From: Lactiplantibacillus mudanjiangensis
Lineage (GTDB): Bacteria; Bacillota; Bacilli; Lactobacillales; Lactobacillaceae
Length of the DNA stretch: 64,000 nt
Direction of reading: 5' to 3'
NCBI RefSeq assembly: GCF_005405385.1
Contig: NZ_BJDY01000007.1
Coordinates: 186,001-250,000, forward strand
Shown: positions 1 through 64,000 of the stretch, piece by piece
Position numbering within the stretch: the first letter of the stretch is position 1
How the letters are laid out: the number at the start of each line of letters is the position of its first letter
Made by a program: the position numbers and the translations under genes
The notes under the pieces: generated by a model
The model's input: the letters and a program-made list of their open reading frames with translations, nothing else
Told to the model about the DNA's origin: nothing
Databases searched by the model: none

Positions 1-13
1 TCCCTGACCAAAC

Positions 14-46
14 AAAAAAAGCAACCTGTTAACAGATTGCTTTTTT
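14..46 (-). terminator. Rho-independent terminator after the two small membrane-protein genes
   Basis: On the minus strand GCAATCTG/CAGGTTGC-type arms flank a short TTAA loop and are followed by a run of seven T. It lies just downstream of the 31-codon gene at 56-151. Confidence 0.75.
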
Positions 47-55
47 CAAAAACTA

Positions 56-151
56 TCACTTCAAGGTCTTAGCTAATTTGACTAAGCTCATGATCGCTAC
101 GATCAATAACCCGGCTGTGGTCGCCGTTTGTGTTAATGGTTTTAATTTCAT
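56..151 (-). CDS. 31-residue single-pass membrane peptide
   Basis: This short gene reads MKLKPLTQTA..., followed by a hydrophobic stretch (GLLIVAIMSLV) and a basic end (KLAKTLK). The ATG at 151 is 5 bases after the stop of the upstream 90-residue gene. A GGAG ribosome site lies inside the end of that gene, so the two are probably translationally coupled, and a terminator follows directly. The form (one short membrane helix with positive ends) fits a small membrane peptide such as a transporter accessory subunit or a toxin-like peptide. No family is recognised and the function is unknown. Coding is supported by the ribosome site, spacing and terminator only. Confidence 0.55.
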   Translation of the reverse strand: MKLKPLTQTATTAGLLIVAIMSLVKLAKTLK

Positions 152-156
152 CTTGA

Positions 157-429
157 TCACTCCGAATCCTGTTGTGCTAACCACTGTTTAATCCCATAAA
201 TGAGACTAAAGATCAGGGTTAAGACCAACCATCCAATCCCAATCACCGCTAAAAATAGGCCTAATAATTGCCCCCGCAATGGCCAACTCGCAACCTGCCA
301 ATCATGCCAAAGGCCATTCAAAATCGGTCGGTGACGCAATAAATCAATGGGTATTTTTAAAAAGGCCAACATTAGACTATATCCAATCCAGCGAATGGCC
401 CTGAGCATCCCCCGTTTTAGTACTTGCAT
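157..429 (-). CDS. Small two-helix membrane protein, unknown function
   Basis: A 90-residue protein with a basic N-terminus, a first hydrophobic segment around residues 15-28 and a strong membrane segment around residues 55-80 (LLGLFLAVIGIGWLVLTLIF), ending in a polar tail. It is the first gene of a two-gene unit with the 31-codon peptide downstream, and a terminator closes the unit at 14-46. I do not recognise the family. A role in the cell envelope is only a guess from the topology. Confidence 0.6.
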   Translation of the reverse strand: MQVLKRGMLRAIRWIGYSLMLAFLKIPIDLLRHRPILNGLWHDWQVASWPLRGQLLGLFLAVIGIGWLVLTLIFSLIYGIKQWLAQQDSE

Positions 430-525
430 CGTCGCGTCCCCCTAACGTTAGCTTCAGTATAACGTAATTGACCGACCACGTAAAAAGGTGCTGGTTAAAC
501 GACAATACCGTCAACCATCACCCTT

Positions 526-813
526 TTAGTGCGAAGAAACTGCTTCGCGACTCCTTTTAGCCGTTCGTAAAACTTGATCAACCCAGCGCCGTGAATACCC
601 ATACTTTGCTGCCAAGACTTGTGAATTCGGCCGTGACTCACCCAGTTGGCTAATTCGAGTGGCGACAATTGCACTGTCATACAAATGTGCGGGAATATTT
701 AACCGCATTCCCCGGTACTGCTCGAAAAATTGCATGGTTGCTGGTAATCCAATCAAGTCGCTCATTGCGTGCATCAATGGATGAAATGCTTGACTATCCG
801 TTGGTAACGTCAT
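526..813 (-). CDS. Mor-type helix-turn-helix regulator, paralogue 1
   Basis: A 95-residue protein whose last third (AAKYGYSRRWVDQVLRTA) is the helix-turn-helix of Mor/C-type transcription activators. The N-terminal half (LMHAMSDLIGLPATMQFFEQY...) corresponds to the dimerisation part of that family. The start is supported by AAGGAGG seven to eight bases upstream. A second, diverged member lies just upstream in the same direction (911-1156), so the pair probably arose by duplication. Such proteins activate middle or late promoters in Mu-like phages, but stand-alone copies are common in lactobacilli. No phage genes are nearby. The target is unknown. Confidence 0.7.
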   Translation of the reverse strand: MTLPTDSQAFHPLMHAMSDLIGLPATMQFFEQYRGMRLNIPAHLYDSAIVATRISQLGESRPNSQVLAAKYGYSRRWVDQVLRTAKRSREAVSSH

Positions 814-910
814 GCGCGGACTCCTCCTTATGGTACTTGTTCATTATAGAAAAGCACCCTGACAACGACTAGGCACTTATAACTAGTCATTTTCCTTGTA
901 ACTGTCCCGA

Positions 911-1156
911 TTAATCACGTAGCATGCGTTTAACCCACCGTTCCGAATAGCCATAAGTACGTGCTAGCTCACGACTATTGTGCCCATTATATTCTGCTTT
1001 GATAATTGGAATGAGTTTTTGCCGGTTATATAAATGGGTCGGAAACGTCACTTGAATCCCAGCTTGTTGCTTAAAAATTTGTGCCACTTTTTCTGCGCCC
1101 ACTATCGTGTAAAGATCTGCATAAATCTCGTTAAGTGCCGCTACATTAATTGTCAT
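911..1156 (-). CDS. Mor-type helix-turn-helix regulator, paralogue 2
   Basis: An 81-residue protein starting MTINVAALNE. I chose the ATG at 1156 because a strong AAGGAGG lies at the right distance, although the reading frame stays open to 1210. The end (ARTYGYSERWVKRMLRD) is the Mor-family helix-turn-helix and aligns with residues 67-86 of the neighbouring 526-813 protein. The middle (VAQIFKQQAGIQVTFPTHLYNRQ) also matches that neighbour (MQFFEQYRGMRLNIPAHLYDS), so they are clear paralogues. The 97-base gap between them contains a possible TATAAT, so the downstream gene may have its own promoter. Confidence 0.7.
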   Translation of the reverse strand: MTINVAALNEIYADLYTIVGAEKVAQIFKQQAGIQVTFPTHLYNRQKLIPIIKAEYNGHNSRELARTYGYSERWVKRMLRD

Positions 1157-1235
1157 TTGACTCGCCTCCTTTTGATTTGATGCTTCTAGCATATCAAGTT
1201 GTCTAGACAAAATATGTCTACTTAAATAATTGAGA

Positions 1236-1269
1236 TAAAAAAATGACTAATCCGAGAATTAGTCATTTT
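1236..1269 (-). terminator. Terminator of the tannase gene
   Basis: The arms AATGACTAAT and ATTAGTCATT flank a short loop and are followed on the minus strand by a run of T. It starts 9 bases after the tannase stop codon and could also act on the other strand. Confidence 0.75.
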
Positions 1270-1277
1270 GTGCCACG

Positions 1278-2684
1278 CTATTTTTGACAAAGCCGATCAA
1301 TCCACGCAAACAATTGATCTAAATCATAATCACCACTGTGCGGCGTGTCCCATGGCAATGCGAAATCGACATCCAAACCACGATTTTTTAACAACGTCGC
1401 TAAAATCATCGGGATCGCAAAGGCCGTATCACGATCCGCAGCGCCATGGCGGATTCGCCAATGTGGCGCGATCGACCGTGTCGATTGCGTTTCACTTAAA
1501 TAAGTCACCGGATTAACCGCGGCAATCAATTCAGCCGGCGCGAGAACCGCGCTGACCTGTGTATGGGCCTGTGCAAAAGCCGTAAAGTGCTTAGCTGGTG
1601 TCGTCTTATCACCAAACAATGATGTTTCCGGACTACTGAGGGCTAAGTCATCAAAGGCTGGCACGGCCTTCATTCGGGTTAATGATGTTAGATATGCCGT
1701 GACATCCAGATCAGTAACCTGACCATCACTAACCGTAAAGCCCGCATACTTATGCACATCAACCCCTGCATCGACCGCGCGTTGACCAGCTGCCATCAAA
1801 TAATCTCGCATTAAGTCTTTGAATGGCCCATTACCCTGATCATCTAGCGTCAATGGTTGACCATTTTCAGCTGTTAAGTGAAGTCCATTTAAATAAGTAA
1901 TAAAATCAGCTTTCAACGTTGTGGATAACTGTTGTTGCTCAACCGTTAACGTCCCTTGCCAAGGAGTAAAGGTCATTTTACCATCACTCATCGCCATCTT
2001 TTGTCGGTACCAGTCATTGAGACCATTGAATTCCCATTCGTAAGCCATATCGGCATGTTCTAAATTATGAATTGGGCAATACGCTGAAACTGCAAAAATA
2101 TCATCACTAGCTTGAGCGGCACCTAAAGCGGCTAATGCCGGTTCAAAATAAGCCGCATTTCCAGACGCGCCCATTAACGCCGAAGTTGCCCCACCAGCAC
2201 TTGTCCCATTTGTCACGATACAGTCAACATCGCCAGGAATTCGATCGGCATTGGCTTTGACATAACGAACCGCTGCTTTCATATCCACAATAAATGCCGG
2301 CGCCTTGCCAATAAATTGTCCTTGCGCATCCGTTTGTGTACGCCCACGCAGACCAGCTGAAATCACGACATACCCGTGCGCTAACGCGGCTATGATTGTC
2401 TTGGCATTAGTTGGCCACTGCGTGTTTTCTGGATCATCTCGTGGTCCTGGCATGTAACCGCCAACCGTATTTGGCATCAAGATTGGTGCGGTATCGCGTT
2501 GATAACCATTAATCTTTGCCCCAGCAAAATACCCCGCTGGCACAAAGATATTCAGTTTTTGAATTGAATCAACTGGATCCGCTACATACGGAATATCCAT
2601 GGCGGCCTGATAATCGATCTTCTGGCGACCAAATTGACTTGTTCTTAACGTAAACTGGGTACTATCAAAACTTAGCTTTGCCAT
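1278..2684 (-). CDS. tanB: Tannase (tannin acylhydrolase), subtype B alpha/beta hydrolase
   Basis: A 468-residue intracellular serine esterase that hydrolyses galloyl esters of tannins, releasing gallate. It aligns along its length with my memory of L. plantarum TanB (469 residues). Shared blocks include ATAPILMPNTVGGY, the nucleophile elbow GTSAGG (Ser162), RIRHGAADRD (catalytic Asp417) and LPWDTPHSGDYD (catalytic His449). These sit one to two residues from the Ser163/Asp419/His451 triad of that enzyme. No signal peptide is seen. It is a single gene with its own terminator, and repeat A copy 1 lies upstream. Many substitutions relative to the remembered L. plantarum protein suggest a related species. 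Confidence 0.9.
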   Translation of the reverse strand: MAKLSFDSTQFTLRTSQFGRQKIDYQAAMDIPYVADPVDSIQKLNIFVPAGYFAGAKINGYQRDTAPILMPNTVGGYMPGPRDDPENTQWPTNAKTIIAALAHGYVVISAGLRGRTQTDAQGQFIGKAPAFIVDMKAAVRYVKANADRIPGDVDCIVTNGTSAGGATSALMGASGNAAYFEPALAALGAAQASDDIFAVSAYCPIHNLEHADMAYEWEFNGLNDWYRQKMAMSDGKMTFTPWQGTLTVEQQQLSTTLKADFITYLNGLHLTAENGQPLTLDDQGNGPFKDLMRDYLMAAGQRAVDAGVDVHKYAGFTVSDGQVTDLDVTAYLTSLTRMKAVPAFDDLALSSPETSLFGDKTTPAKHFTAFAQAHTQVSAVLAPAELIAAVNPVTYLSETQSTRSIAPHWRIRHGAADRDTAFAIPMILATLLKNRGLDVDFALPWDTPHSGDYDLDQLFAWIDRLCQK

Positions 2685-2808
2685 CTTGAACCCTCCAAAT
2701 TAACTTTAGTTACTTCAACTGTACTGGAAAATCACGACAATAATCAACTCGTTTTTGGCCGGCTATTATTCATATTCAGCATAACAAAAGGTCAAACATC
2801 ATATTTGA

Positions 2809-3070
2809 CACCTAAGGTTCGCCACATTCACTGTGACCTCACTCTCAGTTATGTTAGTGATGACTAAATTGACATCGCCAACTAACCGGAGCCAGCCAGT
2901 GATGGCGCCGGCCGTGCAAACATCGTTAGTCCGGGTGATTTTCCCGGACTTATGATGTGGACGACTTTTGAGACTAGCGGTTTTGGCTAGGCTTAAAAGC
3001 GAGGTGGAAGCCCGCTTTTTGGCTGGAGCCGGTCCCCACAGCCGGCAGAATCACTGGATGGCGTAGGTGA
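2809..3070 (-). repeat. Structured interspersed repeat A, copy 1 (right module plus collapsed left module)
   Basis: The right module (about 2888-3066) is complete. Its inverted ends GCCAGCCAGTGAT and ATCACTGGATGGC enclose the nested pair GCCGGCCGTG/CACAGCCGGC. The left module is reduced to its two ends, so its whole cloverleaf has been lost. The copy sits between the EamA gene terminator and the tannase promoter region. The strand is given so that all copies read in the direction of the gene whose 3' flank they occupy. Confidence 0.8.
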
Positions 3071-3097
3071 CCATTTTAAGCTTTAGTCAGCATAATA

Positions 3098-3131
3098 AAA
3101 AAGCGTTTGGGACAAGGCCCAAACGCTTTTG
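3098..3131 (-). terminator. Terminator of the EamA gene, bidirectional form
   Basis: A 13-base perfect stem AAAAGCGTTTGGG/CCCAAACGCTTTT with a short loop. It lies 150 bases after the EamA stop codon, with repeat B copy 1 between the two. Confidence 0.8.
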
Positions 3132-3150
3132 CTATCTCCGAATTTTTATA

Positions 3151-3270
3151 GTCGAAACGTGCGACAAAAGACTGCTCCCTCCGCTTAGCTACGAAATACG
3201 AAGGATTGAAAGTACATAATCATTCGTATTCCTAGGCTATGCTCGGTAGCAAATCGTCTTCTGTCCCACT
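3151..3270 (-). repeat. Covarying hairpin element B, copy 1 (3'-untranslated region)
   Basis: A long imperfect hairpin between the EamA stop codon and its terminator. It shares with copy 2 (39684-39800) the patches GTCGAAACGTGC, CTCCGCTTAGCTACG and CTAGGCTATGCTCG. The terminal stem here is AATACGAAGGATT/AATCATTCGTATT. In copy 2 the same place holds unrelated arms that also pair. The sequence between conserved patches therefore changes while pairing is kept. Confidence 0.75.
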
Positions 3271-3279
3271 CTCCAATAT

Positions 3280-4182
3280 TTAAGACTTAACCACAATTTT
3301 TTGTGTCGCCCAAAATTGTAAGAACGTCACGCCAACAATTAAGATAGCCCCAATAATACCGATCCAATTAAAATGTACACTTAAAAATAAGGCACTTAAA
3401 ATCGTCGCCGACAACGGTTCAATCGCCCCCAGAACACTTGCCGTTGTGGGATAAATATACGCCAAACTTTGTAAGAAGCACAAATAAGCAAACATGGTCC
3501 CGAAGATGACCACAAACCCAACTTCCAACCAGGCCATTAACGGTAACACTGGCCAAATTCGCCAAGCACCAGTGGCTAAACTAACGAGTACCCCACCGAT
3601 CAACATTGACCATCCCACAATCGGGACCGCACCGTAAGTTTTTAAGAGTTGCGTGGGCATCAATGTGTACACGGCCGCACCAACTGCCGCCAACAAGCCC
3701 CAAACAACCGCCACTACCGGTAGAGCTAATGAATCCAAGCGGCCTTCAGTCACAATTAAGACCGTCCCCAATATGGCCGAAAATACTGAAATCATATCAA
3801 TCTTGCTAGGAATCTGCCACAATTTTAATGCTAAATAGATGATGATGATCACCGGTGATAAAAATTGCAGAATCGCTGCTGTGGCCGCATTGCCAGTACT
3901 AATCGCCATAAAATACGTTAATTGGACCGCCGCCATTCCACACAAGCTAAAACTCACTAATTTTATCGTGGCCTGCCGTGAATGAAAGACCCAACCGATT
4001 TGAGTCTGCGTCAGCGCCCCGTATCCAAGTAATAATAGTCCCGAAACAACCATCCGCAATGAGACTAACCACAATGGATCGATGTTAGTTGTTTCAAATA
4101 GATGCTGGGCAACCGTTCCGGAACTCCCCCACAAAAATGGCCCACTACTGGCCAAGATTAAGCCAACAGTTTTCTTTTGCAT
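3280..4182 (-). CDS. EamA/DMT-family transporter
   Basis: A 300-residue integral membrane protein with about ten hydrophobic helices in two EamA-type halves. The N-terminal LILASSGPFLWGSSGTVAQ is typical of the drug/metabolite transporter superfamily. The second half ends in GAIEPLSATILSALFLSV, the usual signature of the EamA repeat. Relatives export amino acids or other metabolites across the cytoplasmic membrane. The start is 19 bases after the stop of the M20 peptidase gene, so the two form an operon in which the peptidase product may supply the export substrate (inference). The substrate is not visible from the sequence. Confidence 0.85.
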   Translation of the reverse strand: MQKKTVGLILASSGPFLWGSSGTVAQHLFETTNIDPLWLVSLRMVVSGLLLLGYGALTQTQIGWVFHSRQATIKLVSFSLCGMAAVQLTYFMAISTGNAATAAILQFLSPVIIIIYLALKLWQIPSKIDMISVFSAILGTVLIVTEGRLDSLALPVVAVVWGLLAAVGAAVYTLMPTQLLKTYGAVPIVGWSMLIGGVLVSLATGAWRIWPVLPLMAWLEVGFVVIFGTMFAYLCFLQSLAYIYPTTASVLGAIEPLSATILSALFLSVHFNWIGIIGAILIVGVTFLQFWATQKIVVKS

Positions 4183-4201
4183 CGAATCCCCCCTAATCCA
4201 A

Positions 4202-5554
4202 CTAGCCTAACACGTCAGCCAAGTGATTGGCTAGCTCATAACTGACTTTAATCCCGTTCACAAATGCCGCTTCGGTTAAGTTCTCGTTGGGCGCATGATT
4301 ATGTTGATCAAAGTTAGCGTAGGGAATCGTCACGACCGGTACCTCTAAGCAATCGGTCCAAACATAATTCGGTACCGTTCCGGGCATCATCGGTTCAATC
4401 ACAACATTGCCAGTTGCTAACTTGATGATTGCCGCAATTTGCTTAATTTTGGCCTGATTCAAATGCGTCACGCTGACCGGAATGCGGCCCCGAATCGTTA
4501 AGGTTAATTGACCTTTAGCCAGTTCTGGCGCCAACAATTGGCGTAAATCCGCCTCAATGGCAGGAATCGACTGTTGACCAACCAAACGGCAGTCAATTTT
4601 AGCTGTGGCTTGGTGTGGAATGATCGTCTTGAATTGATCACCGACCGCTCCGGCTTGAAAACTATTGATATTAAACGTTGGTTCAAACATTAACCGTTGA
4701 TAATAGTCGCGTTTTGTCGGCACAGCCGCTAGACCTAATTGTTGGGCGATGGCCACCGCATCAAATGGCAGCGCATCGATTAAATCCCACGGAATGTCGA
4801 CTTCGCTTGGGACACCATCGTAAAAGTGCGGTAACTGAACGCGACCATGCTGCACTAACCGATCAAGGGTTTGCGTTAAGACACTGACTGCATTGGGCAT
4901 GACATTACCGGCATTTCCCGAATGATTATCGACTTGCCCCGTTGTCGCAGTAAGTTCAAATCCGAATAGGCCACGATTGCCTAACCGCAAGACGTGTTGT
5001 CCCGACTGACTCATCGATCCGTCAACGACGACCGCTAGCTCAACTGCCGCCAACAAACTGTCTTTCAGTTTTTCAACCGTTTCGGCTAAATGTAAACTCC
5101 CTTGTTCTTCTTCACCTTCAATGAAAAAAGCAGCTGAAAACGGTAGTTGATCATGTTGTTGTAAATATGTATCAAAACCTAGAATTTGTGCTAGCAGTTG
5201 ACCTTTATTATCGCCAATCCCCCGCCCATAGAAACGCCCGTTGCGAGCAGTTAGTTCGAACGGTTTACTATCCCACAAGGTTAAGTCGCCAGGTGCCATC
5301 GTGTCATAATGTCCGTAAAACAAAACTGTCCGCTCACTAGCCCCAGCTATTTTGCCCACAATCGCTGGCGCACCGGTTGTCGGTACCACATCCACACTGG
5401 CATTTAGTAAGTGTTCCAACAGATTAACCAAATATTGACCGCCAGCTGGCAATTGCGATGTCGAACGGCTAACCGTATCAAACCCGATTAATTGTCGTAA
5501 ACGATCCTTATAAACTGTCAAATGTGTTTGAATCAATTGATCACGAGTCATCAT
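4202..5554 (-). CDS. M20 family zinc metallopeptidase (ArgE/DapE/ACY1 type)
   Basis: A 450-residue cytoplasmic hydrolase. The metal and catalytic residues of clan MH are visible: GHYDTM (His82, Asp84), GDNKG (bridging Asp115), EGEEEQGS (general base Glu148, ligand Glu149) and a C-terminal His in the NHAPNE segment. A lid dimerisation domain occupies roughly residues 200-320. The family hydrolyses peptide or N-acyl amino acid bonds, and the closest subgroup by eye is the CNDP/dipeptidase-like M20 enzymes. Two adjacent ATG codons begin the gene behind a GGGATG site. It is co-transcribed with the EamA transporter. The exact substrate is open. Confidence 0.85.
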   Translation of the reverse strand: MMTRDQLIQTHLTVYKDRLRQLIGFDTVSRSTSQLPAGGQYLVNLLEHLLNASVDVVPTTGAPAIVGKIAGASERTVLFYGHYDTMAPGDLTLWDSKPFELTARNGRFYGRGIGDNKGQLLAQILGFDTYLQQHDQLPFSAAFFIEGEEEQGSLHLAETVEKLKDSLLAAVELAVVVDGSMSQSGQHVLRLGNRGLFGFELTATTGQVDNHSGNAGNVMPNAVSVLTQTLDRLVQHGRVQLPHFYDGVPSEVDIPWDLIDALPFDAVAIAQQLGLAAVPTKRDYYQRLMFEPTFNINSFQAGAVGDQFKTIIPHQATAKIDCRLVGQQSIPAIEADLRQLLAPELAKGQLTLTIRGRIPVSVTHLNQAKIKQIAAIIKLATGNVVIEPMMPGTVPNYVWTDCLEVPVVTIPYANFDQHNHAPNENLTEAAFVNGIKVSYELANHLADVLG

Positions 5555-5658
5555 TTACTGCACATCCCTTCATAAATTTAGTATACCGCACGCTACTAGC
5601 CAATTGACAATTCACTTTTAGTCGACTACGCTATTAACGAAAAAAGGAGTTATCGGGG

Positions 5659-6360
5659 ATGCGACATCAAAGAGTAATCAATTGGGCATTAGGACTATTC
5701 GCCATTATTTTTATCGGTGGGGCTTTAATCATTCCAACGCCAACGATTAAAAAACAAGTCACCACATTTAGCAACTTATTCACCGGACAATCAACGACTA
5801 AAGCACCTAGTCATCAGGTCGCTGATTCCAAATTGGGCCAAAAATATCAACTATCAACTAGTGACCTAGCCACGCTCAACAACTTAAAAGTGACTGGTAT
5901 TGGTGACTCGATCATGGTGCGAACCACGTCAGACTTAAAAGCGGTTCTTGGACAATTCACGGTAAACGCCAAAGTTGGTCGCCAAGTTTCTGCGGCGCCA
6001 GCCATCATCACACAGTTAAAAGACAATCAACAGCTCGCCAAAAATGTGCTAATCAACTTGGGGACTAATGGTCCTACCGACACACAAACAATTGATAGTA
6101 TTATTAACCAGATTGGTCAGCATCATGAAATCTTCTGGGTAAATACACGGGTACCCGGTAAAGCTTGGCAAGACAGTAATAATCAATTAATCGCCACAGC
6201 AGCTAAAAAATATGCCAATGTGCATTTAGTTGATTGGTTGTATGTTAGTCAAGATAATCGAAATTGGTTTATCGATGACAACCTCCACCCCAATACCTTG
6301 GGAGAACGAGAATATACGTCAACTGTCGGTCAAGCGCTAGCTAAATATGGTCGTAAATAA
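5659..6360 (+). CDS. Membrane-anchored SGNH/GDSL hydrolase, OatA C-domain-like
   Basis: A 233-residue protein with one N-terminal membrane helix (about residues 9-27), a Thr/Ser linker and an extracellular SGNH domain. Block I is GIGDSIM (Ser84), the NLGTNGPT segment is block III, and DDNLHPN supplies Asp207 and His210 of the triad. The domain resembles the extracellular part of peptidoglycan O-acetyltransferase OatA, but the acyltransferase-3 membrane domain is missing. It may act on acetyl groups of cell-wall polymers (inference). It is transcribed alone, divergent from the M20 gene, and has a strong terminator. Confidence 0.8.
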   Translation: MRHQRVINWALGLFAIIFIGGALIIPTPTIKKQVTTFSNLFTGQSTTKAPSHQVADSKLGQKYQLSTSDLATLNNLKVTGIGDSIMVRTTSDLKAVLGQFTVNAKVGRQVSAAPAIITQLKDNQQLAKNVLINLGTNGPTDTQTIDSIINQIGQHHEIFWVNTRVPGKAWQDSNNQLIATAAKKYANVHLVDWLYVSQDNRNWFIDDNLHPNTLGEREYTSTVGQALAKYGRK

Positions 6361-6364
6361 TTGT

Positions 6365-6410
6365 AAAAGACACGTTTCAACTACGTCATCGTAGCTAAAA
6401 CGTGTCTTTT
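6365..6410 (+). terminator. Shared terminator of two convergent genes
   Basis: The stem AAAAGACACGTTT/AAACGTGTCTTTT encloses a second small hairpin (CTACG/CGTAG). It serves the SGNH gene and overlaps the stop codon of the convergent HxlR-like gene. Confidence 0.8.
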
Positions 6411-6711
6411 ATTGCATCGCTGTAATAACTTGATCGCCCCAGGCCTCTAGCATCATTAAACTCTGTTGAAACTGTTCCCCAGCTGGGGTTAACGCATAGG
6501 TATAATTTGGCGTAGAAACGACCAAATCAAGTTGTTCTAACTTCGCCAACACCGTTAACAACTTGAGCGTGGAAATGCCACGAACTTGTTGCCGTAATCC
6601 CATAAATCCAGCTGGCGTAGTGGTTAGATTGCAGATTGTTAACGCATTCCATTTATCTGTTAACAAGGCTAATCCCACCTTGGTGCCAATATTCAAATCA
6701 CGCATGACCAC
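6409..6711 (-). CDS. HxlR-like winged-helix regulator
   Basis: About 100 residues with the HxlR layout: LLTDKWNALTICNLTTTPAGF, then a recognition part (RGISTLKLLTVLAKLEQLDLV) and the beta wing YTYALTPAGEQF. The frame is open to a GTG at 6732, but that codon has no ribosome site. AAGGAG lies 9 bases before the GTG at 6711, which I take as the start, with the ATG at 6705 as an alternative. It lacks a clear cysteine redox sensor. It stands alone, so its target is unknown; the neighbouring oppA operon is possible. Confidence 0.7.
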   Translation of the reverse strand: MVMRDLNIGTKVGLALLTDKWNALTICNLTTTPAGFMGLRQQVRGISTLKLLTVLAKLEQLDLVVSTPNYTYALTPAGEQFQQSLMMLEAWGDQVITAMQ

Positions 6712-6789
6712 AACCAACGACTCCTTTATCACTTAGATGGCTTTAGTTTAGCCGGTCACGCCGTCAATTGCGAGTTTGAAGTTCGCAAC

Positions 6790-8412
6790 TTATTTAAAAG
6801 TTGCCCGTGTATAATCATTTTCACCAACTGAATGATAAACGACCCCAGTTAATTTTGAACTCACTAAATGACTCTCCGTCATGTTGTATAGTGGGACCAC
6901 CGCAGCCGTGGTATTCAATCGTTGCGCCGCGGTCCGCATATTTTGCCAATAAGCCTTGGTGTTCGTTGCGTTTTTACCATGCGCCGCGGTGATCTGTGCA
7001 TTAAAGACCGAATCAGTATATTTCCCATAATTTTGCGGATTGTTCTTGGTTAAGATATCAAAGAATGACACCGGATCTGCATAATCTGCCAACCACAAAG
7101 CATATTGCATGTCATAGTTTCCAGATGAAACGGCCGCACTTTCAGCCTTTTCTGGTACTGATGAAACGGTCACCTTGGCACCGCTCAGATTCTGTTCAAC
7201 CGCCGCTTGAACAAATTGCGTGATTGTTTTGGAAACCGATGTATCATCACCGACTAACTTCAACGTTACCGACTTTTTACCCAATTGCTTTAAGCCCTTT
7301 TTCCAAAGTTGTTGCGCTTTTTTGACGTTATAGCGTGCCGTATTGGCCGTTTCAGTTCCGAAGTCTTTACCGGTCGTCGGATCAGTCACTAACGTTGGTG
7401 TCACATAGTTATGCGCCGCCGTTGAACCGTCACTCAAGACTTTTTTGGTCAAGCTGTTCTTGTTCAAAACTAAATTCAGCGCTTGTCGTAAGTATTGATT
7501 ATGTAAAGCATGATTTTTCGCCATGTTAAGTCGCAAATAATAGGTCCCGGCTTTGCTGACGTGTTTTAAGTGCTTATCGTGCTGTAACCCTTGCGCGGTA
7601 GCTCCCGTCACGGTGACATCATCCAACTTGCCTTGTGAAAATAAGTTATGCGCCGTTGTCGAGTCCTTAACAACTTGCATCGTCATCTTGTTAAGTTTAA
7701 TAGCCGATTTATCGTAATAATATGTATTTTTAACCAGGTTCCAACTATCGTTCGTTCCAGTCCACCCTTTGACGGTAAACGGCCCATTGTAAGCCATTTT
7801 AGTACTAGTTGTGCCATAATTTTTCCCATACTTCGCCACTACTTGGTGATTTTGTGGGAAGAAAGCCGGCATCGTCAACATCTTACTCAAATATGGCATT
7901 GCCCGTGATAACGTCACTTTCAACGTCGTCTTGTTGACCGCCTGAACACCTAACGTCTTCGTGGCCTTTTTTCCCGCTGAAATTTGGGTGGCATTTTTGA
8001 TTCCTTCGTAAATGTAACTATAGCCCGACGTCGACGTTGAGCTCACCGATCGCCGCCATGCGGTCACAAAATCTTGGGCCGTGACCTGATCACCATTATT
8101 CCACTTGGCATTTTTCCGTAAATGGAACGTGTAGGTCTTGCCATTGTTGGTTGGTTTCACAACTTTAGTTGCCATCGCCCCAACCACTTTATTTTTAGAA
8201 TTGACCCGATATAGGCCTTCCATGGATTGTTGTAAAACATTCCATTGCGTCAACGTTGCCGTGTTCGACGTGTCCAATGATGTCAAATCAGTATCTTGCA
8301 TCAGATGCAGCGTCTTTTGTTTCGATGTTTGTGCCTTAGCTTGTCCACAGGCCGCTAAACCACCAGCCATTAAGACTAAGCTACCAGCAACCACTAATTG
8401 TTTAATTTTCAT
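6790..8412 (-). CDS. Oligopeptide-binding lipoprotein (OppA family)
   Basis: A 540-residue extracellular solute-binding protein, family 5. The N-terminus has a lipoprotein signal ending in LAAC, so Cys22 is the lipidated residue. The SBP_bac_5 domain follows (WNVLQQSMEGLYR near the start, FHLRKNAKWNNGD typical of the family). No permease or ATPase genes are adjacent, so it must work with Opp transporter subunits encoded elsewhere. The start codon is 12 bases after the peptidase gene, making a two-gene operon under the T-box leader at 9352-9632. It probably captures peptides that supply the amino acid sensed by that leader. Confidence 0.88.
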   Translation of the reverse strand: MKIKQLVVAGSLVLMAGGLAACGQAKAQTSKQKTLHLMQDTDLTSLDTSNTATLTQWNVLQQSMEGLYRVNSKNKVVGAMATKVVKPTNNGKTYTFHLRKNAKWNNGDQVTAQDFVTAWRRSVSSTSTSGYSYIYEGIKNATQISAGKKATKTLGVQAVNKTTLKVTLSRAMPYLSKMLTMPAFFPQNHQVVAKYGKNYGTTSTKMAYNGPFTVKGWTGTNDSWNLVKNTYYYDKSAIKLNKMTMQVVKDSTTAHNLFSQGKLDDVTVTGATAQGLQHDKHLKHVSKAGTYYLRLNMAKNHALHNQYLRQALNLVLNKNSLTKKVLSDGSTAAHNYVTPTLVTDPTTGKDFGTETANTARYNVKKAQQLWKKGLKQLGKKSVTLKLVGDDTSVSKTITQFVQAAVEQNLSGAKVTVSSVPEKAESAAVSSGNYDMQYALWLADYADPVSFFDILTKNNPQNYGKYTDSVFNAQITAAHGKNATNTKAYWQNMRTAAQRLNTTAAVVPLYNMTESHLVSSKLTGVVYHSVGENDYTRATFK

Positions 8413-8424
8413 TCGATTATCCCC

Positions 8425-9324
8425 CTAATAGGCCGTAAATTGATTGTTTTCCACATCTTGTAAATACTGCCCCAACGTGTGGAAAAAGGCCTGTGGATTA
8501 TCCATACTATGTCCATGTCCACCATCTGGCGTTAATACCAAGCGTGCCTGTGGTAGTGTTTGTTGCATACGCCGTGCCGTTTTAAGGGGCATGGTGTCAT
8601 ACTCGCCAAAGGTTAATAACGTTGGCACGGTAATCTTATGTAAGTCTTGGCGACGGTCCCAACCGTTTAAGGTACCGACCATCACGAATTCATTATTGCC
8701 TTGAAAATAGTTATACACGGGTGTTGCCGTGGTTGGAACTAAGTGGTGATAACTTTTTTCTGGATGCCGTACCACAAACTGCTTGTCTAACACATCCACT
8801 AATCGGTGATACTCTGGATCATCAAAGGCGCCTGCTTTTTCGATACCTTGCATATAACTAACTTGATCAGCGGTTAACGTTTGTGCACGTAACTGATTGA
8901 TATTAACCGTATATTCGGCAATGTTATCAATCATGCTCATGACAACTAATCCTTTCAAATGGTCACCATACTTTAGCGCATACTCTTGTGCCAGCAGACC
9001 ACCCCAGGAATGGCCTAATAAGTAAAATTGATCTAATCCTAGTTGCTGACGGACTTCTTCTAATTCTGATAAGAAATAAGCTAGCGTTAAATACTTTTTA
9101 TTCTCAGGTTGTTGATAATCCGGTTGATCCGAGTAAAACGACCCTAGTTGGTCATACATGCTCACTTGAACGCGATCCTCACCTAATTCTGCTGCAAAAT
9201 TTTCAAATTCCTCATGCGTCCCACCCGGACCACCATGCAAACATAACAGTTTAACTGGCCCATGACCAACCGTCCGACTAAATAATCGATGACCGTTCTT
9301 TAATTGTAATAACCGAGTTCCCAT
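8425..9324 (-). CDS. pepI: Proline iminopeptidase-type alpha/beta hydrolase
   Basis: A 299-residue cytoplasmic serine peptidase of family S33, which removes N-terminal proline (or other residues) from small peptides. The oxyanion motif LHGGPGG (residues 29-35) and nucleophile elbow GHSWGG (Ser106) are those of lactobacillar PepI. Asp243 (EYDTMP) and His270 (DGGHGHS) complete the triad. GGGAGG lies at the proper distance from the ATG. It is the first gene behind a T-box riboswitch and is followed by oppA. Related aminopeptidases such as PepL or PepR share the fold, so the proline preference is not certain. Confidence 0.82.
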   Translation of the reverse strand: MGTRLLQLKNGHRLFSRTVGHGPVKLLCLHGGPGGTHEEFENFAAELGEDRVQVSMYDQLGSFYSDQPDYQQPENKKYLTLAYFLSELEEVRQQLGLDQFYLLGHSWGGLLAQEYALKYGDHLKGLVVMSMIDNIAEYTVNINQLRAQTLTADQVSYMQGIEKAGAFDDPEYHRLVDVLDKQFVVRHPEKSYHHLVPTTATPVYNYFQGNNEFVMVGTLNGWDRRQDLHKITVPTLLTFGEYDTMPLKTARRMQQTLPQARLVLTPDGGHGHSMDNPQAFFHTLGQYLQDVENNQFTAY

Positions 9325-9351
9325 CTAATTCCTCCCAGATTTTGAGCCATT

Positions 9352-9632
9352 AAAAAAGCCCTACAGAAACCAATTGCTTGATTTCCATAGGGCGTCGCCG
9401 CGGTACCACCTATGCGTTGTCATTAAAATGACCTTAAATTCACGTACGGTAGTCGCCTACGATACGCTAGCAAGATAATGGATGCCGCCATCAGGAACTC
9501 CCAAAAAGTTCGTTCCTACCGTGATTAGGGGATGTTCACAAAAGAGTGTTTTCATCGTCTTTCACCAAATGACGACTCGCTGTGGGAACCACTTAATTGC
9601 TACTGTCCTAATCATTGCGTTTAATTAATTTC
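9352..9632 (-). promoter_or_regulatory. T-box riboswitch leader upstream of pepI-oppA
   Basis: The minus strand holds the T-box core AGGTGGTACCGCGG (9398-9411), which pairs with the NCCA end of uncharged tRNA. A terminator follows at 9352-9393 (GCCCTA...TAGGGC then six T). Stem I spans roughly 9530-9625 and is closed by GATTAGG/CCTAATC. In the specifier loop GTGAACATCCC, the codon after GAAC reads ATC, pointing to isoleucine tRNA. A proline reading (CCC, two bases on) is possible but fits the GAAC-codon layout less well. Read-through would occur when the tRNA is uncharged. Confidence 0.88.
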
Positions 9633-9655
9633 TCATTTGTTTTTAACAATGGTTA

Positions 9656-9684
9656 ATTTAACATAGATTAAATTTGGTTGTCAA
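9656..9684 (-). promoter_or_regulatory. Promoter of the T-box/pepI/oppA operon
   Basis: A perfect -35 TTGACA (9679-9684) and a 17-base spacer precede TTAAAT (9656-9661), which matches the -10 consensus at four of six places. The T-box stem I begins about 25 bases downstream. Confidence 0.6.
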
Positions 9685-9746
9685 CTTTAAATTTTATCAA
9701 GTAACCACTAGGTGCCAACTACCATGAGTCACACATACAACCTAAA

Positions 9747-11048
9747 TCAGTCTCTATCAAAATAGTGATGATCAATATGATTGGTGTGTTGTCCAGAGTT
9801 ATCCCAATCCTGTGTAATTCTATTATATCGCCAAAGGGTAAAGTCATTACGTTTTACGTTATACTGAAACCAAACTGGATAATCGCCTTCAACATCGCTA
9901 AACTTCAGTTCTTCCCCTCGATATTTCAAATGTTTTTTGGGTGGATTAATGCTGACCATATTATCTAAACTTTCATCATACAAAATATCTCCATTAATCA
10001 ATACCATTTTTTCACTATTTAAATAATCAATTTTATATTCTTTTTTATTTTCAATACCATAATAATAATACTTACGTTTATAAGGACTTGATTCATCAAT
10101 TCGGTAACTAAGATCATTAAATTGACGTAGCTTTTCCGTTCCATCAGTACTCATAAATGACTGTTCCAACCAATAAAGCCCCAATTGATAATGACCACCC
10201 CGAAAAATATATCGTTGCATATCATTTGATTTGACTACCAATCGTTCACGCTTACCATCATCTTTAGCCCATTCTGAATACACTTCTTCGGGCTCTTCGA
10301 TTTCATCAGTTTCTGTAGGTTTAGTTGGTTTCATTGTTTCCGTTGGCTTAGTCTGACTACCACCACTAACCACCTGGCTTGCTTCTATTTGAACCGGTTT
10401 GGCCGATGGGTTCACATTGTGTTCAGTAAACTGACCAGCCTTTAAATACTTATGCCAAACCCAGCCCTTAACTTTCTTATCCGCGCTAATCACGTAGTAA
10501 TACCGGTAAGGTTTATTTTGCAAGTAAATAATCCCCGTTTTAGTCCGCAGATAAGTCATTTTAGCATTCAACAGCTTCCCATGACTAAAATGAATATTAA
10601 ACGGATTTTCACCTAATTGATACACTTTTCCAGGTTGTGCCATTACAAACTTTTTCGGTGTGCCCTTTAATTCTCGAAAGTCAATTTGACCATCGCGACC
10701 AGCCTTCAAATAGCCACTCCAGACCCAGCCTTGCGCATGTAAATCAGCATTATGAACATAGTAATACAGCCGATTTTTACCATGTATTTTAATGTAAGTT
10801 TTGCTGGATGCTGCCCAAGTTGTATGTTGGTGATTTTTTAGCAACTGACTCTTTTTGAACTTAAAGTTCGTTAGTGAGCCATTTCGTTGATAAGTTGCAC
10901 CTTTAGTCCCCTTGGCATAAAACAGCTTAGATTTAATCGCTGTCGTTTTTGTCCGATGATACCCGGTCTTTGCCTGTGCGACTTGTGTCATGGCGCTACT
11001 AATCCCCAATGTTGCCACTAACATCAATACTGTTTTCCCTAACTTCAT
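9747..11048 (-). CDS. Secreted surface protein with SH3-like wall-binding repeats
   Basis: About 433 residues with a signal peptide (MKLGKTVLMLVATLGISSAM...AQA). I chose the ATG at 11048 because AGGGGG lies nine bases upstream. Two similar blocks, ending YYYVHNADLHAQGWVWSGYL and YYYVISADKKVKGWVWHKYL, resemble the GW/SH3-type repeats of lactobacillar extracellular proteins. A Pro/Thr/Glu-rich linker then leads to an acidic, tyrosine-rich C-terminal part (about 130 residues) that I cannot assign. There is no LPxTG motif, so attachment is probably non-covalent. It is a single gene. Confidence 0.65.
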   Translation of the reverse strand: MKLGKTVLMLVATLGISSAMTQVAQAKTGYHRTKTTAIKSKLFYAKGTKGATYQRNGSLTNFKFKKSQLLKNHQHTTWAASSKTYIKIHGKNRLYYYVHNADLHAQGWVWSGYLKAGRDGQIDFRELKGTPKKFVMAQPGKVYQLGENPFNIHFSHGKLLNAKMTYLRTKTGIIYLQNKPYRYYYVISADKKVKGWVWHKYLKAGQFTEHNVNPSAKPVQIEASQVVSGGSQTKPTETMKPTKPTETDEIEEPEEVYSEWAKDDGKRERLVVKSNDMQRYIFRGGHYQLGLYWLEQSFMSTDGTEKLRQFNDLSYRIDESSPYKRKYYYYGIENKKEYKIDYLNSEKMVLINGDILYDESLDNMVSINPPKKHLKYRGEELKFSDVEGDYPVWFQYNVKRNDFTLWRYNRITQDWDNSGQHTNHIDHHYFDRD

Positions 11049-11174
11049 CCTGTATTTCCCCCTACCATTAGCCGTTAATCCATACATTTGATTAACGATC
11101 TTACTTAGTTACGCAAACGCCTCATCATTTCCATCAAAAAAATGTGACTACTCGAAAGTAATCACATCGTCAGT

Positions 11175-12011
11175 TTAAATTTTGGTATTTGAAATCAACG
11201 CTTCATGCCGCTTAATCGCCGCTAATCGTTCTTGATCATCGGCAATCAACAGTAAGAACAAGGCTTCAATAACAGTTCCCGCCGCAATCCGTGAGAAATA
11301 GTATTCGGCTTGAAACACCCGTTGACGCACTGCCGTTGTCAAATGAATATCGGCTTGTTGCGCAATCGGTGAATCTGGGCGATTGGTAATCGCAACCACC
11401 GTCACTCGTTGTTGGTGCGCCGCTTCAATTTGACTCAACAACTCTCGTGATTCACCAGAATTGGAAATAACTAACAGGACATCAACCGCCGTTAAGTTCA
11501 AGGTCTGTGCCATCGCCGTTGCCCATGATTCTGAGCCAATCGCCAAAATTCCGATTTGACTAAACTTATAAATCGCATCGCTGGCGACCGGATACGTATT
11601 TCCTTCGGCCACGACTTGTAAAACTCGGGCCTGTTTTAAGGTCGTCAACGTTTGCTGGATTAACGCCGTATCCAAATTACCTAAGCTATTCGTAATTTCG
11701 GCAATCTTGTTATCCCGAATATTTCGCAAAGACCGCTGCATGTCATCTAGATTAACTTCTTGCTCATAAGATGCGGTAGTTTCCGACACTTGAGCCAGCA
11801 AAATTTTTAATTGATGAAATCCTGCCAAACCTAATGACTTACAAAAACGCGACACTGAAGCTTCACTAACACTGGCCTTTTTAGCTAACATCGCAATCGT
11901 CCAATTAATCGCCGCAACTGGTTCATCTAAAATAACTTGAGCAACTTTTTGATCGGTCGCCGTCATTTTTGGCAATTGGCTATACACCTTATCAATGATA
12001 TTTTGAGCCAT
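11175..12011 (-). CDS. RpiR-family transcriptional regulator with SIS domain
   Basis: A 278-residue regulator. Residues 1-75 are the RpiR helix-turn-helix (KKASVSEASVSRFCKSLGLAGFHQLK), and a SIS sugar-phosphate-binding domain follows (VLLVISNSGESRELL). The frame is open further upstream, but AGGAGG is placed for the ATG at 12011. It is transcribed away from an RpiA-like isomerase and a Gfo/Idh dehydrogenase. Palindromes of the GAAAT/ATTTC type lie in the spacer and just before its own start. It probably senses a sugar phosphate and controls the divergent genes and itself (inference). Confidence 0.87.
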   Translation of the reverse strand: MAQNIIDKVYSQLPKMTATDQKVAQVILDEPVAAINWTIAMLAKKASVSEASVSRFCKSLGLAGFHQLKILLAQVSETTASYEQEVNLDDMQRSLRNIRDNKIAEITNSLGNLDTALIQQTLTTLKQARVLQVVAEGNTYPVASDAIYKFSQIGILAIGSESWATAMAQTLNLTAVDVLLVISNSGESRELLSQIEAAHQQRVTVVAITNRPDSPIAQQADIHLTTAVRQRVFQAEYYFSRIAAGTVIEALFLLLIADDQERLAAIKRHEALISNTKI

Positions 12012-12022
12012 GACGTCCTCCT

Positions 12023-12187
12023 GAAATAAAATTTCTATTAATCCGTTCAATTGGTATTTACTACCGTTTAACGTACCGGTTATCGGCAATAATGTCAATT
12101 AAATTCATGATGGTGCTTGACAAAATTATCTTTCAACGTTATTCTTTTTATGAAATTTAATTTCAAAACTAATTTCAAATTGAAATT
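12023..12187. promoter_or_regulatory. Three RpiR-type palindromic operators in a divergent spacer
   Basis: GAAATAAAATTTC (12023-12035) overlaps the leader of the rpiR-type gene. TGAAATTTAATTTCA (12151-12165) and the perfect AATTTCAAATTGAAATT (12171-12187) lie next to the isomerase gene. All share a GAAAT/ATTTC dyad of the kind bound by RpiR-family proteins. Their placement would allow repression in both directions. Confidence 0.6.
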
Positions 12188-12208
12188 TTTCCTCACAATA
12201 TTTGGAAG

Positions 12209-12883
12209 GTGATTTTTATCGAAGCAGTTATTCAAACCGCTTTAAGCTTAATCAAGCCACATACCACCGTTGGCTTAGGCGGTGGTCACAATGTCCAAAA
12301 CTTAGTCCAAGCACTCGCAACGAAACCGGCACTCGACTTACAAGTCGCAACACCCTCAGAATTAACCCGTCAAACTTGTCGAGCACTCGGGCTACCCGTT
12401 TTAACCGATTTGCCGGCTACAATCGATATTATGTTTGATGGTTGCGACAGCTTAGACGAAAACTGGCATGTGTTGAAAAGTCGTGGTGGTATTCATACAT
12501 TAGAAAAATTATATGCACATCAAGCCAAGCGATACGTGATCTTAGCACCAGCCGAACGACTGACGCCCACTTTAAACGTCACGATCCCACTATGTTTAGA
12601 AGTCGTTGCACCGGCATTACCCGCTATCATGCAACAAGTTGAGCAACTAGGTGGTCACGCCGAACAACGCGCTGATGCCAGTGTCGCTAGCTTTAGCCGG
12701 ACACCACTGGGTAACTTATTAGTGGATGCAACCTTTGAACAGGCCGATCAACTCATTACTGCAGCTGAAAAGTTGCAACCGTTAACCGGCGTGATTGCAA
12801 CATCTTATTTTGACCATGAAATGACCGACTTCATTACATTTACAGATGATACACACAGTCAACATCAAAGAAAGGAACTTTAA
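12209..12883 (+). CDS. rpiA: Ribose-5-phosphate isomerase A-like protein
   Basis: A 224-residue RpiA-family protein that should interconvert ribose 5-phosphate and ribulose 5-phosphate, or a related pair. The phosphate loop VGLGGGHN matches the usual GxGTGST only loosely. The catalytic region DGCDSLDENWHVLKSRGGIH keeps the Asp pair, the Lys and the TLEK Glu, but DGADE and KGGGGA are altered. It is therefore a divergent paralogue that may use another sugar phosphate. The start is unclear: the GTG at 12209 abuts GGAAG without normal spacing, while an ATC codon at 12218 has ideal spacing. It is followed after one base by a dehydrogenase gene. Confidence 0.75.
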   Translation: MIFIEAVIQTALSLIKPHTTVGLGGGHNVQNLVQALATKPALDLQVATPSELTRQTCRALGLPVLTDLPATIDIMFDGCDSLDENWHVLKSRGGIHTLEKLYAHQAKRYVILAPAERLTPTLNVTIPLCLEVVAPALPAIMQQVEQLGGHAEQRADASVASFSRTPLGNLLVDATFEQADQLITAAEKLQPLTGVIATSYFDHEMTDFITFTDDTHSQHQRKEL

Positions 12884-12884
12884 A

Positions 12885-13865
12885 ATGACAACTTATAACT
12901 GGGGTATGATTGGAACTGGCTGGATCGCACATGAGATGGCTGATGCTTTAAATGCCGTTAACGGTCAGATTTACGCGGTCGCTGACGTTAACGCTGAAAT
13001 GTTAAACAAGTTTGCTGATGAAAAAAACATTACTAATCGTTATCAAAATCCTGACGATTTGATCGCTGATCCAAATGTCGATATTGTTTATATCGCCACA
13101 CCACACACATACCACTACGACTACATCAAAAAAGCCTTGCTCGCTGGTAAACACGTCTTTTGCGAAAAGGCGATTACCGTCAATGCGCGTCAATTTGACG
13201 AAGTCCAAGCAATCGCTAAAGAAAAACACCTGATTTTAACTGAAGGCTTCACCCTTTATCACATGCCGATCTTCCAACAAGTTCAAGACTTAATTGCGGC
13301 CGGCAAGCTCGGTGACATTAAGCTGGTTCAAGTTAACTTTGGGAGTTTGAAAGACTATGATCCTAAGAATCGTTTCTTCAATAAGCAACTTGCCGGTGGC
13401 GCTTTACTTGATATTGGCGGTTATGCCACCGCTTTTGCCCGCACCTTCTTGAACTCACAACCCGATGTCACCCTAACTACAGCTAAGTATTTTGAAACTG
13501 GCGTTGATGAACAATCCGGCATTATCTTAAAGAACGATGACGAACAACTCGCTGTCATGGCTTTATCCATGCGGGCTAAACAACCAAAACGTGGGGTCGT
13601 TTCTGGGACTAAAGGCTACGTTGAAATCGACAACTATCCACGCGCTACCGAAGCCAAAATCACTTACACGGTTGACGCACACACGCAAACGACTGAAACC
13701 ATTAGTGCTGGTGACGACACTAAAGCTTTACAATACGAAGTTGCTGACATGCAACGTTACATCGATCAAGGTCATGATGACGGTCAACTCGATCGTTCAC
13801 ATGATGTCACCCATATTCTAAACAATGTCCGCAATGCTTGGGGCATGAAATACCCATTTGATTAA
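12885..13865 (+). CDS. Gfo/Idh/MocA-family NAD(P)-dependent oxidoreductase
   Basis: About 326 residues. The N-terminal Rossmann fold begins WGMIGTGWIAHEMA, and the family lysine sits in CEKAIT (EKA in place of the common EKP). The C-terminal alpha/beta domain includes GGALLDIGGYA, with the helix that carries the catalytic Asp and neighbouring residues. The ATG at 12885 has AAGGA upstream and is one base after the rpiA-like stop, so the two are translated together. Such enzymes oxidise sugars, inositols or their phosphates. With the isomerase and RpiR regulator it suggests a small pathway for an unusual sugar (inference). Confidence 0.85.
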   Translation: MTTYNWGMIGTGWIAHEMADALNAVNGQIYAVADVNAEMLNKFADEKNITNRYQNPDDLIADPNVDIVYIATPHTYHYDYIKKALLAGKHVFCEKAITVNARQFDEVQAIAKEKHLILTEGFTLYHMPIFQQVQDLIAAGKLGDIKLVQVNFGSLKDYDPKNRFFNKQLAGGALLDIGGYATAFARTFLNSQPDVTLTTAKYFETGVDEQSGIILKNDDEQLAVMALSMRAKQPKRGVVSGTKGYVEIDNYPRATEAKITYTVDAHTQTTETISAGDDTKALQYEVADMQRYIDQGHDDGQLDRSHDVTHILNNVRNAWGMKYPFD

Positions 13866-13869
13866 TCTC

Positions 13870-13904
13870 AAAAAAAACACCAATCGCACTGATTGGTGTT
13901 TTTA
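13870..13904 (+). terminator. Terminator after the oxidoreductase gene
   Basis: The stem AACACCAATC/GATTGGTGTT is flanked by A-runs and T-runs, so it can act in both directions. Confidence 0.8.
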
Positions 13905-13938
13905 TATTGCCATCACTGATTAAAATCAGCTCTACTTG

Positions 13939-14183
13939 CCACCTGCCGTTCGCCCACATTGAGCCGGAACGCTGTGGGCGGACTGGTCGAGCCACAGAAC
14001 GGTCTCGACCATCATTTTGAACCACAAAACCCGTGTTTCAAAAATGCCGGCCTCTAAGCGATAAATCGCTAAGAGGCCCCCACGGCTGGGCTCAATATGA
14101 ACTCACTCACGGCTGTAATAGCGATTATTAGATCAATCTGTATTCACAATATAGCTGGCAGAATCACTGACTGACATAGATGG
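13939..14183 (-). repeat. Structured interspersed repeat A, copy 2 (left module, right module deleted)
   Basis: The left module is complete. P2 here is TGGTCGAG/CTCGACCA and P4 is GGCCTCTAAGCGAT/ATCGCTAAGAGGCC, both differing from the other copies by paired changes. Of the right module only the last part (GGCAGAATCACTGACTGAC) is left after an internal deletion. It lies between two terminators of convergent genes. Confidence 0.8.
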
Positions 14184-14211
14184 CTAATTGGCCTAGCTTT
14201 CATGTCAAAAG

Positions 14212-14255
14212 AAAAAAGCCGTTTAAATCTAAATTAGATTTAAACGACTCGTTTT
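14212..14255 (-). terminator. Terminator of the pcp operon
   Basis: A 13-base stem CGTTTAAATCTAA/TTAGATTTAAACG with a short loop is followed by a T-rich tract on the minus strand, just after the pcp stop codon. Confidence 0.75.
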
Positions 14256-14259
14256 GTTT

Positions 14260-14907
14260 TTAAGCAATACTACCTTCAATAGTTTCAATATCTGCTTTGC
14301 CATCACGCTCAACAATCGCGGTTAACGCCGCCGTTAATCCACGAACATCATCAACTAACGACATCGCTGGTGTATTTGGCCGCGTGGTGACTTGGTCAGG
14401 TAGGAATGGAATATGAATGAACCCCGCCTTGAGTTGTGGAAATTCTTTAGCCCGCATATATTGAACTTGATACATGATGTGGTTGCAGACATACGTCCCC
14501 GCCGTAGTCGATACCGCACTTGGTAAGCCAGCGGCCCGAATTGCTCGAGCCATGGCTTTAACTGGTAATTGCGTAAAGTACGCATTGTCACCATCATCAT
14601 GAATCGTGCGGTTTAAAGGTTGGAACCCGGCATTATCGGCAATCCGACCATCATCAAAGTTAATCGCCACCCGTTCTGGTGTTAGTCCAAAACGCCCACC
14701 AGCTTGACCGACATTTAACACGTAATCAGGTTGTTCCTTAACAATCGCCTCATGCACGACTTCGGCACAGCGATCAAAAACAGTCGGAATTTCAAGTTTA
14801 ATAATTTCAGCGCCGGCAATTGTGTCCGGTAAACGTTTCACCGTTTCAATGGCTGGATTAATCTTATCGTCACCAAATGGATCAAAACCTGTTACTAAAA
14901 TTTTCAT
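14260..14907 (-). CDS. pcp: Pyrrolidone-carboxylate peptidase
   Basis: A 215-residue cytoplasmic cysteine peptidase (C15) that removes N-terminal pyroglutamate from peptides. The catalytic triad is visible as Glu78 ([11 protein letters not shown]), Cys141 ([10 protein letters not shown]) and His165 (FIHIPFLP). Each is three residues before its counterpart in the B. amyloliquefaciens enzyme. The length is normal. It is the last gene of a three-gene unit with DUF979 and DUF969 membrane proteins, a linkage found in many Firmicutes. The membrane proteins may transport pyroglutamyl compounds (inference). Confidence 0.95.
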
Positions 14908-14923
14908 ACTGAGTAACCTCCCA

Positions 14924-15847
14924 TTAAAATGCTAAGAAATACATCAAAAAGATTTGAATCACTAATAAAGTCAATGCAATTGGGGCTTGTTGTTTGATGA
15001 CACCCATGTTGTCTTTCATTTCCATTAAGGCAACTGGCAATGAGTTAAAGTTGGCTGCCATGGGGGTCATCAACGTCCCACAATACCCAGACGTCATCCC
15101 GATGGCGGCGACCACAACCGGTGACCCACCTTGAGCCACGACGAATGGAATCCCAATCCCAGCGGTGATCACGGCAAAAGCGGCAAAACCATTCCCCATG
15201 ATCATCGTGAAAATCGCCATTGCTAAACAATAGAGCACCACGCCTAATAAATGGTTGCCGACTGGGAAGACCCCTGAAATCGCCTTGGCCGTTAATTCAC
15301 CAACCCCAGAAGCCGTAAAGACGGCCCCCAGCATGGCTAATAATTGTGGTAAAATTCCGGCGGTTCCCATCGAACGTACCATCCGTTCGCTATCATGATA
15401 GGCCGTCTTGGCACTTGATTTCGTCATCCAGACAGCCGTAATTAAAGCGACCACTGATGAAATCCCGATCCCAATTTGACCACCTAATGGCGTAAACTGG
15501 GCAATCACAATCGATAAGATAGCTAAGACTACACTAGGCATAAAAATCCAGCCACCTAAACGTTTGGCTGAAGTCTCGGCGATCTTTTCATCAATCCCTT
15601 TGATATTGCCTGGTTTGATCTGTTTGAGCAAGGATAAAACACCCAATAACAAGATTAACCCACCAATAACTGGGTAAGGCAATAAACGACCACCCGCGAA
15701 AATCACGGCCAAGATCACCCAGAAAAGGCCAGTCCCAATCCGCGCTGGATTCTCCTTATCACGGAAAGATTCAATCCCAGCAAATAACATAATTAATCCG
15801 ATTAAGACATAGAAGACTTCCAAGAAATTCGTTATAAAATTAGTCAT
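14924..15847 (-). CDS. DUF979 family membrane protein
   Basis: A 307-residue protein with about nine hydrophobic helices. It begins [21 protein letters not shown] and has a conserved-looking polar loop ([17 protein letters not shown]) typical of DUF979. The start codon overlaps the end of the DUF969 gene by eight bases, so the products are probably made in equal amounts and form one complex. The gene stands 16 bases before pcp. The pair has the look of a two-component permease, but no substrate is established to my knowledge. Confidence 0.85.
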
Positions 15848-16529
15848 GGTTAGCCTCCGATTTTTGATTGCCTTTTAAATTAAATTGACGATCAAAGTGA
15901 ATATTATACAAACTCGTAATGACCAACGTAATAATCGCCATTGGAATTGAATATAGGACGATACTAGTTGGTTCGATGGCATGCCCAAGCGATTTCATCG
16001 TACTAGCCATCAATAAGACCCCACCAGAAGCAACGAATAAGTTTTGGGCATAGAAGTTTCCAAAATTATCCACGGCGGCAGAGCGACCTTTGATTAAATC
16101 AACTTGTTTAGACGTTAATTTTTCATGTACACTCGCTGCAGCTTGGACCATTGGACTGATTAAAGGCCGCACAAATTGAACTTGACCAGATAACGTAATC
16201 CCAAAGGCACAGGCCACTTCCCGAATGAGCAAGTAAAGATTCAAAATACGTCCGGGTGTTAAATTTTTCAACTTTTGAATGGCATTGACGGCGGCTTCTT
16301 TCAAGCCATGTCGTTCAATGACGCCAATCATCGGCAACGTTAAGAAGAACAACGAAACCACTCGATTTTCAATAAAACTCTTACCCAACAAAGTTAACAA
16401 ATCTGGCACCGAAATGCCCGCAACTAAAGCGGTTGCAACAGCTGAGACAATAACCACCGCAATCGTATCTAGTTTAAAGGCAAAACCTAAAATAATGATG
16501 GCAATCCCAATTAGCTTTAAGTATTCCAT
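15840..16529 (-). CDS. DUF969 family membrane protein
   Basis: A 229-residue protein with about six hydrophobic helices. The start is set at the ATG at 16529 because GGGGG lies seven bases upstream, although the frame is open to 16559. Features typical of DUF969 are the N-terminal IGIAIIILGFAFKLDTIAVVIVS and the ERHGLKEAA and GRSAAVDNFGNFYAQNLFVASGG loops. It is the first gene of the DUF969-DUF979-pcp operon. The partner overlap and conserved order support a joint role in uptake or export linked to pyroglutamyl peptides. Confidence 0.85.
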   Translation of the reverse strand: MEYLKLIGIAIIILGFAFKLDTIAVVIVSAVATALVAGISVPDLLTLLGKSFIENRVVSLFFLTLPMIGVIERHGLKEAAVNAIQKLKNLTPGRILNLYLLIREVACAFGITLSGQVQFVRPLISPMVQAAASVHEKLTSKQVDLIKGRSAAVDNFGNFYAQNLFVASGGVLLMASTMKSLGHAIEPTSIVLYSIPMAIITLVITSLYNIHFDRQFNLKGNQKSEANHD

Positions 16530-16651
16530 CTGAATACCCCCGTTTTCATAGTTTATCATTATAGTTTAATGAAGCTATTATTAATACATGTTTTTTATAG
16601 ATTATCATGTGGGTTTCATGGCCGTCAAATATTATTGAATTGATAGACAAC

Positions 16652-16683
16652 AAAAAACGAATCTCTTTGAATGAGATCCGTTT
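16652..16683 (-). terminator. Terminator of the lacA-lacS operon
   Basis: The arms AAACGGATCTC and GAGATTCGTTTT form an imperfect stem followed by T-run sequence, just after the lacS stop codon. Confidence 0.7.
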
Positions 16684-16690
16684 AATAGCA

Positions 16691-18646
16691 TTATTTATCG
16701 CTTAACGTTACTTGCATCACTTGATCACCATGATCAATAACCTTGGATACCAATGGCGTGGCCTGAGTAATCCGACCTGGTTGGGTGAAGAACGTAATCA
16801 CCACATCGTTGTACCCGCTTTGACGAATTAAATCACGATCAAAGGTTAATAATAAATCACCCGTGTGAACTTGTTGACCATCTTGATAATAAGTCGTAAA
16901 GCCTTCACCGCGTAAATTAACTGTATCAATACCGGCATGGATAATTGTTTCTAACCCTTGTTCAGAAACAATCCCAAATGTATGCTTCGTGGAGAAAGTG
17001 AACTTAATCGTCCCATCAAATGGCGCATAAATTCGACCATCACTAGGTTCAATCGCAAACCCCGTTCCTGGTAAGCCTTGTTGGTCACGACCATTATCGA
17101 CTTCATCTAGTGGCAAGATTTGACCACTCACTGGTGCTAAGACGGTGGTTGTCACATCCGCCGTTACAGCTGAGGCGTCATCACTGATACTCATATCACC
17201 AGTAGCTAACTTAGCTTGTAATTCATCCACAATAATCGCATGTTGTTTTTCAGTAATTTTTACTTTAAACATAAAAATCAATAATGACAAAATCGAACAA
17301 GCTAACGGTAAGTAGAACGCTAACGTATTAAACGTGTTGATATCGTGGCTTGTCATGTCCGCCGCGGTCGCGCTCCCAGTCATCCCGGCTACTAAAGCGA
17401 TCGAGCCAACAATCCCATTAGAAAATGCACCAGTAATTTTATCTAACATTGGACGAACCGCTAAAACAACGGCTTCATTACGGTTTCCATTTTTCAACTG
17501 ACCATATTCAATCGAGTCAGTTAAAGATAAAACAACAACTAATTGGGCAAACGTAAAGTTAAAGAGAATCAAACCAATAATTAACAACGTCATATTCGTA
17601 TGTGCGGCGATGAAAATAACATAAGATAAGATCATGCAAATTTGGCCAATCGCAAATAGCACTTTCCGTGGAATAAACCGATTCAAAATTGGATATAGTG
17701 GTGCGGTCCCAAATCCGATAACGGTGGCAACGGCCCCTGCAATCCAGAATTCACCTGGTTTACCGACAACGAACTTGAAGAGGTAAAACAGAACCCCGTT
17801 TGTGACAACATAAGCCAAAGAATACATTAAGTACGCCAAACTAATCCATAAGATTTGATCATTCTTCGCAATCCCTACAAAAACATCTTTAATGGATGTT
17901 TTTTCGTTGGCTGCTTGGCGAATCGCGTTATTTTTTTCAGTCGTCCCAAAGGCTACACATAAGGCGGATAAGACAGCAACTACCCCAACGATAATGGCAA
18001 AAGCTAACCATCCTTGTGGGCCTTGGGTATGTTTTCCCGTAGCGACAAAGGTGAAATAAGTCGTGATAGGTACGACAACCATCGTTAAACCATTCCAACC
18101 AATTGATCCGGTAAAACTTCCTAACGAGGTAAAGATTCCCCGAGCATGACTATCTTCACTAATCGCTGGTACCATGCCCCAATAAGACACATCCGCTAAT
18201 GAATAAAAGATATCTAACACCACAAACAAAATCACAAAAACAATGGCAAACAAGACCCAGTTCACTTTAGCTAAACCAAAAATCCCGGTAAAAATAATGA
18301 CTAGTAAAACCGAACTGACAATACTCCCAATGACTTGCCAAGGTTTAAACTTTCCCCAACGTGTCTTAGTGTTATCCACCACATTACCTAGAATCGGATC
18401 AATCACAACTTCGGCTAAACGGATCACCACAACCAATCCAGTAATCAAGCCAATCAGCTTATTCGCAATTGACGCTGGTAGCCCACTAAACATGCCGCTC
18501 GTTACATACACAATAAAGTACGTACTCAAAGCCCCATAGAATGCGGAATGCCCTAAGTTCCCTAACGCAAATGCGATGCCTTCATTGACTTGATGCCATG
18601 ATAACTTCTTTTTGGTTTCGACTTGTTGCCCAACATTTTCTTCCAT
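16691..18646 (-). CDS. lacS: Lactose/galactoside permease LacS with C-terminal EIIA domain
   Basis: About 651 residues. The first 480 are a 12-helix GPH-family sugar:cation symporter (WGKFKPWQ after helix 2, a classic GPH loop). The remainder is a glucose-type EIIA domain whose phosphorylated histidine is in IIHAGIDTV, near residue 570. Phosphorylation by HPr at this site regulates transport in Streptococcus LacS. The ATG at 18646 is preferred over a GTG nine bases upstream, which lies inside the ribosome site GGGGTG. It is 23 bases after lacA, so transporter and beta-galactosidase are made together. Confidence 0.92.
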   Translation of the reverse strand: MEENVGQQVETKKKLSWHQVNEGIAFALGNLGHSAFYGALSTYFIVYVTSGMFSGLPASIANKLIGLITGLVVVIRLAEVVIDPILGNVVDNTKTRWGKFKPWQVIGSIVSSVLLVIIFTGIFGLAKVNWVLFAIVFVILFVVLDIFYSLADVSYWGMVPAISEDSHARGIFTSLGSFTGSIGWNGLTMVVVPITTYFTFVATGKHTQGPQGWLAFAIIVGVVAVLSALCVAFGTTEKNNAIRQAANEKTSIKDVFVGIAKNDQILWISLAYLMYSLAYVVTNGVLFYLFKFVVGKPGEFWIAGAVATVIGFGTAPLYPILNRFIPRKVLFAIGQICMILSYVIFIAAHTNMTLLIIGLILFNFTFAQLVVVLSLTDSIEYGQLKNGNRNEAVVLAVRPMLDKITGAFSNGIVGSIALVAGMTGSATAADMTSHDINTFNTLAFYLPLACSILSLLIFMFKVKITEKQHAIIVDELQAKLATGDMSISDDASAVTADVTTTVLAPVSGQILPLDEVDNGRDQQGLPGTGFAIEPSDGRIYAPFDGTIKFTFSTKHTFGIVSEQGLETIIHAGIDTVNLRGEGFTTYYQDGQQVHTGDLLLTFDRDLIRQSGYNDVVITFFTQPGRITQATPLVSKVIDHGDQVMQVTLSDK

Positions 18647-18669
18647 CTGTTTCACCCCATTAGATTTAA

Positions 18670-20724
18670 TTATTTACTTACCGCGAATACCCGAACGCCA
18701 TATGCCCCAATTAATTGCTCACCAGCGACTGGTTGATTGGCATTAAGTGCATCAGCCACCCCAGCTTTGACGGTTACGGTTGTTGGCACATGACTAAAGT
18801 TGATCACAAAGTAATAGTTAGTCGTCGCATTTTCACGAACTTGAATCGAAACCGCCGCCGTTGTCTTTGTCACAGCCAAACTTGGTTGCAACTGTAATTG
18901 CTGGACAATATGCTGATAAAAATCTGTTAAAAATGACTGTTCCGTTCGGGCTGCCAAATAATAAGCCGTGCCCCGTTCTAGCTGGTTTTCAGTCACTGCC
19001 GCACTACCGGCATAGAAGTCTTGTTCATAAGTACCCAACGTTTTGGCTGTCGTCAAGTCAAGCAAATCACTATAATCATTGACTTGATACGTCTGATTAA
19101 ACGCTTTCAATTGATTATGTTGCTCTGGATAATACGTATCGGTTTCCGTTACGGTTAAGCCATAAGTCGCTTGTAAATCAGGTAACCAAGCACCTTGAAT
19201 GGCTAAGAAGTTGCGATCAACCACACCAGTAATGTAAGTACCCACGAGATGTCCACCTTGGGCAACATAAGCTTTGAGTTTAGCTGCAAAAGCGTCACTC
19301 ATCATGAAATGCATCGGGTCAATCACTAAGTCATAAGCCGTTAAGTCATCGGTCGTGCTGACAAATTCAACTGGAATATCATGTTCCCAGAAATATTGAT
19401 AATGCGTTTGAATCGTTTGCCAATACTGTTTAGTGGCTTGGGCATAATTACGCGCGTCATCCAAGGCCCACATGTTGTCATAATCAAAGACAATCGCTAC
19501 TTTAGCCGTAACTCGTTGCGTATTATGAGCCGCCTGTAATTGCTTCAAATCCTTGCCCACCGTCGTCACATCATGGAAAACTCGAGTTTGATCACTTAAT
19601 TTGTTGGTGATCACCGAGCCATGAAACATTTCAGACGCGCCACGTGATTGATGTAATTGGAAGTACATGACAGAATCGGCACCATGGGCAATTTCTTGTA
19701 AACTGGCCATTTCATGCATCCCTGGTCGTTTCGCCCGATTAACTGGATGCCAGTTCACTTGGGATGGCGTGTTTTCCATAATCAAGTAATTATCATGTTT
19801 CAAACTGCGCATCATATCATTCATCAAGGCTGTTTTCATTGCCAAATGCGCACTACTTTCATAACCGTTACTCCAGTTTGGATAAGAATCCCAACTGACA
19901 ATATCAACATGTTGCGCAAATTTTTGATAATTCAGGTCGTAAAAGACATGTGACTCTGGTGGATTGCCCCCCATGAAATTTGTGGTAATCGGGATATTTG
20001 GCGTTAATTCTCGTAACGGTTTAATTTCATTTTCGTAAAAATCAATCGTCCGATCAGTAACAAATCGTTTCCAATCAAGATTTAAGCCCATCACATCACT
20101 TTCACCTTGTGGCGCTGGAGCCTGAATCTGACTCCAATCAGTATAGGTATGCGCCCAAAAGTCACTCCAATAAGCATGATTCAAGTTTGCTAGGGTTTGA
20201 TACTTTCGCTTAAGCCAGTTACGAAATTCAGCCTGGCAAAGCTCACAATAGCATTGGCCACCGTATTCGTTAGAGATGTGCCAAAGTACTAAGTTATCAC
20301 GATCTCCATAGCGTTCTGCTAATTTTCGATTAATTGTTTGGACTTTTTCGCGGTAAATCGGTGACGTGTAGCAGTGATTGTGTCGTTCGCCAAATTGATT
20401 GCGTTGACCATTGGCTGCGACTCGCAAAACCTCCAGATATTTTTGTGCTAACCACTGTGGGCGTGCGCCACTTGGTGTTGCCAGAATGACTTTGCCATTT
20501 TGCGCAGCCGCTCGATCAAAAATATCATCGAGCCAACTAAAATCGTAATGACCTTCTGTCGGTTCTAATTTGGCCCATGAAAAAATACCAAGCGTTAAGG
20601 TATTTAATTTTGCTTCTTTAAAAAACTTAAAGTCTTGATCAATAATTGCTGGCTGATCGAGCCATTGGTCGGGATTGTAATCACCGCCATGAAGAAACTC
20701 ATTTACCTTTAAGGGATTCGTCAT
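18670..20724 (-). CDS. lacA: Beta-galactosidase, glycoside hydrolase family 42
   Basis: About 684 residues, cytoplasmic, no signal peptide. Domain A is the GH42 TIM barrel, with the acid/base Glu in WHISNEYGG (near residue 153) and the nucleophile in LIMENTPSQVNW. A cysteine cluster (CYCELC plus an earlier Cys near residue 118) forms the zinc site common in this family. Trimerisation (B) and C domains follow. It hydrolyses galactosides brought in by LacS. The ATG at 20724 is used, though a GTG four codons upstream has a similar ribosome site. The divergent lacR and the shared operator region indicate repression by LacR. Confidence 0.93.
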   Translation of the reverse strand: MTNPLKVNEFLHGGDYNPDQWLDQPAIIDQDFKFFKEAKLNTLTLGIFSWAKLEPTEGHYDFSWLDDIFDRAAAQNGKVILATPSGARPQWLAQKYLEVLRVAANGQRNQFGERHNHCYTSPIYREKVQTINRKLAERYGDRDNLVLWHISNEYGGQCYCELCQAEFRNWLKRKYQTLANLNHAYWSDFWAHTYTDWSQIQAPAPQGESDVMGLNLDWKRFVTDRTIDFYENEIKPLRELTPNIPITTNFMGGNPPESHVFYDLNYQKFAQHVDIVSWDSYPNWSNGYESSAHLAMKTALMNDMMRSLKHDNYLIMENTPSQVNWHPVNRAKRPGMHEMASLQEIAHGADSVMYFQLHQSRGASEMFHGSVITNKLSDQTRVFHDVTTVGKDLKQLQAAHNTQRVTAKVAIVFDYDNMWALDDARNYAQATKQYWQTIQTHYQYFWEHDIPVEFVSTTDDLTAYDLVIDPMHFMMSDAFAAKLKAYVAQGGHLVGTYITGVVDRNFLAIQGAWLPDLQATYGLTVTETDTYYPEQHNQLKAFNQTYQVNDYSDLLDLTTAKTLGTYEQDFYAGSAAVTENQLERGTAYYLAARTEQSFLTDFYQHIVQQLQLQPSLAVTKTTAAVSIQVRENATTNYYFVINFSHVPTTVTVKAGVADALNANQPVAGEQLIGAYGVRVFAVSK

Positions 20725-20806
20725 TGCTAATCTCACTCACTTTCATATCATTAATTTCGTTGCATCGTTCTTTGATGGCTTAAGCATAGCTGATTTTTCA
20801 CGGCGA

Positions 20807-20845
20807 TGAAAGCGGTTTAATAAATTAATTACTAAAACCTAGTAA
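20807..20845. promoter_or_regulatory. Catabolite-responsive element and LacR operator between lacA and lacR
   Basis: TGAAAGCGGTTTAA (20807-20820) matches the cre consensus for CcpA at all but one position. TTACTA-N5-TAGTAA (20829-20845) is a clean dyad suited to a LacI-family protein. A half-site TTTACTAG follows near 20862. Both fall upstream of lacA, consistent with glucose repression and LacR control. Confidence 0.6.
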
Positions 20846-21007
20846 ACAAAATTTAAACACATTTACTAGCATTACTTGCCTTTACTTTCGCCATTGTAAG
20901 CGTATTATTAAATTGTTGGATTTAACGTTGTTTATGTATTAGCCAATTTATTTCAACCTATCATGAGACAGTTTTTACTAAACCATTACCTGGGGAGGCC
21001 AGCAAAA

Positions 21008-22015
21008 ATGACAACAATTCGTGAAATTGCCGCTAAAGCGGGGTATTCACCGGCAACCGTTTCACGGTTACTAAATAATGACCCCACTTTTTCAATTTCA
21101 GATACGGCTCGTAAACGAATTCTCAAAACGGCTCAAAGTCTAAATTACCAGCAACCCAATACAACGCACGGGTTAGCTTATAAGATTGCCGTGATTTTTG
21201 CGGTCGCACCACAAAAGGAATTAGAGGATATCTACTACAGTAATTTACGAAAAAGTATCGTGAAACATGGCGAACAAGCAAATTTACAGTTAACTTTTTA
21301 CCATAACCTTGAAGCCGTTCCATTAGACATCGATGGCTTTATTGCTGTGGGGGAATTTTCTAAAACAAGTTTGTTAAAATTACGGCAATTGTCACCGCAC
21401 AGAATCTTTGTTGACTCCAATCCGGATTCACATCATTTCAGCTCGGTTCAACCTGACTTGCAGTCCATGACTGAACGCGCAATTGATTTGTTTTGCAAAG
21501 GCCATTGCACCCCAATTGGTTTTATTGGGGGCGGTTTCTGGTCAACCAGTCAGAGTAATCATCATCATATGGACGCTCGTCAAAAATATTTCGAGAGTCA
21601 TATGCGTGAATTAGGATGCTTCGATGATCGCTTTGTTTTTATCGGCAAAGACTTTTCCGTAGAAAGCGGTCGAGCTTTGGGTGAGCAAGTCATTACCTCA
21701 CTTGTTGATCAACCTTTACCAAAGGGTTTTTTAGTGGCGTCAGATCCATTGGCAGTTGGCGTCTTGCAAGCCTTTAATGAGCATAAGATTACTGTTCCTG
21801 TAGATGCCGCGATTATTAGTATTAACGATATTGATATCGCCCAGTATGTTTCACCACCATTAACCACTTTTCGGATTGATACTAACGAACTTGGTCAACT
21901 GGCTATCAATGCACTGAAAGAATCGCTCATCTTTGATACTCGTGGTAAACGAACCATTTTACTAGATGCCGATTTGATCTATCGCAAGAGTTTTTCTAAA
22001 CCAATTGAACATTAA
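21008..22015 (+). CDS. lacR: LacI-family repressor of the lac genes
   Basis: A 335-residue regulator. Residues 1-50 are the LacI helix-turn-helix and hinge (TIREIAAKAGYSPATVSRLLNND), and the rest is a periplasmic-binding-protein-like sensor domain. The ATG at 21008 follows GGGGAGG, although the frame extends to 20963. It is transcribed away from lacA-lacS, and the dyad at 20829-20845 is its probable operator. It should sense a galactoside or galactose and repress lacA-lacS. The gene has a shared terminator with the convergent phosphoesterase gene. Confidence 0.9.
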   Translation: MTTIREIAAKAGYSPATVSRLLNNDPTFSISDTARKRILKTAQSLNYQQPNTTHGLAYKIAVIFAVAPQKELEDIYYSNLRKSIVKHGEQANLQLTFYHNLEAVPLDIDGFIAVGEFSKTSLLKLRQLSPHRIFVDSNPDSHHFSSVQPDLQSMTERAIDLFCKGHCTPIGFIGGGFWSTSQSNHHHMDARQKYFESHMRELGCFDDRFVFIGKDFSVESGRALGEQVITSLVDQPLPKGFLVASDPLAVGVLQAFNEHKITVPVDAAIISINDIDIAQYVSPPLTTFRIDTNELGQLAINALKESLIFDTRGKRTILLDADLIYRKSFSKPIEH

Positions 22016-22018
22016 CTC

Positions 22019-22060
22019 AAAAAAAACACGAATCACCTTTTTAACGGGCGATTCGTGCTT
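22019..22060. terminator. Bidirectional terminator between lacR and the phosphoesterase gene
   Basis: CACGAATC and GATTCGTG form the stem, with A-run and T-run flanks, between the two convergent stop codons. Confidence 0.8.
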
Positions 22061-22074
22061 TATTTTAGTAAAAC

Positions 22075-25000
22075 TTATTTCGTAAAGTAGGCTTTAATCA
22101 TGTGCTTGTCAGCCGTGATATATTTACCGTTCTTCAATTGGAAACGATACTTGCCCTTAACTTTCACGATTTGTTCAACCTTCAAGACAGTATCTTTCTT
22201 ATAATAATGAGATACCTTCCCCATTAGACTTTCTGTCTTGTAAGATACTAAACCATAAGTGTTGATCACCTTAACTTTAACAGCTTTCTTGGTATATTCT
22301 GAAGCAGTCACATATCTGCTATTAGCTGTGATATATCCCACCTTACCATAAGTCTTGGACCACATATTGATATCCTTAACTTGATAACGCTTGCCTTGTT
22401 TTTTCACAATTTTAAATTGCGACCATTTATTCTGAGACTTAGCGTTAAATACTTTATATAAGTTTTGCTTAGTAAATCTAGTTGTCTTGTAGAAACCAAT
22501 CTTCTTTTTCGCGTAAACAATTTTGCCTTTAAGTTTATCCTGTTTAGACTTTTCAGGTGTTTTAGCATCCTCATTAGCTAAATCAGATAAGATTTCTTGT
22601 CCTTTATCAGTTCCTAGCATTGCTTCCTTGATTGCCACTTTACCAGCTGATTTTGCTGATTCATTTTTCAATGTGACCTTTGCTAAAGTTCCACTAGGTT
22701 GTCGATCGAAACTAAGAGTTAATTTCAAAATGCCATTTTCAACGACTTGTCGAACCACTTTTGCACCATCTGGCAATGTGATCCGATCAAAATTTTGTCC
22801 ATCTAAATCAATGCGAGTATCGACAGTTCGAATCTGACGATCACCTTGAGCCTTAAACTTCAACGCAAACTGATCAGTTGTCCGTTCAAGAGTAATTCCT
22901 TCTACTGAACGATTTTTCTTAGCTAATTCAGTTTGTGGTAAGAAAGCTGATGTATCAAAAACTTCGCCCTTCATAGAAGCTGGTTTTTTAACTTGTAATG
23001 CATTTAATACTAATGCACTAATATCGGCATTGCTACCACCTTTTAAGCGACGTCCAGCATCAACCGTTTCACCACCAAGGCCAATAAAGATATTATAGTT
23101 AGAAGCGTCATGTGTGCCAACACCACCATGATTGGTACCACTCCCGCCATGATCAGCATTAGCGATCACTAACGTATCATGAATATGGCCAGTCTTTTCT
23201 AACTTATCCATGACTTTCTTAAATAAATCATCATATCGTTTATAGTTGTTCCAATAGCCATCATTGTAAAAACCATGACCATGACCTTGATGATCCATTT
23301 GATCACTTTGCATATAAACTAAAGACGTATCTTCATACTTATCACTATCAATATAATTTGCGACATCATCAAAAGATTGCCAAGCTGCTGAGCGCCCTTT
23401 TTCTACCGCAGCATCAGGTTCAGTAATCCCATCTAAAATTGGATTCCATTCAGAGAAAGCCGCTAAACCTTGATTAGCATTATTAGCCTGTAATACTTTA
23501 AAGACCGATGGGTACTTAGCTTGTTTTTTACCGAAATCTTCAAAATATTTTTGTCCAGCTGTTGCATTTGTCAATTGATACGCCGAGTCCATATCACCCC
23601 AAGCTAAACCATGTAACATTGATGCGTAGTTTTGTCCAGAAATTGTCGGTTGTACAGCACTAGCAGTGGTACTCATAGCAAATTTATTATTGAATAAATC
23701 CATCGTATGCGTATTCTGGCGTTTCGCTAAAATTTTAGGATCAGTTGTCCAATGTGGGAATTTAGTCGTCCCATCATCATAATACATACCGTTTGGATCC
23801 CATGGATTACCACCACCATCGGTTGTTAACAAAACAACGTGCTTGTAAGGCCGGATCTCAGCTGCCTTAGCAACAGCCGCTTTACGCTTAGTAGGTGCAA
23901 GCGCAACATCACCCACACCAATGATACCGTCACCATTGTAATCGTTGACATCTTTAGCATGAATCATCACATTTTGTTCATTGACCGCATCCATGTCTAC
24001 TTTAGTCACTTTGGTATCATCAATACTAGCCTTCACGTTTTTAACCGTTAGCTGGGTTTTAGTATTTTGTTTAGCTGGCTTCGCCTTCAATTGAACTCGA
24101 GCCAAACGTGTCTGACTAAATTGTTTAACTTCAGCCGACGATAATCCTGCTGTTGAAACAATGTGTAAGGTGTGATCATTTTTTTGCGTGACTTGTGTAC
24201 GCTGCCCCCCACCTAATAAACTATCGGCTCCCGAATATTCAAATTTATCTGCGTCAAAAATAACATCATATTCTAATTTATTAATGTCACCTTTTTTCAA
24301 TTGACGGGTATGAACATTTAAATTATACGTATGTCCAGCAACTACATCACTTGGCCCGACTAATTGAGTGTTAAAGCCTTGTTTAATCGTATCCGTTGGT
24401 GCATGAACATCAGCTAATGACATGGTACTTAACTTTTCAACGTTTTTCTTGGTTAAAACCTGATCATAAAGTTTAGCGGTCTTAATTTCACCAGTCATTC
24501 CAAATTGAAGCGCATTATTAGGACCACTATCGCCACCGATCACAAAATTATTAGCCGCACTGTTCGGTCGTTTGATTGTCCCATCATTATCGGCTTCTTT
24601 GACTAACTGACCATTAATATATAGCCGACTCTTTTTAGCCTGAGTGTCAATCACACCGACCGCATGAATCCAGGTATTATGTTTAAATTCGCCTTGTAGT
24701 TGTTGTTCATTATGTGTTTTGTCATTAGCAAAAAAAGTTAGTTTGCCATTATAAACCCCAAGGCCTAGTCCACCACCCTGTTGATTTGATAAAATATCGT
24801 GTTCGCCACTATCGGAGCCGCTGTATTTAAAGAAGGCTTCGATCGTAACGCCTTTATCAAGCTTTTTATAGAAATCAGTATCTAACGGGAGTGCATAGCC
24901 AGAGTTACCGTCAAAGGCTGTTACTTTACCATCGACATTACGATCATCCGTAATTGTTGGCTTGCCACTACCAATCGTTTTAACATCTTTAAACGCACCA

Positions 25001-25194
25001 GCTTTATCCACTGGACTAGCCTTCGAAAGATCAATATCCGCAAACGGTTTTACGGCTGTCGCCGGCGTTGTTGCCCGGCTTACTCGCGGTTGGTTGGCAT
25101 TAGTCTTAATTGCCGCCGTTGCTGGGGCGGCCGTCGTCATTAAAATTAAGGTCGCTGAACACAGCGCAATCGTTGTCAACACTCGGGAATTCAA
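22075..25194 (-). CDS. Large secreted multidomain alkaline phosphatase/phosphodiesterase
   Basis: A 1039-residue exported protein. After a signal peptide (cleaved near residue 28) come a LamG/concanavalin-like domain (about 50-250), a cohesin-like domain (about 275-395) and an EF-hand/dockerin-like calcium loop DVNDYNGDGIIGVGD (415-429). A metal-dependent phosphatase domain of the alkaline phosphatase/sulfatase clan follows (about 450-755): LTTDGGGNPW (Asp459), a Ser/Thr nucleophile region near 517, SDQMDHQGHG (Asp631, Asp634, His635, His638) and ADHGGSGTNHGG (Asp681, His682, His689). A beta-rich domain and two SLAP/SH3-like wall-binding repeats end it. It probably releases phosphate or splits phosphodiesters at the cell surface. 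Possible Pho-type sites lie upstream. Confidence 0.82.
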   Translation of the reverse strand: MNSRVLTTIALCSATLILMTTAAPATAAIKTNANQPRVSRATTPATAVKPFADIDLSKASPVDKAGAFKDVKTIGSGKPTITDDRNVDGKVTAFDGNSGYALPLDTDFYKKLDKGVTIEAFFKYSGSDSGEHDILSNQQGGGLGLGVYNGKLTFFANDKTHNEQQLQGEFKHNTWIHAVGVIDTQAKKSRLYINGQLVKEADNDGTIKRPNSAANNFVIGGDSGPNNALQFGMTGEIKTAKLYDQVLTKKNVEKLSTMSLADVHAPTDTIKQGFNTQLVGPSDVVAGHTYNLNVHTRQLKKGDINKLEYDVIFDADKFEYSGADSLLGGGQRTQVTQKNDHTLHIVSTAGLSSAEVKQFSQTRLARVQLKAKPAKQNTKTQLTVKNVKASIDDTKVTKVDMDAVNEQNVMIHAKDVNDYNGDGIIGVGDVALAPTKRKAAVAKAAEIRPYKHVVLLTTDGGGNPWDPNGMYYDDGTTKFPHWTTDPKILAKRQNTHTMDLFNNKFAMSTTASAVQPTISGQNYASMLHGLAWGDMDSAYQLTNATAGQKYFEDFGKKQAKYPSVFKVLQANNANQGLAAFSEWNPILDGITEPDAAVEKGRSAAWQSFDDVANYIDSDKYEDTSLVYMQSDQMDHQGHGHGFYNDGYWNNYKRYDDLFKKVMDKLEKTGHIHDTLVIANADHGGSGTNHGGVGTHDASNYNIFIGLGGETVDAGRRLKGGSNADISALVLNALQVKKPASMKGEVFDTSAFLPQTELAKKNRSVEGITLERTTDQFALKFKAQGDRQIRTVDTRIDLDGQNFDRITLPDGAKVVRQVVENGILKLTLSFDRQPSGTLAKVTLKNESAKSAGKVAIKEAMLGTDKGQEILSDLANEDAKTPEKSKQDKLKGKIVYAKKKIGFYKTTRFTKQNLYKVFNAKSQNKWSQFKIVKKQGKRYQVKDINMWSKTYGKVGYITANSRYVTASEYTKKAVKVKVINTYGLVSYKTESLMGKVSHYYKKDTVLKVEQIVKVKGKYRFQLKNGKYITADKHMIKAYFTK

Positions 25195-25260
25195 AATATC
25201 ATCACTCCACTTTTTTATTTTGATAGCCAGCTATCTATAAAGACAAGTCTACTGAATCAA

Positions 25261-25288
25261 TGTAAAAATCATGAAAGTGATGGGTAAA
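25261..25288 (-). promoter_or_regulatory. Possible PhoP-type direct repeats upstream of the phosphatase gene
   Basis: On the minus strand TTTACC, CTTTCA and TTTACA begin exactly 11 bases apart. This matches the spacing of PhoP boxes (TTWACA-like hexamers every 11 bases) in Bacillus. TATAGA, a possible -10, follows about 20 bases downstream. The middle hexamer is poor, so the call is tentative. Confidence 0.3.
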
Positions 25289-25383
25289 CATTGTGTTCAT
25301 TTTCAGAAAAAGATTGTATTATTCATGTAAAAATTTATCATATGCCAATTTTAAAAAATGAAATAACTGATCATTTACGTACC

Positions 25384-25417
25384 AAAAAAGCGATCAACTT
25401 CATTCAAGTTAATCGCC
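25384..25417 (-). terminator. Terminator of the MarR/ABC/DUF4886 operon
   Basis: GGCGATTAACTT and AAGTTGATCGC form an imperfect stem followed by six T, just after the DUF4886 stop codon. Confidence 0.75.
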
Positions 25418-25427
25418 AATTATTCCT

Positions 25428-26162
25428 TTAAGTTGTCATCACTGTTTCATCAATCAATGTCGTCAGTTCAGCCTCAGACTGGGCTGTCGGTTCAAATCGA
25501 TGATCACTCAAATCCAGATCCAACAACGCTTTTGCCCAAGTTGTACCAGCCGCATAACGACCATACACGAAGTCCAAATGCATACCATCACGATTCAATG
25601 AACGACCACCTTTAGCAACGTCAAATGGGGCCGTTTGACGTAACTTTTGAATAACCGTTCCTACTGGAATCACGCCAACATGAAATTCTTCCGCCAAGGC
25701 TTGATAAATCACCGTTAATTCCTGATACATCAAGAATTGATTATAATCATACTTAGCAAAAGCTTCGCGTTCACAGCCAACTTCATAAGCCCAAGTTTGT
25801 TGCAGCCATAGATGCGCTTGTGGACAATGATGCTTCAAATAGTCAAACAGTAACGCCGCATAATGACAGGCTGGGTCTTGAATTCCGGTAAAACCACTCG
25901 CTTGATGGGACACAATATCATCCCAATCCTCAGCAGCTAGTACCGCCGACAAACTTACTTTTTGCTTAGTGAACTGGCCGTTTTCTTCATATAGGTAGAC
26001 TGGCGTCTCATCCTGTAAATTCGTCCAATGTTGTTCAAACGTCCCACCTGGCAAAAATAGATTAACAACTTTCGTCTCAATCCCATAACTCGCAGCGAGT
26101 TCATGTACATAATGCGTCCCATCACTGCCAAAGCTACTGCCAATACAGAGAATTTTCTGCAT
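25428..26162 (-). CDS. DUF4886 SGNH-like protein
   Basis: A 244-residue cytoplasmic protein. The N-terminal ILCIGSSFGSDGTHYVHEL resembles the GxSxS block of SGNH hydrolases as seen in DUF4886. The C-terminal LNRDGMHLDFVYGRYAAG carries the Asp and His that would complete a triad. It starts 10 bases downstream of the ABC exporter gene, as the last gene of the MarR-ABC operon. DUF4886 proteins are often near polysaccharide or xenobiotic genes, but no activity is known to me. An esterase acting on the exporter's substrate is a guess. Confidence 0.75.
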   Translation of the reverse strand: MQKILCIGSSFGSDGTHYVHELAASYGIETKVVNLFLPGGTFEQHWTNLQDETPVYLYEENGQFTKQKVSLSAVLAAEDWDDIVSHQASGFTGIQDPACHYAALLFDYLKHHCPQAHLWLQQTWAYEVGCEREAFAKYDYNQFLMYQELTVIYQALAEEFHVGVIPVGTVIQKLRQTAPFDVAKGGRSLNRDGMHLDFVYGRYAAGTTWAKALLDLDLSDHRFEPTAQSEAELTTLIDETVMTT

Positions 26163-26172
26163 CTAATCACCA

Positions 26173-27939
26173 CTATTCCTTAAACTGAATCTTCACATAA
26201 TCGCGGTACAACGGTAGTTGATCCATTAACTCTTGATGCGTACCGTGCCCACTAACATGGCCATTTTCAACAAAGTAGATTTGATCTGCATCCACAATCG
26301 TACTCAAACGATGAGCAATGACGAGCGTTGTCCGCCCTTTCATCAATTCACTCAAAGCCTTTTGAACCATTGCTTCTGATTCTGAATCCAAACTGGCCGT
26401 TGCTTCGTCCAACATCAAAATCTTTGGATCACGTAAGAAAGCTCTAGCGATCGCTAACCGTTGTCGTTGACCACCACTGACCTTGACGCCACGTTCACCG
26501 ACCTGCGTATCTAAGCCATCCGTCATGGCTTTAACAAATTGATCAGCCGAAGCCAATTGTAAAGCATGCCAAAGCTCATCATCACTAAAATCACGATCAA
26601 ACCCATACGTTAAGTTATGACGAATTGTCCCCGCCATAATCGCCGAATCTTGACTAACGTAGCCAATTTGTGACCGCCAATCACTCAAATTCAAATCAGC
26701 CACATTTTGACCACCAATCGTGACTTGACCAGTGCTTGGTTGATAGTAACGTTCCAGTAAGCCAAAGATGGTTGATTTACCACCACCCGAAGGCCCAGCA
26801 AACGCTACAACCGTATTTGGTTTAGCTTCAAAGTTCACATCTTGCAACACGTTTTGCCCATCATCATACGCAAAGTCAACGTGTGACATTGCCAAAGTTT
26901 GGTCCGTGACTGACTGCGTGTGACCACTATCTAAAGCTTCTTCTGGTTCTTTTAACAAATCGCGTACACGCTCTGTTGACCCATTTGCCTTGGACAAAGT
27001 CGTAAAGAACTGGGCTAACGTCCCGGCTGGTCCCACAATTTGAAAGAGATACATTAAGAATGAAACCAACGTGCCCATCGTCATTGTCCCAGCAGCAACT
27101 CGAGCAGCGGCATACACTAATACGCCAACAAACAAGGCCAGCATGCCCGCCGTCATGATCGGACCCGCGACAGAATCATAGATCGCTTCTTTTAAACCAA
27201 TTTGGTATAACGCTTTAATTTGCCCAAAACCGGTAGTCGTTTCGTACGCTTCAGCATTGGATGATTTTACTAATCGAATTTCGCTCAAGGTTTCATCAGT
27301 CTCGCCACTAAATTTCGCTAACGCATCTTGCCGTTGGCGGCCGACTTTACTTGATTGATTCATGATTGGTAGCATCAACAACAAGAGTAACGGTACCGCA
27401 ATAAACATAAGGGCGGTCATCTTCCAGTCCATCAACAACATGATTGCTAAGGCACCAAAGAGTTGTAATAACGAGGTGATCATTTGTGGAAACGAATTGG
27501 CGAGCAAATCTTTAATTTGTGTCGTATCATTCACTAACCGCGACGTCATCTCACCGGTTTTCACATCATCAAAGTAACTTACCTTTAGTCGAACTAACTT
27601 TTGCCATAACGTTTGCCGTAAGTTAGCCACAACATTCTCACCAAAAATACCTAGCAAGGTTCCCGACAATGCACTAATCACCGCACTGGCAACGAATAAA
27701 CCAATCACAGCCCACAACAGTGTTTGGTTAATCCCATGACTAAAGCCATTAATTAACGTCTGGGCAAACTTCGGGACAATTAGTTGAGCCCCGGTGGCAA
27801 TCATGCCAAGGATTAACCCAATCCATAACTGCCAGTAACGGGGCTTCGTTTGTCGAATCAAATGTAAAAATCCCCGTAAATCAAACTTGCTACGCTTTGC
27901 TGACGCCGCCGAACGCGGTGCACTCATTCTACGTTCCAT
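26173..27939 (-). CDS. Half-size ABC exporter (multidrug/lipid type)
   Basis: A 588-residue fused permease-ATPase. About six membrane helices lie between residues 30 and 320. The nucleotide-binding domain has Walker A (GPSGGGKST), signature KVSGGQRQRL, Walker B ILMLDEATASLD and an H-loop (IAHRLST). This is the LmrA/BmrA/MsbA layout, working as a homodimer in the cytoplasmic membrane. It follows a MarR regulator by 25 bases, so substrate-induced export of a toxic compound is likely. The extra Ser/Ala-rich N-terminus (about 20 residues) may begin at either of two Met codons. Confidence 0.9.
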   Translation of the reverse strand: MERRMSAPRSAASAKRSKFDLRGFLHLIRQTKPRYWQLWIGLILGMIATGAQLIVPKFAQTLINGFSHGINQTLLWAVIGLFVASAVISALSGTLLGIFGENVVANLRQTLWQKLVRLKVSYFDDVKTGEMTSRLVNDTTQIKDLLANSFPQMITSLLQLFGALAIMLLMDWKMTALMFIAVPLLLLLMLPIMNQSSKVGRQRQDALAKFSGETDETLSEIRLVKSSNAEAYETTTGFGQIKALYQIGLKEAIYDSVAGPIMTAGMLALFVGVLVYAAARVAAGTMTMGTLVSFLMYLFQIVGPAGTLAQFFTTLSKANGSTERVRDLLKEPEEALDSGHTQSVTDQTLAMSHVDFAYDDGQNVLQDVNFEAKPNTVVAFAGPSGGGKSTIFGLLERYYQPSTGQVTIGGQNVADLNLSDWRSQIGYVSQDSAIMAGTIRHNLTYGFDRDFSDDELWHALQLASADQFVKAMTDGLDTQVGERGVKVSGGQRQRLAIARAFLRDPKILMLDEATASLDSESEAMVQKALSELMKGRTTLVIAHRLSTIVDADQIYFVENGHVSGHGTHQELMDQLPLYRDYVKIQFKE

Positions 27940-27964
27940 CTCAAATGCCTCGATCTTCTAATTT

Positions 27965-28489
27965 TTAAAACCAGCGCCGACCCCAGCCACCATGATGATG
28001 CATTTCACCACCACGCGGCATGAAGTCCCGTAAATCTAAATCAGCAACGCTGTGACTTAATTTCGTCAATAATCGTTGTAAATCAGCCTTATCCTCATCG
28101 GTCAACCCACTGAAAAGTTTGTCAGTCAGGTCATCGACTTTATCGTCATGATTGGCAAATAACTTTTGCCCGTTCTCACTCAACCGGACGATTACCGCCC
28201 GCTTATCACGTTCACTCGGAATTCGTTCCACTAACTCAGCATCTTCCAACCGACTAATCGTGGCACTAACTGAGCTTGGCCGAATGTCTAATAATTCGGC
28301 AATTTCCGCATTGGTTAGGCCATCTGGTGATTGCGATAACAGTTGTAACAATCGCATTTGACCACGACCGTTATTGCGCATACCGTCCATGCCAGCAATT
28401 TCACGCTGGTGCATCACCGCCATCATAAATGCCCGATTCTGCATCAATTTACCAAAGCTATTAAATAAGTCTCGACTTGAAGTTGTCAT
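27965..28489 (-). CDS. MarR-family transcriptional regulator
   Basis: A 174-residue winged-helix protein. The DNA-binding part is LTNAEIAELLDIRPSSVSATISRLEDAELVERIPSERD, with the wing RAVIVRLSENGQ. The C-terminus is His/Gly-rich (GGEMHHHGGWGRRWF), which is unusual and might bind metal. It is the first gene of an operon with an ABC exporter and a DUF4886 protein, and a dyad (28537-28562) in its upstream region is its probable operator. This is the common design of a ligand-released repressor of an exporter. Confidence 0.9.
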   Translation of the reverse strand: MTTSSRDLFNSFGKLMQNRAFMMAVMHQREIAGMDGMRNNGRGQMRLLQLLSQSPDGLTNAEIAELLDIRPSSVSATISRLEDAELVERIPSERDKRAVIVRLSENGQKLFANHDDKVDDLTDKLFSGLTDEDKADLQRLLTKLSHSVADLDLRDFMPRGGEMHHHGGWGRRWF

Positions 28490-28536
28490 TGTTTTTTCCT
28501 CCTGTTAACTTGAATGATCATTATATTAGCACCATT

Positions 28537-28562
28537 GTTAGTTTAATACAACAAAAACTAAC
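28537..28562. promoter_or_regulatory. Probable MarR operator
   Basis: GTTAGTTT and AAACTAAC form a perfect 8-base inverted repeat separated by 10 bases, 48 bases before the MarR start codon. A further TAACTA-like half-site follows at 28570. Confidence 0.6.
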
Positions 28563-28589
28563 TATTTTTCTAACTAAAATCGAAATAAA

Positions 28590-28640
28590 ATCGCACTAAC
28601 CCTTACCAATGCTAGGATTTGGTGCGATAAAATTTTGTTA
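28590..28640 (-). terminator. Terminator of the HAD/LacI operon
   Basis: ATCGCACCAAATCCT and AGGGTTAGTGCGAT form an imperfect stem followed by a T-rich tract on the minus strand. Confidence 0.6.
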
Positions 28641-28666
28641 GTTTTTTTCATTTAGCCTAACTATCT

Positions 28667-29608
28667 TTATTGTTTGGCAATAAACGTAGCATCAATGGCA
28701 ATATTAGTGGCCGCCCCGCTAATCGCCAATTGTAAGGCATTTTCACCGACTTTTTTGAAATAGTGATCAATCGTCGGTAAATGGGCGACTTCTCCTGAAA
28801 GTTGGTGTTCTTGGCCAATTAAAAACGGGACCGGTAAGCCTGCTTGTCGATAAGCACGGGTCACCCCAATCGCAATATCATCACTATTAGCCAAGATTGC
28901 ATCGAACTGTAGCCCCCGTTTAATAAAATCAGTAGCCGCTCGTTGACCATCAGCTAACGTAATCACATCAGTGGCACAATCCTTAGTAGCTGGTTTGCTA
29001 CCAAAGACGGCCCGATAGGCATCGGCAGTTGCTTGACTCGTTGCACTAACCGCAATCGGTCGACTCAACATCAAGCCAATGTGGTGATAGCCTTGCGCTT
29101 TTAAATATGCCAGCGCTTCACGATAAGTCGTTCGGCGATGCGCATACGCGGCTGGAATGCCACTCGCCCCTGGCTGTTCACAAACAACAATCGAACCATA
29201 TTTCCGATAGCGTGCTAGTTGTGTTAATGGCAACCCATGCGATGTAAAGATCAATGCATCATAGGCCTTCCGACGTAATCCTTCCAAGTAATCACGCTCT
29301 AATTCGGCATCATAACGTGATGACAATAAGACCACATGATATTTAGCCGCAAAAGCTGCGGTAGTAATCCCATGAATCAACTGAGTAAAGTACGGATGAT
29401 CTGAATGTGGTAAAACGACCCCAACGTTGAACGTCTTCCCGCGACTTAAATCGCGAGCCACGTCGTTAGGGACATAATCTAAGTCATCAACAACTTTTTG
29501 AATTGCGGCCCGCGTCTTTTCAGAGACATAATTTTTTTGATTAATCACTCGGGAAACGGTCGATACCGAATAACCGGAAATCCGAGCAACATCCCGAATA
29601 TTAGCCAT
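28667..29608 (-). CDS. LacI-family transcriptional regulator
   Basis: A 313-residue regulator with the LacI-type DNA-binding domain (IRDVARISGYSVSTVSRVINQKNYVSEKTR) and a sugar-binding-protein-like effector domain. It lies two bases after a HAD phosphatase gene in the same unit. A perfect 16-base palindrome upstream of that operon is the likely operator, implying autoregulation. No transporter or catabolic gene is adjacent, so the sugar sensed and other targets must be found elsewhere. Confidence 0.88.
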   Translation of the reverse strand: MANIRDVARISGYSVSTVSRVINQKNYVSEKTRAAIQKVVDDLDYVPNDVARDLSRGKTFNVGVVLPHSDHPYFTQLIHGITTAAFAAKYHVVLLSSRYDAELERDYLEGLRRKAYDALIFTSHGLPLTQLARYRKYGSIVVCEQPGASGIPAAYAHRRTTYREALAYLKAQGYHHIGLMLSRPIAVSATSQATADAYRAVFGSKPATKDCATDVITLADGQRAATDFIKRGLQFDAILANSDDIAIGVTRAYRQAGLPVPFLIGQEHQLSGEVAHLPTIDHYFKKVGENALQLAISGAATNIAIDATFIAKQ

Positions 29609-29610
29609 AT

Positions 29611-30420
29611 TTAGTCCTCCTTCAAGAAATGTTGTAAGGCATAAGCCACGCCATTTTCAGCGTTAGTTTGCGTTATATAAGGACTGATTGCTTGAATATT
29701 AGGCGCGGCATTGCCCATCACGATCGGCATTCCCACTTGTTCAAACATTGGCAGATCATTTTCACTGTCCCCAATCGCGGCCAGCTCGGCTTTAGCCAAC
29801 TGATATTCATCTTGAATAAAGTGGATTCCACGCGACTTTTGAGCCGCATCACTCGTAATTTCCAAATAAGTCAATCCCGACAATTTAGCACTAATATCTG
29901 GGTAATTTAACTTTTTTAGCGCCGCTGCCAACGCACTGATTAACTTAAAGTCTAACGTAATGACCGTAATTTTAAAAATCCGATTAGCAGTATCAGCCAA
30001 TAGGTCATCATATTTAGTGACGGTCACTGGTTGCCCCGTCAACTGTTGCTCATGTCGGACCCCGCCATCAACCCGTTCGGTATACCATTGATCTCTGGTA
30101 TAGCAACTCAAGCTTACCCCAGGAAACTCATTTTTAATAAAGTCCAATAACATCTCGGCTCGCGTATGTTTCATTGGGTGCATTTGTAATGGCACGATTT
30201 GACCTGCTTGTTGTTCATAAATTAAGCCGCCATTAAACGCAATCTGTGGGCCACTTAATTGTAACGCTTCAACAGCGGCCTGCATTTCCATTGGTGCCCG
30301 CGCTGAAACTAACGTCACCGGCAAGCCTCGTGTTTGAACCGCTTGGGCTGTCTCCGCGTTAACTTTTCCGGTTGGATCTAACAATGTCCCATCTAAATCA
30401 GCAAATAAATATTTAATCAT
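29611..30420 (-). CDS. HAD-superfamily (Cof-type, IIB) phosphatase
   Basis: About 269 residues. Motif I is FADLDGTLLD with nucleophile Asp and acid Asp, motif II is VTLVSARAP, and the last motif GDSENDLPMFEQ holds the Mg-binding acids. A C2-type cap lies in the middle. This is the YidA/Cof group, which dephosphorylates sugar phosphates and related metabolites. The ATG at 30420 is chosen because GGAG lies upstream, while an ATG four codons earlier has no spacing. It is first in an operon with a LacI regulator, suggesting a role in handling a sugar phosphate sensed by that regulator (inference). Confidence 0.87.
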   Translation of the reverse strand: MIKYLFADLDGTLLDPTGKVNAETAQAVQTRGLPVTLVSARAPMEMQAAVEALQLSGPQIAFNGGLIYEQQAGQIVPLQMHPMKHTRAEMLLDFIKNEFPGVSLSCYTRDQWYTERVDGGVRHEQQLTGQPVTVTKYDDLLADTANRIFKITVITLDFKLISALAAALKKLNYPDISAKLSGLTYLEITSDAAQKSRGIHFIQDEYQLAKAELAAIGDSENDLPMFEQVGMPIVMGNAAPNIQAISPYITQTNAENGVAYALQHFLKED

Positions 30421-30468
30421 CAATCTCCACATCCCTCAACTCGTTTTTCGATAAATCAAGCATACGTT

Positions 30469-30484
30469 CTCGAACGCGTTCGAG
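30469..30484. promoter_or_regulatory. LacI-type operator, perfect 16-base palindrome
   Basis: CTCGAACGCGTTCGAG is a perfect dyad with the central CG typical of LacI-family sites, 49 bases before the HAD gene start. A half-site TCTCGAAC recurs near 30550, so DNA looping between two sites is possible. Confidence 0.65.
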
Positions 30485-30564
30485 GTCAAGAAAAAGATGA
30501 CAAATAACGACTTTTAGTTAGACTAACACTGTTAAATCAAGGATCTATTCTCGAACAAGCTGCA

Positions 30565-30597
30565 CAAAAAAGAGCTTAGGTCTTATCCCAAACTCAA
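30565..30597 (-). terminator. Terminator-like hairpin downstream of the aminotransferase and repeat A copy 3
   Basis: TTGAGTTTGGGATAAG and ACCTAAGCTC form an imperfect stem followed by six T on the minus strand. The form matches the gtrA terminator at 49873-49903. It lies about 565 bases after the aminotransferase stop codon, so that transcript may include repeat A copy 3. Confidence 0.5.
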
Positions 30598-30695
30598 GTA
30601 AACAACTTATTTATCAAATAACTAAAGGTTGAAAGCTAGGTTTTAACAATAATCGTTGATATGATAAGCATTCATCGATCAAAAGTAGTCATACT

Positions 30696-31139
30696 TGCCA
30701 CCTACCGTTCGCCCACATTGAGCCGGAACGCTGTGGGCGGACCGGTTCAGCCAAAAAGCGGTCTGAACCGTCGTTTTGAACCACTAAACCCGTGTTTCAA
30801 AAACGCCAGGCTCTAAGCGATAAATCGCTTAGAGACTCCCACGGCTGGGCTCAATGTGGGCTCACTCTCGGTTATAATAGTGATCGCTAATTAACTAGCA
30901 TCCGCATGATAACTGGAGTCAGCCAGTGATGGCGCCGGCCGTGAAAACAGCGTTAGTCCGGATGGTTTTCCCGGGCTTACGATGTGGACGACTTTTGAGA
31001 CTAGCGGTTCTGGCTAGGCTTAAAAGCGAGATGGAAGCCGGCACTGTGGCTGGAATCGGTCCCCACAGCCGGCAGAATCGCTGGCTGGCGTAGGTGAAAA
31101 ATTTAATTCAACTTAAGTCAATGTTGCTAAGGTTTCGAC
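30696..31139 (-). repeat. Structured interspersed repeat A, copy 3 (full length, reference copy)
   Basis: The left module (30696-30875) folds as a cloverleaf. P1 GCCCACATTGAGCC (30711-30724) pairs perfectly with 30848-30861, P1b GCTGTGGG (30730-30737) with 30838-30845, P2 CGGTTCAG (30743-30750) with 30763-30770, and P4 CTCTAAGCGAT (30811-30821) with 30824-30834. P3 is a TTTTGAA/TTCAAAA hairpin. The right module (30910-31094) has ends CAGCCAGTGAT/ATCGCTGGCTG, a nested GCCGGC pair and at least three inner hairpins. An 18-base perfect inverted repeat (30621-30638 and 31149-31166) encloses the whole copy. Confidence 0.85.
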
Positions 31140-31161
31140 CAATACATTTAGCTTTCAACCT

Positions 31162-32334
31162 TTAGTCAAATAAATGTAACTTCGCGATCCGTTCGCAAGC
31201 TTCGGTGAAGCGTGGTTCATCAATCAATAACCCCACACGCACATAACCTTCACCACCGTCACCAAATCCATTACCAGGCGCAACAGCTACCGCAGCTTTG
31301 TCTAATAGCAGATCCGCAAAGCTTTCACTCGTATAGCCTTCGGGTACCGGCATCCAAGCATAAAATGATCCGCCAGATGGATAAGGTTTCCAGCCAATCT
31401 TGCGCGCGGCTGTCCAAAATTGATTGCGCCGTTTTTCATACAACGCTACTAAGGAATTAACGGTGCTTTGATCACTATTTAAAGCCGCAATCGCCGCATC
31501 TTGAATAGCTGGAAAGACACTGACAAAGAGGTGATCTTGAATCAGATTAATTGCTTCGATCATATCGGCATTCCCAGCCGCAAAGCCAATACGCCAGCCG
31601 GCCATGTTGAAAGATTTCGACAATGTATACATTTCAATTCCGACATCTTTAGCTCCCGGTGTTTGTAAAAAACTTACGGGACGTTGCCCATCAAACCCAA
31701 TCGCACCATATGCAAAGTCATGGACGATGCCAATTTGCTTGTCGTTAGCGAAATCAACCGTTTGTTGGAAAAATTCTGGTGTTGCCACCGCACCGGTTGG
31801 ATTATTCGGATAATTCAAATAGAGTAATTTAGCAGCAGCCGCAACTTTTGGGTCAAGGTCGGCATAGTCCGGTAAGAATTGATTTTTGGCCTTTAATCGC
31901 AACAATTCGAGTTTAACTTGGGCTAGCGTAATCCCCGATAAATAGTCTGGATAACCTGGATCAGGCAAAATCATCGTATCGCCAGGGTTCAACAAGGCCA
32001 ACGGTAGTTCCACTAACCCAGTCTTGCTCCCACCCAAAATGGCAATTTCTTTTTCCGGGTCTAGTTCAACCCCATATTCGCGTTGATAAAAATCAGCCGC
32101 CGCTTGTTTAAGTCGTGGTAATCCACGAAATAAAGAGTACTTATGATCAGCCGGATCGGCCGTAGCTTGTTGCATCGCCTTGACCACAAACTCGGGCGTT
32201 GGCTGATCAGGATTACCTTGGCCCAAATTAATCACATCAGCCCCTGACGCGACCTTGGCATTTACTTTTTTCACTAAATTAGCAAAAAATTGCTTCGGTA
32301 ACTGTTGTAAAATTTTTGATTCTTCAAATTTCAA
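31162..32334 (-). CDS. PLP-dependent aminotransferase, class I/II
   Basis: A 390-residue fold-type I enzyme. NYPNNPTG (174-181) and the PLP-binding lysine in LSKSFNMAGWRIGF (Lys240) are clear, and the arginine that binds the substrate carboxylate is in the C-terminal GYVRVGLLID. It resembles the aspartate/LL-diaminopimelate/aromatic aminotransferase group, but the substrate cannot be fixed by eye. The enzyme would move amino groups between amino and 2-oxo acids in the cytoplasm. It appears to be a single gene. Its 3' flank holds the full-length repeat A, and its last bases form one arm of an 18-base inverted repeat. Confidence 0.88.
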   Translation of the reverse strand: MKFEESKILQQLPKQFFANLVKKVNAKVASGADVINLGQGNPDQPTPEFVVKAMQQATADPADHKYSLFRGLPRLKQAAADFYQREYGVELDPEKEIAILGGSKTGLVELPLALLNPGDTMILPDPGYPDYLSGITLAQVKLELLRLKAKNQFLPDYADLDPKVAAAAKLLYLNYPNNPTGAVATPEFFQQTVDFANDKQIGIVHDFAYGAIGFDGQRPVSFLQTPGAKDVGIEMYTLSKSFNMAGWRIGFAAGNADMIEAINLIQDHLFVSVFPAIQDAAIAALNSDQSTVNSLVALYEKRRNQFWTAARKIGWKPYPSGGSFYAWMPVPEGYTSESFADLLLDKAAVAVAPGNGFGDGGEGYVRVGLLIDEPRFTEACERIAKLHLFD

Positions 32335-32475
32335 GTTAATGACTTCCTTTTACGATCACTTGGAACAAAGATAACGTGATACTACTAACATCACCGTCTG
32401 AACCAGCTTTTATAATGATCACTATTATGAGATTTTGATTAAACAATGTCAATAGGATTAAATTTCACCAACAAA

Positions 32476-32512
32476 TAAAAAGAGCAATGTCAGTTATCAG
32501 CTAACATTGCTC
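32476..32512 (-). terminator. Terminator of the nitroreductase gene
   Basis: GAGCAATGT and ACATTGCTC form a perfect 9-base stem followed by a T-run on the minus strand. Confidence 0.8.
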
Positions 32513-32526
32513 CCAAATTATTCAGT

Positions 32527-33183
32527 TTAAATAAAATCAGTTAACGTTTTTGCATCATAACGATCAGATTCAATTGGCGTTTCCGCAGCCTTACCTAACG
32601 CAATCGCCATCACAGGCACGTAACGTTCTGCATCTAACCCAAAGGTCGTTGCCACTTTATCAGCCGCATAGCCAGCGATTGGATTAGCCGCATAGCCGTG
32701 AGCCCGCGCAACCAAGAGCAACTGCATCGCTACCATACTACTATCAATTGTGGCATCACCAATTAAAAATTCACGACTCCCTTTTTCATACATTGGGAGG
32801 AAGCTACTGAAGATTTCATCGCGTTTTTCTGGCGTGATCTTGCCTTCTTCACACGCTTTATTCCACACATCACGATAAACCGTATGTGATTGCGTGTCAC
32901 CTAAGACAAAGATCATCGCTGAGCAAGTATCAATTTGTGGGTAATTAAATGGCATCAAGACTGATTTTGCTTTGGCTTTACCTGCCTCACTATTGGCCAC
33001 CACAAAATGCCATGATTGTAAATTACAGGCCGATGGGGCACTCGTTGCTTCGGCGATCATTGCTTGTAATTCCTCAGCTGGAATGGTTACCGTTGGATCA
33101 AACTTACGTACTGAACGCCGACCAAACAGCACATCTTTAAAATCATTATTAACCAATTCTTTTTGCAAAACTGTTTCTACCAT
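32527..33183 (-). CDS. Nitroreductase-family FMN oxidoreductase
   Basis: A 218-residue protein with the nitroreductase fold. The FMN-binding start is FGRRSVRKFDPTVTIP, ATSAPSACNLQSWHFVV is the second flavin-contact motif, and ALGKAAETP is near the end. Such enzymes use NAD(P)H to reduce nitro compounds, quinones or flavin. The gene is single, with its own terminator, and GGAAG-type ribosome sequence lies before the ATG at 33183. Its physiological substrate is unknown, and induction by redox-active compounds is common in the family. Confidence 0.88.
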   Translation of the reverse strand: MVETVLQKELVNNDFKDVLFGRRSVRKFDPTVTIPAEELQAMIAEATSAPSACNLQSWHFVVANSEAGKAKAKSVLMPFNYPQIDTCSAMIFVLGDTQSHTVYRDVWNKACEEGKITPEKRDEIFSSFLPMYEKGSREFLIGDATIDSSMVAMQLLLVARAHGYAANPIAGYAADKVATTFGLDAERYVPVMAIALGKAAETPIESDRYDAKTLTDFI

Positions 33184-33405
33184 TTAAATAACTTCCTTTC
33201 TCTTCGCAACCGTTTACTATAGTCTCCATTATAACTGATTTACGCTCGTTTGTATTAAATTTCACAAAAGTTTAATTAAAAAATGCACTGCATCCTATCC
33301 AGCATGCTTCAAAATTATTTATCGTAATTTTTTTCAATATTCATCTCTTCTATAAGATAGCTTCATTTTTCGTTAATAAAATGATGTATAAAATTAAAAA
33401 CGTCC

Positions 33406-33434
33406 TTGACATCACATCTTTTTTTAATTATTCT
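33406..33434 (+). promoter_or_regulatory. Promoter of the liv leader and operon
   Basis: A perfect TTGACA (33406-33411), a 17-base spacer and TATTCT (33429-33434) lie about 50 bases before the leader peptide start codon. Confidence 0.7.
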
Positions 33435-33482
33435 AGAGCACATCAACTAAACCAAAACCATTTTGAAAGCGAGGGCGTTACC

Positions 33483-33581
33483 ATGATGAAATTGCAAGCA
33501 GCTAAACAACTTAACCTAGTAACCACCCTTGCTGTTCAAAACTTAGCCTTATTATTATTGAAGAAGGACCCGGTCACTTGA
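33483..33581 (+). CDS. Leucine-rich leader peptide of the liv operon
   Basis: A 32-codon open frame begins at two ATG codons (33483, 33486), seven bases after GAGGG. It reads MMKLQAAKQLNLVTTLAVQN then LALLLLKKDPVT. Eight residues are leucine, including four in a row (TTA TTA TTA TTG at 33549-33560), and two more are valine. It is followed by mutually exclusive hairpins and a terminator, then by livJ. This is the layout of ribosome-mediated attenuation: stalling at Leu codons when leucyl-tRNA is scarce would prevent termination. The peptide itself probably has no function. Confidence 0.82.
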   Translation: MMKLQAAKQLNLVTTLAVQNLALLLLKKDPVT

Positions 33582-33692
33582 CCTTGAGCTTAACCACTCA
33601 AATTCAAGTACTGAGCCCTTCTTTCCCATTGTGGTAATGAGGCTTGGTACTATTTTTTTCGCCTCATTCACGACAGTGGATGAGGCTTTTTT
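33545..33692 (+). promoter_or_regulatory. Ribosome-mediated transcription attenuator before livJ
   Basis: Four segments can pair alternatively. Segment 1, AGCCTTATT (33545-33553), lies within the Leu codons. Segment 2 is AATGAGGCT (33636-33644), segment 3 GCCTCATTCAC (33661-33671) and segment 4 GTGGATGAGGC (33676-33686) with T6 after it. 3:4 is the terminator, 2:3 (AATGAGGC/GCCTCATT) the antiterminator, and 1:2 frees the terminator. A ribosome stalled on the Leu run covers segment 1, so 2:3 forms and transcription continues. A hairpin near 33575-33609 (ACTTGA/TCAAGT, TTGAG/CTCAA) lies between segments 1 and 2. Confidence 0.82.
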
Positions 33693-33762
33693 GTTAGTCA
33701 AAAGGAGGTCCGCTAGTCCACGCACCACCCGCACCATCAAAAAAAGAAAGTAGGAATTGATT

Positions 33763-34959
33763 ATGAAAAAATGGGCAAATATCACCACTAAACTAACTAC
33801 CTGGGGCGCGATCGCCATGCTACTTGCTGGTTGTAGCACCGCTAAATCCAATGGCAGTAGCCAAGGCAACACTGCCGGCAAAACGATTAAAATTGGGGTC
33901 AATATGGAACTCTCTGGTTCAGCAGCTGGCTACGGAGAACAAGAAAAACAAGGGATTCAATTAGCCGTTAACCAGATCAACCAGCAAGGCGGCATTAAGG
34001 TTGGCAACACCAAAAAGAAAGTTCAATTGGTCATCCGTGACAACAAAACGTCAAACACCACCTCCGCTTCGGTCGCCGCACAACTCGTTAACAACGATAA
34101 AGTCGTTGCCGTTGTTGGTCCAGCCGCTACCAATGCCGGAACCGCGGCAATTCCCAACATGACCAAAGCCGCCGTCCCATCGGTTAGCCCATCGGCGACT
34201 GATCCCGGCTATACGCTTCAAAAGAGCGGTAAGGTTCAGCCCTACATATTCCGCGCCTGCTACCAAAATAATTTCCAAGGCTCATCAGCCGCAACATTTG
34301 TCACTAAAACGTTGAAAGCCAAACGCGTGGCCATTTTGACCGATAATTCTAGCGATTACGGGACTGGCCTGACTAAAGCGTTCAAAAAGGCCTACACCGG
34401 CACCGTTGCCAGCAGTCAAACATTCCAAGAAGGCGACAAAGATTTCAATGCCATCTTGACCGCTTTGAAACATAAAAAGATTGACGCCATTTACGCGCCA
34501 GGTTACTATTCCGAACTCGGCTTGATTATTAAGCAAGCCCGCCAAGCTGGCATCAAGGTGCCAATTGTGGGGAGTGACGGCATGGCCGATGCTAAGTTGG
34601 CTAAAATTGCAGGTAATTCAAACGCCAACAACGTTTACTACACCACACCATTTTCAACGAAATCTGGGACGACCAACACGACCGCCGCAAAATTCTTGAA
34701 AGCTTTCAAAGCCAAATATCACACGACAGCGCCAACCTTCTCAGCCTTGGCTTACGATTCGGTTTACATGATTAAAGCGGCGATTGAAAAAGAAGACTCC
34801 GCTAACTCGGTCAAAATTGCGAACGGCTTGGCCAGCTTGAAGAACTTCAAAGGGGTCACTGGCACCATTACCATGAACAAACAACATAATCCAGAAAAAT
34901 CAATCGTCGTTGAAAAGTTGACTAACGGCATCGTAAAACAAACCTATAACGTCAAATAA
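33763..34959 (+). CDS. livJ: Branched-chain amino acid-binding lipoprotein
   Basis: About 398 residues. A lipoprotein signal ends in LLAGC (Cys24), and a type I periplasmic-binding-protein fold follows (IKIGVNMELSGSAAGYGEQEKQGIQLAVNQIN, the usual ANF-receptor/Peripla_BP_6 start). It captures leucine, isoleucine and/or valine outside the cell and delivers them to LivHM. The ATG at 33763 has AGGA seven bases upstream. It is the first structural gene after the attenuator, and all five liv genes follow in one direction. Confidence 0.92.
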   Translation: MKKWANITTKLTTWGAIAMLLAGCSTAKSNGSSQGNTAGKTIKIGVNMELSGSAAGYGEQEKQGIQLAVNQINQQGGIKVGNTKKKVQLVIRDNKTSNTTSASVAAQLVNNDKVVAVVGPAATNAGTAAIPNMTKAAVPSVSPSATDPGYTLQKSGKVQPYIFRACYQNNFQGSSAATFVTKTLKAKRVAILTDNSSDYGTGLTKAFKKAYTGTVASSQTFQEGDKDFNAILTALKHKKIDAIYAPGYYSELGLIIKQARQAGIKVPIVGSDGMADAKLAKIAGNSNANNVYYTTPFSTKSGTTNTTAAKFLKAFKAKYHTTAPTFSALAYDSVYMIKAAIEKEDSANSVKIANGLASLKNFKGVTGTITMNKQHNPEKSIVVEKLTNGIVKQTYNVK

Positions 34960-34983
34960 CGGCCATTTTCAGGGAGGAATTTC

Positions 34984-35862
34984 ATGCAAACAATTGGACA
35001 ACAACTCATTAACGGCCTCTCATTAGGCAGTATTTATGCGTTACTAGCTTTGGGCTATACCATGGTTTACGGCATTATTAAATTAATTAACTTCGCTCAT
35101 GGTGATATTTATATGTTGGGTGCCTTTTGGGGGTACTACGTGATTAACGTCCTACATTTCAGTTTCATCGCGGCGATGCTTTCAGCGATGCTATTTTGTG
35201 CCTTAGTTGGCGTCATTATTGAATATTGTGCCTACCGTCCCCTACGACATTCACCACGGATTACGGCCTTGATTACCGCGATTGGGGTGTCCTTCTTATT
35301 AGAAAATGGCATGTCTTACTTATTCACCGCCAATACCCGTAGTTTTCCACAAGTGATTAAAACCGTGACCTATCACTTAGGTTCCCTGCAGATTTCTAAT
35401 GTCCAATTGCTGATTTTAGGGACGGCTTGTGGCTTGATGTTACTCCTAGAATTAATTATCAAAAAAACGACCATGGGCAAAGCCATGCGGGCCGTTGCTG
35501 TTGATCCAACTGCGGCCCAATTGGTGGGCATTAACCTTAACCACACCATTTCATTTACGTTTGCTTTAGGCTCAGCGATGGCTGGTGCCGCGGGCGTTTT
35601 GATCGGTTTGTACTATAACTCGATTGATCCATTGATGGGGATGACGCCCGGCATTAAAGCATTCGTAGCGGCCGTTATTGGTGGCATTGGTTCAGTTCCA
35701 GGTGCGTCATTAGGTGGCTTCATTATCGGGATTCTGGAAACGGCCGTCCAAGCGATTGGCCTCTCAGCTTATAAAGATGCCGTTGTTTACCTGGTCCTCA
35801 TCGTCATCTTACTGGTGATGCCAGCGGGAATCTTCGGTAAAAACGTTAAAGAGAAAGTGTAG
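34984..35862 (+). CDS. livH: Branched-chain amino acid ABC permease LivH
   Basis: A 292-residue membrane protein with about eight helices. GLSLGSIYALLALGYTMVYGIIKLINFAHG near the N-terminus is diagnostic for LivH-type permeases, and the cytoplasmic EAA-like loop is in the GKAMRAVAVDPTAAQLVGIN region. It forms the transport channel with LivM. GGGAGG precedes the ATG. The gap to livJ is 24 bases, and LivM follows almost at once. Confidence 0.93.
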   Translation: MQTIGQQLINGLSLGSIYALLALGYTMVYGIIKLINFAHGDIYMLGAFWGYYVINVLHFSFIAAMLSAMLFCALVGVIIEYCAYRPLRHSPRITALITAIGVSFLLENGMSYLFTANTRSFPQVIKTVTYHLGSLQISNVQLLILGTACGLMLLLELIIKKTTMGKAMRAVAVDPTAAQLVGINLNHTISFTFALGSAMAGAAGVLIGLYYNSIDPLMGMTPGIKAFVAAVIGGIGSVPGASLGGFIIGILETAVQAIGLSAYKDAVVYLVLIVILLVMPAGIFGKNVKEKV

Positions 35863-35871
35863 GTGACTGCT

Positions 35872-36822
35872 ATGCGCACACGATTAAAAGCAAATTTAGT
35901 TTGGGCCGGCTTAATGATTTTCGGCTTCATCTTGATTGATGGTCTTGAATTTGCAGGGATCATTAATACCTTTATTGAAAATATGTTGGTCACCATTGGC
36001 ATTAACGTGATTTTAGCCATCGGTTTGAATTTAATTATTGGCTTTTCTGGCCAATTTTCACTAGGCCATGCCGGCTTTATGGCAATTGGGGCTTACGCCA
36101 CTGGGATTATCACTCCCACTATCACGACTATTGGTGGCTTTTACTTGTCAATGTTCATTGGCGTCATCATCGCCATTATCGCCGCCTTAATCGTTGGGAT
36201 CCCCACCTTGCGTTTGCGCGGGGACTACTTAGCCATCGCCACCATGGGGGCGGCCGAAATCATTCGGTTGTTAATTAATAATTTAAAAATCACCAATGGC
36301 GCCGCCGGAATTTTCAACATTCCCGCCCTCGCCTCATGGGCTACCGTCTATGTCATCATGTGTATCACCACCATCATGACCGTGAATTTTATCCACAGTC
36401 GCAGTGGCCGAGCCATCATGGCAATTCGCGAAGATGAGATTGCCGCTGAAGCAATGGGGTTAAATACCACTCGCTGGAAACTCGCAGCTTTCGTTTTCGG
36501 GGCGGCTACCGCAGCCGTTGGTGGTTCATTACATGCCGCTTACATTCAAACAATCGCCCCTAGTGACTTCAACATCATGGCATCGATTGCCATTTTGATT
36601 ATCGTCGTCCTTGGTGGCGTTGGCAGTATTACTGGAACCTTTGTAGCCGCGATTGTTTTAGGTGCGTTGGACACGATTTTGCAAAATTTCGGGACGTTAC
36701 GGATGATCATTTATTCATTAGCCTTAATTCTGATCATGATCTTTAAACCAGCCGGCCTGCTCGGCACTTGGGAACTATCCTTTAAACGTTTCAACCGTCA
36801 GGAGGTGGCTGACCATGAGTAG
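35872..36822 (+). CDS. livM: Branched-chain amino acid ABC permease LivM
   Basis: About 316 residues with eight to ten membrane helices. The family block NLIIGFSGQFSLGHAGFMAIGAYA and the cytoplasmic loop GRAIMAIREDEIAAEAMGLNT are clear. The ATG at 35872 is preferred to a GTG at 35863 because AGGTGA lies just before it. Its stop overlaps the livG start by eight bases, indicating translational coupling. It pairs with LivH to form the channel. Confidence 0.93.
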   Translation: MRTRLKANLVWAGLMIFGFILIDGLEFAGIINTFIENMLVTIGINVILAIGLNLIIGFSGQFSLGHAGFMAIGAYATGIITPTITTIGGFYLSMFIGVIIAIIAALIVGIPTLRLRGDYLAIATMGAAEIIRLLINNLKITNGAAGIFNIPALASWATVYVIMCITTIMTVNFIHSRSGRAIMAIREDEIAAEAMGLNTTRWKLAAFVFGAATAAVGGSLHAAYIQTIAPSDFNIMASIAILIIVVLGGVGSITGTFVAAIVLGALDTILQNFGTLRMIIYSLALILIMIFKPAGLLGTWELSFKRFNRQEVADHE

Positions 36823-37597
36823 TCCATTATTAACAGCCACCCAGCTCGTCAAAAACTTTGGCGGCTTAAACGCCATCAGCAATGTCTCAGTTCACTTCGA
36901 TCAAAATGAACTCATCGGCCTCATCGGGCCAAACGGGGCTGGCAAAACCACGCTTTTCAACTTACTAACCGGCGTTACCCCGGTTAGTGCTGGGACGATT
37001 AGTCTCTATACTGATCATGGCGTCAAAACGGTTAACGGTCAAACACCGGCACAAGTTGCTCAAGCCGGTGTGTCGCGAACTTTCCAAAACATCCGCCTAT
37101 TTAAAGAACTAACGGTTTTGGACAACGTTCGAATTGCCATGACGAACCATTATCATGAAGGATTCATCAGTAGTTTATTACGGACACCCAAATTTTATCG
37201 CACCGAAACGGCCATGACCGTAGCCGCCGAAAAGCTGATTGCGATTTTCGACCTAAGCGCCGTTGCCGATCAGCCGGCCAAAAATCTCCCTTACGGCGTC
37301 CAACGACGATTAGAAATTGTTCGTGCCTTGGCGACAAAACCCAAATTACTCTTTTTGGATGAACCTGCTGCAGGAATGAATCCTGAAGAAACCGCTGATT
37401 TAACCCGACTAATCCGACAAATTCAGCAAGACTTTCACATTACTGTGGTGTTAATCGAACATGATATGTCTCTTGTCATGACGGTCGTCGAAAGGCTCTA
37501 TGTCCTGGAACACGGCGCGTTATTAGCTGAAGGAACGCCACGTGAAATCCAACAAAATCCGGCGGTGATTAAAGCTTATTTAGGAGGTGACGCTTAA
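36815..37597 (+). CDS. livG: Branched-chain amino acid ABC ATPase LivG
   Basis: A 260-residue ATPase with Walker A GPNGAGKTT, a degenerate signature (NLPYGVQRRLEIVRAL, as usual for LivG), Walker B LLFLDEPAAGMNPEE and the H-loop IEHDM. The insert GVSRTFQNIRLFKELTVLDNV is typical for the subfamily. It works as a heterodimer with LivF on the inner face of the membrane. The end overlaps the livF start by one base. Confidence 0.94.
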   Translation: MSSPLLTATQLVKNFGGLNAISNVSVHFDQNELIGLIGPNGAGKTTLFNLLTGVTPVSAGTISLYTDHGVKTVNGQTPAQVAQAGVSRTFQNIRLFKELTVLDNVRIAMTNHYHEGFISSLLRTPKFYRTETAMTVAAEKLIAIFDLSAVADQPAKNLPYGVQRRLEIVRALATKPKLLFLDEPAAGMNPEETADLTRLIRQIQQDFHITVVLIEHDMSLVMTVVERLYVLEHGALLAEGTPREIQQNPAVIKAYLGGDA

Positions 37598-38307
37598 TGC
37601 TAACTGTTAAAGACTTAGTCGTAAACTATGGCGCGATTCAGGCCGTTAAAAAAGTCAGTTTTGACATTCACACTGGCGAGATTGTCACGCTAATTGGGGC
37701 AAACGGGGCTGGAAAATCCACTATTTTAAAGACAATTTCGGGAATTTTACGACCAACCAGTGGTCAAATCACCTACCAACAACAATCTTTGCAAAAAGTA
37801 GCCGCACCTAAGATCGTGCATGCTGGCATTTCTCAAGTTCCTGAAGGCCGTCATATTTTCCCGGGGTTATCAGTTCAAGAAAATTTACAACTAGGTGCCT
37901 TTTTGCGACGCGACCGGGCTAACTTAGCGCAAAGTTATCAAGACGTGTATAACTATTTTCCCGTGCTTAAACAACGTCGGCACCAAGATGCCGCAACGCT
38001 TTCCGGTGGCGAACAACAAATGCTCGCGATGGGACGTGCCCTCATGGCTAAGCCGAAATTGATGCTCCTTGACGAACCCTCGATGGGTTTGGCCCCAATC
38101 TTCATTCAAGAGATCTTCACCATTATTCAAGCCATCAACGCGGCAGGCACCACCGTTTTACTAATCGAACAAAACGCCAAACAAGCCTTGTCCATTGCCA
38201 ACCGTGGTTACGTGCTTGCCAGCGGTCATATTAAGTTAAGTGGGACTGGCGCAGAACTTTTGGCTAACCCCGCTGTCCAAGAAGCCTATCTAGGAGGGAA
38301 ACTATGA
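37597..38307 (+). CDS. livF: Branched-chain amino acid ABC ATPase LivF
   Basis: A 236-residue ATPase with Walker A GANGAGKST, the LivF marker QVPEGRHIFPGLSVQENL, signature LSGGEQQML, Walker B LMLLDEPSMGLAP and H-loop IEQNAK. It is the partner of LivG. Its last bases (ATGA) contain the start of the CBS-ACT gene, so that gene is part of the same translational unit. Confidence 0.94.
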   Translation: MLTVKDLVVNYGAIQAVKKVSFDIHTGEIVTLIGANGAGKSTILKTISGILRPTSGQITYQQQSLQKVAAPKIVHAGISQVPEGRHIFPGLSVQENLQLGAFLRRDRANLAQSYQDVYNYFPVLKQRRHQDAATLSGGEQQMLAMGRALMAKPKLMLLDEPSMGLAPIFIQEIFTIIQAINAAGTTVLLIEQNAKQALSIANRGYVLASGHIKLSGTGAELLANPAVQEAYLGGKL

Positions 38308-38939
38308 GTGTAGCAGATTACATGACCACTAAATTAATCGTGGCCCATCCCGATACGAGTATCAGTGTGGCAATTGAATTAATGCGAACTAATGATATTC
38401 ATCGCTTACCGGTTCTGGCTGACAATCAACTGGTGGGGTTAGTCACCCAGGGCAGCATTGCCAAAGCGTTACCCTCGTCTGCCACCAGTTTGTCCGTCTA
38501 TGAAACCAATTATTTATTAACCAAAGCGACCGTCGCCAGTATTATGATCACCACTGTTCAAACGATTGCGGCTACCGCTCAATTAGAAGCCGCAATTGAC
38601 AAAATGCATCGCCACAAAATTGGTGTTTTACCCGTCATGCAAGCTGACCGTTTAGTCGGCATTATCACCAATAATGACATTTTGGCTGCCTTCTTAAACA
38701 TCACTGATTATGGTGACAATGGCGTGGTTACCCGAGTCATCATTCATCATGACCGTCCGGGTGTCATTTTCAAACTCGGTCAAGTCTTAGCCGAACACAG
38801 CTTAAGCATCAAAACCTTAATGGTCGTCCGCCGACATACCGACCGTATTATTGAAATACGCGTTGATAGTCCAACTGTGGCTTCGGTAAATGCCGTCTTG
38901 ACCGCTGCTGGATTTGAAGTTGAACGATCTGTAAATTAG
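38304..38939 (+). CDS. CBS-CBS-ACT regulatory protein of the liv operon
   Basis: A 211-residue cytoplasmic protein. Two CBS domains (about 7-60 and 77-135) are followed by an ACT domain (about 142-211, beginning VVTRVIIHHDRPGVIFKLGQVL). CBS pairs usually bind adenine nucleotides, and ACT domains often bind amino acids. It overlaps livF by four bases, so it is made with the transporter. I infer that it senses energy state and a branched-chain amino acid and adjusts LivFGHM or amino acid metabolism. AcuB-type proteins share the domain order, but no acetoin genes are present here. Confidence 0.82.
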   Translation: MSVADYMTTKLIVAHPDTSISVAIELMRTNDIHRLPVLADNQLVGLVTQGSIAKALPSSATSLSVYETNYLLTKATVASIMITTVQTIAATAQLEAAIDKMHRHKIGVLPVMQADRLVGIITNNDILAAFLNITDYGDNGVVTRVIIHHDRPGVIFKLGQVLAEHSLSIKTLMVVRRHTDRIIEIRVDSPTVASVNAVLTAAGFEVERSVN

Positions 38940-39080
38940 GATTTGAAGGATAAATACAGCGTTAGAACCCTTATCGATAATAGACTAATCGCTGTAAAGA
39001 AAGTCATTCGAACTAATGACTTTATCGTCGGTTGGCTCCAATAAAATTGTTATGATTAACCAGACCAAATTAGTCACTAT

Positions 39081-39266
39081 CATAGCCGACAGTGAGTCCA
39101 CATTGAGCCCAGCCGTGGGAACTCTTAGCGATTTTATCGCTTAGAGTCTGGCGCTTTTGAAACGCGGTGTTGGCGGTTCAAAACGAAATTCAAGACCGCA
39201 CTTTGGCTTGAATTGTCCCCCCACAGCGTTCCGGCTCAACGTGGGCGAACGTTAGGCGGCAAGATA
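39081..39266 (+). repeat. Structured interspersed repeat A, copy 4 (left module only)
   Basis: Inverted relative to copies 1-3, as are its neighbouring genes. P1 is CCACATTGAGCC/GGCTCAACGTGG, P4 ACTCTTAGCGAT/ATCGCTTAGAGT, and P2 AATTCAAG/CTTGAATT, an entirely different but perfectly paired stem. No right module is present. It lies between the end of the liv operon and a small gene. Confidence 0.8.
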
Positions 39267-39361
39267 AAGCTCTTGTTTTTAATTAGGATCACCAAAACAT
39301 TTTAAATTATCAACCTAACGATGTATAATAAAGATGGTTCAAACGGAAGGGAGTAATCTTA

Positions 39362-39634
39362 ATGAGCCCAAATGATTTAGTTCTTTATTTACAACGCATC
39401 CAAGTTTTACCTACCCAAGATTTCTGGTGGCAGCCTTTTGGTCGAACCGCCATTGAAGTCGATGTCGATGGTAAACGCCAAGTCTATCAATTAGACCTAG
39501 CGCAACAAAGTTTGAAAGTGTTCCAAGCCTCCTCTCAGACAGAAATGTCCGGCGACTTTCACTTACAACAACAATTTACCTTAACTAAAGCCCAACTGGC
39601 CGTTTTACCACAGCCCGCTGCAGCGCTTGGTTAA
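39362..39634 (+). CDS. Small hypothetical protein, 90 residues
   Basis: A soluble-looking protein with alternating charged and beta-strand-like segments (RTAIEVDVDGKRQVYQLDLAQQSLKVFQ) and no membrane helix, signal or cysteine. AAGGGAG precedes the ATG at normal spacing, and a strong terminator follows, so expression is credible. It is a single gene behind repeat A copy 4. I do not recognise a family. Confidence 0.6.
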   Translation: MSPNDLVLYLQRIQVLPTQDFWWQPFGRTAIEVDVDGKRQVYQLDLAQQSLKVFQASSQTEMSGDFHLQQQFTLTKAQLAVLPQPAAALG

Positions 39635-39639
39635 GTCTA

Positions 39640-39675
39640 AAAAAGCACTTGAGAATTCATCTCAAGTGCTTTTTG
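39640..39675. terminator. Bidirectional terminator between the small gene and element B
   Basis: AAAGCACTTGAGA and TCTCAAGTGCTTT form a near-perfect stem with A/T tracts on both sides. On the minus strand it follows the MacB-like gene and element B copy 2. Confidence 0.8.
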
Positions 39676-39683
39676 TGTGGAGC

Positions 39684-39800
39684 TGTCGAAACGTGCAACC
39701 AAAGGTAACGCTCTCCGCTTAGCTACGTCAAGACAACGATTGAAAACCCCAATCATTGTCTTGACTAGGCTATGCTCGATCGTTAACCGCCTTGGCTTAC
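39684..39800 (-). repeat. Covarying hairpin element B, copy 2 (3'-untranslated region)
   Basis: It lies between the MacB-like gene's stop codon and the terminator. The terminal stem is GTCAAGACAACGATT/AATCATTGTCTTGAC, unlike copy 1 but equally well paired. The outer stem GGTAACG/CGTTAACC also replaces copy 1's AAGACTGCT/AGCA..GTCTT. Shared patches are GTCGAAACGTGC, CTCCGCTTAGCTACG and CTAGGCTATGCTCG. Confidence 0.75.
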
Positions 39801-39808
39801 ACTCTGAA

Positions 39809-42127
39809 CTATTCTGAACGTAACGCCGTTGCGGCATCTTTCTTCGCTGCCATCCGAGCTGGCACATGACCACCTAAGACCGTTAAGACGGTACTAATGA
39901 TAATCAAGATTAATCCATGTACTGGATTCAATTGCGCCACATTATTGAGTCCTGTAATATTACTCAAAATCGCATTGGCTGGGAACGTTAAGCCCCACGC
40001 AATCAAAACCCCTAAGCAACCTGAAGCCACTCCTAAAATCGTAGTTTCAGCATCAAAGACCCGCGTAATATCCTTCTTACGTGCCCCCAAGGCTTTCAAA
40101 ATCCCGATTTCTTTGGTCCGCTCAAGGACTGACGTGTACGTGATGATCGCAATCATAATCATACTCGTGACTAACGAAATGCCGGCAAAGGCAACTAAGA
40201 CATAAGTAATCGCGTCCATTAAACCACCGGTTAACGTTGACACTGTCCCAGCCAAGTCGGTATAGATCACCTTGTTGGCTTTAGACTTGCCTTTATTGTA
40301 CTTATCCAAGTATTTCAAGACTTTATCTTTGTTCTTGAAACTATTTGGATAGATCAAAATACTAGCGGGTGTCGTTGAACCACCTAAGTAGCTCACTAAG
40401 CTGGTCTTCGTATCCGAATCCACCTTAGCGCCAGTCATGACATTACTATCACTCTTTTTTTGCGCCTTTACAATCTTAGAATTCTTGTTGGCACTGATCA
40501 CGTTTTTGGATAATTGATCACTGTACGCAATCCCCGTTGCCAAAACATTTTCAGAATCCTTATTCTTGGCCTTCAAAATACCGACAACCTTAATCGTTTG
40601 ATTGTCTGAATTCTGATAAAGGCTCGTTGTCAACTTATTTGGTAAGTAATTCCCAGTTGGTAAACTTTGATAGTAATCGTTGTTGTTAACCAACTTAATC
40701 GTCGTACCCACTACCTTGGCATAACTCAAGTTTTGGTTGCTCTTCACATCAAAGCCTAGGTTCTTTAATGCATTGATGTTGGTATTCCGTTTACGGTCAG
40801 TAATCAAAACTACTTCGTTAGCCTTAGTTGGCAAACTCCCATTGATGACCGTGTAGTGTTTCTTTAAGAATGATTGTTGTTGGCTACCGCCAGGATAAAC
40901 TGACGTGCCAACGCCGGTCATGCTAGCCATTGCGGCCGAAGCACTATTTCCATTTTTACTATTTTGGTTTGAAAATGAGACCGTTTTGACCTTACCATCG
41001 ACTTTACGGATTAAGTTCATCCCCGTCGAATACGTATAAGTCACATTTTTACTTAGTTTTGGATCAAGATTTTTAATATACGTTAGGTAGCTTTTCGTTA
41101 ACTTATTCGTATGTGTTGCTTGATCAGACTGACTGGTTTTGGCCTTGATTTGACCCGTTTTAGCTGTCTTCGTCGTATCTTTAGTGCCCGTACTTTGACT
41201 CGTCACCGTTTGCGAAATCGTAATCGGCATTTGCGCTAACGTGTTACTTTGGGTCTTATCAATTTGCTTTTGGAACCCATTAGATAAGGACAAGACCACC
41301 GCAATTCCAATAATCCCAATACTTGAGGCAAAAGCTGTTAAGGCGGTCCGCCCTTTCTTAGTCTTAATATTGGTAAAGGACAACTTCAAAGCGGTCCAGA
41401 ACGTCATCTTGGTTTTCTTCAAGGCAAAATTATCGTCCGCGGCCACTTCTTCATACGGATTCGAATCATGTTGAATCTTCCCATCAGCAAAATTGATAAT
41501 CCGGTTAGCATATTGTTGAGCTAATTCTGGATTATGTGTCACCATAATAACTAAGCGTTCCGCTGATAATTCCTTAATCAGGTCCATGATTTGAACACTG
41601 GTTTCTGTATCTAACGCCCCAGTGGGTTCATCACATAACAAGATTTCAGGATCATTAGCAATCGCGCGGGCAATGGCGACCCGTTGCATTTGCCCACCAG
41701 AAAGTTGATTAGGCCGTTTATTCATGTGTGGTCCTAAGCCAACCCGTTCTAGGGCTTTAATCGCTTTGGCTTTCTTTTCAGCGTTGCCAACACCACTTAA
41801 AGTCATTCCCATTTCCACGTTATTGAGAATGCTTAAATGGCCGATAATATTATAACTCTGGAAAATAAACCCAACGGAATTGTTCCGGTAAGCGTCCCAA
41901 TCGCTTGCCTTAAAGTCTTTCGTTGATTTTCCTTTGATAATCAGATCGCCAGAATCATAAACATCTAGCCCGCCGATACCATTAAGCATGGTCGTCTTCC
42001 CAGAACCACTTGGTCCTAGAATGGCAACGAATTCACGTTGTCGAAATGATACCGAGACGTCATCAAGCGCTTTAGTCGTTGAATCGCCCACTTGGTAATA
42101 CTTTTTAATATGCTTTAGTTCCAACAT
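39809..42127 (-). CDS. MacB-like fused ABC ATPase-permease
   Basis: About 772 residues. The first 230 are a LolD/MacB-type ATPase ([34 protein letters not shown]). A membrane helix near 265-285, a large extracellular domain rich in Lys/Asn/Ser, and three C-terminal helices of the FtsX type follow, with [14 protein letters not shown] before the second of them. Such proteins in Firmicutes export or resist antimicrobial peptides or act as mechanotransmitters. The ATG at 42127 follows AAGGA, although the frame is open to 42163. No two-component system adjoins it. It is transcribed towards element B copy 2. Confidence 0.85.
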
Positions 42128-42201
42128 TTTACATAGTCCTTCCCTTTGGCTGTGTAGGTTCATGTGTGTGTTGTAACTATATCATTAATTGCCACTAAAG
42201 A

Positions 42202-42846
42202 CTAAGCGTTTACCACATAAATATAGCGGGCTAAGCGCCAATTGAGTAGGTATTTGTGCCCATCAGCATCCTGCAAAGCGATCACCTGTAAGTCAGGATT
42301 CTTATCAATCAACTGTAGTTTTTGGCCTAAATGCAACGCCGCGTAGTCAAAGTATTGAATCATATCCGGTTGTTCCAAATAACTATGAATGGTCACAAAC
42401 TGTGTTTTTTGAGCTTCAATTAACGGTTGTAGCTGGACAGGCTGCTCATTCGGCGTATGAATACAGCCGCCAAACGGACTATGCTGTGGCTCAGCTAGAG
42501 TCATATTTAATCGGCTAATTAACAACTCATCATTAGCCGTTGCAAGATGCCATGCCTGCGTCGGTATTTTTAATAATGGTAATTTCAAAACTTCGGAGAG
42601 CCAAACTTCAAATAGCCGGTATCGATAAATTAATTTCCAAGCTTTTTTCATACCATTTTGACTCAGTTGAATCTGACCATACTTCTGCCGCTGAACAAGG
42701 CCTTCATCCGCTAAATAACTGACCATTTCAGTCACTGAACCCGCCGCCACCTGTAGTAATTCAGCGATTTGCTTATTACTCGTCCCCCCCTGCAAATAGC
42801 TCGCTTCGTAAATCGCTTTCAAATAATTCGCCACACTCTTGCGCAT
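42202..42846 (-). CDS. DtxR/MntR-family regulator with altered metal site
   Basis: A 214-residue protein. The N-terminal winged helix (NYLKAIYEASYLQGGTSNKQIAELLQVAAGSVTEMVSYLADEGLV) is of DtxR type, and a FeoA/SH3-like C-terminal part is likely (LIEAQKTQFV...). It is divergent from mntH, the normal place for MntR. The usual ligand motifs are not visible: Asp8 aligns with Asn, RHR becomes RYR, and the ExxCRLEH-type helix reads TQAWHLAT. It may bind metal differently or not at all. It probably still controls mntH. Confidence 0.82.
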   Translation of the reverse strand: MRKSVANYLKAIYEASYLQGGTSNKQIAELLQVAAGSVTEMVSYLADEGLVQRQKYGQIQLSQNGMKKAWKLIYRYRLFEVWLSEVLKLPLLKIPTQAWHLATANDELLISRLNMTLAEPQHSPFGGCIHTPNEQPVQLQPLIEAQKTQFVTIHSYLEQPDMIQYFDYAALHLGQKLQLIDKNPDLQVIALQDADGHKYLLNWRLARYIYVVNA

Positions 42847-42866
42847 TCTCTCACATCCAATTTCTT

Positions 42867-42884
42867 TTCTAGGTTGCCCTAAAA
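42867..42884. promoter_or_regulatory. MntR-type operator and mntH promoter region
   Basis: TTTAGGGCAACCTAGAA on the minus strand is a dyad resembling the MntR/SirR consensus (TTTAGG..CCTAAA). The probable mntH promoter TTTACT-16-TACAAT begins a few bases further on, so binding would block it. Confidence 0.5.
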
Positions 42885-42954
42885 AATAGTTTACTTTTTA
42901 TTTATTTATTGTACAATAATAATCGTTCCATGAGTTAAGAAAGGGGAAATTACA

Positions 42955-44544
42955 TTGAGCGAAGGTAAAGAAACGGCGGGGCGCAAGCATAAACTAATTG
43001 AATATGCGAACGGCCCTTCGCTAGAAGAAATTAACGGGACGATTGAAGTTCCGAAGAACATGAGTTTTTGGAAGACCTTATTGGCCTATTCCGGTCCTGG
43101 TGCGTTAGTTGCCGTGGGGTACATGGATCCAGGTAACTGGTCAACGTCAATTACTGGGGGACAAAATTTCCAATATATGTTGATGTCTGTCATCTTGATC
43201 TCAAGTTTGATCGCGATGTTGTTACAATACATGGCAGCCAAACTTGGTATCGTGAGTCAGATGGATTTAGCCCAAGCCATTCGTGCTCGGACCAGTAAAT
43301 CTTTAGGGATTGTTTTATGGTTACTCACTGAATTAGCTATCATGGCGACCGATATCGCTGAAGTTATCGGGGCCGCAATTGCGTTATATCTTTTATTCCA
43401 TATTCCATTAGTCATTTCAGTATTTATTACCGTTTTAGATGTTTTAGTTTTGCTATTATTGACGAAAATTGGGTTCCGGAAAATCGAAGCCATCGTCGTT
43501 TGTTTGATTGTCGTGATTCTTTTAGTCTTTGTTTATCAAGTTGCCTTATCAGATCCTGATTGGGGTGGCGTGATCAAAGGCTTAGTGCCAACTGCTGCAA
43601 CGTTCTCAACCTCTAAGAGTGTTGCTGGGATGACCCCCTTATCTGGATCACTCGGGATCATCGGGGCAACCGTTATGCCACATAACTTGTACTTGCATTC
43701 CGCGGTTTCACAAACACGGAAAGTTGATCATAACGATGAGGAAGATGTCGCTCGGACGGTTAAGTTCTCAGCTTGGGATTCAAACATCCAATTATCATTT
43801 GCCTTTGTCGTCAACTCCCTCTTATTAATCATGGGGGTTGCCGTCTTCAAGACTGGTGCTGTTAAAGATCCATCATTCTTCGGTTTGTTCCAAGCCTTAT
43901 CAGACACTTCAACATTAAGTAACGGTGTGCTGATTGGCGTTGCCAAATCTGGGATCTTATCGGTCTTATTCGCCGTGGCCTTACTTGCTTCTGGTCAAAA
44001 CTCAACCATTACCGGGACCTTAACTGGTCAAGTGATCATGGAAGGGTTCGTCCACATGCGGATGCCACTCTGGTTACGTCGGTTAGTGACTCGTTTGATT
44101 TCTGTTATTCCAGTGCTAATCTGTGTCTTATTAACCAGTGGTAAGAGTGCCATTGATGAACATACCGCTTTGAATAACTTAATGAATAACTCACAAGTCT
44201 TCTTAGCCTTCGCTTTACCATTCTCAATGTTGCCATTACTCATGATGACTGACAGTGAAGCTGAAATGGGTAAACGTTTCAAGAACTCTTTATGGGTTAA
44301 AGGGTTAGGCTGGTTATCCGTTATTGGGTTAACTGTCTTGAACTTAATTGGGTTACCTGATTCAGTCCTCGCCTTCTTTGGTGATAACCCATCATCAGGC
44401 GAACAATCAGCAGCTAAGATCATCGCTTACATCTTAATCGTTGCTATCTTAGCGTTACTTGCTTGGGCCATCTACGACTTACAACGTGGGAACAAGCGTT
44501 ACGCTGAACAACAATTGGCTGCTGCCGCTAAGGAGGCCAAATAA
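42955..44544 (+). CDS. mntH: NRAMP-family manganese transporter
   Basis: A 529-residue membrane protein with about eleven helices. The metal-binding motif GYMDPGNW in helix 1 and MPHNLYLHS in helix 6 are canonical for NRAMP proteins. It imports Mn2+ (and some Fe2+) with protons, which matters greatly in Mn-accumulating lactobacilli. The start codon is TTG, with AAAGGGG upstream. A universal stress protein gene overlaps its stop by one base. The divergent DtxR-type regulator and the dyad at 42867 suggest metal control. Confidence 0.95.
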   Translation: MSEGKETAGRKHKLIEYANGPSLEEINGTIEVPKNMSFWKTLLAYSGPGALVAVGYMDPGNWSTSITGGQNFQYMLMSVILISSLIAMLLQYMAAKLGIVSQMDLAQAIRARTSKSLGIVLWLLTELAIMATDIAEVIGAAIALYLLFHIPLVISVFITVLDVLVLLLLTKIGFRKIEAIVVCLIVVILLVFVYQVALSDPDWGGVIKGLVPTAATFSTSKSVAGMTPLSGSLGIIGATVMPHNLYLHSAVSQTRKVDHNDEEDVARTVKFSAWDSNIQLSFAFVVNSLLLIMGVAVFKTGAVKDPSFFGLFQALSDTSTLSNGVLIGVAKSGILSVLFAVALLASGQNSTITGTLTGQVIMEGFVHMRMPLWLRRLVTRLISVIPVLICVLLTSGKSAIDEHTALNNLMNNSQVFLAFALPFSMLPLLMMTDSEAEMGKRFKNSLWVKGLGWLSVIGLTVLNLIGLPDSVLAFFGDNPSSGEQSAAKIIAYILIVAILALLAWAIYDLQRGNKRYAEQQLAAAAKEAK

Positions 44545-44975
44545 TGAGTACAAAATTTCAACGTATTTTAGTCGGGGTCGATGATTCAGCCGATGCTTTA
44601 TTGGCCTTTGATTACGCGATTCATCAAGCTGTTCAAGATGATGCTGAACTTGTCATTGTATCCGTCTTAGAAGATGATGATATGAACGTTTATCAAGCTC
44701 TCAGTAAAGATTACGTGCATGGTGAACGTGCCGAACTTGAACAACATATTCTGAAATATCAAAAACAAGCTCAAGAAGCTGGTGTGACTAAAGTTCGCGC
44801 CATGATCGCGGAAGGTGAACCTGGTGAAACCATCGTTAAAGATGTGATTCCTCATGTTCAACCAGATTTATTAGTGATTGGGTCAATCGCTAAACGCGGC
44901 ATTGCTCGGCACTTTGGGAGCCAAGCCGCTTATATGGCTAAGTATTCACCAATTGCCGTCATGGTTGTCCGTTAA
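44544..44975 (+). CDS. Universal stress protein, UspA family
   Basis: A 143-residue cytoplasmic protein with the Usp fold: ILVGVDDSADALLAFDYAI at the N-terminus and the nucleotide-binding end LVIGSIAKRGIARHFGSQAAYMAKYSPIAVMVV. The GxxG-9-GS pattern is partly kept, so ATP binding is possible. Its ATG overlaps the mntH stop, so it is translated with the transporter. Such mntH-usp pairing is common in lactobacilli, but the role is not known to me. Confidence 0.9.
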   Translation: MSTKFQRILVGVDDSADALLAFDYAIHQAVQDDAELVIVSVLEDDDMNVYQALSKDYVHGERAELEQHILKYQKQAQEAGVTKVRAMIAEGEPGETIVKDVIPHVQPDLLVIGSIAKRGIARHFGSQAAYMAKYSPIAVMVVR

Positions 44976-44990
44976 AACTTAATTAGCACT

Positions 44991-45044
44991 AAAAAAGCAG
45001 TTGTTGATCACCGAGTTATACTCGATGGTCAACAACTGCTTTTC
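44991..45044. terminator. Terminator of mntH-usp, bidirectional form
   Basis: AAAAGCAGTTGTTGA and TCAACAACTGCTTTT form a 15-base stem around a second small hairpin (CGAGT/ACTCG). On the minus strand it could end the asnB transcript after repeat A copy 5. Confidence 0.85.
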
Positions 45045-45102
45045 ATTTTCTAAAGATTTAACCTTGGTAATCGTGAATGTATTGATCCTAGCTAGCCCAC
45101 CA

Positions 45103-45284
45103 TCATAGCCAAGAGTGAGTCCACATTGAGCCCAGCCGTAGGCGTCTCTTGGCGATTTATCGCTTAGAGACTGGCGCTTTTGAAACACGGTTTTGGTGGT
45201 TCAAAACGACGGCCTAGACCACTTTTTGGCTAGGCCGGTCCACCCACAGCGTTCCGGCTCAATGTGGGCGAACGGTAGGCGACA
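45103..45284 (+). repeat. Structured interspersed repeat A, copy 5 (left module only)
   Basis: P1 is CCACATTGAGCC/GGCTCAATGTGG, and P2 is CGGCCTAG/CTAGGCCG, three substituted pairs from copy 3. P4 is GTCTCTTGGCGAT/ATCGCTTAGAGAC, and P3 a TTTTGAA/TTCAAAA hairpin. It lies between convergent usp and asnB, and the right module is absent. Confidence 0.8.
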
Positions 45285-45328
45285 ATCAAAAAGGATTTTT
45301 AACTGCTAATCACCTGTCACTTTTCAAC

Positions 45329-47236
45329 TTAACTCAAGGGCAATTCCACGCGTTGTGCTTGCGCATTAGCGGTGACGCTATCCATTAATGTGTCACTTTC
45401 AACATAGATCTTATGCCACATCATAAACGTTAAAATCGTCCAAAGCTTCCGGGAGTTATCGGCAACGCCATCGCGATGATCATCTAACAGCTTTAGAAAA
45501 TACCCTTTATCAAAGTAGTCATCAGTTTGTGATTCATTGATAATCTGGCGTGCCCAATCGTACATTTCGTCCTTTAACCAGAAACGAATAGGCACGGGGA
45601 AACCAAGCTTCTTACGGTGCAAAACATGGGCTGGAACTACATCTTCAACGGCCTTACGTAAAATATATTTGGTCGTACCATGACTAATCCGAAGATCGGC
45701 TGGAATCTCTGCCGCTAAGTTGTACACCTCACGATCAACAAACGGTGTCCGTAATTCTAGGCTATGTGCCAAGGCCGTCCGATCCGCGTTGTGTAACAAA
45801 TCTCCGTTTAACCAAGTGTGCATATCGATAAATTGCATCCGACTGATGGGGTCATAATCGACGGATTCTTCATAGAATGGTCGCGTCACGTTTTGGAACG
45901 GATGCGTTTGATCGTAATTCTTGAAGAAACGCTGCTTTTCAGCTTCATTGAAGATAAAGGCATTTCCGACATAGCGTTCTGCTAGTGGTGTTGTCCCTCG
46001 CAATAAGAAGGACCGACCGCGCATTCCGGCTGGCATCATCGCACCAATTCGATTCAAGGCCCCGTTAATTGGTTTCGTATACTGAAAGGCCTTTAGCGAT
46101 TCTGGTTCGTGATAAATCGTATAGCCGCCAAAGAGTTCATCGGCACCTTCCCCTGTTAGCGCCACTTTGACATGTTTGCGCGCTTCTTTAGTTAAGAAAT
46201 ACTGTGGCACTGCGGCCGGATCAGCCAACGGTTCATCCATGCTCCACACAAAATGTGGAAAAGCTTTCATAAAAGTTTCTGGCGTGATCGTCATGCTAAA
46301 GTTATCCACACCTAATTGCTCGGCAGTTTCTTGAGCGACATCTAATTCGCTATACCCTTCGCGTTCAAACCCCACCGAAATCGTTTGAAGATTCGGATTA
46401 AACTGTTTAGCCATCGCCACCACAATCGATGAATCAATGCCGCCTGATAGAAAGGCTCCGACTGGGACATCTGAACGCATATGAATCTTGACAGAATCGA
46501 ACAATGTCTCCTTAATTTTTTTGGCATAAACGGCTTCAGGCCGTGGAACTGGATGAAATTCACGATGATAATACCGTTTAATCACCGGCGCTGAGCCAAC
46601 TTTTTTCGTTAAGGTACAACCGGGTGCCAACTGTTTAATTTCTTTAGTTAGCGTTGCCGTTTCGGGAACATATTGGAATGTCATATAATCCTGCAACGCG
46701 TCCTTATCAAACGTTTTGGCCTTTAAAATCTTGTAGATTGCCTTACTTTCACTCGCATAATAGAAGTTTTGGTTCGCTAATGCGTAATAAAATGGCTTAA
46801 TGCCAAATTGATCACGCGCCGCAAACAACGTTTGTTCCTGCTTGTCCCAAATGACAAACGCAAACATACCGCGTAAATAGGTCGTTAATTGGTCATGGTA
46901 TTTTGCATACATGCCCAAGATCACTTCAGAATCTGAATCGGTTTTAAATTCATAACCTTCTGCCAACAAGCCTTCGCGTAATTCTAAATAGTTATAAATT
47001 TCACCGTTATAAGTGAGCCAGTAACGTTCATTTTCATATGATAGTGGTTGATGACCACCATCTAAATCAATAATACTGAGCCGTCTGAAACCCATGGTGA
47101 TTTTATCATCGGCAAAATAACCCGAATCGTCGGGGCCACGATGAACCATCATCTTGGTCATTTCATGAACAGTTTCGTCATAGTCGGTTTGGTCAGCCTT
47201 AGTTCGATCAGTTAAACATCCTGCAAAGCCACACAT
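45329..47236 (-). CDS. asnB: Asparagine synthase (glutamine-hydrolysing)
   Basis: About 635 residues. The N-terminal class II glutamine amidotransferase must begin with the catalytic Cys (MCGFAGCL), so I start at the ATG at 47236 rather than three codons upstream. The synthetase domain has the SGGIDSS pyrophosphate loop and GEGADELFGGY. It makes asparagine from aspartate, ATP and glutamine. It may alternatively amidate cell-wall precursors: L. plantarum carries several AsnB paralogues, one of which amidates diaminopimelate. It is a single gene next to lamR-lamK, a neighbourhood I recall from L. plantarum. Confidence 0.92.
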   Translation of the reverse strand: MCGFAGCLTDRTKADQTDYDETVHEMTKMMVHRGPDDSGYFADDKITMGFRRLSIIDLDGGHQPLSYENERYWLTYNGEIYNYLELREGLLAEGYEFKTDSDSEVILGMYAKYHDQLTTYLRGMFAFVIWDKQEQTLFAARDQFGIKPFYYALANQNFYYASESKAIYKILKAKTFDKDALQDYMTFQYVPETATLTKEIKQLAPGCTLTKKVGSAPVIKRYYHREFHPVPRPEAVYAKKIKETLFDSVKIHMRSDVPVGAFLSGGIDSSIVVAMAKQFNPNLQTISVGFEREGYSELDVAQETAEQLGVDNFSMTITPETFMKAFPHFVWSMDEPLADPAAVPQYFLTKEARKHVKVALTGEGADELFGGYTIYHEPESLKAFQYTKPINGALNRIGAMMPAGMRGRSFLLRGTTPLAERYVGNAFIFNEAEKQRFFKNYDQTHPFQNVTRPFYEESVDYDPISRMQFIDMHTWLNGDLLHNADRTALAHSLELRTPFVDREVYNLAAEIPADLRISHGTTKYILRKAVEDVVPAHVLHRKKLGFPVPIRFWLKDEMYDWARQIINESQTDDYFDKGYFLKLLDDHRDGVADNSRKLWTILTFMMWHKIYVESDTLMDSVTANAQAQRVELPLS

Positions 47237-47394
47237 TTGAGCCATCTCACAATCTTTTTTAATTTATTTTTTTAATCAGCACCCTGCTTACAAGTTTCTA
47301 TTATAGGAGAACGGACTATCATTAGTAGTTGCGTTTAAGACCACGCGACTAAGCAACCAACCGTTTAAGATTAAAAACAGTGCTTTTACGACAT

Positions 47395-47431
47395 CAAAAA
47401 AAGCGCCTCGGTTAACAAACCAAGCACGCTT
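47395..47431 (-). terminator. Terminator downstream of lamR and repeat A copy 6
   Basis: AGCGTGCTTGGTT and AACCGAGGCGCT form an imperfect stem followed by seven T on the minus strand. It lies about 365 bases after the lamR stop, with repeat A copy 6 between. Confidence 0.65.
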
Positions 47432-47452
47432 ATAACTAAAAGTAGCCATCCC

Positions 47453-47787
47453 TGCCACCTACCGTTCGCCCACCTCTAAGCGATAAATCGCTAAAAGCTT
47501 CTCATGGCTGACTCAATGTGAAGGCACTCTCGACTATGATGCTGATTGCGAAACAGATATAACGAACTAACCGGAGCTAGCCAGTGATGGCGCCGGCCGT
47601 GAAAACATCGTTAGGCCGGATGATTTTGCCGGACTTTACGATGTGGACGACTTTTAAGACTAGCGGTTTTGGCTAGGCTTAAAAGCGAGGTGGAAGCCCG
47701 ATCCTTGGCTGAAACCGGTCCCCACAGCCGGTAGAATCACTGGCTGGCGGGGGTGCCAACTCAAATCAATGTCGGCAAAGTTTCGAC
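47453..47787 (-). repeat. Structured interspersed repeat A, copy 6 (complete right module, collapsed left module)
   Basis: The left module has lost P1b to P3 by deletion but keeps its ends and the P4 hairpin CTCTAAGCGAT/ATCGCTAAAAG. The right module runs from GCCAGTGATGGC to ATCACTGGCTGGC, with the inner hairpin ACTTTTAAGACTAGC/GCTAGGCTTAAAAGC. The tail TCAATGT..GCAAAGTTTCGAC matches that of copy 3. It lies between lamR and its likely terminator. Confidence 0.8.
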
Positions 47788-47795
47788 GCCCCTAT

Positions 47796-48536
47796 TTAAT
47801 GACCGAATCCTTTTTTAACTAAATAACGACTAGCTGTTAACGAACACAGAATCGTTTCACCATCGGTTAGCGTCAATGTGCGTAAGGCTTTATTCAATCC
47901 CGTAATCTTATTAAGATTAACGACATATGATTTATGACACTTATAAAAGGCCGTATTTAATGCCGGCACTTCTTTTAACAGCCCATAGAATTCGACCTGA
48001 CCGTCATCCAGATGCAAAATAAGTTTATGCGCATTAGCCGAACTTTCAAAAAACAGAATTTTATCAACCTTAATCGTGCGCAAATTGGGACCGACTTTGA
48101 TCTCAATATAATCATTCACGTCCGTAGCCGTGGCCGCAAACCGATCTTGGGCCACTTGTAAGACTCGTTCTATCCGTGGCGCTAAGGCTTCCGGAGCATC
48201 CTTAATAATGAAATCAAGGGCTTCAATTTGATACTTAAAGACTAACAAAGCTAATTCTGAATGTGTCGTAATAAACACAATCTTGCTTTGCGGATCTTGA
48301 GCGCGTAACTCAGTTGCTAGTTCAATCCCATTGACCTCTGCTTTAAGTGAAATATCTAAAAAATACAACGCTTGCTGGGGTCGATGGGCCTGTAACTCTT
48401 GTCGAAGTTCGGCTGGTTTTTGGCAAGCTAGCCCCAGTTGCATATCTAATTGATGTGCGACAATCGCTGTCGTCACTAGGTGTTTGAGTTGAGTTAATTG
48501 TTTTGGATCATCTTCACAAATATAAACATTAATCAT
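47796..48536 (-). CDS. lamR: LytTR response regulator (AgrA/LamR type)
   Basis: A 246-residue regulator. The receiver domain (1-125) has the acidic pair EDD, the phosphoacceptor Asp in YFLDISL, and a late Lys. The LytTR DNA-binding domain (about 145-246, FFESSANAHKLILHLDD...) binds paired direct repeats. It overlaps the histidine kinase gene by eight bases. In L. plantarum the lamK-lamR pair near asnB lacks peptide genes and is said to respond together with LamBDCA. The same arrangement is seen here, with no agrB/agrD-like genes nearby. Confidence 0.88.
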   Translation of the reverse strand: MINVYICEDDPKQLTQLKHLVTTAIVAHQLDMQLGLACQKPAELRQELQAHRPQQALYFLDISLKAEVNGIELATELRAQDPQSKIVFITTHSELALLVFKYQIEALDFIIKDAPEALAPRIERVLQVAQDRFAATATDVNDYIEIKVGPNLRTIKVDKILFFESSANAHKLILHLDDGQVEFYGLLKEVPALNTAFYKCHKSYVVNLNKITGLNKALRTLTLTDGETILCSLTASRYLVKKGFGH

Positions 48537-49779
48537 TATTCTTCGCTCGCTTTACGGTTAACTGCTGTAAAAACAACGTGCCTAATTGTCTCGTTTCCAA
48601 AATCATCTGATCATTACGTTCAACAATTTGATTTAAGTGTGCTAAGCCAAGTCCACGATCAGGTCCTTTAGTTGAAAAGCCCCTTTGCTGCAGTTGCCAG
48701 ATTGGCGGCAGCTTGTCATAAGTGTCATTTTGCACCATGAAGACCACGTTTTGCTGATCCACAAAAATGCCACTCATTAGTTTGCCATCCGGATGCCCCA
48801 TCAACGCGTCAATCGCATTATCTAAAATAATCCCCAATGCCACAACGACATCTAAATCGTTAACCGCCAATGCTGAAAATGGTGTTTTTAGTTCAAAATG
48901 CGTCTCAATATGATGGGCCTGCGCATAACTGAGTTTACTAAACAGGATACTCTTAATCGCTTTAACTTGGACCCGACTCAAATCTTCTAGATGATATTTG
49001 TCCGTCATTAGTTGTTGTGAAACTGGTTTAATATTCGTTTCATAATACGTTTTCAATCCGGGTAAATCATCTGAAGTTAAATAATCCTCAATTGAAATTA
49101 GCATATTTTGATAATCATGACGAAATTGTCGCAATTCATTATAGTGCGTTTCCACTTCCGACAAATACCGCGCATCCGCCTGCATTTGTTGACTTTGTTT
49201 CTCAATTTGATACCGCGTTTTGACGGTTTTTAGATACTCCATATACAGAATCGTTAACAAACCGGCCAACACGAACAAAATGACCAGATTGATAAACCAC
49301 GTCTCCGGTTGGTACTGCCAATCTGAAACTAGAATAATTGCCAAATAGATCGTCGCCAGCAACGCTGCCAAATAACGATTGAGTCGATAGGTCTTAAACG
49401 TCAAACTCAGTTTAGTGTGCATCAAAATGAACATGACTAAACTAATGACGATAATCTGTAAACCGATAAAAATTGTTAGTTTCCAATCGGGCTGATGACT
49501 CAAACCAATCGCCAGTTGAGCACTAATTAACGATAAAATATGCGTTTCCATGGTAATAATAATCGACTGACTCAAAACACGTCGATGCCAATAAACGTAG
49601 AGTAGGTACAGAATCACCAATATGATCGACAACCAGAGTTTCAGTGACGTATACAAGCCAAAACTCAGACCCAGAATAAGGATTAAAAACAGGCCGTTAT
49701 AAATCTTGCGGCTGTGATCACGTAAAACGAGTTTTATTAAGACAAATAAGAATAATTGCTGCGTTAAAAAAAATACCAT
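48529..49779 (-). CDS. lamK: Peptide-sensing histidine kinase (AgrC/LamK type)
   Basis: About 416 residues. Six to seven membrane helices (residues 1-200) are followed by a coiled region and a HATPase_c domain of the GHKL/AgrC group. The phosphorylated His is in FRHDYQNM, the N-box in LDNAIDALMG, and the G-box in GRGLGLAHL. The ATG at 49779 follows GGGGA, although the frame is open to 49806. It forms a unit with the response regulator and should sense an extracellular signal, possibly a cyclic peptide made at another locus. Confidence 0.87.
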   Translation of the reverse strand: MVFFLTQQLFLFVLIKLVLRDHSRKIYNGLFLILILGLSFGLYTSLKLWLSIILVILYLLYVYWHRRVLSQSIIITMETHILSLISAQLAIGLSHQPDWKLTIFIGLQIIVISLVMFILMHTKLSLTFKTYRLNRYLAALLATIYLAIILVSDWQYQPETWFINLVILFVLAGLLTILYMEYLKTVKTRYQIEKQSQQMQADARYLSEVETHYNELRQFRHDYQNMLISIEDYLTSDDLPGLKTYYETNIKPVSQQLMTDKYHLEDLSRVQVKAIKSILFSKLSYAQAHHIETHFELKTPFSALAVNDLDVVVALGIILDNAIDALMGHPDGKLMSGIFVDQQNVVFMVQNDTYDKLPPIWQLQQRGFSTKGPDRGLGLAHLNQIVERNDQMILETRQLGTLFLQQLTVKRAKNND

Positions 49780-49872
49780 GCTGTCTTTTCCCCAATCCCA
49801 ATTCACTAGCGACCTAACTATACTGGTTATTCTAAAGCATCAACGATTAATTGGAAAGGCCGGCTCAATAAT

Positions 49873-49903
49873 CAAAAAGAGCTTGGGTTTTATCCCAAGC
49901 TCA
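49873..49903 (-). terminator. Terminator of the GtrA-family gene
   Basis: GAGCTTGGG and CCCAAGCTC form a perfect stem with a TATAAAA-type loop and a T-run on the minus strand. Confidence 0.8.
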
Positions 49904-49924
49904 AATGACTAACTCAATCTGTTA

Positions 49925-50467
49925 CTATTTCTTTCGAAAGACAACTAATTTAGATAGGAAGAAGTTCCCCACCACGGCTAGCCCATGACCAATAATCTTG
50001 GTGAACGTTCCCGGAATACCTAGTAACGAGATGCCGATCCATAAAATGGCACTTTCTAAAATGTAAGTGACCACGCGTGTCCCATAGAAGGTCCCCATTT
50101 CACGAAACGGATGTGATGACTGGTGCTTAAAGACAATCATGCGATCCACCCAAAAGGCACATTGCACACTTAAGACCCATGCCATGAAGTTAGCAATCTG
50201 ATATTCAATCCCCAACATCCGATAAAAGACATAAAACATTGAAATATTGACGATAACACTGAGCGATCCCCACAAAATATAACGTTGGGCTTGTTTCTTT
50301 GCAGATTCCTCCACAGCCTCAAGCTTTTCAGTGTAGGCTTCCTCAGTTGCCTCGAGTTTCGCCTCATACTCTGTTTCGGTTTCCGTCAATTCAGCCTCAT
50401 ATTCCGCCGCATTCGCTGGATAGTGATCATGCCGTAACACTGATTTATCTTGCTTGTCCATCTCCAT
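49925..50467 (-). CDS. GtrA-family membrane protein with N-terminal coiled coil
   Basis: About 180 residues. Residues 65-180 are a four-helix GtrA domain (FMAWVLSVQCAFWVDRMIVFKH is the typical second helix and loop). GtrA proteins help move undecaprenyl-linked sugars across the membrane for wall or teichoic acid glycosylation. The first 60 residues are a highly charged heptad-like region built of EYEAEL/EYEAKL/AYTEKL repeats, an unusual addition that may mediate oligomerisation. The ATG at 50467 follows AAAGG at 11 bases. It is a single gene with its own terminator and no glycosyltransferase next to it. Confidence 0.82.
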   Translation of the reverse strand: MEMDKQDKSVLRHDHYPANAAEYEAELTETETEYEAKLEATEEAYTEKLEAVEESAKKQAQRYILWGSLSVIVNISMFYVFYRMLGIEYQIANFMAWVLSVQCAFWVDRMIVFKHQSSHPFREMGTFYGTRVVTYILESAILWIGISLLGIPGTFTKIIGHGLAVVGNFFLSKLVVFRKK

Positions 50468-50612
50468 TACCAATCGAACCTTTCATATATAGTTATGGTC
50501 CACAACTTGGTGACCCAATAGCCTATTAATCAGCACAAGAATTAATCGTTAGCTATTAATTCATTTTGCGCTATTACTATTCTTATTATACCGTTCTTAT
50601 TTCTGAGAATGT

Positions 50613-50644
50613 AAAAAAAGAACCTATCTTGAAAAATAGGTTCT
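50613..50644 (-). terminator. Terminator of the matrixin-like protease gene
   Basis: AGAACCTAT and ATAGGTTCT form a perfect stem followed by seven T on the minus strand. Confidence 0.8.
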
Positions 50645-50653
50645 AGTGAATGG

Positions 50654-51433
50654 TTAAGATTTTTGATAAATCGCTTTTAAACTCGTCAAGTCAGCACTCG
50701 ACAACTGCGTCTGACCTTGACTCACCGGATACATCACCGATGTTTTATCGGTACTATGGTCTAACCCAAGCGCGTGTCCCAGTTCATGAACAGCCACCGC
50801 ATCACTATATGACTGCGAATAACTGCCGTTTAAACTGGCCGTGGCTTGATTATGGTATTGCCGATCATACCAACTAATCCGTTCAATAATCTTTGGTCCA
50901 CCATGGCCTAACTCGATGCTAGTTGACCAATGTTGCATCTTTTTATGATAAACCGAAAAGGTAATCGAATTTTGTTGATTCGTGGCCTTACCCGCAATGA
51001 GCTTCACAATGCCGGTTTGGTTATAAGTCGCCACCGCATCCTTAAAAACTTGACGACCGGCTGCGGATAACTTGGTATCAAAGTGATAGTAGTACGTTCT
51101 GGATAGTGTCGTGTTTTGCACAATCGACTCAATCGGCGTTCCCGTAGTGGTTATCTTGGATGCTGAACGTGCACTTTGCGCTTTGGTTGAACCAGTTGTG
51201 TGGGTCGTTTTAGCATGACGACTTGTCTGTGATGATGCCGCTGAAGATGACGTGTCATCATCAGTCGTCACCAACTGACTCCCCAACTTACCGGACAAAG
51301 CAGCACCTAATTTAGCCTGGCCTTCGCTAACAATGGACGCAAGTTGCGGTTTTAAGGTGGCGCGATTTTGCAACGCCCAAACAACGATTAACGCTAGGGC
51401 AATGACACTTAGCCATTGACGAATAGTTTTCAA
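50654..51433 (-). CDS. Secreted or membrane-anchored matrixin-like zinc protease
   Basis: A 259-residue protein with an N-terminal membrane helix or signal (IRQWLSVIALALIVVWAL), a Ser/Thr-rich linker and a catalytic domain of about 160 residues. The zinc motif HELGHALGLDH and the Met-turn SVMYP place it in the metzincins (M10-like). There is no visible propeptide cysteine switch. It would cleave proteins at or outside the cell surface. Zinc is bound by the three His of the motif. It is a single gene. The substrate is unknown, and similar small metzincins are frequent but poorly studied in lactobacilli. Confidence 0.85.
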   Translation of the reverse strand: MKTIRQWLSVIALALIVVWALQNRATLKPQLASIVSEGQAKLGAALSGKLGSQLVTTDDDTSSSAASSQTSRHAKTTHTTGSTKAQSARSASKITTTGTPIESIVQNTTLSRTYYYHFDTKLSAAGRQVFKDAVATYNQTGIVKLIAGKATNQQNSITFSVYHKKMQHWSTSIELGHGGPKIIERISWYDRQYHNQATASLNGSYSQSYSDAVAVHELGHALGLDHSTDKTSVMYPVSQGQTQLSSADLTSLKAIYQKS

Positions 51434-51575
51434 TCTCTATCGTTCCTCTCAAACAAACCATGAGTGACGGCGTTTACCTAAGACACTATTTATACCACGA
51501 ATATCATCTTTTGCGGGCGTTGTCGTTAATTTGTAATAATTACTTACGTATTGCTTAACCACCTTTAAGCAAACT

Positions 51576-51607
51576 AAAAGCGTCTGGAAATTTTTCCAAA
51601 CGCTTCT
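51576..51607 (-). terminator. Terminator of the XRE-membrane regulator gene
   Basis: AAGCGTTTGGAAA and TTTCCAGACGCTT pair with two mismatches and are followed by T-rich sequence on the minus strand. Confidence 0.7.
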
Positions 51608-51612
51608 TGACC

Positions 51613-52257
51613 TTATTTTAAACTTCGCGGTTTAGCAAATAAGATCATCAAACCACTAATAATCAGCATGCCGACATGAAACATGACCCCTGTCGCATAA
51701 CCAGCCATCTCACCAGCCGCATATGCGCCCGTTACCGCTCCAGTCAAATCCAACGGCAGATTTAATGCCACGTTTAATATCGTTAACATGGTCAAAGCCA
51801 CTAAAAGTCGAACCGCCTGCGTATTAGTTGCCGCCCAATGGTCATAGCCATGATATAACGTCACTAAAATGCCCAAGTTAACAACGAAAATCAAATTCAG
51901 AACCATATCAACATTTCCCTGGAAATAACGTTGCCAATGCGCAAATTTCACCAAATAAGTGATGAATAAGCACACCACATTGAGATAGTAACTCACCGTC
52001 ACGATTTGATCATTGCGCCGGCTCACCTTAGCTTGTTGATCATATGTTTTAATCATTGTCAGATCCCCTTTCAATAATTGATCCAGTGATAACTCATATT
52101 GATTACTAATTTCAATCAGCATCCCTAAATCAGGATAACTTCGTTCAGTCTCCCAACTGGAAATCGTTTTCCGCGACACCTGCAATTGTTCGGCCACTTG
52201 AGCCTGTGTCAATTGTCGTTGTTGTCGCAGTACTTTTAAATTTTCAGCAAACTTCAT
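51613..52257 (-). CDS. XRE-family regulator fused to a membrane domain
   Basis: About 214 residues. The N-terminal 65 are an XRE helix-turn-helix (LRQQRQLTQAQVAEQLQVSRKTISSWETERSYPDLGMLIEIS). After a linker, about four to five membrane helices (residues 90-210) follow. The ATG at 52257 comes directly after GGTGGGG. Tethering the DNA-binding domain to the membrane suggests that it reports on the envelope or on an attached partner. Its nearest possible target is its own promoter. No partner gene is adjacent. Confidence 0.82.
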   Translation of the reverse strand: MKFAENLKVLRQQRQLTQAQVAEQLQVSRKTISSWETERSYPDLGMLIEISNQYELSLDQLLKGDLTMIKTYDQQAKVSRRNDQIVTVSYYLNVVCLFITYLVKFAHWQRYFQGNVDMVLNLIFVVNLGILVTLYHGYDHWAATNTQAVRLLVALTMLTILNVALNLPLDLTGAVTGAYAAGEMAGYATGVMFHVGMLIISGLMILFAKPRSLK

Positions 52258-52269
52258 CTGCCCCACCAC

Positions 52270-52712
52270 CTGATATCAGCTTACAAAGCATCTCCAATTT
52301 TAACAGGCTAAGAATCATAGCATATCGATTAAGCCAAGCTTTTGAGCCTAATCCAGCTTGACCTAAATTAAGTATCCTAACACTAAAAAACGTCAATCGA
52401 TCATTGCTAGCCTACTTGAAGATGACAAAAGTTAATCAAATATTACAGAATTGTTTCAATTAATGCTAACTTTCACTTTTTGACCACTTTATTGCACAAA
52501 AAATAGGTTGGTTTATTTAATCCTTAAAACCTTGTCTAACCGCTGTTATTCCCAATCTCAAAAGTTAAAAAAACGTAAAATTACCCAATATACCCTAGTT
52601 TTCCCAACTGTGACGGGTATTTAACGGCATAGTAATTGCCTATTAACACAACTGTAACACTAGTCCGGTATGCTATTAGTATTCGATAAACGAACGGGGA
52701 ATAATTAAAAAT
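52270..52712. other. 443-base intergenic region without a visible gene
   Basis: A very A/T-rich spacer between the divergent XRE-membrane gene and the small wall hydrolase. It must hold both promoters, and AACGGGG is the ribosome site for the latter. I see no open frame, repeat copy or convincing riboswitch. Long AT-rich leaders are common before lactobacillar muralytic genes. Confidence 0.5.
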
Positions 52713-53111
52713 ATGAAAAATCTTAAAGTGAAATTTGCAGCCTTATTATTAATCTTCAGTTGTGCCTTTGGTTTAGTGACCAATGTCGCTGCTGACTTAG
52801 TACCTTCAACCACGGTTACAGCCCAAGCCGCTTCACTCACCGCTAGCCAAAAGAAACAAATCAAAGCCATCAATGCTGGCTTATCAAAAAAACAAAAAGC
52901 TGCTAAAAACTGGATCGCTTACCGCGAATCAAGTTACAGCTACACGGCTCGTAATGGGAATTGTTACGGTCGTTACCAATTATTACGGTCATACCTTCAC
53001 GGTAACTACTCTGCTGTTAACCAAGAAAAGATGGCTAACAAGTATGTTGCTGGTCGTTATGGTAACTGGACTGGTGCTAAACGTTTCTGGCAAAGTCATC
53101 ACTGGTACTAG
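52713..53111 (+). CDS. Small secreted transglycosylase-like (APF-type) protein
   Basis: A 132-residue exported protein. A signal peptide (about 1-40, ending AQA-A) is followed by a short basic helix and the C-terminal domain seen in aggregation-promoting factor and resuscitation-type muralytic proteins: WIAYRESSYSYTARNGNCYGRYQL, then YVAGRYGNWTGAKRFWQSHHWY. The Glu in YRESS is the likely catalytic acid for cutting peptidoglycan glycan strands. No LysM or SH3 domain is present. It has its own long leader and strong terminator, so expression is probably high. Confidence 0.82.
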   Translation: MKNLKVKFAALLLIFSCAFGLVTNVAADLVPSTTVTAQAASLTASQKKQIKAINAGLSKKQKAAKNWIAYRESSYSYTARNGNCYGRYQLLRSYLHGNYSAVNQEKMANKYVAGRYGNWTGAKRFWQSHHWY

Positions 53112-53154
53112 ACCTATTAGCCTTTCACATTTTTAATGACACCCATATAAAATA

Positions 53155-53204
53155 CCCAGCGTGGTTGGACGACAGATGGTCGTTAACTACGCTGGGATTT
53201 TTTT
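53155..53204 (+). terminator. Terminator of the APF-type gene
   Basis: CCCAGCGTGGTTG and TAACTACGCTGGG form a long stem followed by seven T. Confidence 0.85.
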
Positions 53205-53216
53205 ATCTCTTTTTAC

Positions 53217-53579
53217 TTAAATATCATCGCGATTAAGCAATTCAATCGTTTCACCATCGGCACGACGGCGATCAATATTGTCTTCACCCCACGTGCAAAG
53301 TTCATGTAAAATACCTGATAAGCTTTGCCCATACTCGGTGAGTTGATAATCAACTCGTGGTGGGACTTGTTGATAGACATGCCGTTGCACAATTTGCGCC
53401 GCTTCTAGTTCCCGTAATTGTTGCGTCAACATTTTTTGCGTGATTTGGGGAATCGCACGCTTTAAATCACTATTACGCATAGTTTGATGACGTAAGTGAC
53501 ATAAAATAATCGACTTCCATTTGCCACCGATAATTTCCATCGTGGCTTCAACACCAATATGATACGTTTTGGTTGGCAT
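53217..53579 (-). CDS. HxlR-family transcriptional regulator
   Basis: A 120-residue winged-helix protein with the typical EIIGGKWKSIILCHLRHQTMRNSDLKRAIPQITQKMLTQQLRELE core and the wing RVDYQLTEYGQSL. The ATG at 53579 follows GGAGG, while the frame is open to 53624. Two Cys (in ILCHL and LCTWGED) could act as redox sensors. It is divergent from an MFS exporter, with a dyad in the spacer, so it probably controls that exporter. Confidence 0.9.
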   Translation of the reverse strand: MPTKTYHIGVEATMEIIGGKWKSIILCHLRHQTMRNSDLKRAIPQITQKMLTQQLRELEAAQIVQRHVYQQVPPRVDYQLTEYGQSLSGILHELCTWGEDNIDRRRADGETIELLNRDDI

Positions 53580-53610
53580 CTGTTTTCCTCCTAATCCATG
53601 GTTACTTTTT

Positions 53611-53666
53611 AGTACGTATGGCACTTTTAAGTATGTACTTGTTTAAAAGTTCCTCGCTAGTATAAT
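53611..53666. promoter_or_regulatory. HxlR operator and MFS promoter
   Basis: AGTACGTA and TATGTACT form an inverted repeat over 53611-53639. It overlaps the -35 TTGTTT (53639-53644) of a promoter with a perfect -10 TATAAT (53661-53666), spaced by 16 bases. Binding would block transcription of the exporter. Confidence 0.6.
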
Positions 53667-53703
53667 CAATATTTATCAACTTAGCAACCTTTAGGAGGAA
53701 CAT

Positions 53704-54903
53704 ATGCAAAAACAAATTTCAGCCAGCTGGACGCTCCTCGCGTTGGCCATCAGTGCCTTTGCCATCGGCTCTACCGAATTCATTAGTGTCGGCTTAATGC
53801 CGATGCTCGTTAACAGTTTCCACATTGACTTAGCTCAAGCGGGGTTAACCGTTTCAGTCTACGCCCTAGGTATCATGGTCGGCGCGCCGGTGATGACGTT
53901 ATTAACAGGACAACTCAATCGTCATCGGTTAATGCTCCTGATTATGGGCCTATTTATTGCCGGTAATCTGCTTGCCGCTATCGCCCCAACCTTTCAAGTC
54001 TTGCTCGTTGGACGCGTTATCGCGGCATTAGCACATGGGATCTTTATGACCGTTGCTTCTGTCATTGCCGCAGATGTTGTCGCCCCTGAAAAACGGGCCT
54101 CAGCCATCGCAGTCATGTTTACCGGTCTAACCGTCGCTACCGTCACCGGTGTGCCACTGGGTACCATGATCGGTCAACTGGGTGGCTGGCGCTGGTCATT
54201 TATCTTCATTAGTGGCATTGGCGTGATCGGCTTATTGGCTGACTATTGGTTAATTCCACGCCATTTACCATTACCAGCTAAAGCTACGGCCGCTGGAATC
54301 TTACGAATTTTGACCAATCCGCAACTTTTGCTGGCTTTACTCGTTACGGCTTTAGGTTATGGTGGGACTTTTGTGGCTTACACTTACTTGTCACCACTAT
54401 TGGAACAATCGATGGGCTGGTCCGCCAATGCCGTCGTCATCATCTTGGTTGTTTATGGGTTGATGGTTGCTTTTGGGAATACCATGGGTGGCCGCTTAGC
54501 CAATGCTAAGCCATTAACCGCTCTGTTTAAAATGTTCGTTGGATTATTTGTAACATTACTCGTCCTTGGTGTCACCGCTCACAGCCATTGGTTAGGCCTA
54601 CTCACGATTCTCGTGATGGGGATCTTCGCCTTTATGAATGTGCCTGGTTTACAGCTCTATATCGTTCAATTAGCTGAGGATCAGACCCCCAATGATATTA
54701 CGATGGCTTCAGCCTTGAACATCGCGGCTTTTAATGTCGGGATTGCTTTAGGTTCTGGTATTGGTGGTCAAGTCACCACACAATTTGGTTTGGCTTGGAC
54801 ACCGGTCTTTGGCGCGATCATGGTGGCCGTTAGTTTAATCTTACTCGGTGGCCTCATCTGGCTAGCCAAACCCGTTCGGCAACTCGCACGCAAACATCGC
54901 TAA
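53704..54903 (+). CDS. MFS exporter, AraJ/YdhP-type DHA1 family
   Basis: A 399-residue protein with twelve hydrophobic helices. FAIGSTEFISVGLMPMLVNSF at helix 1 is the hallmark of the AraJ/YdhP/NepI group. GRVIAALAHGIFMTVASVIAADVV (motif A/C region) and VTGVPLGTMIGQLGGWRWSF also match. It should export small molecules (drugs, nucleosides or sugars) with protons. GGAGG precedes the ATG. The divergent HxlR regulator suggests induction by its substrate or by reactive electrophiles. Confidence 0.9.
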   Translation: MQKQISASWTLLALAISAFAIGSTEFISVGLMPMLVNSFHIDLAQAGLTVSVYALGIMVGAPVMTLLTGQLNRHRLMLLIMGLFIAGNLLAAIAPTFQVLLVGRVIAALAHGIFMTVASVIAADVVAPEKRASAIAVMFTGLTVATVTGVPLGTMIGQLGGWRWSFIFISGIGVIGLLADYWLIPRHLPLPAKATAAGILRILTNPQLLLALLVTALGYGGTFVAYTYLSPLLEQSMGWSANAVVIILVVYGLMVAFGNTMGGRLANAKPLTALFKMFVGLFVTLLVLGVTAHSHWLGLLTILVMGIFAFMNVPGLQLYIVQLAEDQTPNDITMASALNIAAFNVGIALGSGIGGQVTTQFGLAWTPVFGAIMVAVSLILLGGLIWLAKPVRQLARKHR

Positions 54904-54908
54904 TTACC

Positions 54909-54948
54909 AAAAGACGCTTAGAATTTTGAAATTCTAAGCGTCTTTTTT
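54909..54948. terminator. Bidirectional terminator between the MFS and cad genes
   Basis: AAAAGACGCTTAGAATTT and AAATTCTAAGCGTCTTTT form a nearly perfect 18-base stem, serving both convergent genes. Confidence 0.85.
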
Positions 54949-54958
54949 CGTATACAGT

Positions 54959-55273
54959 TTAATCATGATGTGGTTCGTGTTTAATTTCATGGGCAACATG
55001 GCCTAACATGGCATTCACCATTTCTAGAATATGCGGATCATCCAAGCAGTAATAAACATGCTTACCCTGTTTACTACGAGTGACTAATTGATACTCATAT
55101 AAAATAGCCAGTTGGTGGGAAACCATGGGTTGAGGTAAATTTACGTGCGCGACGATACTTGAAACATCGGCTTCGTGATTCTCTAAAAAGTATAAGATCT
55201 TGATCCGATTAACATTACTCAACACTTTATAAATTTTCACCGCTTCTGCTAAAATCGCATCGTTCACTTCCAC
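54959..55273 (-). CDS. ArsR/SmtB-family metal sensor with alpha5 site
   Basis: A 104-residue winged-helix repressor (MVSHQLAILYEYQLVTRSKQGKHVYYCL). It lacks the ELCVC motif of CadC. Instead Asp79, His81, His92 and His95 have exactly the spacing (2, 11, 3) of the alpha5 ligands of CzrA and SmtB, which sense Zn/Co and sometimes Cd. The tail is His-rich (HEIKHEPHHD). It follows the exporter gene cadD by 19 bases and should release the dyad at 55882-55912 when it binds metal. Confidence 0.9.
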   Translation of the reverse strand: MEVNDAILAEAVKIYKVLSNVNRIKILYFLENHEADVSSIVAHVNLPQPMVSHQLAILYEYQLVTRSKQGKHVYYCLDDPHILEMVNAMLGHVAHEIKHEPHHD

Positions 55274-55292
55274 GTTAAACCCCTCCGTTTAG

Positions 55293-55856
55293 TTAAAATA
55301 AGGCAATTAAATGACTAATTAGGCCACTATCCCAGAAGACATACAACCCAATTAGGACATAACAAACCTTCATTAGTTTTTCACCGTGAGCCGTCATGAC
55401 CCGTGACACAGCTGGGACGTCCGCAATCAACTTGATCACTAATACCACGAGAATCGTCAAGACACCGATGAAAACTAAGGTCATTAAGAAGTGTACCATA
55501 GTTTCACCAACTAAGACTGGTAAGAAAATTGAGAGATTACATCCCGCACAAACAGAGAGGTACGTCATTAACACACTTAACATCGGTGAGTGACTCGTTT
55601 TATCCCCATCGTCATCATCGTCATCGTGAAAAGCCAGATAAATAGGTAGAATCCCTAATACCCCTAAAATCCATTCTGGCAAAAATAAAGCCAAGGCTTT
55701 ACCAATGAAGAAACTTGCCGTCAATAAAATCAAGTTACCAATTAGATAGCCGATCATGACCTGACTGACCCGATACTTTTTCAACAAAAAGATCAACATA
55801 AAGAAAAAATCCAAATTGACACTTAAAAATGTTACTGTTAATAACCAATAATTCAC
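55293..55856 (-). CDS. cadD: CadD-type cadmium resistance exporter
   Basis: A 187-residue membrane protein with about five helices, typical of the CadD family of small Cd/heavy-metal exporters. A run of six Asp (HDDDDDDGDK) lies in a cytoplasmic loop and could collect metal ions, and CAGCN in a later helix may line the pathway. It is the first gene of a two-gene operon with the ArsR sensor, the same order as cadD-cadX in staphylococci. The upstream dyad implies repression without metal. Confidence 0.88.
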   Translation of the reverse strand: MNYWLLTVTFLSVNLDFFFMLIFLLKKYRVSQVMIGYLIGNLILLTASFFIGKALALFLPEWILGVLGILPIYLAFHDDDDDDGDKTSHSPMLSVLMTYLSVCAGCNLSIFLPVLVGETMVHFLMTLVFIGVLTILVVLVIKLIADVPAVSRVMTAHGEKLMKVCYVLIGLYVFWDSGLISHLIALF

Positions 55857-55881
55857 GATTTAACCCTCTTTCACTCTTTAA

Positions 55882-55912
55882 TACATATTATATGCCACAT
55901 ATGTAATATGTA
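55882..55912. promoter_or_regulatory. ArsR-type operator of cadD
   Basis: TACATATTA (55882-55890) and TAATATGTA (55904-55912) form a perfect 9-base inverted repeat with a 13-base gap. An inner CATATG lies within. The AT-rich form and spacing suit an ArsR/SmtB repressor. Confidence 0.65.
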
Positions 55913-55923
55913 AAGAAGTAAAA

Positions 55924-55953
55924 TAAAAACGCCGTCATTAACGACGACGCTTC
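55924..55953 (-). terminator. Terminator of the MucBP adhesin gene
   Basis: GCGTCGTCGTTAATGACGGCG forms a short GC-rich stem followed by five T on the minus strand, eight bases after the stop codon. Confidence 0.65.
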
Positions 55954-55960
55954 TGTTAAT

Positions 55961-58900
55961 TTAATGTTCACGCTTACGCCAACCGGTCAAACCAAGTAAA
56001 CTCCCTAACAAGGTCAACCCCCATAACGGTGAGACGGTTTGGTCGGACGTTTGTGGTAAACTCGTTGCTTGTTTATTTGCGGTCTTAATTTGGACTGTTG
56101 CTGCGTGGGCTGTCGGTTTAGTCAATACCACTTTATCTGTTGGCGTGATTTTCGCAGCAGCCATTTGCTTAGTTGGTTGTGCCGTGACGCCCTTAATCTT
56201 AGCCGCTGTTGGTTCAGATAACGTTGGCTGTTCTGGTTGATCAACATCGGTACCCGGGCCTGGATTAACAGTATCACCCGTACCAGGATTTTCAATTGGT
56301 TCGTAGATATAAGTTATCGTTAAATCGGTCAAACCAAACGTACCATTGGCATTGTCCGGTTGCGACACTAATCGGTAACCATCAATCGTTGCAGCCGTAG
56401 TCGCGTAGCTTTCACCCGTTTTGCCGGTAAATTGCTGATTTGGCGCTAATTGTTGACCGGTCGCCGTGACATAACGTGCGGTTACCGTGACAGTGTGATC
56501 CGGTGTTACTGGTGGTGTCACCGGATCCACTTGATAAATGAAGGTTAAGATTACTGGCTGACTACCATACATCCCTGAAGGCTGTCCTTGAACCGTTTGA
56601 TACGTGTATCCAGTGATAGTCGGTGCCGTCACCGCATAACTAGTCCCGATTTTGCCAGTTAAAACAGTATCAGCTTGCAATGTTTTACCAGTGGCATCTT
56701 GATATCGAACTGTCACGGTATTCGTTTGTTCCGCAATCGCATAAATCAACGTGACTTCGGCTGGGTGTTCATCATATACCCCGGTGATATCACCTTGCGC
56801 ACTTTGGTACGTGTATCCGCCAATCGTTGGCGTGGCGACTGTATAAGTTGAACCCACTTGTCCCGTTAAAATCGTGTCCGCTTGTAACGTCTTGCCATCC
56901 GTATCTTGGTAATGCACCGTCACCGTATTTTGTGCCGTCGCATAAACTAATGTTACTTCAGTTGGTTGTTCACCATAAGTCCCCGTCACGTCACCTTGGG
57001 CATCTTGATACGTGTAACCTTTAATCGTTGGTGTTTGAACCGCATAATCTGTCCCAATTTGTCCCGTTAAAACATCATCAGCCTGTAATGTCTTACCAGT
57101 TGTATCTTGATAATGAACCGTTACCGTTGATTGGGCTTCATTATAAATGAATGTGACTTCGGTTGGCGTATCACTGTAAGTCCCGCTGGCGTTACCTTGC
57201 GTTGATTGATACGTATAACCTAATAAGGTTGGTGCTTGAATCGCAAAGTCTGTCCCGATTTGCCCCGTTTCAATCGTATCAGCTTTAAGTGTCTTGCCAC
57301 TCATATCTTGATAATGAACCGTCACCGTTGAGTAAGCTTCATCATAAATGAACGTCACTTTGGTTGGCGTGTCACCGTAAGTTCCACTGGCATTGCCTTG
57401 TGTTGATTGATACGTATAACCTAATAAAGTTGGTGCTTGAATCGCAAAATCTGTTCCGATTTGTCCCGTTTCAATCGTATCAGCCTTGAGCATTTTACCG
57501 CTCGCATTTTGGTAGTGAACCGTTATTGTTGAATAGGCTTCATTGTAAATGAACGTCACTTCGGTTGGCGTATCGCCGTAAGTCCCGCTGGCATTACCTT
57601 GTGTTGATTGGTATGTGTATCCTAATAACGTTGGCGCTTGAATATTAAAGTCCGTTCCGATTTGCCCGGTTTCGGTCGTATCGGCCTTGAGCGTTTTACC
57701 ACTCGCATTTTGATAGTGAACCGTTACCGTTGAATAGGCCATCTGATAAACAAAGTTCACGGTTTGTGCCGTATCTGAGAACATCCCCGTCATGTTAGTC
57801 GGGACGGTCTTCAACTGATAGCCAGTAATCGCTTTGGCTTGGGCCGCATAGCTTTCGCCAACTAACCCAGATAGCGTTTCAGTATCAGCCAAAATCTTGC
57901 CCTGCTCATCAACATAATTAACCGTAACGTCTTCGGCATCGTTCGCAACAATATACGGTGTAAACATATCCGCAACCTCGTTACCAGCCGCATCATTAAA
58001 AATAGAAATCATGTAGTACGTATATGGGCTTTGAACCACTCCGTAACCTGGGTAAGGACTTGTTGTTGGCCCTGGCGTGATTTGACTCCGCATCATTTGA
58101 TAGTCAATTTGATCGCCATTAAGCGTATTGGTTCCACCATTGTAAAATAATCGAACCGCCGCATTAGGAAAACCAGTTGGAAAAATCGGAATTGCTCGGC
58201 TAGCTGAATCGGTCAACATAAAGGTCATACCCTTTGGTGCTTTCACCGGATTGGTCATGGTATATTTACCAGTCGTTGGAATGTAGACCGCCGTATTATC
58301 AATAAATTGACCCGTAAAACCGAATCCCGCTGTATACTGGGCCGCATCTAACGATGAAAAATCCGCGATACAATCATTGTTTAAATTTAAATCAACTAAG
58401 TTTTTTAAATTGGCAATTGGTGTAATATCAGAAACTCGCTGACTAACTAACTGCAAATAAGTTAGCTTTGTTAAGGCAGCCAATGGCGTAATATCCACAA
58501 TATCACCACGCATTGCCTCACTAGCATTTAAATTATTGAGAAGATCCAAACTTGTTAGATTGGTTGCATATTGTAGCCCCGCTAATGAAAACGAACTTTT
58601 GCCATCGATATAGCTGGATACTCGAGAATTTTGTAATGAAAATTGTGTTAAGTACAATAGGTCACTTTGTTTAATATCTGCAACACTGGCCCACGTCTTT
58701 CCTGCATCACTTGCATTCAAATTATACAGAACAGCCTGTTGCAACGTTTTATTTGGCATCCATTGATCAATGGTTTCATTGTCTACTGCTGCCACCGCCG
58801 CTACAGGAGTGGCCATCGTTCGCGTAGCCCGCTGTGGCTTGGCAACCGACTTAGCTGGGGTTGCTGCACTAACTGGCTGCGCAACTGATGACGCCGATTC

Positions 58901-59341
58901 GGTAGATGTCGCCGGAGTTGCAGCGTTTTCATTAGAGGTCGTACTTGAGGTTCCAGCTGAAGCTGCCGGTTCACTACTACTATTCGAAGCCGGCGCTGTT
59001 GACCCGGCTGAAGTCGTTGATTTAGGCGTTGCTGAGCTTGTCGCTGAAGTGGCTTGGCTAGCCTCACTCGTTGTTTTTTGGTCAGCTGAAGTCGCGGGTT
59101 GTGTTGCCGCAGAAGTGGTCAATTGCGCCGTTGCTGTGCTTGCTGGTAAGGCGACCGATTTAGAGGCCGTTGTTGATGCCGTTACCGCTGTCGTCCCAGT
59201 CTCAGTCGACTCACTGGCCGTATCAGCTTGTGCCATCGTGGTCTGCCACGTGCCAAGTACTAATACTGACGTGGTAATCCCCGCCACGAGCCAAAGTTTA
59301 CCTTTTTTATACATCTTAAAATGCTGTTTCGAATTAATCAC
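55961..59341 (-). CDS. LPxTG-anchored MucBP adhesin with leucine-rich repeats
   Basis: A 1126-residue surface protein. The N-terminus has the KxYKxGKxW signal (MYKKGKLWLVAG). Residues 40-175 are Ser/Thr/Ala-rich, 190-350 carry short leucine-rich repeats (LTKLTYLQLVSQRVSDITPIA), and about 480-1030 hold eight MucBP domains. Three of these (starting YSTVTVHYQ or YSTITVHYQ) are almost identical. The end has LPQTSD, a hydrophobic helix and KREH, so sortase A links it to peptidoglycan. MucBP domains bind mucin or host glycans. The GTG start follows GGGGGG. Confidence 0.92.
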   Translation of the reverse strand: MINSKQHFKMYKKGKLWLVAGITTSVLVLGTWQTTMAQADTASESTETGTTAVTASTTASKSVALPASTATAQLTTSAATQPATSADQKTTSEASQATSATSSATPKSTTSAGSTAPASNSSSEPAASAGTSSTTSNENAATPATSTESASSVAQPVSAATPAKSVAKPQRATRTMATPVAAVAAVDNETIDQWMPNKTLQQAVLYNLNASDAGKTWASVADIKQSDLLYLTQFSLQNSRVSSYIDGKSSFSLAGLQYATNLTSLDLLNNLNASEAMRGDIVDITPLAALTKLTYLQLVSQRVSDITPIANLKNLVDLNLNNDCIADFSSLDAAQYTAGFGFTGQFIDNTAVYIPTTGKYTMTNPVKAPKGMTFMLTDSASRAIPIFPTGFPNAAVRLFYNGGTNTLNGDQIDYQMMRSQITPGPTTSPYPGYGVVQSPYTYYMISIFNDAAGNEVADMFTPYIVANDAEDVTVNYVDEQGKILADTETLSGLVGESYAAQAKAITGYQLKTVPTNMTGMFSDTAQTVNFVYQMAYSTVTVHYQNASGKTLKADTTETGQIGTDFNIQAPTLLGYTYQSTQGNASGTYGDTPTEVTFIYNEAYSTITVHYQNASGKMLKADTIETGQIGTDFAIQAPTLLGYTYQSTQGNASGTYGDTPTKVTFIYDEAYSTVTVHYQDMSGKTLKADTIETGQIGTDFAIQAPTLLGYTYQSTQGNASGTYSDTPTEVTFIYNEAQSTVTVHYQDTTGKTLQADDVLTGQIGTDYAVQTPTIKGYTYQDAQGDVTGTYGEQPTEVTLVYATAQNTVTVHYQDTDGKTLQADTILTGQVGSTYTVATPTIGGYTYQSAQGDITGVYDEHPAEVTLIYAIAEQTNTVTVRYQDATGKTLQADTVLTGKIGTSYAVTAPTITGYTYQTVQGQPSGMYGSQPVILTFIYQVDPVTPPVTPDHTVTVTARYVTATGQQLAPNQQFTGKTGESYATTAATIDGYRLVSQPDNANGTFGLTDLTITYIYEPIENPGTGDTVNPGPGTDVDQPEQPTLSEPTAAKIKGVTAQPTKQMAAAKITPTDKVVLTKPTAHAATVQIKTANKQATSLPQTSDQTVSPLWGLTLLGSLLGLTGWRKREH

Positions 59342-59585
59342 AATAATCCCCCCGAATTAAAAATCTAACAAGCATTAAAAAAATTAATGTCGATTAAATA
59401 AGTATCAACAATTCAATTAGCCAAGATATTAGTCTGACAGCCATAGCTCCCTCATTACGAGAAGAAACCATCAAAATCAACATAACTAACAATTATCAAG
59501 TACTTATACTATACTTGTATTTTATCATAAATGCCCTGTTTTAAAAGAATAATTAATAAATTTTCAGTTACTTCTTCATAAGCAC

Positions 59586-59619
59586 AAAAAAAAGTCCCAG
59601 TAACAATTTACTAGGACAC
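59586..59619 (-). terminator. Terminator of the DUF2628-type gene
   Basis: GTCCTAGTAAAT and TTACTGGGAC form the stem, followed by eight T on the minus strand. The rest of the 59342-59626 spacer is AT-rich with nothing else visible. Confidence 0.8.
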
Positions 59620-59626
59620 TTTACCT

Positions 59627-59995
59627 TTAAGCAGCGGCAACCGGTTCAAACCCATCCGCAACTAATTGATTTTTAAACCACGTTTCAAACATGAACCCAT
59701 ACCAAATATCGCCAATCAGCCCCACAATCAGGACCACATCATCAACGAAGAATAGGCCGACAATTGTGTTAACGAGTATCATGGCTAAAAATGGGACGGT
59801 TGCTTTGATAATAAAAAAGCGAACCTGGCAGCGAGGGCTAAATAGCGCATAGAACCAAGTAAACAACAGCGCCCACCAATTAAAGCGACCATAAACTTTT
59901 TTCGTAACCCGTTCGCCATTAATTTCTTTTTCAAAAATCATATCTTGTTTAACTCGCTGATTAAAGCCAAACCATTCCGCCAGTGCAAAATTCAT
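59627..59995 (-). CDS. DUF2628-like small membrane protein
   Basis: A 122-residue protein. The first 40 residues are polar (FNQRVKQDMIFEKEINGERVTKKVYG), then FNWWALLFTWFYALFSPRCQVRFF leads into two further membrane helices. This layout is typical of DUF2628 proteins. The ATG at 59995 follows GGAGG at seven bases, although the frame is open to 60055. Its function is unknown. It is a single gene with a good terminator. Confidence 0.7.
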   Translation of the reverse strand: MNFALAEWFGFNQRVKQDMIFEKEINGERVTKKVYGRFNWWALLFTWFYALFSPRCQVRFFIIKATVPFLAMILVNTIVGLFFVDDVVLIVGLIGDIWYGFMFETWFKNQLVADGFEPVAAA

Positions 59996-60102
59996 CAAAT
60001 AACCTCCGATTTTAACTCTTAATGCATTATAGTCGGCTGTTGGTTCTGCGGTCAACCGCTGAGGGACTTTTGTTACAAGTTTAAATCAAATGCTCGGTAG
60101 GC

Positions 60103-60672
60103 TTGTCACAACCGACACATAACGTGATTAGACATTCACGATCAAAGTGCGTCACCCATCAGTTTCCAGTTAATTTCGCTATTTTTATCGCCGGAGCAGT
60201 TACTGCCAACGCTGACTCAACTTATACCGTTAAAGCAGGTGATTCATCATGGAAAATCTCTCAAACATACGATTTAACTATTAATCAACTTGAAAAAGAC
60301 AATAATATTCAAGGTCATTTAATCTTACCCGGACAAAAGTTGACCATTCCAACTACTAGCACGGCTTCAACGACCACTCCAGCTAAGACCAACACCAGCT
60401 CAACAACTAGTACTAGCACAACTAGCTATACTGGTGACAACTTGAAGAGCTACGTCTTAAGTCAAATGGCATCACGGACTGGCGTATCAGCGGCCACTTG
60501 AGATGCTATTATTACGCGTGAATCTAACTGGCAACCAACTGTACGTAATAGTACTAGTGGTGCCTATGGTTTATTCCAAAATATGCACATTAATGGCGGC
60601 TCAGTTGATGCCCAAGTTGATGCAGCAGTGAGCCTCTACAATGCACAAGGGATGGCGGCTTGGGCACTTTAA
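60103..60672 (+). pseudogene. Broken LysM-transglycosylase gene
   Basis: The reading frame encodes the end of a signal peptide (AGAVTANADS), a LysM domain (TYTVKAGDSSWKISQTYDLTINQL...LTIP), a Ser/Thr linker and a lytic transglycosylase domain ending AVSLYNAQGMAAWAL. In-frame TGA at 60499-60501 stands where this family has tryptophan (TGG), just before DAIITRESNW with the catalytic Glu. The beginning is also damaged: no good start codon and a disrupted signal peptide core. The two lesions suggest real decay rather than one sequencing error. A terminator follows. Confidence 0.85.
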
Positions 60673-60684
60673 ATTAAAGTAAAC

Positions 60685-60715
60685 GGCGACTCACATTTCG
60701 TGAATCGCCGGTTTT
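60685..60715 (+). terminator. Terminator after the broken transglycosylase gene
   Basis: GGCGACTCAC and GTGAATCGCC form a stem with an ATTTC loop, followed by TTTT. It may also serve the convergent copper ATPase gene. Confidence 0.75.
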
Positions 60716-60729
60716 ATATTGCTTACATA

Positions 60730-62655
60730 TTAGGCCAGTTGACTTTTCTTTGTTATCCGAGCCCGATTTAGCAACACCGAACTTGTCACAACCGACAACG
60801 AACTAAATGCCATCGCTAAACCAGCTAATTCAGGACTCAATGTAAAGCCTAAGGCAAAGAACACCCCAGCCGCAACTGGAATTCCCAGCACATTGTAAAT
60901 AAACGCCCAAAATAGATTCAATTTAATCCGGTTAAACGTCTTTTGGCTCAAGGCCAATGCCCGGTCGACATCACGTAAATCATTCTTAACTAGAACGATT
61001 CCACCAGCATCAATCGCAATATCAGTCCCCGATCCCATCGCAATGCCGACATCGGCAATCGTGAGTGCGGGCGCATCATTAATGCCATCACCGACAAAAG
61101 CAACTTTGCCGTCACGTTGCAATTGTTGAACATGATCGGCTTTATCACCAGGCAAGACATCGGCAATTACTTCATCGATCCCCACTTGTTGGGCAACCGC
61201 TTCAGCAACGCGCTGATTGTCCCCAGTCAACATGACCGTCTTTAACCCCCGCGCACGCAAAGCCGCAATCGCTTCAGTCGAGGTGGTCTTAGGGGTATCT
61301 TGAATCGCAATTAGCCCAATTATTCGATCACCTAAGCCAACGAAAACAACTGTTTTAGCTTCATTTTGTAATCGTGTTTCTGTTTGCACCAACTCATCAT
61401 CAATTTTAAACGTATCTAACAATTTATGATTACCGACTACGCCTTGTTGATCAGCTAATCGGGCCGTAACCCCTTTACCTTCAATCGCTTCAAAATCAAC
61501 CACGTCACTCGGCGTAATTTGTTCAGTTTTAGCCCGTGCTAAAATTGCGGTCGCCAATGGATGTTCCGAGCCGGCTTCTAAGCTAGCAGCTACTTTTAAA
61601 ACTTGGGCTTCATCGCCAACAATATTCGTCACTTGGGGCTTGCCAACAGTGATCGTCCCCGTTTTATCAAAGACAACGGTCTTCACATCATTGACGGCTT
61701 CTAAAACTTCGCCATTTTTAATTAGAATACCCATCTTGGCACCACGACCAGTTCCGACCATTAAAGCTGTTGGGGTCGCTAGTCCTAAGGCACACGGACA
61801 AGCAATTACCACGACCGAAACTGCAAAAATCAACGCCCGGGCAACACTCGCATCTAAGAAAACAAACCAAGTCAAAAAGGTTAGAATTGCTAAAATCAAG
61901 ACAACTGGCACAAAGATATCGGATACTTTATCCGTTAACTTTTGAATCGGTGCGTGACTGTTCTGAGCCTTTTTAACTAGCTCCACGATTTGTGACAACA
62001 TCGTTTGCTCACCGATTTTATTGGCTTTAAATAAGAACGTCCCCGTACTATTCATCGTCGCGCCAATAACCTGATCATCGACTTTTTTAGTTACTGGCAT
62101 ACTTTCGCCAGTAACCATCGATTCATCAATACTTGAACTGCCTTTGATAATCACGCCATCAACCGGAATCTTTTGACCAGGTTTCACCCGAATCACATCA
62201 TTTAACGCGACTTCGGTGATTGGCATCTTAACAAACTGATCATCACGTAATACTTCGGCATCTTTTGCCTGTAAATTGACGAGTTTTTCTACTGCGTTAG
62301 ACGCATTGTGGCGCATTCGTTCTTCAAAAACTTGACCTAGTAACACAAACGTCGTGACTAATGCCGCACTTTCGAAAAATACCGGCTGATCAGTCATCAT
62401 GGCGTAGAGGCTGTACACGTAGGCCGTAACGGTTCCAATCGCCACCAACGTATCCATGTTCGCATGGTGCTTTTTAAAGGCCGCCCAAGCGCTTTGGATA
62501 AATGGTCCCGCGGCGACTAACATGACGATAGTTGTTAAAACAAGTTGCGTCCAATCGCCACCTGGTAACATGATTCCAAAAGGCATCAACACCATATTCG
62601 CTAACAATGGTAGGGAGAAAATCAACGCAATCCAAAACCGCTTGGTAATGCTCAT
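60730..62655 (-). CDS. copA: Copper-transporting P1B-type ATPase
   Basis: A 641-residue membrane ATPase. [11 protein letters not shown] in helix 6 (the CPC site for Cu+), TGES, DKTGTIT with the phosphorylated Asp, SEHPLA and [10 protein letters not shown] are all present. The usual N-terminal CxxC metal-binding domains are missing, so the protein starts directly at the first helix. It should export Cu+ using ATP. It overlaps the cupredoxin gene by one base. Cop boxes upstream of that gene indicate copper induction, with CopY encoded elsewhere. Confidence 0.92.
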
Positions 62656-63026
62656 TACTCAATCACCACTTTCCCATGAAACATATCCATGCCACAAGCC
62701 CATTGGTATTCACCCGGCTTACTCGTATCGATCGTCACGGATTGCACTTGATTCTTAGGCAATTCTTGGTTAATCCCAAAGTCACTAAAGACGACATGAT
62801 CCAAACAACTTGATGCGTCTGTACGCGTAAAGTTCAAGACCGCTGGGACCCCTTGCTTTAAGACTACCTTCTCCGGTGAATAACCGCCACTCACTTCAAT
62901 ATCCACACTTTGTTGATCATTAGTCATCGCGGCAGCAGCTGTTTCAGTCGTATGCTTGCCAAAGAACCACCATAAAATAAACCCAATCAAAACCAAGCCA
63001 ATTCCCAATACGATTAATTTAATCAT
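62655..63026 (-). CDS. Membrane-anchored cupredoxin-like copper-binding protein
   Basis: A 123-residue protein. One N-terminal helix ([21 protein letters not shown]) anchors an extracellular cupredoxin domain. The candidate copper ligands are Cys and His in SSCLDHVVF and Cys, Met and His in [12 protein letters not shown]. It is the first gene of the operon with copA and could take copper from the ATPase or hold it outside the cell. The ATG at 63026 follows GAGAGGA. A plastocyanin-like electron-transfer role is less likely given the context. Confidence 0.87.
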
Positions 63027-63063
63027 TACAGTCAATCCTCTCTTAATGCCAATTATTTAAGAT

Positions 63064-63113
63064 TACGTTTGTAAACCACAAAATACAGTTTACCCGTATC
63101 GTTTACAAATGTC
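63064..63113. promoter_or_regulatory. Array of cop-box-like operators at 20-base spacing
   Basis: TACGTTTGTA (63064-63073) and TACAAATGTC (63104-63113) each match the CopY box TACANNTGTA at seven of eight defined positions. Between them, at exactly the same phase, lies the weaker TACAGTTTAC (63084-63093). The three start 20 bases apart, about two helical turns, upstream of the cupredoxin-copA operon. Confidence 0.6.
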
Positions 63114-63165
63114 AACGATGAAATTTTGATTTTGGGGCTAAGGGTTGAATAAAAGTAACTCACAG

Positions 63166-63484
63166 CTTGCTGCCTACCGTTCGTCCACCTTGAGCCGGAA
63201 CGCTGTGGGCGGACCGGCTCAGCCAAAAAGCGGTCTGAATCGTCGTTTTGAACCACCAAGCCCGTGTTTCAAAAGCGCCAATCTCTAAGCGATAAATCGC
63301 TAAGAGATTCCCACGGCTGGGCTCAATGTGAACTCACTCTCGGTTATGATAGTTACTAGATTGATTAATTTCACGATATAGCCGGAGCCAACCAGTGATG
63401 GCGCCGGCCGTGAAAACATCGTAAGCCCGTACTTTGGCTGGAGTCGGTCCCACAGCCGGCAGAATCACTGGCTGGCGTAGGTAA
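63166..63484 (-). repeat. Structured interspersed repeat A, copy 7 (left module plus shortened right module)
   Basis: The left module is complete. P4 here is AATCTCTAAGCGAT/ATCGCTAAGAGATT, with an outer stem that differs from copies 2, 4 and 5 by paired changes, and P2 is CGGCTCAG/CTGAATCG with one mismatch. The right module has lost about 85 inner bases but keeps its ends GCCAACCAGTGAT and ATCACTGGCTGGC. It separates the MFS gene from the cop operators. Confidence 0.8.
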
Positions 63485-63590
63485 CCAATTAATATTAACA
63501 AGGCTTCCACACTATATTTATGTTTCAATCATTAGTTTACCAAAAATTCCCATGACACCACTTCATGCCATGAGGACCAATTAACTAATT

Positions 63591-64000
63591 TTAATTTTGT
63601 GCTGCAGTGACTAACTTCTTCTGGAAGTTAACCAGAATACACCCAATACCTAGGATCAACGCGATAATCCCACTTACAGAGAACACATTTAATCCCATGC
63701 CTTGTACAGCTGAGGTCAACGGATTGATGATAAACGGACTAACCACTCCACCAATAGAGTAGATCGCTACATAAACACCTAACGCCATTGAAACACTATT
63801 CTTACCGACCGCAATTGAGATTAAATATGGGAATTGCCCCATTGCAATACTCATCGCTGCCCCGACAAAGAAACTACCGACAAATGCTAATAGTAAGGAA
63901 TGTCCGAAACCAACTAATAAGTAAGAGAGACCATATAAAATAAACGAAATTGAAATCGACGTATATTTAAATTTCTTCCCAATGATACCAACAATCAAGC
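63591..64000 (-). CDS. Major facilitator transporter, C-terminal part, cut by the window edge
   Basis: The visible last 135 or so residues contain four to five membrane helices, including FVGAAMSIAMGQFPYLISIAVGKNSVSMALG and a C-terminal helix (IIALILGIGCILVNF) with a short basic tail. This is the end of an MFS permease. The frame is open to the edge, and the first in-frame TTG near 63998 is not taken as a start. The substrate cannot be judged from this part. Confidence 0.75.
   Translation of the reverse strand, partial: LIVGIIGKKFKYTSISISFILYGLSYLLVGFGHSLLLAFVGSFFVGAAMSIAMGQFPYLISIAVGKNSVSMALGVYVAIYSIGGVVSPFIINPLTSAVQGMGLNVFSVSGIIALILGIGCILVNFQKKLVTAAQN

Follow-up and report, generated by a model that had tools for sequence, protein, structure and literature searches.

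What kind of element is a repeat that recurs seven times between the genes of a 64,000-nucleotide stretch of Lactiplantibacillus mudanjiangensis DNA (the window), and what keeps its arms paired as their letters change? A sequence-only reading of this stretch had described the left part of the repeat as a covarying cloverleaf, had taken the paired changes as the mark of selection on structure in RNA or single-stranded DNA, and had recognised no described family. Judged from its sequence features, the repeat is a non-autonomous element of the MITE type, which would have been mobilised in trans. Taken by themselves, the compensatory changes would have passed for proof that a structured RNA is at work, a conclusion that the missing clear excess of G-U pairs opposes.

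Copies of the repeat in the window

Profile matches located the repeat at all seven places previously listed, in differing states of preservation:

2828..3092 (+), copy 1: most of the left module gone, right module retained; profile positions 230-503
13886..14199 (+), copy 2: left module retained, right module lost; profile positions 25-290 and 446-494
30623-31164 (+), copy 3: profile match
38999..39277 (-), copy 4: left module present, decay in the right part; profile positions 62-349
45097..45318 (-), copy 5: left module alone; profile positions 42-262
47435..47800 (+), copy 6: left module largely lost, right module retained; profile positions 57-97 and 190-532
63144..63534 (+), copy 7: left module retained, right module with internal deletion; profile positions 49-335 and 414-544

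The complete left cloverleaf is present in five of the seven copies (2, 3, 4, 5 and 7); in copies 1 and 6 it is mostly gone.

Boundaries, ends and insertion of copy 3

The limits first reported for copy 3 (30696-31139) proved too short: in an alignment of 30 long home-genome copies and the six other window copies, homology reaches the inverted ends (TIRs) in many of the long copies, these ends lying at 30622-30638 and 31149-31165 in copy 3. The match of this copy to the family profile covers positions 2-544 of 545. Its features are as follows:

30614..30621 (no strand): target duplication (TSD) TCAAATAA, left copy, 8 bp, exact repeat of 31166-31173
30622..31165 (+): whole mobile element, 544 bp, defined by ends common to the aligned copies, TIRs and TSD
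30622..30638 (+): left TIR CTAAAGGTTGAAAGCTA, 17 bp, exact
30699..30705 (+): outer stem, 5' arm CACCTAC, enclosing both modules in the fold of 30690-31110
30710..30862 (+): left cloverleaf module with P1 (14 bp), P2 (8 bp) and hairpins H1, H2 and H3
30922..31085 (-): right module, an inverted and diverged duplicate of the left module, its limits taken from copies 1 and 6
31090..31096 (+): outer stem, 3' arm GTAGGTG, in the fold of 30690-31110
31149..31165 (-): right TIR, reverse complement of CTAAAGGTTGAAAGCTA, 17 bp, exact
31166..31173 (no strand): target duplication TCAAATAA, right copy, 8 bp, exact repeat

Across the home genome, the TIR pattern was found at 145 sites with up to 2 mismatches, compared with 2 sites for a reversed-pattern control. 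Amongst 28 distinct elements bounded by both TIRs (drawn from loci L002-L030, L056-L085 and contig C7), 19 carry an exact 7-9 bp duplication and 6 one with a single mismatch, with a recognisable target duplication missing in 3; the shuffled-partner control gave a mean of 0.65 and a maximum of 4 over 1000 rounds. For the relatives, a list of 22 TIR pairs that was partly preselected by duplication and contains some spurious or overlapping pairs includes 9 with a 7-9 bp duplication at up to one mismatch (L037, L086, L097, L098, L101, L104, L105, L106 and L112).

The one site tested for an unoccupied counterpart, that of copy 3, is exactly empty in Lactiplantibacillus daowaiensis, where a single TCAAATAA is present. 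Comparison with this empty site reveals that the aminotransferase gene lost its last codon to the insertion of copy 3 and gained a new TAA from the right TIR (31162-31173). A terminator-like hairpin at 30572-30595 (-), now beyond copy 3, was possibly once the aminotransferase gene's own. No ORF of at least 90 aa lies inside copy 3. The features by which a MITE is recognised are found together in this copy: TIRs, a TSD, a length under ~600 bp, the lack of genes, an empty site and ends common to an insertion sequence (IS). The inverted ends, the duplications, the empty site, the partner IS and the inverted second module all lie beyond the sequence-only reading.

Copy number and genomic placement

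Contig C7 (423,012 bp) contains 42 loci with profile matches at E<=1e-5, which extrapolates to ~327-330 loci for the home genome. Decay and internal deletion are common among the copies of this contig: 11 of the 42 loci match as two pieces, the gap falling mostly over the left or right module. In another genome (G020), seven elements have internal deletions and are otherwise 95-99% identical; the left module alone is missing in two elements (query 76-245 and 82-248), so that such loss appears recent and recurrent there.

The 40 loci scoring above 100 bits have convergent neighbours in 17 cases, neighbours in the same direction in 15 and 8, and divergent neighbours in none, compared with 56 divergent gaps out of 233 overall (p 7e-5; genes called as simple ORFs). 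The insertion point is biased in composition, with a frequency of 0.57-0.68 for T between -15 and -11 and of 0.57-0.68 for A between +11 and +14; T-tracts occur in 18 of 56 element flanks, whereas control windows have them in 4 of 56 cases (p 0.0015), and several flanks have a terminator-like look. The gene-end placement may stem from targeting or from survivorship, which are indistinguishable here.

Fold and internal anatomy

In copy 3, the left module is closed by a perfect 14-bp stem followed by a stem of 8 pairs (one T-G), in line with the original description, and the stems that had been quoted as P2 for copies 2-5 (here H1) stand in the aligned rows as written. The fold of the left module is unusually stable (z = -7.2, with none of 200 shuffles as stable), as are those of 30690-31110 (z = -10.4) and of the opposite strand (z = -8.3), for each of which none of 100 shuffles was as stable. 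Chance structure was ruled out by these shuffle tests together with the pair counts given below. Copy 3 is, furthermore, similar to its reverse complement from end to end (E 1.2e-15).

A covariance model built from left modules (R1) did not report the right module in copy 3; its minus-strand matches at 2895-3058 (copy 1) and 47579-47745 (copy 6) correspond to this module. Because the stems are palindromic, left modules score 27-38 bits on the wrong strand, and module orientation was therefore taken from separate places only. When applied to 28 loci from relatives, R1 matched 23 at E<=0.01: a plus match followed by a minus match at a separate place was found at 12 loci (L033, L040, L055, L100, L223, L225, L232, L252, L254, L255, L256 and L258), and L032 carries two matches in the same orientation. 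A similar layout, with long closing stems enclosing hairpins, is seen in the folds of sequence-based alignments of two sister families (22 and 21 rows).

Covariation and strand tests

In a sequence-only alignment of 57 left modules from the home genome, the 55 named pairs are 92.9% paired and 21 of them have changed on both sides (81 cells), compared with 9.0 pairs and 26.0 cells in shuffles and 7 pairs and 20 cells in the best slid version; none of 500 shuffles reached the observed values. In 36 model-aligned modules from relatives, both-side changes affect 52 of the 55 pairs (635 cells), as opposed to 44.0 pairs and 188 cells when shuffled and 36 pairs and 133 cells in the best slid version, the alignment in this case being fitted to the structure and leaning towards it. 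That pairing is kept through changes on both sides thus holds in both sets, as had been claimed from a few copies. The R-scape type of check that had been proposed gave a divided answer: an R-scape-like tree-based test found no significant pairs in the home genome over all pairs, whereas amongst the structure pairs only, 3 of 42 in the left and 1 of 50 in the right module were significant (null mean 0.03). The covariation is strong by pair counts, these being counts of named pairs and, for the relatives, of a model-fitted alignment.

With wobble-consensus pairs left out, 2766 of 3038 stem cells in the home genome and 1557 of 1802 in relatives are Watson-Crick. The H1 end (AGCC..CGGTCT) and a few junction letters are conserved across families; the stems are not.

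Selection on an RNA made from one strand is expected to leave G-U commoner than A-C among single departures from pairing. Counted in the sense of the module, G-U and A-C account for 53 and 109 cells in the home genome (31 and 25 pair types) and for 53 and 77 cells in relatives (26 and 38 pair types). A further count, in which three families were pooled, used strand-neutral pairs, namely those that appear in both strands' folds and were selected with G-U excluded: here 162 G-U events stand against 144 A-C events (share 0.53, CI 0.47-0.59; unpaired columns 109 and 114), and 417 cells against 356 (p 0.03; unpaired columns 430 and 388, Fisher p 0.6), with the direction differing between families (home 272:220, A 71:94, B 74:42). 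Inverted modules could cancel in the strand-neutral count, a flaw from which the module-sense count is free. An initial one-strand G-U excess (180:22 in the left and 155:22 in the right module) fell to 11:9 and 13:6, and 25:20 for the core, with pairs present on both strands, so that it was largely an artefact of pair choice from RNA folds and of conserved wobbles. Since no clear G-U excess over A-C is found, a DNA-level or strand-neutral cause of the pairing is favoured over constraint on a one-strand RNA. Of the original proposal of selection on structure in RNA or single-stranded DNA, the kept pairing of the cloverleaf stands and the RNA part is not favoured by the strand test, which nevertheless leaves room for it.

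The partner insertion sequence

The TIR is present at up to one mismatch in 12 of the 21 genomes of the genus. Two loci, L093 and L095, have the same ends and broken transposase frames. One open piece of L093 scores 254.4 bits (cut-off 250, E 1.8e-75) against NCBIfam NF049925, a model of the IS4 family, and also matches Pfam DDE families; the second piece alone reaches 155.5 bits, under the cut-off. The NF049925 scan covered these pieces of L093. In a protein search, the first piece found matches in 7 of the 21 genomes, among which G019, G008 and G020 have long open frames. The intact ISs (L133, L134 and L135) are 1.56-1.57 kb long, encode a transposase of ~450 aa and have TIRs that depart from the 17-base consensus at 0-3 bases. 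L133 is flanked by the 7-bp TSD GACTTTA and L135, which adjoins a T-tract, by the 7-bp TSD ATAGGAG, with a doubtful 5-bp duplication only at L134; at L139, the second IS copy of G020, a clear TIR pair was not seen. The window repeat resembles these IS4-type elements in its ends (13 bp and more in common) and in the 7-bp duplications of L133 and L135, but the intact IS encodes a transposase and the window repeat does not. The R1 module is in turn absent from the IS loci L133, L134, L135 and L095.

In the home genome, the protein search revealed one short IS remnant (L137), and an intact partner IS was found by neither the TIR nor the protein searches. On plasmids, 36 records match the partner IS, one of them, from L. 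plantarum (97.7%), at >=80% coverage, and pieces with 99-100% identity occur in L. plantarum and Lacticaseibacillus paracasei; plasmids may therefore offer the transposase a way back.

Distribution among genomes

An R1 search of 80 genomes with strict filters, scoring 38 candidates per genome, gave matches at E<=1e-3 in 17 genomes from four genera, home included: 14 of 21 from the genus (home included), 3 of 28 from other genera of the family (G035, G069 and G070) and 0 of 31 from other families. A permissive search (E<=1) gave matches in 8 of 10 genomes, with 15 in L. daowaiensis, 116 in L. songbeiensis, 109 in L. dongliensis, 13 in G003, 7 in G005, 4 in G013, 3 in G015 and 1 in G019, and no match in G001 and G002. 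Absence from L. daowaiensis, L. songbeiensis and L. dongliensis, as a DNA search without matches had suggested, was overturned by these covariance-model matches. G035, from another genus, contains no fewer than 38 matches to the module, the best at 117 bits (loci L284 and L301); by R1 its modules are nearer to the window family than those of the other genus genomes listed, which could reflect transfer between genera.

No match to the home-genome element was present in 72,556 plasmid and 50,697 phage records, a collection in which records near the home genome may be missing, and the family A element matched no plasmid. Within the window, Rfam gave no matches at the gathering score, and the sole match inside copy 3 at E<=5 scored 16 bits against a gathering score of 50; a known RNA family was rejected on this basis, and the earlier failure to recognise a described family was borne out as far as Rfam is concerned.

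Relationship to large cruciform repeats and other known elements

Single R1 matches were also found in larger elements of L. plantarum EGD-AQ4 (G015), G003, G005 and G019. Between their homology ends, these elements, which are common to the best loci of the four genomes, measure 802 nt (L316, G005), 810 nt (L318, G003), 871 nt (L320, G019) and 1083 nt (L317, G015). L316 and L318 align over 811 nt at 89% identity, and both, being the two of the four that were checked, are palindromic over ~620 nt at 61-63%. CTAAAGG-type ends on both sides were found at none of 24 further module loci of relatives (plantarum-type included) within the stretch scanned. Pieces of the L316 element occur in 26 plasmid records (19 Lactiplantibacillus and 7 Ligilactobacillus), none of which covers 80% of it; the Lactiplantibacillus plasmids include, among the matches listed, those of L. 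plantarum, L. pentosus and L. paraplantarum.

According to the passages on them in PMC5643018, the L. plantarum supermotifs (LPSMs; Wels 2009) are conserved, multi-copy, cruciform sequences of 800-1000 nt that are specific to L. plantarum, and are described there as transcribed and stable. From their size, shape and host, the larger elements are probably LPSMs, and since they fit this description the window repeats are probably shorter and more numerous relatives. The grade is kept at probable because G003 and G005 (80% and 78% identity to EGD-AQ4) are no nearer to this strain than the L. daowaiensis-like G006 (78%); G015 is at 100% and G019 is nearest at 92-95%. As far as those same passages describe the LPSMs, the window repeats are likewise large, intergenic, cruciform-like and multi-copy, but their module is found beyond L. 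plantarum, where LPSMs are reported there to be absent. They differ, moreover, in their length of 544 bp and in their clear TIRs and duplications. The window family also has many more copies per genome than the LPSMs, of which some two dozen are known.

Like other bacterial MITEs, the window repeat is short, gene-free and high in copy number, with TIRs, duplications and IS-type ends; it differs from them in an interior of two inverted cloverleaf-like modules that is kept over much of the genus. The sequence-only reading had named a clear match to a known MITE as grounds for abandoning its view, and such an element was found in kind (MITE-type, and probably kin of the LPSMs), though not by name: no description of these elements as MITEs was found in the open-licence library searched. 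What is new is a high-copy, clearly transposon-like variant of already known large cruciform repeats, which offers a mobile origin for the large cruciform repeats described in L. plantarum and widens the range of such repeats across the genus and into further genera.

Explanations for the paired interior

Taken as a whole, the observations are very probably explained by a MITE moved in trans by an IS4-type transposase, with its interior pairing maintained at the DNA level. The transposase would have recognised the ends of the element and inserted it next to T-tracts in AT-rich sequence, typically at gene 3' ends and often near terminators. A burst of the family would have been followed by the loss of its transposase, as a result of which many copies would now be decaying, often with loss of a cloverleaf. 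Two options may account for the maintenance of pairing at the DNA level: extrusion of cruciforms or hairpins may aid transposition by bringing the ends together, or template switching between hairpin arms may repeatedly re-match them. A more specific reading, in which the fold is actively maintained, the inverted cloverleaves extrude from supercoiled or lagging-strand DNA and bring the ends close for the IS4-type transposase, and the LPSMs are old, enlarged members, appears unlikely to us; were it true, it would mean that the stems vary freely over the genus with pairing and the H1 end retained. Template switching between arms at replication could also produce a fold that has no function at all. 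Such neutral correction of palindromes is possible, if rather doubtful: the mostly Watson-Crick stems, the joint change of several pairs within one hairpin in copies 2, 4 and 5, the lack of a clear strand preference and the frequent internal deletions all agree with it, but pure template switching leaves the H1-end letters common to the families unexplained, as it does the similar multi-branched layout in distant families.

It is this conservation of the H1 end and a few junction letters, in the face of unconserved stems, that keeps an RNA reading alive, in which a transcribed cloverleaf acts as a 3' UTR stabiliser, a processing signal or a protein-binding RNA and mobility explains the spread only; given the inverted arrangement of the modules, one of the two would be read in sense whichever side the transcript came from. 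The position of the elements at gene 3' ends and the LPSMs' description as transcribed and stable in the passages cited above (PMC5643018) agree with a structured RNA, but neither the module-sense nor the strand-neutral count places G-U clearly above A-C, Rfam contains no match, and promoter-like sites around copy 3 number 1 compared with 1.4 in shuffles and lie outside the element, so that we consider this reading tentative and would not expect it to hold. Stable folds on both strands, together with the 17 of 40 elements between convergent genes and none between divergent ones, could also point to domestication by the host, as a bidirectional terminator or as a boundary that separates convergent genes; this is quite improbable, however, given that two terminator-like sites were found, both outside copy 3 and none inside it, and that copies often decay or lose internal segments. 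REP/BIME sequences likewise consist of palindromic units, arranged as inverted pairs at the 3' ends of genes, but REPs are not known to have TIRs or duplications and depend on another transposase. Movement of REP/BIME-like palindromes by a Y1 (RAYT) transposase is barely credible for a family with clear TIRs, duplications of 7-8 bp and a DDE-type partner, none of which RAYT elements are known to have; the duplications by themselves largely refute it already. The MITE with pairing maintained at the DNA level provides a natural case for separating RNA-level from DNA-level causes of covariation, and urges caution in searches for RNA families: palindromic transposon interiors can yield strong covariation.

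Other repeats in the window

Another intergenic repeat, ~170 nt long, has inverted arms but no relation to the first and is possibly another MITE family; it lies at 3101-3280 and 39631-39810 of the window, these being two of its six strong places on contig C7. Tandem repeats of ~201 bp at 56555-57642 fall within an ORF at 55961-59341 (-), the 1126-aa product of which contains eight MucBP stretches and a KxYKxGKxW signal.
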